A stretch of 30,440 nucleotides of DNA from positions 1-30,440 of the IMG/VR virus record IMGVR_UViG_3300042465_003045. One strand, 5' to 3'. Below the pieces are notes generated by a model. The model worked only from the letters and a program-made list of their open reading frames with translations, did no database searches and was not told the DNA's origin. Shown piece after piece: positions 1 through 30,440 of this stretch. The position numbers and the translations under genes are program-made. Numbering within the stretch: position 1 is the stretch's first letter; every line of letters starts with the position of its first letter. This DNA comes from a virus.

Positions 1-130
1 CCATGCTGCACTGCGTTGTCGCATAATGTGCATTACGGAAAGTAAAACATTGAATGATTTCAACGAGGTGCAATTCATTGGTGTATTTCGCACCCGAAAA
101 GCAGGTGTTTTTAGAGTAACCCTGCGCGGA

Positions 131-550
131 TTACACGTCTGCATTGTAGGCCTCGGCCTCGGGCGCCGGCTGATCGATCGTGACGGTGTGAGAGCTGCCG
201 GCAACCGCGCGCCCGGTGAGCCAGCCGAGGTTGATCGTCACCGCCGGCCCGCCGGCCTGGGTCTGTACGGGCGGAAGAAGGCGCAGGACGCAGCCGGCGA
301 AGGTAGCGCGGTCGCTGGCTACTTCACTGCGAGACATCTCTATCAGGAACTCTCCGAACCCTCCTGGACGGCATTCAGCCGCCGCACGGGCAATCTCTTT
401 GGCAATGGGGCGAGGTATCAAGTTGAGCAAGCCCGCGGGTCTGCCGCTCTTTAAAACCGGCTTGGAGAGGCGTTTCATCGCCTCGGGTTTTTCTAGCCTC
501 GCTTGCGTTTTTTCCATGCCTGAAAAATTAACTCCATCCTCGCGCCACAT
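131..550 (-). CDS. Terminase small subunit-like protein
   Basis: A 139-residue basic protein. It has a GRPAGLLN segment resembling the GRPKGxxN start of many phage small-terminase-like proteins. A middle part (SDRATFAGCVLRLLPPVQ) and a C-terminal VTINLGWLTGR recall small proteins encoded just before the large terminase in podovirus-like phages. Such proteins recognise phage DNA and hand it to the terminase ATPase. ATG at 550 is chosen because AAGG lies six bases upstream; ATG at 517 is an alternative, and the frame opens further with TTG at 571. It stands alone on the minus strand at the left edge, so the large terminase would follow beyond position 1 if the genome is circular. The family call is from remembered sequence character, not from a catalytic motif. 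Confidence 0.5.
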   Translation of the reverse strand: MWREDGVNFSGMEKTQARLEKPEAMKRLSKPVLKSGRPAGLLNLIPRPIAKEIARAAAECRPGGFGEFLIEMSRSEVASDRATFAGCVLRLLPPVQTQAGGPAVTINLGWLTGRAVAGSSHTVTIDQPAPEAEAYNADV

Positions 551-679
551 CAACCACCTTGAAAGACGCAAGCTGCTAGTGTTTACAACGACCTCGCAAC
601 AACGCGGGGACCTTAGTTCTCGCGGGGCGTCCCTCCCTTACTCCTTGCCTCCCCTCTCTCACCCCCCGCATCACCCGTT

Positions 680-716
680 GAGGCTTCCCCCCTAAAGGGG
701 GGGGGAAGAAAGCCTC
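680..716. other. Large GC-rich hairpin upstream of the terminase-like gene
   Basis: GAGGCTT (680-686) pairs with AAGCCTC (710-716), and the C run (687-692) pairs with part of the G run (697-705) across a TAAA loop. Only a short T stretch follows on the plus strand, so it is not a convincing terminator. It overlaps one CCTCAAC-type site. It could be a leader structure, a packaging signal or part of an origin. Confidence 0.45.
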
Positions 717-951
717 ATTTTCTGGGCACCAAAAAAACGCTGCCTCAACGTTTGAAGCGCCGATGCAAAAACCTCAGCAAACATTGAACATTCAAAGCAC
801 AAAACAGCCTCAACCATCCTCAACCGTTGAAGCAAAGGTTAATGGTACAGGCGCAAGCGTTGAGGCAAGCCTTTGAAGCGAGCGAGTACGAACTACCCAC
901 CAAAACACATACTTACCCAGCAATACTGGGCCTAAGTACAGCCTCAACATT

Positions 952-981
952 TGCCTCAACGTGCCTCAACGTGCCTCAACG
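952..981 (+). repeat. Three perfect tandem 10-bp repeats (TGCCTCAACG)
   Basis: Identical copies occupy 952-961, 962-971 and 972-981. A decayed copy (GCCTCAACAT) sits at 941-950. The period is close to one helical turn, so bound proteins would lie on one DNA face, as with iterons or cooperative operators. No gene covers it. Confidence 0.8.
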
Positions 982-1076
982 TATTAAAAGAGCCAATCAA
1001 ACCAGGCATAACTTTCAGTCACTCCAACATTACAAGTTGCCTTTACCTCAACACAAAACACCCCCACACACCCCAG

Positions 1077-1104
1077 TTGACAGGCGCAACCGGCTTGCAA
1101 TAGT
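1077..1104 (+). promoter_or_regulatory. Sigma70-like promoter of the small early genes
   Basis: A perfect TTGACA -35 box (1077-1082) is followed, after 16 bases, by AATAGT (1099-1104), which matches four of six -10 positions. It lies about 45 bases before the first small gene and just downstream of the CCTCAAC cluster, so that cluster could control it. Confidence 0.5.
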
Positions 1105-1149
1105 CTTGCCTTCTCGACACCACCAACCACACAAACCAAGGAGCCCGCC

Positions 1150-1335
1150 ATGTTCATCGCCTCCGTCATCTTCAACGGCAAAGAGTACTTCCTGCGCAGC
1201 TCGATCCTCACCGAGTACCGGGAGCGCGCCACCGAGTTCAAAACCGAAGCCGACGCTATGGTGGCTGTCGAGCGCGCCAAGAAGTTCTCCAAGCCCAGCG
1301 TGTTCAAGAACGTCTCGATCCGCCCCGTTGCCTAG
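1150..1335 (+). CDS. Small early protein of unknown function
   Basis: A 61-residue protein with a well-placed AAGGAG ribosome site before the ATG. It starts with a short hydrophobic strand (MFIASVIFNGKEYFL), followed by a charged central part and a lysine/arginine-rich end. The N-terminal half looks like a small beta-hairpin. There is no signal peptide, membrane segment or metal site. It is the first gene after the early promoter and is followed by three genes with near-identical ribosome sites, which fits an operon of small early phage proteins. I do not recognise a family. Confidence 0.65.
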   Translation: MFIASVIFNGKEYFLRSSILTEYRERATEFKTEADAMVAVERAKKFSKPSVFKNVSIRPVA

Positions 1336-1358
1336 CACCCCTCACAAGGAGCACTGCC

Positions 1359-1553
1359 ATGACCACCACCAACCACATCGCCACCGCCGAAGCCGCCGGC
1401 ACTGCCGCCGCCCTGGTCAACGCAGCTCACGCCGCCGGCAACGCGGCGGTGTCTGATGCCATCATCGGTGGTTTCGTCGCTGCCGACGACGAAGACGGTA
1501 TCCAGTACGTCTACGGTGCGGCGTTCGACGCCTACCTCTTCGCAGCCAAATAA
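1359..1553 (+). CDS. Small alanine-rich protein of unknown function
   Basis: A 64-residue protein, strongly alanine-rich (ATAEAAGTAAALVNAAHAAG), then an acidic patch AADDEDG and an aromatic end. The first part would form an amphipathic helix. AAGGAG lies at good distance before the ATG. It sits between two other small genes with the same type of ribosome site and is probably co-transcribed with them. Its composition is too simple to suggest a function. The rest of the block makes an early accessory role the best guess. Confidence 0.6.
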   Translation: MTTTNHIATAEAAGTAAALVNAAHAAGNAAVSDAIIGGFVAADDEDGIQYVYGAAFDAYLFAAK

Positions 1554-1577
1554 CCAGCCCTCTGAAGGAGCCTCGCC

Positions 1578-1778
1578 ATGATGATCGCAGACCACGGTTT
1601 TGCCACGCGCAAGTTCTTCGGCTACTCGGGCCAATGGGTTGACGTCGTGAGCGACGCGACGCGGGAGCACGAAGCGTCGGGAACGGCGCGCCTGCGAAAT
1701 TCGCGAAATTTGCGCCTTCCTGCGAAATTTGCGCACGCCCTCCACGATGCGATCGTCGCGGCCCAGGTGGCACCATGA
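1578..1778 (+). CDS. Small protein of unknown function
   Basis: A 66-residue protein preceded by GAAGGAG. The N-terminal half contains aromatic residues (FATRKFFGYSGQWVDVVSD). The C-terminal part is arginine/alanine-rich and is encoded over three close GCGAAATT repeats (1694-1734), so it may be shaped by a DNA site as much as by protein selection. Its stop overlaps the start of the next gene, which indicates coupled translation. I do not recognise a family. Confidence 0.55.
   Translation: MMIADHGFATRKFFGYSGQWVDVVSDATREHEASGTARLRNSRNLRLPAKFAHALHDAIVAAQVAP
1694..1734. repeat. Three GCGAAATT(T/C)GC elements inside a coding sequence
   Basis: GCGAAATTCGC (1694-1704) is a perfect dyad about a central A. 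GCGAAATTTGCGC occurs at 1703-1715 and again at 1722-1734, a 19-base period. They lie in the 3' part of a small gene. The density suggests a protein-binding site, but a short coding duplication is also possible. Confidence 0.5.
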
Positions 1779-1975
1779 CCCGCACCATCAACGCCCGCTT
1801 CGCCGGCACCTGCCGCTGCTCGCATCAGTTCGCCCAAGGTGCGCGAGTAACCTACGACCCCCAGGCCCGCCGCGTCACAAGCTGCTGGGACTGCTCCACC
1901 GCCCTCAAAGCCGAGACCATGCGCCGTTTACACGCTGCCCTCGACCCGCTTGACGCAACCCGTTCGCGCCTCTAG
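1775..1975 (+). CDS. Small cysteine-containing protein, possibly zinc-binding
   Basis: A 66-residue protein that begins within the stop of the previous gene (ATGA overlap). It has C-R-C-S-H near residues 13-16 and S-C-W-D-C near residues 37-40, a spacing that could hold one zinc ion in a small beta fold. The C-terminal third is helical and charged. Small zinc proteins of this size are common in phage early regions and often bind host proteins or nucleic acid. That role here is inference from position only. Confidence 0.6.
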   Translation: MTRTINARFAGTCRCSHQFAQGARVTYDPQARRVTSCWDCSTALKAETMRRLHAALDPLDATRSRL

Positions 1976-1980
1976 CCTAT

Positions 1981-2021
1981 CGTGGGGAATCGCGCTTCAC
2001 CGTGATCCGCTATTCCCCACG
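1981..2021. other. Perfect 10-bp inverted repeat between early genes
   Basis: CGTGGGGAAT (1981-1990) and ATTCCCCACG (2012-2021) are perfect complements around a 21-base loop. No T run follows on either side, so it is unlikely to be an intrinsic terminator. It fills most of the gap between two early genes and could be an mRNA stability or processing hairpin, or an operator. Confidence 0.6.
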
Positions 2022-2056
2022 CTCAACAACCACGCAAACAAACAGGAGCCACGCCC

Positions 2057-2140
2057 ATGATACGCGACTTTTTTGTCACAGCAGCCGGCGCCTTGGGTCT
2101 GGCTTTTTTGCTGTACTGCCTGACCTTGGTTACGCCATGA
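2057..2140 (+). CDS. Tiny single-pass membrane protein
   Basis: A 27-residue protein, MIRDFF followed by a hydrophobic stretch (AAGALGLAFLLYCLTLV). AGGAG lies nine bases before its ATG. The stop overlaps the start of the next gene (ATGA), the same coupling seen elsewhere in this block, which supports real translation. The short charged N-terminus suggests the N-terminus stays in the cytoplasm. Phage early membrane micropeptides of this kind often act on host membrane proteins, but nothing in this sequence says which. Confidence 0.55.
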   Translation: MIRDFFVTAAGALGLAFLLYCLTLVTP

Positions 2141-2319
2141 AGCCGCGCAGCAAGAAGACGTCGGCGACATACACTGCAGCAGACGCGAAAGCGGCAGACG
2201 CAGCAGCCGGCATTGTAAAGTTCCGCCGCGGTCGCCCGCCCAAGCCTTTTGACTGGTCAACAGTAACGCCAGAAGCCCGCGCAGCCGCCATTGCGGCATG
2301 GCAAAAGAAAAAAACATGA
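2137..2319 (+). CDS. Small basic protein with AT-hook-like motif
   Basis: A 60-residue protein with an alanine/lysine-rich N-terminal half and then FRRGRPPKPFDW, where RRGRPPK matches the AT-hook core (RGRP flanked by basic residues). That motif binds the minor groove of AT-rich DNA. The tail is helical and ends in lysines. The start is chosen at the ATGA overlap with the micropeptide gene; the frame is open further upstream but lacks a ribosome site there. It probably binds DNA, though the motif is short and could occur by chance in a lysine-rich protein. Confidence 0.6.
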   Translation: MKPRSKKTSATYTAADAKAADAAAGIVKFRRGRPPKPFDWSTVTPEARAAAIAAWQKKKT

Positions 2320-2492
2320 ACCGCTACTGCATCCACTGCCTTTACGCACACTGGCCCACAACGGGGCCTGGAGAGTGCCGCGCACCCGCCGCGTTGCCAA
2401 ACACGACTACCCAGACCGCTCGCGAACAGGGTGGGGTGTGCGGAGTACACGGCGACCTCTGGTTAGAAAAGCCCCGCGACCGTCCCATTTAA
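2316..2492 (+). CDS. Small zinc-ribbon-like protein
   Basis: A 58-residue protein with Y-C-I-H-C near the N-terminus and further cysteines at G-E-C-R and G-V-C-G-V-H, enough to hold a zinc ion. ATG at 2316 overlaps the preceding stop (ATGA); an in-frame ATG at 2298 lies inside the upstream gene. Similar short CxxC proteins with the pattern YCxxCxYA...GECR occur in phage early regions with no known role. Confidence 0.6.
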   Translation: MNRYCIHCLYAHWPTTGPGECRAPAALPNTTTQTAREQGGVCGVHGDLWLEKPRDRPI

Positions 2493-2510
2493 CATCGAGA
2501 GAGACGTACA

Positions 2511-2783
2511 ATGACCGACGACCTTACCGCCAAAGAAAAGGCCCGCCTCCGCGCAGAGTGGGAAGCAACCCTAACGCCGCAGGACCGCATCGAGATCACG
2601 GCCTATATGTCCAAGCTGGGCGCAATGGGCGGTCTACGCCGTGGACGCCGCAAAGTGCGCGGTGATGCCGAGTACTACCGCCAGTTAGGCGCAGCGAACA
2701 ACACGAACATGGCAGCCGCCCGCGCCGGCAGAGCCAAGAAGAAGGCCGAGCGCGACAAAGCAAAACAAGAGGACGCAACATGA
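2511..2783 (+). CDS. Small charged helical protein of unknown function
   Basis: A 90-residue protein made mainly of charged helices, with a glycine turn (KLGAMGGLRRGRRK), then GDAEYYRQLGAANN and a lysine-rich tail. The GD-x-EYYRQLG segment resembles short motifs in DNA-associated small proteins, but I cannot assign a family. A weak GAGAG ribosome site precedes it. Its stop overlaps the next gene by four bases. The high positive charge is compatible with nucleic-acid binding. Confidence 0.6.
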   Translation: MTDDLTAKEKARLRAEWEATLTPQDRIEITAYMSKLGAMGGLRRGRRKVRGDAEYYRQLGAANNTNMAAARAGRAKKKAERDKAKQEDAT

Positions 2784-3313
2784 TCGCCTCACTCCCCATC
2801 CACAAATATGTCTGGGTCGATAGCTGCTTCATCCGCGCCGGACGACAAAGCGGCTCAGGCTTTGAAAAAGCAGTATGGTTCGGCCTCGTCAGCCAGTACG
2901 GGCGCACCTGGGGGCTTAACGTCATGCTGGAGTGCGGAGCTATCTATCGCAGCCTCCCGCCGCATGCGATTGCGTTTTGCGATGAGCCTGAGCAAATGTG
3001 GGCCGTCACTGATGCTCAATTGTGGGACTGCTACGCCGATAAATTCCAACTGCATGAGTATAGTTATCTCAAAGAGATGACGGCCAAAACAAAAGACCAC
3101 AGCGGCACATATCTATTCACCGCCGCGTTTACTGATGACGGATTCACCCGCGCACCAGAGCAGCAGAAAGAGTTCAGCTTCATCGAGCTAGACAACGGTC
3201 GCCTTACGATCCAGCCCACGAACCGCATTCTGTTCGAGGACAGGTCGTTCACCGTGGACAGCGGCCCACCAAAAAACTTGGTGACGCAAACAGAAATATG
3301 GTCGTGCGAATAA
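2780..3313 (+). CDS. Conserved-looking hypothetical protein
   Basis: A 177-residue soluble protein and the largest of the early block. It mixes strands and helices and contains stretches such as LECGAIYRSLPPHAIAF, FQLHEYSYLKEM and ELDNGRLTIQPTNRILFED that look like a compact globular fold. No catalytic motif is recognisable. It is coupled to the preceding gene by an ATGA overlap. Its stop directly abuts the stop of the convergent membrane-protein gene at 3314, leaving no room for a terminator. I recall similar phage hypothetical proteins but no function. Confidence 0.65.
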   Translation: MIASLPIHKYVWVDSCFIRAGRQSGSGFEKAVWFGLVSQYGRTWGLNVMLECGAIYRSLPPHAIAFCDEPEQMWAVTDAQLWDCYADKFQLHEYSYLKEMTAKTKDHSGTYLFTAAFTDDGFTRAPEQQKEFSFIELDNGRLTIQPTNRILFEDRSFTVDSGPPKNLVTQTEIWSCE

Positions 3314-3547
3314 TTAATAGAACCACCATTCCCCGTCCACAATGCGACCGGCCACCGTGACCACCGTGCCGATGCACATGCACAGCCCCATTGCGTAGAT
3401 CGTCCACTGCGCGGCGTCACTGGTGAGGCCCAGTCGCCATGCGACCCCGGCCAGCCACTGGGATATGGCGACGAATACCAGCGTTGTAACCATAATTAAA
3501 AAGACCGCGAAGCACAGTGCGGCGATTGATTGAAGGTCGTGTTTCAT
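3314..3547 (-). CDS. Small two-helix membrane protein
   Basis: A 77-residue protein with two strongly hydrophobic segments (about residues 8-33 and 48-66) separated by a short polar loop. The terminal WWFY is aromatic. AGGAG lies before the ATG inside a leader sequence that also occurs before the PAPS-reductase-like gene. It is the last gene of the minus-strand replication and modification block. Two-helix topology is compatible with an inner-membrane accessory protein or a holin, but the lysis genes are about 9 kb away, so a holin role is unlikely. Confidence 0.6.
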   Translation of the reverse strand: MKHDLQSIAALCFAVFLIMVTTLVFVAISQWLAGVAWRLGLTSDAAQWTIYAMGLCMCIGTVVTVAGRIVDGEWWFY

Positions 3548-3573
3548 CGTTCATTCTCCTGGGCTGTATTCGT
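3548..3573 (-). repeat. Duplicated gene leader, copy 1
   Basis: This stretch, containing the AGGAG ribosome site, matches 5735-5760 at 25 of 26 positions. It is followed here by a 15-base segment (3573-3587) that recurs exactly at 6071-6085. The likely cause is past recombination or duplication that moved a ready-made translation start. Confidence 0.7.
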
Positions 3574-3617
3574 CATCGCTGTGGGGGTGGAGCGTTCCTT
3601 AGAGCGAACGGTCGGGG

Positions 3618-4739
3618 TCATGCTGCGGGCCTTTCGATCTGATCCACCATTGTGATGCGCCGGCCAATCCAAGACATAACGGGAACTGCCATAGAGTTCC
3701 CCAGCGCCTTGTAGCGCGGCCCGTCAGCGGCCATGCCGTTGCGGTAGGGGATAAGGGTGTAATCGTCGGGGAAGCCTTGAAGGCGCTCGCACTCGCGCGG
3801 GGTTAGGCGGCGCACTTGGCTGGCCTGCATCACCGCTGTGCCACCCTGGGAACAGGTCGGGTTTAGCCCCGTGGCCGCGTCCAGCGTCGTGCTCGTGGCT
3901 TCATCGGTGCAAACGTAAAATCCACCATCTGGACGGTCTGCGCGTTTAGAGCCGCCATAAATGTTGATTGGCGTGCCGCGCCCTGTCCCATCTTCGCTTG
4001 CGTCAAAGCCATCGGCCCGCAGGGAGTGGGTGACAAGCATTCCGCATTCGGCGTCCTGCTGTGTTGCGCCGCCCTTGGCGTTTAAAGCCCTAGCGATTAG
4101 ATGACCGGCCTGATCTTGGTTATCGTCCGCGCCGCATGTTCCAACGCCGTTTGCAGTGAGCGCGGCAACTCCCGGCCCCGCTTGGCGCGGCGCAGTATCC
4201 CCGCGCAGGCTTTCGCGCTCAAAAAGAACCGCTGCGGCACGTTGCCAGTCTCCAAGGTGTCCGACAACGAACACACGGCGGCGGCGCTGGGCCACTCCGA
4301 AGTACTGAGCGTCAAGCACTCGATAGGCGAACCCATACCCGAGTTCTGCCAAGCCCCCGAGGATGGAACCAAAGTCCCGTCCTCCGTTCGATGACAGTAC
4401 ACCGGGGACGTTCTCCCAAACCACCCATCGGGCGCGTGAGCGGCGAGCAAGTTGAAGAAACGCGAGGGCCAGGTTGCCACGCGCGTCGCCCAAGCCGCCC
4501 CGCAATCCTGCGATCGAAAAGCTCTGGCAGGGGGTTCCGCCGACAAGAATGTCAATTGGTTCATATTCGCCCTCGCGAATGGTGGTGAAGTCCCCATGCA
4601 ACGGCACATCGGGATAGTGGTGCGCGAGGACCGCCCGCGGGAATTTGTCGATCTCGGAATAGAAGGCCGGCCGCCAGCCGAGCGGATGCCATGCGACCGT
4701 GGCCGCTTCGATGCCGGAACAGACTGAGCCGTACCGCAT
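3618..4739 (-). CDS. C5-cytosine DNA methyltransferase
   Basis: A 373-residue protein that transfers methyl groups from AdoMet to cytosine C5. Conserved motifs are in order: I, GSVCSGIEAATVAW (4-17), binding AdoMet; IV, GGTPCQSFS with catalytic Cys71; VI, WENVPG (108-113); VIII, QRRRRVFVVG (151-160); IX, RRLTPRECERLQGFP (310-323); X, YKALGNSMAVPV (343-354). The region between VIII and IX (about 180-308) would hold the target-recognition domain and is rich in Gly/Thr/Asp. No restriction endonuclease is adjacent, so it probably protects phage DNA from host restriction. The ATG overlaps the stop of a possible leader peptide, and its GAGGG ribosome site lies inside a hairpin. The recognised DNA site cannot be read from the sequence. 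Confidence 0.95.
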   Translation of the reverse strand: MRYGSVCSGIEAATVAWHPLGWRPAFYSEIDKFPRAVLAHHYPDVPLHGDFTTIREGEYEPIDILVGGTPCQSFSIAGLRGGLGDARGNLALAFLQLARRSRARWVVWENVPGVLSSNGGRDFGSILGGLAELGYGFAYRVLDAQYFGVAQRRRRVFVVGHLGDWQRAAAVLFERESLRGDTAPRQAGPGVAALTANGVGTCGADDNQDQAGHLIARALNAKGGATQQDAECGMLVTHSLRADGFDASEDGTGRGTPINIYGGSKRADRPDGGFYVCTDEATSTTLDAATGLNPTCSQGGTAVMQASQVRRLTPRECERLQGFPDDYTLIPYRNGMAADGPRYKALGNSMAVPVMSWIGRRITMVDQIERPAA

Positions 4740-4792
4740 CAGGCCCTCGCGATCTTTACGAGGGGGGATACGAGGGGGATTTGCGTGTTCAT
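4739..4792 (-). CDS. Possible leader peptide of the methyltransferase
   Basis: A 17-codon frame (MNTQIPLVSPLVKIARA) whose TGA overlaps the methyltransferase ATG as TGATG. It is translated straight through the hairpin that covers the methyltransferase ribosome site, so it could open that structure by translational coupling. Its own ribosome site (GGGGA) is weak. The frame is also open further upstream to 4936 inside the 3' end of the PAPS-reductase-like gene, which looks like a shadow. Confidence 0.3.
   Translation of the reverse strand: MNTQIPLVSPLVKIARA
4744..4776 (-). promoter_or_regulatory. Hairpin covering the methyltransferase ribosome site
   Basis: Plus-strand CCCTCG (4744-4749) is the complement of the GAGGG ribosome site. 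It can pair with CGAGGG at 4759-4764 and, alternatively, with a second copy at 4771-4776. In the mRNA the ribosome site could therefore be hidden by either of two upstream CCCUCG segments. This suggests translational control of the methyltransferase. It is seen as pairing potential only. Confidence 0.4.
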
Positions 4793-4856
4793 GGTGCTAA
4801 GTCCCCGTGGGTGGGGTGAGGGATGTCCGCGATCCCCTGAGAGGTTGGGGTCAGGG

Positions 4857-5735
4857 TCATGAGCCGCACATCCCGGCATCGCAGCCCGAACCGCTGTGGC
4901 TTTCTTCCAACTCAAAAACGCCTTGGTCGGTGGCATACGCGCCGGGGGGAGAATTGGCCCATCTGACGATTTCCCTGATACCTAGCGCGCCCATCTTTTT
5001 TGCGGGACGAAACATCAATCGCGGTTTGCCGAGCTTGGTAAAACCCAACTCCTGCTCAAGCGCCTCAACCTTGGCAATGTCGAGAGGCGTAAGGCGTCTT
5101 AGATCGGATTTGTTTGCGTTAATGCAGGGCGAACATTCTTTGCTGCGATGGGGCAGAACTTCAAAGCAAGCCAGCAGCACAAGCGCGTTGCGTTCGGCCT
5201 CTTTCATATCAATCAGCGGACATTTTGTGGTGCGTCCGCCCGACGCCGGGTCATCTTCGATAATGGCGGGGAACGTCCTGCGCTTCTCGGATTCCTCCCG
5301 GCGCACACCGATCATTGAGATAGCCATGCGCTCAGGATCGTGCTCGTCCAACCAAGCGATAGTGGGCAGGATTTTCAGGTGCTCGGTGCAGAACTGCATA
5401 CCGGAACGAGGCCAGCCGGACTTTTTGCGGACAAGCGCGGGCAGGCCCATCGAAGTTGTGCGAGCAACCGCAAAGCCGTAACTCCGAGCCAACGCCTCGC
5501 CTCGCTCAACCCGTGCCATCCAATCAGCGCGAGCCCAGCCCGTATCGTTGTAAAGGCACACGACGCCATCAAGCCCCGCTTCATGCGCCCATCGAATGAG
5601 CGCAATGCTGTCATTGCCGTAAGACACTTTCAGAACGAACTTGAACCCGACCCCGCTCACCGTGTCACGCACCGCCCCCGCCCCGTCCCCACCTTGGATG
5701 CCGTCTAAGCGCGTAAGCGCCGCTTCATTGACCAC
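4857..5735 (-). CDS. PAPS-reductase-like / PP-loop family protein
   Basis: A 292-residue protein of the adenine-nucleotide alpha-hydrolase (PAPS reductase/DndC-like) superfamily. VSYGNDSIALI (37-47) is the variant PP-loop, GVRREESEKRR (about 143-153) matches the family G-R-x-E-S motif, and CTEHLKILP follows Cys116. Later cysteines (172, 190, 201, 204, 285, 290), including C-S-P-C, could hold an Fe-S cluster. Family members activate sulphate or adenylate substrates; DndC-type relatives take part in DNA sulphur modification. GTG at 5735 is chosen because AGGAG lies seven bases upstream; an ATG at 5741 directly abuts it. It lies just before the C5-methyltransferase, so a role in DNA modification or evasion of host defence is plausible but unproven. 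No DndD/E or sulphur carrier is visible. Confidence 0.8.
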   Translation of the reverse strand: MVNEAALTRLDGIQGGDGAGAVRDTVSGVGFKFVLKVSYGNDSIALIRWAHEAGLDGVVCLYNDTGWARADWMARVERGEALARSYGFAVARTTSMGLPALVRKKSGWPRSGMQFCTEHLKILPTIAWLDEHDPERMAISMIGVRREESEKRRTFPAIIEDDPASGGRTTKCPLIDMKEAERNALVLLACFEVLPHRSKECSPCINANKSDLRRLTPLDIAKVEALEQELGFTKLGKPRLMFRPAKKMGALGIREIVRWANSPPGAYATDQGVFELEESHSGSGCDAGMCGS

Positions 5736-6057
5736 GTTCATTCTCCTGGGCTGTGTTCGTGAAAAACTGAGCTTTGTCTTCGTCGGTGGCGACCCGCCAA
5801 CCTTCAAGGTCGTAATCAACATCAACCTCGCCATAGTAGTCTCTCGAGTAAAACGCTACGAAGCCAAACAGGAAATAGGTGCCGGGTCCAGGCGGCTTGA
5901 ACAGATTACTAAGCGCGTCTTGAAGCATCCCCGCATCGTGTTCGATCTCTGCCGACTGCCCGTTGTGCAGTAGTTCATCAACTTCAAGTCCAGGCCACTC
6001 GCGGCTGTCGCCTTCGGTCAGTTCGATCAGGATGTTGCTAGGTGCTGCTGAACCCAT
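5725..6057 (-). CDS. Small acidic hypothetical protein
   Basis: A 110-residue acidic protein with a central aromatic stretch (GPGTYFLFGFVAFYSRDYYG) and an Asp/Glu-rich end. ATG at 6057 is chosen: it overlaps the upstream stop as TGATG and has AAGG eight to nine bases upstream; a GTG one codon earlier is possible. Its stop overlaps the next start. Acidic proteins of this size sometimes mimic DNA, but charge alone does not support that here. No family recognised. Confidence 0.55.
   Translation of the reverse strand: MGSAAPSNILIELTEGDSREWPGLEVDELLHNGQSAEIEHDAGMLQDALSNLFKPPGPGTYFLFGFVAFYSRDYYGEVDVDYDLEGWRVATDEDKAQFFTNTAQENERGQ
5735..5760 (-). repeat. Duplicated gene leader, copy 2
   Basis: Second copy of the 26-base leader found at 3548-3573, with one mismatch. 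It contains the AGGAG ribosome site used by the PAPS-reductase-like gene and overlaps the 3' end of the preceding gene. Confidence 0.7.
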
Positions 6058-6584
6058 CACGCTTCACCTTTCATCGCTGTGGGGGAAGCTGAGAGACGGT
6101 CGCGGTGAGCCTGCATCATCGGGCACATGTGATAAGACGCACCGCCGCCGCAGACGCCCTTTTGCGGGTCCCAAAGCAATGTTGATTCCCTGCACGACGG
6201 GCATACTTCAATAGTTCCGGGCGTGCGCCGTTCGTCCTGCGTCAGGGGCGTGGGTGTGGGAGCGGGGGAAGCTGGGAGACGTTCCAGATATTGTTCAACC
6301 GCGTCACAAATTTCCGACGAGTTGTAGACCGGCTGCTTCATGGTCCGAGCGATTACGTTGTGAAGGTCGTCCCGGCGCGTCAGCCCCGTGACCGCCTGGG
6401 GTGGCGTCTGACTGCGGAGGTGTGCAAGAAGGGCGGCGCGGTGCATATGTTCCAACGGGCGTAAATCCCACGGTCCAGCTTCGCGCCCTTCCCTTCGTTT
6501 CGCCTCTAGCTCGGTATAATACGCCTCGGCTTTCGCGTGACGCTTCTCAATCTCTGCCAGTTCTTCGTTCGTCAGTGTAGTCAT
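6057..6584 (-). CDS. Hypothetical protein with C-terminal cysteine cluster
   Basis: A 175-residue protein. The N-terminal part is a charged helix (EEIEKRHAKAEAYYTELEAK-like), the centre has a small helical domain (DDLHNVIARTMKQPVYNSSE), and a proline/threonine linker follows. The end carries V-C-P-S-C, then V-C-G-G-G and H-M-C-P, a probable zinc ribbon. ATG at 6584 overlaps the primase-helicase stop as ATGA with GGAGG four bases before it; an ATG 12 bases upstream is less likely. Probably an accessory protein of the replication operon, role unknown. Confidence 0.6.
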   Translation of the reverse strand: MTTLTNEELAEIEKRHAKAEAYYTELEAKRREGREAGPWDLRPLEHMHRAALLAHLRSQTPPQAVTGLTRRDDLHNVIARTMKQPVYNSSEICDAVEQYLERLPASPAPTPTPLTQDERRTPGTIEVCPSCRESTLLWDPQKGVCGGGASYHMCPMMQAHRDRLSASPTAMKGEA

Positions 6585-8515
6585 ACTTTCCTCCATTCTT
6601 TAATGCCGGCAGCTTTAATCAGCCGGCGTTGCTGTAGCTTGTCCATTGTCCTGCGCCATGCTTGCCGCTGCGCGGCTGCGTTACCCTCAGTAAACATCGC
6701 CTTCAGTTCGTCTTCTTGCAGAACAAGCCCGTCAGCCAGCGCGTCGAGCACCATCTGTTCGTATGTCGATAACTTGCCCACCGCGTCCTTGATGACCTTA
6801 ACGCTGTCGTACCAGCCCGCGACCAGGCTGCTTACCTCGTCGCCGTCCTCGTCGCGCCCTAGTACGATCTTGGTCAGGTCGAAGTGTTGCGCCAGCAGCT
6901 TGTCGCCGTCCTTTTGTTTAAGCACCTCAAGCTGCGCCGACATACCGTCTGCGTCAGGACGATATACGCCCAGCAGATAGTCCACGTTAGCAGTAAGCGC
7001 AGACGACCCGCGAGGCCGCTCAGAGGCAGAGTGTCCCGTGTGGTGTATGACCAGAACACTCGCCCCAAACGTAGAGCGCAGGTGCAGGTTAATCAGCCGC
7101 AGATAGTCGCTAATGTCGCTGGCACTATTCTCGTCCCCGGCAAAGGTCTGCGAGAGCGTATCCACGACGATCAGGCTAGGCTTAAAGGTCAGCGCACTGA
7201 TCGCATCGCGAAGCGCAAAAATCCGCTCCTCGACAGTCAGCAGCAGTGGCGTGACGCACACCGCGAAGTTCGTCGCCAGCATCCGCTTGTTCTGCTTATG
7301 CCAAGCACTCACCCGCCGCGAGATACCTGCACCTCCTTCCGCCGCGACATAGACCACGCCGCCGGCATTGGTCTTGCGCCCGCACCACGCCATGTCATGC
7401 GCTAGGTGCAGGCACAGATCGAGCGCCAGGAAGCTCTTGAACGTGCCGCTGGCACCAAACAGGATGCCCATCGAATCAGCCGGGATCAGCGCCTTGACGC
7501 ACCAGCGCACCGACTTCGCAGCCTCTTCTAACTGGGTGAGCGTCAGAAGCAGCCCTGCCGTCGCAGGAACAGAGGGAGGGATCACATCCTCTGCCGCAGC
7601 ATCAACGCGCTGCTTGTGACGCTCCGCGCCCGCGACCATGCGGGGTATCTCGTCATAGCGAGAGCGCCACCGCGCTAACTCAGCCTCGCCCTCTGGCCTA
7701 TGCGCCATCATAAGACCGCGCACATGCTCGACGACGGCACCTGGGTTCAAGCCGCCGGCGACCAGCTTGCCAGTCAGCTTAAGTAGCGGGTCATGGTATG
7801 ACCTGTCATCCACATCATCAGCCGTCAGCAGCGCAATCAGGCTGGCATGGTCTGAACCCGTCTCGTTGTGCTGCTTGACCTTTGGCGCAGACATGCCAGC
7901 GCGAACCCGCTCTAGGTCGATGCCAAACACCGCACAGGCGTCAGCTAGGCTATACCGCGCATCTGGGTTGCTCTGCTCAAGACGCACCGCCCAAGGCCCG
8001 CTGTCGCGTGGCTTTAGATTGCTGCCGACCGGCAACCGCACATATCGCACTCGGTTGTTGCCGCTGATGTCGGCCTTCGCCATAAAGCCAGCCAGCGACA
8101 TCTCGCCCATCACCGCGTCGATCAGCGCACCGTTTACACAGTCTGGATCGTCAGCATCCAGCCAGACGCCGATCTGGCGCTTGCCGGGACTAGTCTCGAT
8201 CACATAGCTAACCTGCCCGACAATATCATCAGGATTGCAATCGTCAGCGACCAGCACCGCCAGCCGCAAAAATGTCAGCTTGCTACGCCGAAACCGCGCC
8301 TGATCGTCTAGACCGGCAAGCACCGCTGTCGAGACGTAAGTGTTCTGGTCGCCGCATCTATTGATCGTCTGCGCTTGCGCCGGCTTGCAGTGATATGCAC
8401 GCCCGTCCCAAGCAGCAGACGGACTGTTTGGATCGCCAACAAAGCTGCAAATCCAGCAGTATTGTTCGTCGTCCAAATTGCCCGCAAGCAAGCTAAGAAA
8501 TTCTGAATTTTCCAC
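6581..8515 (-). CDS. Primase-helicase (RepB-primase-like domain plus RepA-like RecA ATPase)
   Basis: A 644-residue two-part replication protein. Residues about 80-180 resemble archaeo-eukaryotic-type RepB primases: VIETSPGKRQIGVWLD (105-120, matching the family TSPGxxQ pattern) and RVRYVRLPVGSNLKP (155-169). The C-terminal half is a RecA-like hexameric helicase of the RepA/AAA_25 type: Walker A GASGTFKS (354-361), Walker B SLIVVDT (447-453), sensor-like VIHHTGHS (489-496) and a following RPRGSSAL with possible arginine finger. It would prime and unwind phage DNA, with polymerase from the host or from outside this window. The start is GTG with a weak GGAA site. It follows the HTH gene and is coupled to the next gene. 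Confidence 0.85.
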   Translation of the reverse strand: MENSEFLSLLAGNLDDEQYCWICSFVGDPNSPSAAWDGRAYHCKPAQAQTINRCGDQNTYVSTAVLAGLDDQARFRRSKLTFLRLAVLVADDCNPDDIVGQVSYVIETSPGKRQIGVWLDADDPDCVNGALIDAVMGEMSLAGFMAKADISGNNRVRYVRLPVGSNLKPRDSGPWAVRLEQSNPDARYSLADACAVFGIDLERVRAGMSAPKVKQHNETGSDHASLIALLTADDVDDRSYHDPLLKLTGKLVAGGLNPGAVVEHVRGLMMAHRPEGEAELARWRSRYDEIPRMVAGAERHKQRVDAAAEDVIPPSVPATAGLLLTLTQLEEAAKSVRWCVKALIPADSMGILFGASGTFKSFLALDLCLHLAHDMAWCGRKTNAGGVVYVAAEGGAGISRRVSAWHKQNKRMLATNFAVCVTPLLLTVEERIFALRDAISALTFKPSLIVVDTLSQTFAGDENSASDISDYLRLINLHLRSTFGASVLVIHHTGHSASERPRGSSALTANVDYLLGVYRPDADGMSAQLEVLKQKDGDKLLAQHFDLTKIVLGRDEDGDEVSSLVAGWYDSVKVIKDAVGKLSTYEQMVLDALADGLVLQEDELKAMFTEGNAAAQRQAWRRTMDKLQQRRLIKAAGIKEWRKV

Positions 8516-8529
8516 GCTGTTTTCCGTTT

Positions 8530-8778
8530 CTAGCGTGCGTCAGATAGATCAACTAAATTGATCTTCAATTTGTTTTTCTTGGCGTAATTTATAATTGTCT
8601 GCCAGTGCCGCTGCGGTATACGCCCGCCAGTCCCGCCAACATCCGCAGTTGTCATCCAGCGCGACACCGCGCTTGGGCTTACGTCTACGATCCTAGACGT
8701 CGGCCTGACACCTCCAAGCGCAGAAATTACGCGGTAGGCTGGGTTAGATTTGTTTTTTGTTCTGTATAAAAACGGCAT
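8530..8778 (-). CDS. Small Cro/YdaS-like helix-turn-helix regulator
   Basis: An 82-residue basic protein. Residues about 16-45 (VISALGGVRPTSRIVDVSPS then AVSRWM) form a helix-turn-helix with the usual ALGG...VSxxAVSRW pattern of Cro/YdaS-type regulators. A RIPQRHW segment and a basic helix follow. It begins a minus-strand operon opposite a divergently transcribed recombination operon, with 129 bases between the two starts. That layout suggests it controls one or both promoters there, including itself. AGAGG precedes the ATG. It has no oligomerisation or self-cleavage domain, so it is Cro-like rather than a full CI repressor. Confidence 0.75.
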   Translation of the reverse strand: MPFLYRTKNKSNPAYRVISALGGVRPTSRIVDVSPSAVSRWMTTADVGGTGGRIPQRHWQTIINYAKKNKLKINLVDLSDAR

Positions 8779-8804
8779 TTTAGCCTCTTGCTTTTGGGGA
8801 ACTC

Positions 8805-8833
8805 ATCATGGCAACGTGTTTCGGCAAACGCAA
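8805..8833 (-). promoter_or_regulatory. Possible promoter of the regulator/primase operon
   Basis: Read on the minus strand, TTGCGT (8833-8828) and CATGAT (8810-8805) are separated by 17 bases and match three and four of six consensus positions. It lies just upstream of the HTH gene. The match is weak and position carries most of the argument. Confidence 0.3.
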
Positions 8834-8846
8834 CAGTATTTCGATG

Positions 8847-8875
8847 TTGCAAAAAACTGTACACCGTTTTACAAG
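8847..8875 (+). promoter_or_regulatory. Promoter of the recombination operon with a dyad in its spacer
   Basis: TTGCAA (8847-8852), a 17-base spacer and TACAAG (8870-8875) form a sigma70-like promoter about 35 bases before the first gene. The spacer is almost exactly a 16-base imperfect dyad (8854-8869, AAACTGT...GTTT, 12 of 16 positions symmetrical). Its position between -35 and -10 is typical of a repressor operator. The adjacent HTH gene is the obvious candidate to bind it. Confidence 0.45.
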
Positions 8876-8907
8876 CGTACCCCGGCAAACCACGAAAGGA
8901 CCAAACG

Positions 8908-9297
8908 ATGGCGACAATACAAGAGTTAGCTGACTGTTGGCTGCAAGCAAAAGCAGATGAGACGTCAGCGAACGCCAGGAGGCTTGAAGTAGAAGAAGAA
9001 ATTCTGAAGCTCCTGCCGGCGAAGGAGGAGGGCAAAACCACCACGATGATTTCGAACTCCATGCGTATTAGTACAACAGGCAAGGTTTCGTTTAAGGCCG
9101 ACCTCCCTGCGCTGCAAGCATTAACGATGACATGGCCCGATGTGATGCGCCCGATCAAAACAAAAGTTGAGCAGGACGAGTCGGCCTTGCGTCAGATTAG
9201 AGCGGAGCGCCAGGATTTGTGGCGGCACATCGCGCCAGCAATTACAGTCAAGCCGGCAAAAACCTATGTACAAATTGAGGTGTTAGATGGCGTTTGA
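8908..9297 (+). CDS. First gene of the recombination operon (DUF7173-like)
   Basis: A 129-residue mostly helical protein: an N-terminal coiled segment with Asn-Ala-Arg-Arg, then TTTMISNSMRISTTGKVSFK and a C-terminal IRAERQDLWRHIAPAITVKP. Small proteins with this pattern are often encoded directly before Sak4-type ATPases; I compare it with DUF7173 from memory. GAAAGGA precedes the ATG. It overlaps the Sak4-like gene by 11 bases, so the two are co-translated. Biochemical role unknown. Confidence 0.6.
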   Translation: MATIQELADCWLQAKADETSANARRLEVEEEILKLLPAKEEGKTTTMISNSMRISTTGKVSFKADLPALQALTMTWPDVMRPIKTKVEQDESALRQIRAERQDLWRHIAPAITVKPAKTYVQIEVLDGV

Positions 9298-10027
9298 TCT
9301 CAAATCTATCAGCAAGAACGACGCCCAACTTGCGCCAAGAATTATGCTGTATGGCGTCGAGGGTATTGGCAAAAGCACGTTCGCGGCATACTCGCCCAAG
9401 CCCATCTTCATCCTGACGGAAGACGGCCTGGGATCGTTGCCTGTGCAGCATTTCCCGCTGGCAAAGACTGTCGCCAGCGTCATGTCTGCAATCACCACGC
9501 TTTACGACGAGAAGCACGACTACAAGACGGTGGTGCTAGACAGCCTTGACTGGCTTGAGGCTATGATCTGGCAGGAGATGGAATCCAAGCACGATGCCAA
9601 AGATTTGGCATACGGCAAGGGCGCGTCTATCGCGGCAGACAAGTGGCGCACCATCGTCACCGCGTTTGATGCTTTGAGGGCGAAGCACAACATGAACGTG
9701 ATCCTGATTGCTCATACTATGATCAAACGATTTGACAGCCCTGAGACTGAGCCATACGACCGTTACCAGCCTAAGCTACAGGAACGCAGCGGAAGCCTGA
9801 TCCGCGAGTGGGCTGACGCTGTTTTGTTTGCGAACTATAAGACCATCGTCAAGCAAAGCGACGTTGGTTTTAATAAGACTGTATCTCGCGGCGTAAGCAG
9901 CGGTGAACGCATGTTGTTCACCAGTGAGCGCCCCGCGTATATGGCGAAGAACCGCTACTCGCTACCCGAGAGCATCCCGCTTGATTGGGATGCGTTTGCC
10001 GAAGCTATCAAACCCAAGAAGGAATAA
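9287..10027 (+). CDS. Sak4-type RecA-like recombinase ATPase
   Basis: A 246-residue AAA_24/Sak4-like protein. Walker A is GVEGIGKST (23-31) and Walker B is KTVVLDSLDWL (80-90). NVILIAHTMIKRF near residue 138 matches the family's sensor strand. Sak4 proteins are single-domain RecA relatives that pair homologous single strands in phage recombination, usually together with an ssDNA-binding partner. The next gene encodes a DUF669-like protein, the known neighbour in such cassettes. Length fits the family. Confidence 0.85.
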   Translation: MAFDLKSISKNDAQLAPRIMLYGVEGIGKSTFAAYSPKPIFILTEDGLGSLPVQHFPLAKTVASVMSAITTLYDEKHDYKTVVLDSLDWLEAMIWQEMESKHDAKDLAYGKGASIAADKWRTIVTAFDALRAKHNMNVILIAHTMIKRFDSPETEPYDRYQPKLQERSGSLIREWADAVLFANYKTIVKQSDVGFNKTVSRGVSSGERMLFTSERPAYMAKNRYSLPESIPLDWDAFAEAIKPKKE

Positions 10028-10031
10028 AACG

Positions 10032-10490
10032 ATGCCGCAATTTGATTATGAGATTGGCGAAGCCAAAGAACGTGATCCTAACCAGATCAGCGAGTTTTCG
10101 CCTCTGCCCCGCGCTAAATACGAGTGCATCGTAATTGACACGAAGATTAAGTCAACAAAGGCAGGGACAGGTGAATATATTGAAGTCACCTTACAGGTTG
10201 TAGACGGTCCTAGCAGTGGTCGGCGCTTGTGGGACAGGTTGAACCTCAGCAATCCCTCTAAGAAAGCCGAGGCGATTGCCAAGGAGCAACTCGACAGGCT
10301 TTGTGCGGCTGTTGGCCTGACGCATAAGATGCAGCAGACAGAGCAGCTTCACGATATCCCGATCATTGTCAGCGTAGACATTGACCGTAAAGACCCGACC
10401 CGCAACCGCATTGATAACTACAGCAAGGCAGGTGTTGCGTCTGCTAAAGCCGCGCCTTCCGTTGCAGCCAAGAAGCCCTGGGAGCGGTAG
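10032..10490 (+). CDS. DUF669-like ssDNA-binding protein
   Basis: A 152-residue protein with a strand-rich core: IGEAKERDPNQISEFSPLPR, YECIVIDTKIKSTKAGTGEY, a GRRLWDRLNLSNPSKKA segment, and a short alanine/lysine tail ending KPWER. This is the layout of DUF669 proteins, OB-fold-like ssDNA-binding partners of Sak4 recombinases (GxY/GRxLWD...NL motifs, PW near the end). It lacks the acidic SSB-type tail; that tail is instead on the next gene's product. It starts five bases after the previous stop. Confidence 0.75.
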   Translation: MPQFDYEIGEAKERDPNQISEFSPLPRAKYECIVIDTKIKSTKAGTGEYIEVTLQVVDGPSSGRRLWDRLNLSNPSKKAEAIAKEQLDRLCAAVGLTHKMQQTEQLHDIPIIVSVDIDRKDPTRNRIDNYSKAGVASAKAAPSVAAKKPWER

Positions 10491-10493
10491 GCC

Positions 10494-11639
10494 ATGAAAC
10501 TGCCAGAGCGCCAAAACACCACCACGGCGGAGATATACAAGTGGTACGCCTCAAAGCCACAGTCTCATCGCGAACACCTCGGGGCCAGCCTTATTGGCGC
10601 CGAGTGTGATCGCGAACTCTGGCAGACTTTTCGCTGGGTCGCGCTCCCTCAGTTTGAGGGGCGCATCCTACGGATGTTTAACACCGGCGTCCGCGAGGAG
10701 GCCCGCGTGTTCGAGGAGCTGCGCGGCATAGGCGTCGAGCTGCATACGCATGAGGACGGTCAGCAGATCAAATGCCGGGATACGACAGGCCATTTCGGCG
10801 GCAGTGTAGATGCTATCGCCAGGGGTCTGAACGAGTCTTCTAAAGCCTGGGCGGTTGTCGAGATCAAAACGCACAACGCAAAGTCCTGGGCAGACGTTAA
10901 AGCCAAGGGCGTTGCTGATAGCAAGCCAAAGCACTTTGCACAGATGCAGGTTTACATGCGTCTTCTGAAGTTAGACCGCGCTTTGTATTTTGCCGTCAAT
11001 AAAGACACCGACCACATCTACACAGAATGGGTCCATCACGACGAAAGCGCGTCCAGTGTTTTGCTTGGCCGCGCCGAGAGCATCATTAACGCAGCGCAAC
11101 CGCCGGCGAAGCTGAGTGAAGACCCGGCATATTTTGGCTGCAAGTTCTGCGACTTCAATGCCCACTGCCACCAGAAGAAAGTAGCTACCGTAAACTGCCG
11201 TACTTGCAGTCACAGCACACCAGGCGCTGACGGCACTTGGCATTGCAACGTGAGCATCGAGAGCAGAAAGCTCACCAAGGGCCAGCAAGAGCGGGCGTGT
11301 GAGCAGCACTTATTCATCCCGCCGCTGGTGCCTACAGGCGTTGCCGTGGATGCAGGCGAGGGCTGGGTTGAATACGAGATGCCGGGAGGCAAGACGTTTA
11401 GGAACGGTCAGGCTTACTTGACTAGCAAGGAGCTAGAGATTGCTCCGCAAGAGGCTATTGAGTCGCCGCAGATTGCAGAGATTAAGGCTGCGTTCCCAGG
11501 CGCGAGGATCGAGAATGTCACGCCACGCAAGCGCAGGAACGCGAAAGACCTGAGTGCAATGGCCTACGCACCGCTGGAGCCTTACGACCCTGCAAAGCGT
11601 ATTCCTGGCGACCCGATGGACGATGACATTCCGTTTTAG
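10494..11639 (+). CDS. Cas4/AddB-like PD-(D/E)XK nuclease with Fe-S cluster and SSB-like tail
   Basis: A 381-residue nuclease. The active site reads G-S-V-D (D106), V-E-I-K (E123, K125) and QMQVY (Q150, Y154), with an N-terminal glutamate near 68. Cys38 plus Cys216-x2-Cys219-x5-Cys225 match the split four-cysteine Fe-S staple of Cas4 and AddB. A second group (Cys235, Cys238, Cys251, Cys269) may be a zinc ribbon. The protein ends MDDDIPF, the same as the acidic tip of bacterial SSB proteins that recruits repair enzymes. It would resect DNA ends to feed the Sak4/DUF669 pair. Start ATG at 10494 has GGAG nine bases upstream. It is not CRISPR-linked: no array or other cas gene is seen. Confidence 0.85.
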   Translation: MKLPERQNTTTAEIYKWYASKPQSHREHLGASLIGAECDRELWQTFRWVALPQFEGRILRMFNTGVREEARVFEELRGIGVELHTHEDGQQIKCRDTTGHFGGSVDAIARGLNESSKAWAVVEIKTHNAKSWADVKAKGVADSKPKHFAQMQVYMRLLKLDRALYFAVNKDTDHIYTEWVHHDESASSVLLGRAESIINAAQPPAKLSEDPAYFGCKFCDFNAHCHQKKVATVNCRTCSHSTPGADGTWHCNVSIESRKLTKGQQERACEQHLFIPPLVPTGVAVDAGEGWVEYEMPGGKTFRNGQAYLTSKELEIAPQEAIESPQIAEIKAAFPGARIENVTPRKRRNAKDLSAMAYAPLEPYDPAKRIPGDPMDDDIPF

Positions 11640-11650
11640 TGGGGGGTGAG

Positions 11651-12007
11651 ATGAAACCCACAAGTGACGAAGCATACGCACAATACCAAGAACGCAAGCG
11701 CACCAACCCTGAGTACAAGGCTAAAAACAGTGCGCGAGCCGCTGAGTGGGTACAGCAGAACAAAGAGAAACGTGCGGCTCACAAGGCTGTGGAGAGCGCG
11801 ATTAATCGCGGCTTGATCATTAAGCCAACCCGCTGTCAGGTCTGCAACGCGGAACCTAAACGGCTAGACGGGCATCACACCGACTACACTAAGCTGCTTG
11901 AGGTACAGTGGCTATGCCGGTCATGTCACATAGCCGCGCATAACCCAGACAAAAAGCCAGCGCGTTGGGGTCGTACACCCCGCGCAGCCTTGCCGCAGGA
12001 GAAATAA
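11651..12007 (+). CDS. HNH-endonuclease-like zinc protein
   Basis: A 118-residue basic protein. The N-terminal half is a charged helix (a likely DNA-binding arm). The C-terminal half has CQVC, a GHHTDYTKLLEVQWLC segment and CRSCH, so two Cys-x2-Cys pairs frame a double histidine. This is the arrangement of HNH/beta-beta-metal proteins that cut DNA or act as recombination nucleases. It lies between two nuclease genes. The second catalytic histidine is not certain, so it may be a structural zinc protein. Start ATG at 11651 has GGTGAG close by; an ATG four codons earlier lies inside the previous stop region. Confidence 0.7.
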   Translation: MKPTSDEAYAQYQERKRTNPEYKAKNSARAAEWVQQNKEKRAAHKAVESAINRGLIIKPTRCQVCNAEPKRLDGHHTDYTKLLEVQWLCRSCHIAAHNPDKKPARWGRTPRAALPQEK

Positions 12008-12319
12008 ATGGGCGGGCGTATGAGCCGCAACAAGGGTGCCGGCGCGGAACGAGAGTTCGCCGCGCTGGTATCCGCTGCCCTGGGCGTCGAGGTCAAACGC
12101 AAACTGGGCCAAGCCCGCGAGGGCGGCGACGACCTTCAGCTAGGCAAATACCGCTTTGAGATTAAGCGCCGAGAGACCCTGGCCATCATGTCTTGGGTCC
12201 GCCAGATCGAGGCGTGCGTCGAGCCTTGGGAAGTGCCTGTCGTGGCGTTCCGTCAGAGCCAGCAGGAATGGCGCTGCGTCATAAAGCTGACCGACTTGCT
12301 GGCGCTGCTGAAAGGCTAG
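12008..12319 (+). CDS. Small PD-(D/E)XK resolvase-like nuclease
   Basis: A 103-residue protein. GAGAEREFAALV (with a conserved Glu), GGDDLQLGKYRFEIKRRE (Asp pair plus E-x-K) and a following SWVRQIEACVEPW fit the small Holliday-junction-resolvase/VRR-like fold. It could process recombination branches or replication intermediates. It begins directly after the HNH-like gene's stop with AGGAG upstream and is the last gene of the recombination operon. Its TAG shares CTAG with the convergent spanin gene's stop. Confidence 0.75.
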   Translation: MGGRMSRNKGAGAEREFAALVSAALGVEVKRKLGQAREGGDDLQLGKYRFEIKRRETLAIMSWVRQIEACVEPWEVPVVAFRQSQQEWRCVIKLTDLLALLKG

Positions 12320-12328
12320 GGGGCCTTT
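12311..12328. terminator. Possible bidirectional terminator hairpin at convergent operons
   Basis: AAAGGC (12311-12316) pairs with GCCTTT (12323-12328) over a TAGGGG loop, at the junction where the recombination and lysis operons meet. A-rich stretches follow, but T runs are short, so termination strength is doubtful. Confidence 0.35.
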
Positions 12329-12678
12329 AAAACAGCCCGAATTGCAGCCTTGTCCGCGTTGCACAGGTCGAGCGCCTCAAGCAACTGGTCCGCTATCAGA
12401 ATGAGGGTCCGCTGGGTCCATTCGCCAGTCGGCTTGGATGGCCCGAGGCATGGCGCTAAAAGGTCGCTAGGGACGCTTGGTGCTGGGAGCGGGACTAGGC
12501 GCTCGATCACCCGAGGCTGCGTCTGGCAACCCGTCAATCCAAGCCCTGCCAGCATCAGAAAGAGGAGGCTCACCCACCGCTGGGGAGGCCACAATAGCCA
12601 GTTGCCGCTTTCTGGCAGTTGACCTAATGCCAGCCTGGGCAAGAGCCGATTGTTCCAATATCCCCTTAATTCGCTCAT
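12316..12678 (-). CDS. Rz1-like outer-membrane spanin lipoprotein
   Basis: A 120-residue protein with a hydrophobic segment ending in the lipobox L-T-G-C at residues 48-51. The mature part is proline-rich near its start (LVPLPAPSVPSDLLAP) and then helical. Lipobox cysteine, proline-rich start and overlap with an Rz-like gene in another frame identify an o-spanin, which joins the inner-membrane Rz protein to disrupt the outer membrane at lysis. It starts inside the Rz frame and runs past its end. The unusually long N-region before the hydrophobic part, with AGAGG before ATG at 12678, leaves the start slightly uncertain. Confidence 0.8.
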   Translation of the reverse strand: MSELRGYWNNRLLPRLALGQLPESGNWLLWPPQRWVSLLFLMLAGLGLTGCQTQPRVIERLVPLPAPSVPSDLLAPCLGPSKPTGEWTQRTLILIADQLLEALDLCNADKAAIRAVLKAP

Positions 12679-12871
12679 TTTCAGCCTCTGCCTGTTTAGC
12701 CAGCGCGGCGTTGGCGTTGGCAGTTGTGGTCGCGGCGTCTAGCTGTACGCGCAGCTCCCCAATTAGCTGAAGCCGGGAGCTAACCCAGCCGACGGCTAGG
12801 GCTATGCCGGCGGCAACGCCCAGGATCGCGACCAGACGCCAGGGAATGAAGCTGCTGATGAGGCCAATCAC
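12467..12871 (-). CDS. Rz-like inner-membrane spanin
   Basis: A 134-residue protein with an N-terminal membrane anchor (about 8-30: FIPWRLVAILGVAAGIALAV) and a periplasmic coiled coil rich in Ala/Glu (ANAALAKQAEAENERIKGI). The C-terminus is proline-rich. It partners the overlapping Rz1-like lipoprotein to form the spanin that breaks the outer membrane. It starts with GTG, overlapping the endolysin stop as GTGA. Such pairs occur in phages of Gram-negative hosts. Confidence 0.8.
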   Translation of the reverse strand: MIGLISSFIPWRLVAILGVAAGIALAVGWVSSRLQLIGELRVQLDAATTTANANAALAKQAEAENERIKGILEQSALAQAGIRSTARKRQLAIVASPAVGEPPLSDAGRAWIDGLPDAASGDRAPSPAPSTKRP

Positions 12872-13569
12872 GACCTGCCTTCGCGGCGGTCACTGATCCT
12901 GGCCCACGCGCCCCAGGCCAGGTAGCCCACGGCGGCAACGGCAAACAGCCACCAGAAGTCTTTGAGGTACGGCAGGAACTGAATCATTGAGCCAACCGTC
13001 TCTTTGTCAATCACGCTGACGCTGGCAACTGTGGCTGTTGTCATCACCCCAGCGCCGATCTGGCTTTGCATGGTGCGGGACTGGGCCAGGGGCTTTTCGC
13101 CCTCTGCCGTGGCCGGCGGGGAATACTCGTCTGCCCTGACTTCGCTCTCAAGGTAGAGCGCACTCTCTTTGGCCCTGCGCGACTGAAGCCCTCGAGAGAC
13201 TTTGCCGCCAGCCTTGTTCCAGAGCATGAACGCCTGTGCCGCTTCCGCGTACCGCTTCAGATTGTGTAAACGCGCTACGCTCGACTTGGCGAAGGCCGCA
13301 GGACCGATGTTGTACGCCAGCGAGACACAGGCATCGAACTGGCACTGCTCTGTCTCTGGGCAGGTCTTTTCTACCGCAGCCTCAAATCGGGAGACATCAA
13401 GACGCAGGAGCGTGTCTGCCTCAGACTGCGTTATGACTTGGTTGGCAAATACATTTGGTCCCGTATGCCCATAGCCTATGGTCATAACGCCGCCAGAGCA
13501 GACGTAGCTTGTGAGTGAACAGCCCTCGCAGCTTTTGATTAATCCGATTGCTGCCGCAGAGGCTTTCAT
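12868..13569 (-). CDS. Endolysin (GH24 lysozyme) with C-terminal membrane segment
   Basis: A 233-residue T4/P22-type muramidase that cuts peptidoglycan glycan strands. Glu15, then eight residues to Cys24, then five to Thr30 (in TIGYGHT) give the E-x8-(D/C)-x5-T catalytic triad with Cys in place of Asp, as in some members. There is no N-terminal signal or anchor. The region after about residue 150 lies outside the normal lysozyme domain and ends in a hydrophobic stretch (205-223, WWLFAVAAVGYLAWGAWA) with basic residues after it. That could tether it to the inner membrane. The ATG overlaps the holin-like gene's stop. Confidence 0.9.
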   Translation of the reverse strand: MKASAAAIGLIKSCEGCSLTSYVCSGGVMTIGYGHTGPNVFANQVITQSEADTLLRLDVSRFEAAVEKTCPETEQCQFDACVSLAYNIGPAAFAKSSVARLHNLKRYAEAAQAFMLWNKAGGKVSRGLQSRRAKESALYLESEVRADEYSPPATAEGEKPLAQSRTMQSQIGAGVMTTATVASVSVIDKETVGSMIQFLPYLKDFWWLFAVAAVGYLAWGAWARISDRREGRS

Positions 13570-13721
13570 CAGCTTTTCAGCACCAAGCCCAGCAGCAGCA
13601 CAATAATAAATCCGGTTGTACAGACCATGATATTTTCAAGCCGTTTTAGCCGTGCGTTAATCATCTCGTAGCGCACTACGCAAATATCTATGTGCGCGTC
13701 AATTTTGACTTCGGCGCTCAT
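13569..13721 (-). CDS. Small XhlA/holin-like membrane protein
   Basis: A 50-residue protein: a polar helix (KIDAHIDICVVRYEMINARL, basic) followed by a hydrophobic segment near the end (CTTGFIIVLLLGLVL) and Lys-Ser. This is the layout of XhlA-type lysis proteins. Its stop overlaps the endolysin start and its start overlaps the tail gene's stop, both in ATGA arrangement, so it sits exactly where a holin is expected. It is too short for simple ORF filters. Confidence 0.65.
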   Translation of the reverse strand: MSAEVKIDAHIDICVVRYEMINARLKRLENIMVCTTGFIIVLLLGLVLKS

Positions 13722-14077
13722 GTCGGCACCTCCAACCAGCTAAGGGTAGGCTCGTCCCAGCTGTACCGTTTTCCGTCAGTCGGCATTGGCACCGGAGCTT
13801 GCCAGTCGGTGTTCGCGTCTAGCCCCCAAGACGGGTACGGCTGAGGGGTAATAAACGCATCCCGGCCAGCGTCGTAAGTATAGCCGATACCAGCGTATCG
13901 CTTGCGAATATTACCATTATAACTGGTCTGCTTCCAGGTTCCACCAAGGAGGCGGTTGCAGAAAGCCGTGCCAATGCTTTCTACCTCGACGCCGTTGGCG
14001 TCGGCGGTGTCTGCGTTTGAGACAACGATCCCACGTAAAACTACGTTGTTGGCATCTAGTTCGACAAAGTGAGCCAT
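13718..14077 (-). CDS. Conserved tail-associated small protein
   Basis: A 119-residue protein beginning MAHFVELDANNVVLRGIVV and containing FCNRLLGGTWKQTSYNG, RKRYAGIGYTYD, and a final W-rich domain (YPSWGLDAN, APVPMPTDG, YSWDE). This pattern recurs in tail-related small proteins of cyanophages and many other marine or freshwater phages, usually next to tail fibre genes. It may assist fibre assembly or cap a fibre. AGGA precedes the ATG. Confidence 0.7.
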   Translation of the reverse strand: MAHFVELDANNVVLRGIVVSNADTADANGVEVESIGTAFCNRLLGGTWKQTSYNGNIRKRYAGIGYTYDAGRDAFITPQPYPSWGLDANTDWQAPVPMPTDGKRYSWDEPTLSWLEVPT

Positions 14078-14084
14078 GACAATC

Positions 14085-14930
14085 CTACTGGAATTGATAG
14101 CGAATGATCACGACACCGCTACCGCCCGTTCCACCCGCGATATTTGAGCCTCCAGCGTATCCACCACCGCCGCCTCCACCGCCTGTGTTTGCTGTGCCAT
14201 CCGTGCCGGCTGTGCCATTTTGCCCATCGCCGCCGCCGCCAGCGCCTCCCAAACCGCGTGATGATCCTGAATAATTATCACCCCCGCCGCCACCACCACC
14301 GCCACGAGTCACTGAAGAACCAGAAATGCTGCTTGCCGTACCGGCCCCACCAGCGCCGGATTGACTGCTTACTCTAGCGCCGCCAGCAGCAGAAGCACCG
14401 CCACCGCCGCCGCTTGCGTAAGGACTTCCTTGCGTAGCGTCGCCACCAGCATTGCCTTGACCAGAAACGCCGGTGCCTCCAGAAGCGGTTCCAACACTAA
14501 CGCTTCTTGCGCCACCGCCTGAGCCACCGTTACTTCCGTTGTCGTTTGATTTACCAGCACCACCGCCCGTTGAGGTGTTACCGTTAAAGGAGCTGTCGCT
14601 GCCGTTTGTGGAAGCACCGATACTGTTAGAGCCGCCGCCGCCAACAACAACGCCAAAAGTACCAGGCGCGATAACAACACTGCTGAATGTTCTATAACCG
14701 CCCGCACCACCACCCCCGCCGCCAGACCAGCCAGCGCCGCCGCCACCAGCAATTTGTAAAACCTCGCTGATAGTTCCGCCGGCGCTGACAACAAAGTCTG
14801 CACTTGAGTTAAATGTGTGGATTTTAAAATTACCGTCAGTCGTGACTGTGCCGCCGGTGGCGGATATGAAAGACCCGCCGCCACTAAAGCTCCGCATGTT
14901 TTGATAAACAGCCTGAAGTGCGCCGGCCAT
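14085..14930 (-). CDS. Glycine-rich tail tip/adhesin-like protein
   Basis: A 281-residue protein. After about 60 normal residues (a strand-rich part with TVTTDGNFKIHTFNSSADF), it is dominated by glycine runs (up to nine Gly in a row) with Ala/Ser/Asn, and closes with GGSGVVIIRYQFQ. The TxDGxxxIHTF start and GVVIIRY end are typical of phage glycine-rich domain proteins. In phage S16 gp38-type adhesins, glycine motifs pack as polyglycine II helices for receptor binding. It follows the tail fibre gene and likely forms the distal tip. The runs may also be prone to length change. Confidence 0.75.
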   Translation of the reverse strand: MAGALQAVYQNMRSFSGGGSFISATGGTVTTDGNFKIHTFNSSADFVVSAGGTISEVLQIAGGGGAGWSGGGGGGAGGYRTFSSVVIAPGTFGVVVGGGGSNSIGASTNGSDSSFNGNTSTGGGAGKSNDNGSNGGSGGGARSVSVGTASGGTGVSGQGNAGGDATQGSPYASGGGGGASAAGGARVSSQSGAGGAGTASSISGSSVTRGGGGGGGGDNYSGSSRGLGGAGGGGDGQNGTAGTDGTANTGGGGGGGGYAGGSNIAGGTGGSGVVIIRYQFQ

Positions 14931-14931
14931 A

Positions 14932-16968
14932 TTAAGTAAGCCCCGACCCGGAAATTAGCCACGTTGTCGATGTCATCTTGATTGCTGTTGCTGATCCATA
15001 CTGAGCAAGGCTGCGTGAGCCGGTCGTGCCAGCCGAGGACAGGTACATGGTGTCTGTTGTGATCGCAATCGTCACAACCTGTGACGTCATGTTGATAAAC
15101 GTGAGGGCTGTGCCGATCGGGTACGCCACAGAACTGTTCGCGGGGATCGTATACGTCCTCGCGTTGGCGTCTCCTGAAGGATGGAAGATGTGTTTTCCAG
15201 CGTCAGCAAGAACAAGCGTGTATGCCGCGCTCTGGCTGTTCTGCGGGATGTTCTTGAAGCCAACCTCGTTTGTCCCGTCCACTGTACAAGACGACAATAT
15301 GCCTGACGCAGGAGTTCCAAGTGCAGGGGTAGTCAGCGTAGGAGACGTCAGCGTCTTATTTGTCAGCGTCTCGCTGCCGGCGAGCGTTGCCAGCGTGCCG
15401 GTTGTCGGTAGCGTCACGCCGGTCGTAGCAGTTACCGTAAGCGTTGTCGCAAAAGCGCCGCTGATTGTCAGCGTTGACGCCGCGTTGTTAGCGACGCCAG
15501 TGCCGCCGTTTGCAGGAGCAAGTGTGCCAGCAAGCGTAATCGTGCCGCTGCCGGTAATAGGCCCGCCGCTTGTGGTAAGGCCAGTAGTCCCGCCAGATAC
15601 TGCAACACTGGTGACGGTTCCACTTGTAGCCGGTGCTGCCCAGCTTGGCGCTCCGCCGGTCGTTGCAGTCAGCACCTGACCTGTCGTGCCGTTGGCTGTT
15701 GCAACGGGAGCCGCGCCAGCGCCGCCGCCGTAAACAACGCCGTACTGAGTTAGTGCAGCTGACGTTGCCCAAGTTGATGCGCTGCTAAAATAAGGGATGC
15801 CGCCGCTTGTACCAGCAACAGTGAGTGCTAAAGTTCCGCTGCTTGTGATGGGCGAGCCAGCGACCGAGATCAAGCCGCCCGTGAAGCTCTGCGCGACGCT
15901 CGTAACCGAGCCTGATCCAGACGATCCCCACGCCGGCACTCCAGCCGTGACAGTCAACACTTGAGACGATGTGCCGATCGGCAGTTTTGAAAGCGTGTTT
16001 GCGCCGCTGGCATAGAGCAAGTCGCCGGTGCTGTAAGTCGTCTGTGCCGTCCCGCCATTAGCCGCCGGCAGCGCAGTCCCAGAATAAGTAAGAGCCAAAG
16101 TGCCGGTTGTCGTGACGGGGCTACCGGAGACCGTAAATACGGCAGGCGCGGTCAGGCCAACGCTGGTAACGCCCGCGATACTGTCAACATACGCCTTGGT
16201 CGCTGCGTCGGTGCCTGTGATTGGCGTGGCAAGGTTGGCAATAATGCCGTTCGTCATGTCGAGGCCGGCATTTACCGTCACGTTGTTGAACGTCGATGTA
16301 CCGCTCGCCGCCGTCACGTTTCCGGTAAGGTTGCCAGTGACGTTGCCGGTGACGTCACCCGTCAGACCAGACGATGATGCCAAAGTCGTAAAAGATCCGG
16401 CGCCGGGGGTCGTGCCGCCGATCGTCACGCCATTTAAGTTGCCGCCCGTGATTGTCACGGAGCTTGAGGTTACGTTGCCGGTAAGCCCACTCGTTGCGGT
16501 AATTGCACCAGCGCAGACAAATGTTCCTGCGACAGTCGTGTTTCCAGACGCCGCCGCGACGGTGAATTTGTTGGTCGCTACACTGAAATTCCCGACGACA
16601 TTAAGAGCGCCCTCAAAGCTGACAGTACCCTGTACTGTAAGGTCGATGCCGCTCGGAATAAGCAAACCGTTTTCTGTAAACTGTAAGATGGGCGTTCCCA
16701 AAACAGTCGCCCAATACTCGCCCGAGCCAGCCCAATAAAAACCGCTGTTTGTTTCGCTAACCCAACCAATGCCGGGGGTGTTTTCGTCACCGTCTACAAA
16801 GCGCAGCGGTGCGTTCATGCCGCCGTCGCCCTCGCGGCTAAGGCTGTTCGTAATCTCGTTGCCGATGTCCTCCATCGTTGCATTACCCCAGTCCGCGGTA
16901 ATGTTCGTGTTGGCGACAACCGGGTTGCCGGCTGGCAGCGTGTACGTTCCTGCTCCGTTACGAGGCAT
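14932..16968 (-). CDS. Tail fibre protein
   Basis: A 678-residue fibre. The N-terminus (MPRNGAGTYTLPAGNPVVAN followed by a GNATMEDIGNEIT stretch) is a typical virion-attachment start. The body is repetitive Gly/Thr/Ser-rich: GLTGDVTGNVTGNLTGNVT, SVTSV...GG-type beta repeats and AANGGT or PANGGTG segments, as in trimeric fibres. There is no endosialidase chaperone at its end. It would bind the host surface, with the next two genes as possible tip and assembly partners. AGGA precedes the ATG. Its middle shows internal similarity from repeat expansion. Confidence 0.85.
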   Translation of the reverse strand: MPRNGAGTYTLPAGNPVVANTNITADWGNATMEDIGNEITNSLSREGDGGMNAPLRFVDGDENTPGIGWVSETNSGFYWAGSGEYWATVLGTPILQFTENGLLIPSGIDLTVQGTVSFEGALNVVGNFSVATNKFTVAAASGNTTVAGTFVCAGAITATSGLTGNVTSSSVTITGGNLNGVTIGGTTPGAGSFTTLASSSGLTGDVTGNVTGNLTGNVTAASGTSTFNNVTVNAGLDMTNGIIANLATPITGTDAATKAYVDSIAGVTSVGLTAPAVFTVSGSPVTTTGTLALTYSGTALPAANGGTAQTTYSTGDLLYASGANTLSKLPIGTSSQVLTVTAGVPAWGSSGSGSVTSVAQSFTGGLISVAGSPITSSGTLALTVAGTSGGIPYFSSASTWATSAALTQYGVVYGGGAGAAPVATANGTTGQVLTATTGGAPSWAAPATSGTVTSVAVSGGTTGLTTSGGPITGSGTITLAGTLAPANGGTGVANNAASTLTISGAFATTLTVTATTGVTLPTTGTLATLAGSETLTNKTLTSPTLTTPALGTPASGILSSCTVDGTNEVGFKNIPQNSQSAAYTLVLADAGKHIFHPSGDANARTYTIPANSSVAYPIGTALTFINMTSQVVTIAITTDTMYLSSAGTTGSRSLAQYGSATAIKMTSTTWLISGSGLT

Positions 16969-16977
16969 GGTGAGTTC

Positions 16978-19119
16978 CTATTCGTTCATCGAGGTAGTCG
17001 CCGCCGCAGCGGTAGCCCTAATTGCCTTGGTAGTAAGTTCTCCCTGCGCTTGGAGAACTTTTAGACGTTCCAAAAATTCTATCGACTGCCTTGGGTTCAT
17101 ATTGGTCAGAATGCCGGCTATCTCTGCGCGGGTTTCTTTACTAAAGGAACTCATTACTGCGCTCCCAATGCCCTTTGCCGTCGCAAGTCCAACGGCTGTA
17201 GTGCCGCCTGGCGCAGCAGCCACTGCGTCACCAATTATGTTTGGTTCAGCTTCAGCAATTTTGTCTGCTGTATTAGAGCCGCCGCGAACGTAATTGCTTG
17301 TCGCGGACATCTGGTTTTCCAGCGCAAGACGCTCGTTCATTCTTTCGCGTCTGTTCGCGTTGAGAGCGGCAGCATCAAGTTGCGCTCTTGCGTTTATGCT
17401 TCCCGCAATCGGAGCAACTCTGTTTGGGTTAGACGTTTGATCATTAGGCGACTGAATGCGCTGCCTAAGAGCCTCGACCTGACCGCGACGAAGGTATTTT
17501 AAATTCTCAGGAAGGATCGCCTCTGGCGTTGTTTCAATGTCTCGCAGGGTTTCAAAATCGCCCTTGGTCCTAAATTGCTCGACGCCCGCGGCAAATGCGT
17601 CATTTCGCTGCATGGGACGTTCATAAGTGCCGCGTGCCATCCTATAGATGTTGCCGTCGGCAGAAGCGTCAGCGTTGCGCAAAAGGTTGTTAACTAAATA
17701 TTGCGCAGCATCGACCTCCGTCTGTGTCCCTGCGGGCAAAGGGTCACTAGGTCGGGGACCATAAATTTTGTTAGACCGAATAGTTTCTTGAACTACTTTT
17801 TTGACAGCATTTACATCTTCAAAAGTAGGAGACCGAGCAAATGTACCGTCAGGATTATAAAGAGGAGACACGGGTCCTCCCACGCCTCTTAATGTCTTTT
17901 CGTATGCTTGAATAACATCCCTAGATCTTGGAGCGCTCATAACTTTCAAAACATCAGGATTGGTAATTTCAGTGCTTGGCTTAAAATCTTTATACTCATC
18001 TAATAATCTATTAACGATACCAAGCTCCTCATAATATGGACGAGAATCTGTCCGAGCTTGCTCACGAAACCTATCGCTCACAGCAGCCGGGTTGCCCGTC
18101 GACCTAGCACCAACACCGCGCTCTACTGCATTAATAACCCGACCAGCACCGCCCCTGGCTCTTGTCTCAAAAGCCTGATCGACCATCGCGCTGCCGGGGC
18201 CAGTTAGAGTTCTTACAGACCGAGTCAAACGCTGCACAGGTTGCCCACCAACGTCAGCAAGCATCACCGGGACATTAAGTTGCTGCGCCCGCGCAATGGC
18301 TGCAATGGCCTGGTCTTGCGTGATGTTGCCGTCGTACATCGCTTGCATGATCTGCGCCTCTGCCGCCGTTGCCGGCGCAGGAGATGGCGTGCGAGGTGCG
18401 CGAGGCGTGCGCGTAGATGGACCGCCGCCTACATTTACAGAGCCGCGTTCGGGATCGTTTCCTGGCCCAGCCAAATATTGGTTGATGTCGTCTAGCTTCC
18501 CGCGCCCGTAACGCATGGCTCTCGGCAGCGCAATGCTGGTACCGCCGATCGTGCCTCCAAGACCGCTTCCGACGACAGCCCCCTGTGCCGCGCCGTACTC
18601 GCGCTGCCCAGGATTAGCCGACATATAACCTTCAAGCGCGCCAGGAGTGGCACCAGCTTTTGCGCCGGCAGAGATGCCCTGGCGCAGCGTATTCGCAGCG
18701 GCAACCTTGCCAGCCCCGCCTACGCCGAAAAAGGCGTCCATGACTATTGGTAAAGCCCTGGCTGTAGTGGCCGCTGGCAAAACCATCGACGCGCCACCCG
18801 TGAAGGGAGCTGCGCCAACGCCGCCCATGTAAGACATGACTACTGGAGCCACCGCCCCGAGAGCCGCTGCCGTGCCGGCCTTATATGGGTTCGCAGCGGC
18901 GTATCTCTCGCGGTCGCGCCTCTGCCGCTCCATTGAAAGATCGTAGTCGCCGGCCTTGCCGGTGGCGCGCTCAAACGCTGCCCGCCCCTCGTCAAGTGAT
19001 CCAAGGCTTATGCCCTGCTCGAATTGCTCCCTCAGCCCTTGCAAGTGTCCAATGGGAGCGTCAGCAGCGGCCCGTCTTGCTTTGGCGGCGTCTAGTATTT
19101 TTTGCTGTGCCGGTGTCAT
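16978..19119 (-). CDS. Large internal virion/ejection-type protein
   Basis: A 713-residue protein of mixed helices. Residues about 80-150 are rich in small hydrophobic residues (AAALGAVAPVVMSYMGGVGA and following) and could insert in a membrane. The middle has a proline/threonine linker, and the C-terminal part is charged helical with long Arg/Glu stretches. Size, composition and position between the S74-type protein and the tail fibre fit podovirus proteins injected with the DNA to build a channel through the envelope. No lytic transglycosylase motif is visible. It is coupled to the previous gene by an ATGA overlap. Name based on context. Confidence 0.65.
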   Translation of the reverse strand: MTPAQQKILDAAKARRAAADAPIGHLQGLREQFEQGISLGSLDEGRAAFERATGKAGDYDLSMERQRRDRERYAAANPYKAGTAAALGAVAPVVMSYMGGVGAAPFTGGASMVLPAATTARALPIVMDAFFGVGGAGKVAAANTLRQGISAGAKAGATPGALEGYMSANPGQREYGAAQGAVVGSGLGGTIGGTSIALPRAMRYGRGKLDDINQYLAGPGNDPERGSVNVGGGPSTRTPRAPRTPSPAPATAAEAQIMQAMYDGNITQDQAIAAIARAQQLNVPVMLADVGGQPVQRLTRSVRTLTGPGSAMVDQAFETRARGGAGRVINAVERGVGARSTGNPAAVSDRFREQARTDSRPYYEELGIVNRLLDEYKDFKPSTEITNPDVLKVMSAPRSRDVIQAYEKTLRGVGGPVSPLYNPDGTFARSPTFEDVNAVKKVVQETIRSNKIYGPRPSDPLPAGTQTEVDAAQYLVNNLLRNADASADGNIYRMARGTYERPMQRNDAFAAGVEQFRTKGDFETLRDIETTPEAILPENLKYLRRGQVEALRQRIQSPNDQTSNPNRVAPIAGSINARAQLDAAALNANRRERMNERLALENQMSATSNYVRGGSNTADKIAEAEPNIIGDAVAAAPGGTTAVGLATAKGIGSAVMSSFSKETRAEIAGILTNMNPRQSIEFLERLKVLQAQGELTTKAIRATAAAATTSMNE

Positions 19120-20369
19120 TGGGTTACCGCCCCAGCAGCAATAAACTCATCTTTTTCCGCCTGGGTCATCCCGTTCCATACATCGGCGGGGACGCCATCT
19201 GGCGGGCTTAAACCTTTATCAAAATTATCTAGTTCTTCTTCCCATATTTTCTCACGCTGCTCTTGAGTCAACGCTCTTCCGGCTCTTTGTTGCAGAGTTT
19301 GTATTAGTTTAGGAATTGCTGCATTTTTCTGGGCAATACGTTCTGGCGAATCACCGTAGGCCGGGGCTGTAGCTTTAATCTTTTCCAAAGTCTCAGGTTT
19401 AGTTATCCCAGCGCCAGTCGCTCCTCTTAAAAAGGCTTCGGTGACCATCGCAACGCCACCCGTATAGACCTGCCTCATTGGCGTCATACCAAGATTTGTA
19501 ATGGCTTCACCTACAAGCGGAATGGCAGATGTAATAGCCTCTTGCCCGCTCTTGTACATAACATTGGGGTCTTCCTTCATTGCCCTCTGCATGTCTGCGT
19601 AGCCAATCGACGCTTGCGCATACCAAGATGCGGCCTTGTTTTGGTCTTCTGTCGGTTCTTTAGCACCAGTAGGATATTTAATTTCTCCAGAATATAACGT
19701 CGGGACGCCATTATTAATTGTAAATGGTCTTGAATCTTTTGTAAGCCTTACAGCTTCGCCACTTGGCGTAAATCCACCTGAACTTGTAGCGCCAAACCCA
19801 AGTTGCGATTGTATTCTGCGCGTTTCTGCTGCGTTAGCATCAGCGACAATATTACGCCCGCGTTGGTAGTCGCGCTCGTCTTGGTCTAAGCCAATTTGAT
19901 AATCTCTATCAGCCCTGCGCTCCTCGCGGTCGGCTGTTTGTGCGTAATTCTGTCCGAGCCTAAACTGCACTTCTGCCTGTTTCATCCTGTCAGCGCCGAC
20001 ATCTCTAACAACAGTGCCATCAGGCCCAATCGTGACATTACCCACCCGCGTGGGTTCACGACCAGCCATCGCCCTCTTTAGATAGCTCTCCTGCATGCCA
20101 GCAAACTTAGGCCCAGCGTACTGAGCCGCAATGGCAAGCCTGTCGTCCATGTTCGCTTGCTTCGAGCGTTCAAGTGCTTGCATTTGGGCTTCAGAATAAT
20201 CGTCTTTGCCGCCAGCAAGTTCCATGAATCGTTCAAAAGCAGCGTCCGCGCTTTTCTGAGACAATGCACCGCCTGCGCTTTGTTTCCGCGCTCGGGGCAA
20301 ATAACTACGCTGCTGCGACCCATAAGTTGACGGGTCAAAAGCGTCATCGTTTGGGTCGTAGAAATCCAT
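19116..20369 (-). CDS. Internal virion-type protein
   Basis: A 417-residue protein. The N-terminus is acidic and disordered (MDFYDPNDDAFDPSTYGSQQ). It then has long charged helices with many Arg/Asp/Gln (ADREERRADRDYQIGLDQ), a central strand-rich stretch, a hydrophobic helix (about 275-315) and an acidic end. It is linked by overlaps to the neighbours on both sides. Such helical Gln/Arg-rich proteins are usual ejection or internal-core components in podoviruses. No catalytic motif seen. Confidence 0.6.
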   Translation of the reverse strand: MDFYDPNDDAFDPSTYGSQQRSYLPRARKQSAGGALSQKSADAAFERFMELAGGKDDYSEAQMQALERSKQANMDDRLAIAAQYAGPKFAGMQESYLKRAMAGREPTRVGNVTIGPDGTVVRDVGADRMKQAEVQFRLGQNYAQTADREERRADRDYQIGLDQDERDYQRGRNIVADANAAETRRIQSQLGFGATSSGGFTPSGEAVRLTKDSRPFTINNGVPTLYSGEIKYPTGAKEPTEDQNKAASWYAQASIGYADMQRAMKEDPNVMYKSGQEAITSAIPLVGEAITNLGMTPMRQVYTGGVAMVTEAFLRGATGAGITKPETLEKIKATAPAYGDSPERIAQKNAAIPKLIQTLQQRAGRALTQEQREKIWEEELDNFDKGLSPPDGVPADVWNGMTQAEKDEFIAAGAVTQ

Positions 20370-20776
20370 TAGTATATACCCATGTCGTCACGCTTCTTGC
20401 GTAGTGCATCAACTGCCGAATAATTGCCATAGCCCGCAAATTTGCGAACCTCGTCAGCCCTCTTTGCTGCAATTTTATCCCTGCCGGCCTTAGTTTCTTC
20501 ATTTCCTTTGCGGGCCATGTAGGCGTTGCCAAGCTGCGCTGCGTATTGCGTAAAAGATGGCGCGACAAAAGTATTGCCAACCATGCGCCCCTCTTGTCCT
20601 TCCATGCCTCTGTCGCGCAGCATGTCGATCTGCGCTTGTTTACGTTGCAGCTCCTCTTCTTGAGGATCAAGCGCACCCATTTCGACCATGTAGTTAAACT
20701 GCTGATTTCTCAGCCGGTTGTTTTCTTGATCTTGCTGGGCTTGCCGCTGGCGAAAATACAGTTCTTCTTCAGTCAT
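20369..20776 (-). CDS. Small coiled-coil virion-block protein
   Basis: A 135-residue highly charged, glutamine-rich protein whose first 60 residues predict a long helix (LYFRQRQAQQDQENNRLRNQ and EEELQRKQAQIDMLRDRG). The rest is basic and ends with KRDDMGIY. ATG at 20776 is chosen because it overlaps the upstream stop as TGATG, with GGAG seven bases before; GTG one codon upstream is possible. Likely a structural or assembly helper for the neighbouring internal proteins. Confidence 0.6.
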   Translation of the reverse strand: MTEEELYFRQRQAQQDQENNRLRNQQFNYMVEMGALDPQEEELQRKQAQIDMLRDRGMEGQEGRMVGNTFVAPSFTQYAAQLGNAYMARKGNEETKAGRDKIAAKRADEVRKFAGYGNYSAVDALRKKRDDMGIY

Positions 20777-22080
20777 CACAAAGCTCCGTAATTAACGGTT
20801 AAATATCCGCTGTTATGCTGACGCACCAGGTCAGGCCTGACGCGCTTAAGCTCTTGTGCAATCACGCCGCGTTCGCGGTGTCCAAAGATGTCGTATTCGT
20901 ACACACCGACACCAACAGAGTGAGTGCCTACGCGCCGAATGTTGCTTTTGAGCCTGACATCTGAGAATGAGAAACCACCGCTTAAAGCGCCCGCTCCCAA
21001 GCTGGTCAAACCACCAAATACATTACTGATACCGGCATTTTTTGCGTTTGCCGCATCAAGCGCCGCACCGTACTGGCTCTGCGCTGCGCCGAGTAGATTC
21101 GGCGTCTGAGAAATGCCAGCCTGATTAAACTGCGGCATATTTGGCATGTTAACTTGCTGGCCTGACATGAGCGCGTTCATCTCGTTGAGCGACATGCCGC
21201 GGCGTTGTGCCTGTTCCGCAATGGCTTGCTGGCGCAGCGTGTTCTGCGCGTTAGCGTAACTCTGGTTTAAGCCAAACTGCTGCCCCTGCGCCGCGTTCAT
21301 TGCGTTCATCGCGTTGATGTCGAGGCCCTGCGCTTGAATTAGCGCCTGGTTGCCAAAGTTGCCCTGCGCCATAGCTTCGCTGATGCCCTGCTGACGAGCG
21401 CCCATCTGTGAGCCGTACATGCGCTGTGCTTCGTTGCCGGCAGTGTCATAGGCGTTGTACCGCTCTGCAGCCTGGCGCTGTGCAAGCTCATCTAGGCCGC
21501 GCTTGTAGCCCTCGCTGCCAAGCTTAAAGCCCTGGTTCGACAGCTGCGTCTGAAGCTGCCGGTTCTGATAATCCTGCACTGGCATCATGCGTTCCATGAG
21601 GCCCCGCGCTACTGTATCGCGGTAATTGGTATCGTAGGTAGGCGCCGCCGGCGCTCCACCAAAGTTGAAGCTGGTGTTTAGCCCCGGCGAATAGTCAGCG
21701 ACATTAGTCCTGATCTCGCCAGCCTGACCGCCAGAGGTCATCTTGGGGAGGTTCTGATAGTCAAACGGCTGGCTGTACTCAGAGCCAACACGGTTCATAA
21801 AACTATTAGCAAGAGTGCTGCGTTGATTTTGAGATGCAATCTGCGCGTCGAGTGCGCTTTGAAGCCCTGGTGCAAGAGTGTTTTGCTGCGTCCACGCCGT
21901 TACATCTTGCCCAGAAGCGGGGTCTGTTTTTTTCTCTGTGTCGTAATACTGACTGCCAAAAGGTGTGTTAATCGTTGGGCGATTGGCAAAGTTCTGCGTT
22001 ATCAAATTCTCTTTTGACGCCGCCGCTTGCGCGTTAGCCGCCCCGGTATAATCAGGCGCAGCGGGAGTAGATTTGCCCAT
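20776..22080 (-). CDS. Virion protein with C-terminal S74 intramolecular chaperone
   Basis: A 434-residue protein. Residues 1-360 are Gln/Asn/Ala-rich helices (AQRRGMSLNEMNALMSGQQ and many similar parts). Residues 371-434 form a compact peptidase S74 / endosialidase-chaperone domain: SDVRLKSNIRRVG, YEYDIFGHRERGVIAQEL, PDLV and GYLTVNYGAL. That domain normally trimerises fibres and cleaves itself off. Here it is attached to an internal-type helical protein rather than a fibre. ATG at 22080 has GGAG seven bases upstream; an earlier ATG at 22128 lies inside the GNAT gene. Confidence 0.75.
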   Translation of the reverse strand: MGKSTPAAPDYTGAANAQAAASKENLITQNFANRPTINTPFGSQYYDTEKKTDPASGQDVTAWTQQNTLAPGLQSALDAQIASQNQRSTLANSFMNRVGSEYSQPFDYQNLPKMTSGGQAGEIRTNVADYSPGLNTSFNFGGAPAAPTYDTNYRDTVARGLMERMMPVQDYQNRQLQTQLSNQGFKLGSEGYKRGLDELAQRQAAERYNAYDTAGNEAQRMYGSQMGARQQGISEAMAQGNFGNQALIQAQGLDINAMNAMNAAQGQQFGLNQSYANAQNTLRQQAIAEQAQRRGMSLNEMNALMSGQQVNMPNMPQFNQAGISQTPNLLGAAQSQYGAALDAANAKNAGISNVFGGLTSLGAGALSGGFSFSDVRLKSNIRRVGTHSVGVGVYEYDIFGHRERGVIAQELKRVRPDLVRQHNSGYLTVNYGAL

Positions 22081-22486
22081 CAGGTTTCTCCAAATACTTG
22101 CAGTTCTCAGGACGCATCTCGAAGGCAATTAAAGCGCCGGTAGGATGTGCGCCCTCAATCCGCGCTATTTCTGTCCAACCTACGCGCCGCGTAAATCTAA
22201 GTGACTTCTCGTTTCCGCTCTCGATCATGCAAAGCAGAACTTTAATCTTTGCTACATTGAACACATAGTCGAACACGCACCTCAGAAACTCTCGCGTGAG
22301 CCAGATGCCCTCGCCAGCGACATGAAGCTGGCATGAAGCACCGTTCCAGTTATCAAGCCCGACAACGCCGCGTATTTTTGCGTCAGGCGTAACATTAGCA
22401 AGGCATCTTAAATTGCGCGTCGGCGCGTATTCTATTCTCTCGCACAACCACCGTTCAAAAACGTCATGCGGCCCAAATTGAATCAA
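22052..22486 (-). CDS. GNAT-like protein of the virion block
   Basis: A 144-residue protein with the GNAT layout: VVGLDNWNGASCQLHVAGEG (beta strands 2-3), a helix REFLRCVFDYVFNVAKIKVL, then IESGNEKSLRFTRRVGWTEI (N-x-x-S-xxF-R-x-x-GW motif typical of GNAT ends) and a strand before RPEN. Comparable acetyltransferase-fold proteins are found in podovirus virion modules, for example T7 gp13. The start appears to be TTG, overlapping the upstream stop (TTGA), since no ATG is available. Whether it binds acetyl-CoA cannot be judged. Confidence 0.75.
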   Translation of the reverse strand: MIQFGPHDVFERWLCERIEYAPTRNLRCLANVTPDAKIRGVVGLDNWNGASCQLHVAGEGIWLTREFLRCVFDYVFNVAKIKVLLCMIESGNEKSLRFTRRVGWTEIARIEGAHPTGALIAFEMRPENCKYLEKPDGQIYSRCA

Positions 22487-23535
22487 AGCAAATTACCGTA
22501 GTCGTAATATTCGTAGTCATCGTAATTCGGTGGAGCGGGCGGCGTGTAAGGAGGTGGAGCAATCGGAGCGGGTTGCGTGTAATTTTTTCTTGGAACTTGC
22601 ACATACTGCCCACCAAACCCGTCGCCAAAATCCACGTATTCAAAATCATAGCCGGGGTCTTCGTAAGCCGGTGCTTCGTCTACGGGTGGCGGCGTATAGG
22701 CCGGCGTTTCGTCCACCGGCGGCGGCGTGTAGGCCGGTGCTTCGTCCACCGGCGGCGGCGTGTAAGGCGGTGCTTCGTCTACGGGTGGCGGCGTGTAAGG
22801 CGGCGGGTAAACCGGTCTGCCTTCGTCTTCAGGCGGCATGAAAGGATCGGCTGGCGCGGGAGTGGGCGCCGGGGTAGGTGTCGGAGTAGGCCACGGATCA
22901 TCGCCGCCGGGCGGCGGGACAGGATCTGCGGGCGGGGGGACAGGATTGGCGGGCGGAGGAGTGGGCGTCGCAGGCGTGCGATTAGACTTCGGCACTCTCA
23001 GCCACTGCCCGCCAAAGTCGCCAAAGCTGATCCACTGCCATTCCTCGTCGTCAGGAAGAGGGTCATCCGGCTGTGGGGGGCGCGTCGGGTCAAACGGATC
23101 ATCGCCGCCGGGCGGCGGGACAGGATCTGCGGGCGGCGGGACAGGATTGGCGGGCGTGCGATTAGACTTCGGCACTCTCAGCCACTGCCCGCCAAAGCCA
23201 TCACCAAAATCTATATACTGCCATTCCTCGTCGTCAGGGAGAGGGTCACCCGGCTGTGGGGGGCGCGTCGGGTCTGGGGTAGGCGTCGGGGTGGGCGTAG
23301 GGTCATCGCGGGCCGGCGGTGGGACAGGATTGGCGGGCGGCGGGGTAGGTGTCGGTGTAGGCGGCGCGCCAGGTGCAGTATTCTGCATCCACGGGAAATT
23401 AAGCGTTGTCGGTCCAGTTGCCAATCTTGCGGGCGCGGGAGAATTAGCGCGCAGCGCGGCAATCAGCGGGTTAGCGCCGGCAGGGTACCCAGAGATGGTC
23501 GGACCAGATTCAGCAGAACCAGATGTTCTCGCCAT
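22483..23535 (-). CDS. Proline-rich repeat protein of the virion block
   Basis: A 350-residue protein built of proline/threonine linkers and repeated modules. A roughly 25-residue unit with core FGDGFGGQWLRVPKSNRT occurs at 101-127, 162-187 and, diverged, at 297-320. The linkers carry PTPTPTP and NPVPPPADPVPPPGG runs. Residues 247-290 contain four copies of an 11-residue unit YTPPPVDEAPA. The tail is acidic and tyrosine-rich. There is no membrane segment. It sits between the hub protein and the GNAT gene, so it is probably virion-associated, maybe an extended or flexible adaptor. GGAGG precedes the ATG. No family assigned. Confidence 0.7.
   Translation of the reverse strand: MARTSGSAESGPTISGYPAGANPLIAALRANSPAPARLATGPTTLNFPWMQNTAPGAPPTPTPTPPPANPVPPPARDDPTPTPTPTPDPTRPPQPGDPLPDDEEWQYIDFGDGFGGQWLRVPKSNRTPANPVPPPADPVPPPGGDDPFDPTRPPQPDDPLPDDEEWQWISFGDFGGQWLRVPKSNRTPATPTPPPANPVPPPADPVPPPGGDDPWPTPTPTPAPTPAPADPFMPPEDEGRPVYPPPYTPPPVDEAPPYTPPPVDEAPAYTPPPVDETPAYTPPPVDEAPAYEDPGYDFEYVDFGDGFGGQYVQVPRKNYTQPAPIAPPPYTPPAPPNYDDYEYYDYGNLL
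22666..22797 (-). repeat. Four 33-bp coding tandem repeats
   Basis: Four successive copies encode the 11-residue YTPPPVDEAPA unit of the proline-rich protein. Copies differ at a few positions (Pro for Ala, Thr for Ala). They are in frame, so copy number can change without breaking the gene. Confidence 0.8.
22974..23197 (-). repeat. 180-bp duplicated segment in the proline-rich gene
   Basis: The roughly 44 bases at 22974-23017 recur at 23154-23197, exactly 180 bases away, and the linker DNA between is also partly repeated. The unit is 60 codons, so the duplication is in frame and adds one module. Confidence 0.75.
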
Positions 23536-25127
23536 TACATAATTCCTCCCGGTTCATAAAGTACGTGATAGGAGGACAGCGTTGTTGATCCACCAACGCC
23601 CTTCACACGCAAGCGCACAGCACCAAAATAACCAAGGCCGGTAACGCCAAACCAATTTTCGTAAGTGTTAGAGGCTCCAGACCATTTGGCAGTCCCCCAA
23701 ACTCCGGTATCCCATTCTGAGGTCGTATCTGCGCTAAAAGATGGCGTGCCAGGAACACCAGTGAAACTGTACTGCGTGTTCATACGCAGTTTTACGCCAG
23801 GTGCCTTCGTCGTAATAAAAACAGGACGCACCATTGTAAATTTCTTCAAGCGCCCAGGCATTTGATACGAGTTAAAAGCTCCCTGGACATCGCCGCTCAC
23901 ATAATCGCCGCTGGTATTGGCTATTGTTAGTCCGTCTTGTTCTCCGTAAAGCCCCTTGGCGATGCCGTAGTCGTCGGTGGCAAAATATAATTGTCCATTG
24001 AGCAGCGCGGTGCAGACCATAGGCATGTTGGTGAACGAACACCACGACCCAGTGTTCACGTTCATTGCGTACTGCACATAGATGCCGTTTTGCGGCGGAA
24101 CTTTAATAATCAAGACATCTGAGTTCGGAACAAGGATAACGTCCCACGACGGGTCGTTGCGATATTGAACAATCAGTGGAGACAACACGCTTTGAATTTT
24201 AGAAGACGGCCCAGGCTGTATTTCGCTGAACTGGCCGTTGACCAGGCGAGACATTGGCACCAAGCCAAGCTCTGACAAGATCATCACATCGCCGCCGTAT
24301 GCGGTAAAAAAACGGCCTATTGATGGGACGGGTCCGACATACCAGACACCCTTCAACCCAAACGTAGCAGCAGACGTTGGATCGGTGCCTTGCCAGACGC
24401 CGACATCGCCCTCGGTGCCGACAACTACAAGATAATCATCAACGCCAAAGCCGCTGTCGAGCGTCCAGTTGATAAGCCCGCGGACAGAGCCGCCGTTGCG
24501 TAACAACGAACCCATCTCAAATGCTACAGCAACGCCGTCGATTGCATCAACGTCTTCGAGGTAATAGACCGTTGAAGTCTTGTCTTCCGTAAACCAAACG
24601 CGATTTTTCCAAACTGCTATAGACGACAAGTCAGTTGGTAAATTTGTGGGCGTGGTTTGTGTCCAGCCGGTGGTTGCCTCGTACACCCAATAGCCGGCAC
24701 CGGGAGACACCGCGAGCAAGACAACTTCGCCGCTGACGAGCGCAAACTGTGTCGTGCTCCAGATGCCATCTGTTGATCCTGTTGCGGCTTGGTCTTCAAC
24801 CGCATCTTCGCCAGTAACATCCCAGATGCTGCCGCCTGATGCCGCGAACAACTTGTTATCCGCGCTGTCAGCAGCGTTATAGCTAAACAACGATGTGACC
24901 GGATCATCAAGGACATTGCAGCTATACTGCCATCCCTTTCGCAACAAACAGCCTGTGCGCTGTGGGATGAAGTTGTTAAGCACCATCGCGTCGGTCGCGG
25001 GCATCTCGCTGATCGGGTCGCGGAAATTCAAACCGCCCACAGGTGACGGAACACTCGTCATCATTGAGACTTGCGTTGCCGCAGATACTCGAGGGCTTTT
25101 AAATGGTTTGACTGCGACTAACGGCAT
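23535..25127 (-). CDS. Tail hub / DNA-stabilisation-like protein
   Basis: A 530-residue strand-rich protein. SPVGGLNFRDPISEMPATDA (residues about 27-46) followed by LNNFIPQRTGCLLRKGWQ is a start I recall from a common podovirus structural family. Regularly spaced strands with KLFAASGGSIWDVTGE, VWKNRVWFTED and GQLYFATDDYG suggest a beta-propeller. P22 gp10 (packaged-DNA stabilisation, tail hub) is a propeller in the same gene position, after the connector. It starts at the overlap with the previous gene's stop (TAATG). Confidence 0.65.
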   Translation of the reverse strand: MPLVAVKPFKSPRVSAATQVSMMTSVPSPVGGLNFRDPISEMPATDAMVLNNFIPQRTGCLLRKGWQYSCNVLDDPVTSLFSYNAADSADNKLFAASGGSIWDVTGEDAVEDQAATGSTDGIWSTTQFALVSGEVVLLAVSPGAGYWVYEATTGWTQTTPTNLPTDLSSIAVWKNRVWFTEDKTSTVYYLEDVDAIDGVAVAFEMGSLLRNGGSVRGLINWTLDSGFGVDDYLVVVGTEGDVGVWQGTDPTSAATFGLKGVWYVGPVPSIGRFFTAYGGDVMILSELGLVPMSRLVNGQFSEIQPGPSSKIQSVLSPLIVQYRNDPSWDVILVPNSDVLIIKVPPQNGIYVQYAMNVNTGSWCSFTNMPMVCTALLNGQLYFATDDYGIAKGLYGEQDGLTIANTSGDYVSGDVQGAFNSYQMPGRLKKFTMVRPVFITTKAPGVKLRMNTQYSFTGVPGTPSFSADTTSEWDTGVWGTAKWSGASNTYENWFGVTGLGYFGAVRLRVKGVGGSTTLSSYHVLYEPGGIM

Positions 25128-25876
25128 TAGGAACCGAAGCCAGTGTCAGGCGTGTTGTAGAGCGCGTTGAGGTAAGGGAACCCGTATGTACGCACCATGT
25201 TCAAAACGGGTGCGCCCTTTTCTTGGCCTTTGCGGTTTTCAAAGTTCACATGGAAATCACGCATTGCCGCAGAAGAGTCTAATCCCTTCATCTCTAGCCA
25301 CTTTGCCCGCGTGAAAAGTGTGACTAAAAAGGCATCAAGAAGAATGATGTCGCCATTCTTGGTGGCGCGGTTTTTGTAGAGCGTTGGGTTGTCCTGATCC
25401 TGTACCCAGGCGAGGGACTGATACATAAACGTCAGCGTCTGCGCTTCAGTTGGCGGCGCCAGGATATACAGAGAATTGTCGCGGACTTGCCAGTAGAACG
25501 ACATTGTCGGCAAGACGTCGTTGACTAACAAGTTCTGCCACATCTGCGGGCTGATAGGCCCGATCGCCGGCCACTGGTTAGTGCTGTTCCACTGCGTCTG
25601 ATCTAACCACTCGTAGAAATCCTCGGGCAGATCAAACGCTTGTTCTGTCTGTCCGGGAGTGTCTGCAGCGATAGAAATATTATAAGTTCGCGTAAGTTCT
25701 TGCCAATCGTACAGACCAAGAAGTTCGGTGGCCGACATATTGACGGCTTGCACCATCTGCTGAACAGACGGATCTGAATCGCCGGCTGGGTCGGATGGCG
25801 TAGGATAGCTCACCATCTGAGCCACGTTTTGAACGATGGCTAAAAGACTTGCGTCTTGAATAATTTGGAAAGCCAT
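25127..25876 (-). CDS. Head-tail connector/adaptor-like protein
   Basis: A 249-residue protein. It has an N-terminal helical part (about 1-65), then FDLPEDFYEWLDQTQW, a NSLYILAPPTEAQTLTFMYQ strand pair and a helical end (LDAFLVTLFTRAKWLEMKGL). This order resembles the T7 gp11 / P22 gp4 adaptor family, which docks under the portal ring and receives the tail. Position between capsid genes and the hub protein supports it. The identification is by pattern and order, not by a catalytic site. Confidence 0.65.
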   Translation of the reverse strand: MAFQIIQDASLLAIVQNVAQMVSYPTPSDPAGDSDPSVQQMVQAVNMSATELLGLYDWQELTRTYNISIAADTPGQTEQAFDLPEDFYEWLDQTQWNSTNQWPAIGPISPQMWQNLLVNDVLPTMSFYWQVRDNSLYILAPPTEAQTLTFMYQSLAWVQDQDNPTLYKNRATKNGDIILLDAFLVTLFTRAKWLEMKGLDSSAAMRDFHVNFENRKGQEKGAPVLNMVRTYGFPYLNALYNTPDTGFGS

Positions 25877-25892
25877 CTAACCCAGCCCTTAA

Positions 25893-26480
25893 TTAGTTTT
25901 TGGCTTTAGTCATCATTTTATTTAGCGCCTCGATCTGAGACTGCATTTCCTCAATCTTGGCATCGCGTTCTTTAAGCTCGTTGTTCATGCGCTCAAAGGG
26001 AGCGTTGCCCTTGGCAATCTCCAAGAAAGCGTTGGCAGAGCGTTTGTCATCTTGGAAGCCAAAGAACTTTTGACCCACGCTATCTGACGCCGCTGCAAGC
26101 TGCTCAACAGTGTGAATAGAGAAAAACTTGTATTCCTCAATTTTGCTGGGCGTCATCTTCGGCAGCGAGGAGATCGGCGTGCCTTCCTGCACTACACCGG
26201 CGTTTGCTTGCCAGTTGGCATATTTTGCCGCGAAGCGCGTGACGTCATAAGACTGAACGGGACGCTCGACGATGCTTGCCTTGTCGCCTGGGACAATGAT
26301 CGTGATGTAGTCGATCTCTTTATAGATGGCGCGACCAGCCAGGTCTGACTCAGCCGGCTGAATCTTTGGGCGACGGCTGAACTGTACATGCAGCTTGTCG
26401 TCGTTCTGGAACCTGTTGGAGTTGTCGTCTACTGCGTCTGCAACATTATTCCAATCTGTCGGTGCTGTGGCGGTGTTCAT
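25893..26480 (-). CDS. Virion-block protein with C-terminal coiled coil
   Basis: A 195-residue protein: an acidic start, then IYKEIDYITIIVPGDKASIV and a short all-beta part, then IEEYKFFSIHTVEQLAAASD, a helix-hairpin-like element, and a C-terminal coiled coil (RDAKIEEMQSQIEALNKMM). This pattern is common in capsid-proximal phage genes of unknown role. It lies directly after a strong terminator and before the connector gene, so it may be translated from read-through or from its own promoter. Confidence 0.65.
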   Translation of the reverse strand: MNTATAPTDWNNVADAVDDNSNRFQNDDKLHVQFSRRPKIQPAESDLAGRAIYKEIDYITIIVPGDKASIVERPVQSYDVTRFAAKYANWQANAGVVQEGTPISSLPKMTPSKIEEYKFFSIHTVEQLAAASDSVGQKFFGFQDDKRSANAFLEIAKGNAPFERMNNELKERDAKIEEMQSQIEALNKMMTKAKN

Positions 26481-26502
26481 TTTTTACCCTTTTGTTTTAT
26501 GT

Positions 26503-26534
26503 AAAAAACAGCGCGGAGACGTTGCCCCGCGCTG
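26503..26534 (-). terminator. Intrinsic terminator after the decoration gene
   Basis: On the minus strand, CAGCGCGG and CCGCGCTG (26534-26527 and 26516-26509) form a perfect 8-bp stem, followed directly by six T (26508-26503). It starts ten bases after the decoration-gene stop. Confidence 0.85.
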
Positions 26535-26544
26535 TTGTTAGAAA

Positions 26545-27051
26545 TTACAGAGTGCTGCTTACGTTAGGGTAGGAAAACATAGCGTCGGCGTTTGTCGCGG
26601 CAGCGCCGCCGGTAGCAGTCAACAGAACAATGCCATCGATAATTTCAGAGCCGGCGGTTCCATCGTCATCAACAGCGCCGGCAGTGCCAGTCGAGTTGAG
26701 GCGAGTGCCTTTAGCAGCAGAAGCCAGAGTGCGGAGGCTTCCTTTGCCGTAAATCTGGAACCAACCGTACTCGTTGTCTGCAAGAGCGGCCTGGGCGGCA
26801 GCAAAGCGAGTCCCAAACCCAGAAGAGCCGGGTGCAGTCGTCGTGGTCGATGCCATTGCAAAATTAAAGCCGGTCAGTTCGACAACGGCATATCCAGCGC
26901 CAGTGACGGCCCCGTCAGCTTGTCCGTAAATAAATTCCTGATAGCCATTGGTGGGGTTGTCGTAGCCACCAACAGTACCAAGGCGAAAAGCGGCAGTGCT
27001 TGTAGAAGCGGTAACTTGATCGGCACTAATGCCAATTGTTGCTTGAGCCAT
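26545..27051 (-). CDS. Probable head decoration/stabilisation protein
   Basis: A 168-residue strand-rich protein full of Gly/Thr/Ala, with YQEFIYGQADGAVTGAGYAV, a central EYGWFQIYGKGSLRTLASAA and a final ILLTATGG. It contains no cysteine or membrane segment. Its place directly after the major capsid gene, its size and beta-rich content fit decoration proteins that bind the capsid surface. It is bounded on both sides by strong terminators, so its mRNA level would differ from that of its neighbours. GGAGAG precedes the ATG. Confidence 0.6.
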   Translation of the reverse strand: MAQATIGISADQVTASTSTAAFRLGTVGGYDNPTNGYQEFIYGQADGAVTGAGYAVVELTGFNFAMASTTTTAPGSSGFGTRFAAAQAALADNEYGWFQIYGKGSLRTLASAAKGTRLNSTGTAGAVDDDGTAGSEIIDGIVLLTATGGAAATNADAMFSYPNVSSTL

Positions 27052-27068
27052 TTTTATCTCTCCTAATT

Positions 27069-27113
27069 AAAAAATGCCTTGGCGGACGAGGGACTCACCA
27101 GGCCCGCCAAGGC
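27069..27113 (-). terminator. Intrinsic terminator after the major capsid gene
   Basis: On the minus strand, GCCTTGGCGG (27113-27104) and CCGCCAAGGC (27085-27076) form a perfect 10-bp stem, then A and six T (27074-27069). It lies between the capsid and decoration genes. Confidence 0.85.
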
Positions 27114-27133
27114 GAGGTGAGCCACCACGGCTA

Positions 27134-28105
27134 CTAGGCTTGAATGCGACCCTGGAACTGCGCGCCACTGCTGGTTAAATTGCCCGCCCAGCCAAGGATT
27201 TGGACTTCCGCGTCCTGGTTGACCGAGTAACGCTTGTTCGGGCTGAGAGCGACCATGTTCCTGTCCTTGTGCGGGCGCAGGAAGATGTATTTGGTGTTCA
27301 GCGAGAACATCAGCGAAGAGCCGATGTAGCCGCCGATGCCGCCGTCCAGAACAACGTCTGCATCCATAAATTTAATCGTCGGGAAACCGAGCGAACCAGT
27401 TTCTGGAGACGTAAACCGCTGAATGGCCTGCAGCGAGGTCATATAGTAAGTCCAGAAGATGCTGTCCGAGACGATCAGGTCAGGGCGGTCAGAGCCGCGG
27501 ACCTGGCTGGCCCACATCGAGTTCATCGCGGCCTGGATCGTCGTCGCAGACGGAGTCACCGACGCTGTGCTGAAGTCATACAGCTGCGAACGCCAGAACG
27601 CCCAAGTAGCGCGGTTGATGCCGCCGTAGGTGCCAGTCGTCGGATCAGAAGGCACAGCGGCGTTGAGGCCGGTGACTTCTTTGCCGCCGCTGCCGGTGCC
27701 GTCGCTGTAGATCGACTGCGCCAGGAGGTTCGACATCGTGCTTTCGGCTACGTTGATGCGGCCTTCAAGCAAGTCGATGAAGGCTTCTTTGCCGCTGTTC
27801 TGCAGCATTTCAAGGCCGGAAATCACAACCGGGCAGGCGAGCTGCTTAATGTTGAACTCAGCCGCGCTGATGACATCAGCCGCCGCAACCGGCAGCAGAT
27901 CATAACCGCTGTAGAACGCGCCGTTGCTGTTCTGCGCGTAGCTCAGTTCCTGCAGGATGACGTTACCGCCACCGATCGTCTTGACGTTGCCGCGCATGTT
28001 GAGCTTGGCAAGCAGGGCATTATTCTTGGTCACGTTGTCCGCAATAGCGCGACTACGATTTTGAATTGTCGTTGCTACGATGTCCGTAGTGTTCGGAAAA
28101 GCCAT
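27134..28105 (-). CDS. Major capsid protein
   Basis: A 323-residue protein of HK97-type fold. Features are an N-terminal helix (TTIQNRSRAIADNVTKNNAL), the E-loop-like part GGNVILQELSYAQNSNGAFY, a long spine helix (EGRINVAESTMSNLLAQSIY), SDRPDLIVSDSIFWTYYMTS and a C-terminal MVALSPNKRYSVNQDAEVQI. It forms the shell. It follows the scaffold gene after an unusual 330-base leader and precedes a decoration gene. GGAG lies seven bases before the ATG. Confidence 0.9.
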   Translation of the reverse strand: MAFPNTTDIVATTIQNRSRAIADNVTKNNALLAKLNMRGNVKTIGGGNVILQELSYAQNSNGAFYSGYDLLPVAAADVISAAEFNIKQLACPVVISGLEMLQNSGKEAFIDLLEGRINVAESTMSNLLAQSIYSDGTGSGGKEVTGLNAAVPSDPTTGTYGGINRATWAFWRSQLYDFSTASVTPSATTIQAAMNSMWASQVRGSDRPDLIVSDSIFWTYYMTSLQAIQRFTSPETGSLGFPTIKFMDADVVLDGGIGGYIGSSLMFSLNTKYIFLRPHKDRNMVALSPNKRYSVNQDAEVQILGWAGNLTSSGAQFQGRIQA

Positions 28106-28436
28106 CTGAAATCTCCATGAGGAAAGGGTTCACGGAACAGGTACTGCTCCGCGTGACACACGTTCGTTCCTTGCAGCGGAACTAATGTGGTCGCCTCATG
28201 TTCGGGCCTTGGCCCGATGGCACAGTGACCGCGACGAAACAACGGTGGGAGCCTTAGCTCTCCGATGGCGTTATTCGCTGCACGTTCTTGCGGCACAGTT
28301 TTAACTATTATTTGATATTGCTGGTGGTGCTTATCTGACGTGGCGTTCCAACCGGATGATGCCTTACAAATAAACGTCCAGCTTTTATCAAAGGACAATC
28401 TTAAAAGTGCCGCAAGCTATCATGCAATTTTTAACA
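28106..28436 (-). ncRNA. Structured 5' leader of the major capsid gene
   Basis: About 330 bases without a convincing gene. In the minus-strand RNA, CTTGCGGCAC (28416-28407) pairs perfectly with GTGCCGCAAG (28296-28287), closing a 110-nt domain. Downstream are hairpins at 28260-28249, 28217-28202 (7-bp arms), 28182-28166 (5 bp) and 28151-28133 (8 bp including one G-U pair, a UAC loop). The last lies about 28 nt before the capsid start. A regulatory RNA or processing site for high capsid expression is one reading. I recognise no known riboswitch or ribozyme core. Confidence 0.5.
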
Positions 28437-29507
28437 TTAACGGCTGTGGCTGGCAATAGCAGCCTCGATAGCGCCCCTGACGTCTAACGCGGTCTGCTGA
28501 GGCGCTCCTAATGCCGGCGCACCACTGACGCTTACCGCCGCCGACTTTGCCTTCTGCGCGGCCCCTGTGAGCTTCTGCGCGCCTTGTGCCTTCTGACGAG
28601 CAATCAAGACCGACCTCACACGCTCATTGCCGGCACACGCCTGTTTATACGCATCGCCAAGCGATAGGTCGCGACCGCGCCTCTGGGCCATTTCCATTAG
28701 ATCGGCCATGTCTTCGCGGACGTCCTCGGCAAACTCAGCCCGCTCAATAAAGTCGAGAACCTCGCTTTCGGCTTGGCGCGCTACGTTCTGTTGCGCTTGC
28801 GCCTGTGCGCTTTGGTGTTGGTTCATAAACTGTTGGATCGGCGCCAGCTGCTGCTGCATGGCCTGCTGGAGTTGCTGCTGCTGCGCGTCTACGCGGGGGA
28901 TCTCGCCCACTAGGGCGCTATCGAGCTGCTCGATGAAGCCCTGCCCAAAGCGACCGACGCCAAACTGCTTCACCAGACCAGACACCAGTTGCGCGATATC
29001 CTGCGAGGAGCCTGTCCGCAACCGCGCCGCGGTGGACATTAGGTTGTCGATCGCCTGGAGCGGGTTAGAGTTCTCGGCCTTGATGAACATCTGGTAAGGC
29101 GCAATCGTTCGCTCGATCTGTTCGGCATACTTACGCGCCTCGGCAGTCTCTTTTAACGTAGACTGTACCTCGCGTTCGCGGCGTGCGACCTCTGTTCGCA
29201 CCGCCTCTGGCAGCGCGGCCCAATGTTCGCGTGTTTCGGGGTGCCAAGATGCCGGCGCACGGGCTTCCGTCTTAGACGGAGAAGATTTAGGCCCGGGGCG
29301 TATGCCTACACTCTCGTCAAACTTGGCTTCTGTAGGTTTGTCTTCTGTCGGCTTAGCTTCTTTAGCGCGTAATTGCGGGCGCTCTGGCTGCGCTTCTTCT
29401 TTCGGAGCAGGCTCTGGCGCCGGCGTGTTGTCTACGACTGTTTCGACAACATCATCTTCTGGCATCGCCGCTTCGATTGACTCGCGGATCGAGGGTTCAT
29501 TTTCCAT
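28437..29507 (-). CDS. Scaffold-like protein
   Basis: A 356-residue highly charged, helical protein. It starts with an acidic, proline-rich region (EAAMPEDDVVETVVDNTP, PAPEPAPKEE), then ASWHPETREHWAALPEAVRT, ARREREVQ, long glutamine-rich coiled coil (QQQLQQAMQQQLAP) and a helical end. Capsid scaffold proteins have this composition, and the gene is directly before the major capsid gene. It would guide shell assembly and leave the prohead. The start overlaps the upstream gene by 11 bases. Confidence 0.8.
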   Translation of the reverse strand: MENEPSIRESIEAAMPEDDVVETVVDNTPAPEPAPKEEAQPERPQLRAKEAKPTEDKPTEAKFDESVGIRPGPKSSPSKTEARAPASWHPETREHWAALPEAVRTEVARREREVQSTLKETAEARKYAEQIERTIAPYQMFIKAENSNPLQAIDNLMSTAARLRTGSSQDIAQLVSGLVKQFGVGRFGQGFIEQLDSALVGEIPRVDAQQQQLQQAMQQQLAPIQQFMNQHQSAQAQAQQNVARQAESEVLDFIERAEFAEDVREDMADLMEMAQRRGRDLSLGDAYKQACAGNERVRSVLIARQKAQGAQKLTGAAQKAKSAAVSVSGAPALGAPQQTALDVRGAIEAAIASHSR

Positions 29508-29826
29508 TGTTCTGTCTTTCTAGCTGGGTGATGGCATCATGGATGTCACGTTTTGTGATCGTACCGCCGCGAGTTCTGTAAATGTCTCGCGCTTTTTCTG
29601 CGGATTTCCATTCGTTCTTATAATCGTCGCTCGTCGTCAGGTTATTATCGCGCATGTACATGCGGTGTTTCTTGCGACTGCCGATGTCCTTGCCGTCAGT
29701 CGTTCTTGCGCCGTCATAATGCGTGTCGTTCCAAAGCGAACGGTCAGCATTAGTGCGGTTAATTTTGCGTTCTGTGGTGATCTCTACGACTTTTTTTGCC
29801 TTTGCGTCGTATCTGTAGCGTGGCAT
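29497..29826 (-). CDS. Small basic head-block protein
   Basis: A 109-residue basic protein: MPRYRYDAKAKKVVEI, then DGKDIGSRKKHRMYMRDNNL and a helical tail. The pattern Y-x-Y-D...KVVE and DGKxIxSRxxHRxxxR is widespread in small phage proteins near the portal and scaffold genes; no function is known. It overlaps the scaffold gene. High positive charge suggests contact with DNA or acidic partner proteins. Confidence 0.6.
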   Translation of the reverse strand: MPRYRYDAKAKKVVEITTERKINRTNADRSLWNDTHYDGARTTDGKDIGSRKKHRMYMRDNNLTTSDDYKNEWKSAEKARDIYRTRGGTITKRDIHDAITQLERQNNGK

Positions 29827-29830
29827 GGGT

Positions 29831-29998
29831 TTATCTTTCTTTCTTCTCGCCCTTGGTACGGACTTCCTCTTCTTCCTCTGGCTCTTCCATCTCGTCCATT
29901 TCTTCCATCTCAGGTTCTTTGTAGTCGTTGGGCATACGCCCGATCTGGCGCAGGATTTCAGCGTAGATTTGCATTTTGGTGTGCATGTTGTTCACCAT
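29831..29998 (-). CDS. Small acidic protein
   Basis: A 55-residue protein with a short helix (MHTKMQIYAEILRQIGRMP) and then an extremely acidic stretch (MEEMDEMEEPEEEEE) before a basic tail. ATG at 29998 is chosen because it overlaps the upstream stop (ATGGTGA); the frame opens at 30016. Acidic tails of this type are typical of small capsid-assembly or portal partners, but the role is not established. Confidence 0.5.
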   Translation of the reverse strand: MVNNMHTKMQIYAEILRQIGRMPNDYKEPEMEEMDEMEEPEEEEEVRTKGEKKER

Positions 29999-30282
29999 TT
30001 CACTTTGTCTGCCCAATAGGCGGCAGAGGTTTTGCCCTTGGCAATGTTGGATGCGTGACGCGCCTTAAAAGATTCGCGCCTATTTCTGTAGGCTTCAGAT
30101 TCGCCCTCTTTTGCTGGCGAGCCGCTGACGCCTTGCTGACCAAACCTGATTAACTTTATTTGCTCGCCTACTTTGCTTAAAACGGCGTGAGACTTTTTAG
30201 GATGCGAAGGCGTGCGTTTAGGCGCGTTAAAGCCACCAAACTCTTTTCGCAAAGCCTGTATACGCGCCGTGTATTTGTCCAT
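29992..30282 (-). CDS. Small basic head-block protein
   Basis: A 96-residue basic protein. Its centre IRFGQQGVSGSPAKEGESEA and end RRESFKARHASNIAKGKTSA then AYWADKVKW match a pattern (RFG...S/R-xxFxARH...SAxYWA) found in small proteins of many phages and some large DNA viruses. The conserved ARH and YWA parts could bind metal or nucleic acid. It starts two bases after the portal-like gene's stop and couples into the next gene. Confidence 0.65.
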   Translation of the reverse strand: MDKYTARIQALRKEFGGFNAPKRTPSHPKKSHAVLSKVGEQIKLIRFGQQGVSGSPAKEGESEAYRNRRESFKARHASNIAKGKTSAAYWADKVKW

Positions 30283-30284
30283 GA

Positions 30285-30440
30285 TTATCTGGTCACAGGA
30301 GGCAAGTTTGGATTGGGCTGCATGGCTTGACGCGCCATAGCGTTCAGCTGCAGAACCTTGGCTTGCGTATCCACGTTTGTGTCCTGCGCATTAGCTTGAC
30401 GCTCCGCGGCCTGCGCCTTCTTGTTCTCGACCTCTGCAAT
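30285..30440 (-). CDS. C-terminal end of a portal-like protein (cut by the window edge)
   Basis: Fifty-one residues are open to the right edge and end VTR. They form an alanine/glutamine/glutamate-rich helix (AAERQANAQDTNVDTQAKVL) followed by a proline-rich tail (QPNPNLPPV). Portal proteins of podoviruses end in this type of helix, and the gene lies just upstream of the small head genes and scaffold. The call rests on position and composition, since the body lies outside the window. Confidence 0.45.
   Translation of the reverse strand: MAEVENKKAQAAERQANAQDTNVDTQAKVLQLNAMARQAMQPNPNLPPVTR

Follow-up and report, generated by a model that had tools for sequence, protein, structure and literature searches.

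The leader of T7 gene 10 carries the phi10 promoter together with an RNase III site. The locus described here resembles it in that a predicted internal promoter and a structured leader immediately precede the major capsid gene; T7, unlike the phage studied here, uses its own polymerase, and it is not known to have HNH-derived sequence or a comparable family of multi-hairpin leaders. Autogenous leaders, such as those of ribosomal-protein operons, share with the phage leader a structured 5′ untranslated region (UTR) that is supported by covariation and ends at the Shine-Dalgarno sequence, but the phage leader has no known ligand and no Rfam match. HEARO and omega RNAs, found with IscB-type HNH open reading frames (ORFs), provide another case of an RNA associated with an HNH ORF; here, in contrast, the HNH protein of approximately 195 amino acids is far smaller than IscB, the RNA lies inside the coding sequence, and no Rfam hit was obtained. 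Group I introns can carry homing-endonuclease genes, as in the capsid gene intron of mycobacteriophage LittleE (PMC3706429), and are likewise structured RNAs of capsid regions in which a nuclease gene may be present or absent (PMC3706429). The leader differs from them in being intergenic, with no visible exon junction and no match to an intron model, and in that the ORF of the nuclease crosses the folded RNA and extends as far as the ribosome-binding site. Phages also carry free-standing HNH homing endonucleases (PMC3706429), which, like the HNH genes reported below, are intergenic and patchily distributed among close relatives (PMC3706429); at the present locus, in contrast, the coding sequence doubles as the leader of the next gene.

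The window, the whole 30,440-nt stretch that was analyzed, is an IMG/VR phage contig in which the structural genes are on the minus strand. The features that delimit the leader are as follows.

27134-28105, minus strand: major capsid gene of the Mx8 type (phrog_9953 major head protein, E 5e-111).
28437-29507, minus strand: upstream scaffold-like gene, named from its position only and without a PHROG hit.
28113-28116, minus strand: Shine-Dalgarno sequence GGAG of the capsid gene, read from the sequence.

A gap of 331 nt (28106-28436) separates the two genes and sits on the capsid mRNA (minus) strand. One open frame of 107 codons (28075-28398, minus strand) spans the leader into the capsid gene, but it is not conserved: among the leaders of relatives, the length differences are not divisible by 3, and stops occur in all frames of the mRNA strand, the sole exception being frame 0 of L022. 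A coding explanation for the gap in the window was accordingly rejected, as its single long frame is lost in relatives, and the initial annotation was right that no coding frame explains the window gap, although the DNA of the gap is homologous to a coding HNH gene. Elsewhere in the window, a strong intrinsic terminator-like hairpin (12 pairs, 8 of them G-C) followed by a T run lies between structural genes at 26507-26536 (minus strand), and a phosphoadenosine phosphosulfate reductase-like gene (phrog_424; 4857-5834, minus strand) adjoins a DNA methyltransferase gene (3618-4739, minus strand).

The minus-strand RNA of the gap has a minimum free energy of -132.4 kcal/mol, compared with -94.3 ± 5.1 kcal/mol for dinucleotide shuffles (z = -7.55, with 0 of 100 shuffles as low), whereas the complement strand folds at a z of -2.77 against such shuffles. 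Structure beyond chance, claimed initially from the letters of the window, is thus borne out on the mRNA strand. The elements of the fold are listed below.

28287-28416, minus strand: 5′ rod domain, in which a 10-bp basal stem (28416-28407 paired to 28296-28287) is followed by an irregular helix to an apical hairpin (28363-28342); from the fold and the consensus of nine close relatives, with double-sided changes.
28277-28281, minus strand: GCAGC, proposed to pair with the P5 loop as the 5′ strand of a pseudoknot; one pair changed on both sides.
28243-28264, minus strand: hairpin P2, with a 1x3 internal loop A/CCA; from covariation and motif enrichment.
28198-28223, minus strand: hairpin P3, with the loop of P2 in mirror order (CCA-hairpin-A); inner pairs are GC, CG, AU, and UA across relatives.
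28116-28200, minus strand: closing helix P4, CATGAGG (28200-28194) with CCTCATG (28122-28116), ending at the Shine-Dalgarno sequence; from covariation.
28157-28189, minus strand: hairpin P5, whose loop holds GCTGC (28177-28173), the proposed pseudoknot partner; from covariation in two helices.
28131-28155, minus strand: hairpin P6; from columns 292 to 314 of the nine-relative consensus, including a G-C to A-U change, and from the hand table.

The 10-bp long-range stem was given exactly by the initial annotation (CTTGCGGCAC with GTGCCGCAAG on the minus strand). The smaller hairpins, of which it counted four, also exist (P2, P3, P5, and P6), and the G-U pair that it noted at 28133-28151 falls inside P6. 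The stem does enclose 110 nt, but these form a long irregular rod and not an open loop. Absent from that annotation were the closing helix P4, which also belongs to the core (28284 to 28106), and a probable pseudoknot in the core. Within the basal stem, a double-sided change between A-U and G-C was found among the nine close relatives. The pseudoknot pairing GCAGC:GCTGC becomes GCAGA:TCTGC in HNH-class relatives and is weakly tested, as it is otherwise invariant.

For comparison, 199 capsid loci were collected, of which 107 were nonredundant, and approximately 100 related loci retain a leader in the gap upstream of the capsid gene. Across relatives it precedes the capsid gene and ends at its ribosome-binding site. 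The gaps fall into the following classes.

227-336 nt: window-type leaders (type B).
171-211 nt: type A leaders, the majority class.
141-163 nt: leaders of BUCT555, Mx8, and Mx9.
About 605-624 nt: HNH-class gaps, filled by an HNH ORF.

More distant relatives mostly have short gaps with no recognizable leader.

The consensus fold of the nine close relatives contains 96 pairs, 11 of which show double-sided changes, and over its cells G-U pairs outnumber A-C mismatches by 111 to 6; the strand that folds is therefore the mRNA. When all window-type subgroups were aligned, MAFFT misplaced helices, so hand-set strands and a model-based alignment were used instead. The core model R2, built from 11 window-type sequences, retrieves the other window-type subgroups at full length (E 4e-17 to 1e-5). 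In the resulting alignment (A6), which is fitted to the R2 structure and so leans to the model, 90.4% of cells are paired, with 138 double-changed cells against 50.3 in shuffled alignments (0 of 500 shuffles reach this number) and a covariation score of 0.319 against 0.122 shuffled and at most 0.053 when the partners are slid. P4 is paired in 96.6% of cells in A6 and has double changes in four pairs, while P6 is poorly aligned there, at 69% paired. The registers of P2, P3, and P4 are anchored by flanking letters that hardly vary, and they recur in the hand table, for which the helix strands were picked manually. In their own MAFFT alignment, type A leaders are 94.3% paired, with 88 double-changed cells against 30.3 shuffled and a score of 0.349 against 0.127. 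Compensatory changes across the stems are thus found in both types, and the structured RNA leader proposed initially is strongly supported by covariation in relatives. A structured leader RNA, with a conserved fold, compensatory changes on the mRNA strand, and its end at the ribosome-binding site, is well supported, and it would act in cis.

The type A model, R1, retrieves no window-type, Mx8, or Mx9 leaders, and a single covariance model for all leaders is therefore not claimed; R2 reaches one type A leader, L081, at an E value of 0.014. The relationship between types A and B may be limited to their modules. A search of Rfam 15 with the window gave no match at the gathering threshold and none that was meaningful at E values up to 10, and five relatives gave none that was meaningful at E values up to 5; for these sequences, group I and II introns, HEARO, and the known self-cleaving ribozymes were thus discarded as candidates. 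A literature search found no description of the leader, and we regard these leaders as an undescribed family of capsid leader RNAs in phages with Mx8-type capsids.

The initial annotation had offered an internal promoter region as an alternative to a structured RNA, and this stands as a prediction whose position is conserved.

28419-28456, minus strand: predicted internal sigma70-like promoter, TTGCCA (28456-28451), 17 nt, and TAAAAA (28433-28428), from its match to the consensus.
28424-28419, minus strand: alternative -10 element CATGAT.

The -10 element of the best site starts 2 to 3 nt past the upstream stop codon in 56 of 64 type A leaders, all 10 HNH-class leaders, and 11 of 21 window-type leaders, a further 4 of the 21 having it at +12. 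A simple scanner likewise predicts a promoter at the site in the window, where the -10 element, TAAAAA, is weak. The promoter is treated as a prediction because sites were scored with a hand-written sigma70 weight matrix and the -35 element overlaps codons of the upstream gene. The structured leader and the internal promoter are probably both real. Given a sigma70-like promoter just past the upstream stop, a capsid transcript probably has the leader as its 5′ UTR, and the rod stem of the window would then start near the 5′ end of that transcript. In L082 (BUCT555), the gap (locus 2860-3000) holds a consensus promoter, TTGACA-17-TAGAAT, with an operator-like inverted repeat, CACGGCCTCCGGGCCGTG, in the spacer.

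The hairpin with the A/CCA 1x3 loop is common to type A, window-type, Mx8, and Mx9 leaders. It was counted 18 times in type B against 0.7 expected, 16 times in type A against 0.5, and 4 times in Mx8, Mx9, and BUCT555 against 0.15, or approximately 14 to 32 times the shuffled expectation depending on the class, although the related sequences are not independent. A resemblance to the C-loop motif was considered. That the loop recurs above expectation, in more than one hairpin of a leader and in either orientation, is what would be anticipated if the core were bound by a protein of the phage or the host (for example capsid, scaffold, or a late regulator) in a feedback control of capsid translation, with the A/CCA loop as the recognition unit; as a recurrent loop may be merely a good structural module and the sequences share ancestry, we consider this reading rather unlikely. 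In L063 (2774-3000), the A/CCA-type hairpin occurs approximately three times in succession. In type A leaders (L056, 2860-3000, and others), the CCU after the A/CCA loop can pair with AGG either upstream, forming P2, or downstream; the alternative pairing, CCUACG:CGUAGG, also covaries in part, and a two-state switch is possible.

In several relatives (L020, L049, L052, L058, L259 to L263, and others), the same gap is filled by the gene for the HNH protein (2410-2994 in L020). Its match to Pfam HNH is below the cutoff (E 0.018 to 0.059); it matches phrog_1035 endonuclease VII at 7e-10, and the motif DHIVPL...NLQ...N is visible. The window leader is homologous to part of this gene.

28156-28203, minus strand: nucleotide homology to the HNH genes of L020 and L049 (blastn, 86% over 50 nt, E 4e-9), corresponding to the 3′ end of the gene.

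In the window, 28182-28156 reads VPLQGTNVC in one frame, a relic contained in the 107-codon frame, and DHI lies in a different frame. Some homologs thus do encode a protein here, but the RNA stands, because the same coding sequence holds a fold beyond what the protein needs. Eight HNH-class genes were tested by permuting synonymous codons over the last 75 codons, and in every one of them 0 of 100 permutations were as stable (z = -2.3 to -4.5), compared with a mean z of -0.28 (standard deviation, 1.32) for 52 HNH homologs elsewhere; the HNH coding sequence therefore carries a fold in excess of the protein requirement, a trait that belongs to the capsid locus in the set of HNH genes examined. 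R2 retrieves six HNH-class leaders at full length (E 7e-10 to 2e-8) but misses all 12 HNH genes taken from other loci; a subclass (L046, L052, L262, and L263) that lacks part of P4 gave no R2 match at E values up to 10. The RNA fold is under selection at a conserved place, and it is present inside the HNH gene to which the leader is homologous. A scan of the collection for TGCCATC..GAACATGA returned mostly chance matches; among those listed, the capsid-locus contig L122 was the sole HNH-like match. In several HNH-class members, a hairpin recognized by eye also covers the start codon region of the HNH ORF.

The HNH class requires seven changes on the capsid tree, at least six of them forced by supported branches. 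It is scattered among the type A loci, to which it is adjacent on the tree, and is present in some but absent from other near-identical relatives; L052 (HNH) and L056 (type A) do not differ in their trimmed capsid rows. The HNH gene may therefore act as a mobile homing element. This scatter among leader-only relatives, the promoter and start region common to type A and the HNH class (82% over 40 nt, E 4e-5), and the position of the fold within coding sequence would also suit an RNA that is mainly part of a selfish HNH element, an intron-like folded cassette, whose leader-only forms are remnants that resist reinvasion without benefit to the capsid gene. This is an unlikely account: no Rfam intron or HEARO match was obtained, the element abuts the promoter and the Shine-Dalgarno sequence with no exon junction visible, and the leader-only forms retain compensatory changes across wide divergence, which requires that selection on the RNA continued in the absence of the nuclease.

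The position of the structure resembles the T7 case, and a long irregular rod could be a substrate for RNase III, so that an RNase III or RNase E site splitting the capsid message from the upstream message, as in the T7 gene 10 leader, can be envisaged; it is improbable, as the rod is the least conserved part (absent from type A and unlike in L009) and conservation lies in the core with P2, P3, and P4. A fold arising by chance, or a plain pseudogene lacking any RNA function, has the HNH homology and one open 107-codon frame in its favor but is scarcely credible given the fold z score, the covariation of both types, the synonymous-codon test, and the loss of the frame in relatives.

On balance we favor the reading that the gap is a folded capsid leader RNA with a promoter at its 5′ end, most likely derived from an HNH gene. 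Under this reading, a transcript dedicated to the capsid would start from a sigma70-like promoter located where the upstream gene ends. The rod-shaped stem may tie up the 5′ end of that transcript and so protect a message needed in bulk, as inferred from bacterial mRNAs with paired 5′ ends. The core (P2 and P3 with the A/CCA loop, P4 with P5 and P6, and the probable pseudoknot) abuts the capsid Shine-Dalgarno sequence and might tune ribosome loading, so that the leader would have a role in both mRNA stability and capsid translation. The leader would be a former HNH gene at the same place, the frame having been lost and the preexisting RNA fold kept. Descent from HNH gene to leader, and not from random spacer, appears most likely; for the matching segment the protein-to-RNA direction is the more natural because the conserved HNH motif occurs in unrelated loci, descent from leader to gene being less likely. 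The simplest account would be a required fold in the capsid 5′ UTR, occupied repeatedly by HNH genes that carry the fold, with the window lineage having lost the frame. More tentatively, a mobile HNH gene may have taken over the capsid 5′ UTR by carrying the leader RNA within its frame, leader-only and nuclease-bearing forms being two states of one cassette that swaps between phages and loss of the frame leaving a free-standing regulatory RNA.

The leaders represent an undescribed, directly testable family of capsid leader RNAs in phages with Mx8-type capsids, and the HNH-class loci are a case in which the same nucleotides encode the predicted catalytic domain of a nuclease and fold into the leader of the next gene. 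With such an overlap, it would be understandable that a selfish gene does no harm in front of a gene that is essential and strongly expressed, and that protein-coding DNA can give rise to a regulatory RNA. If the two-state cassette is true, this would be a regulatory RNA born from a selfish gene.
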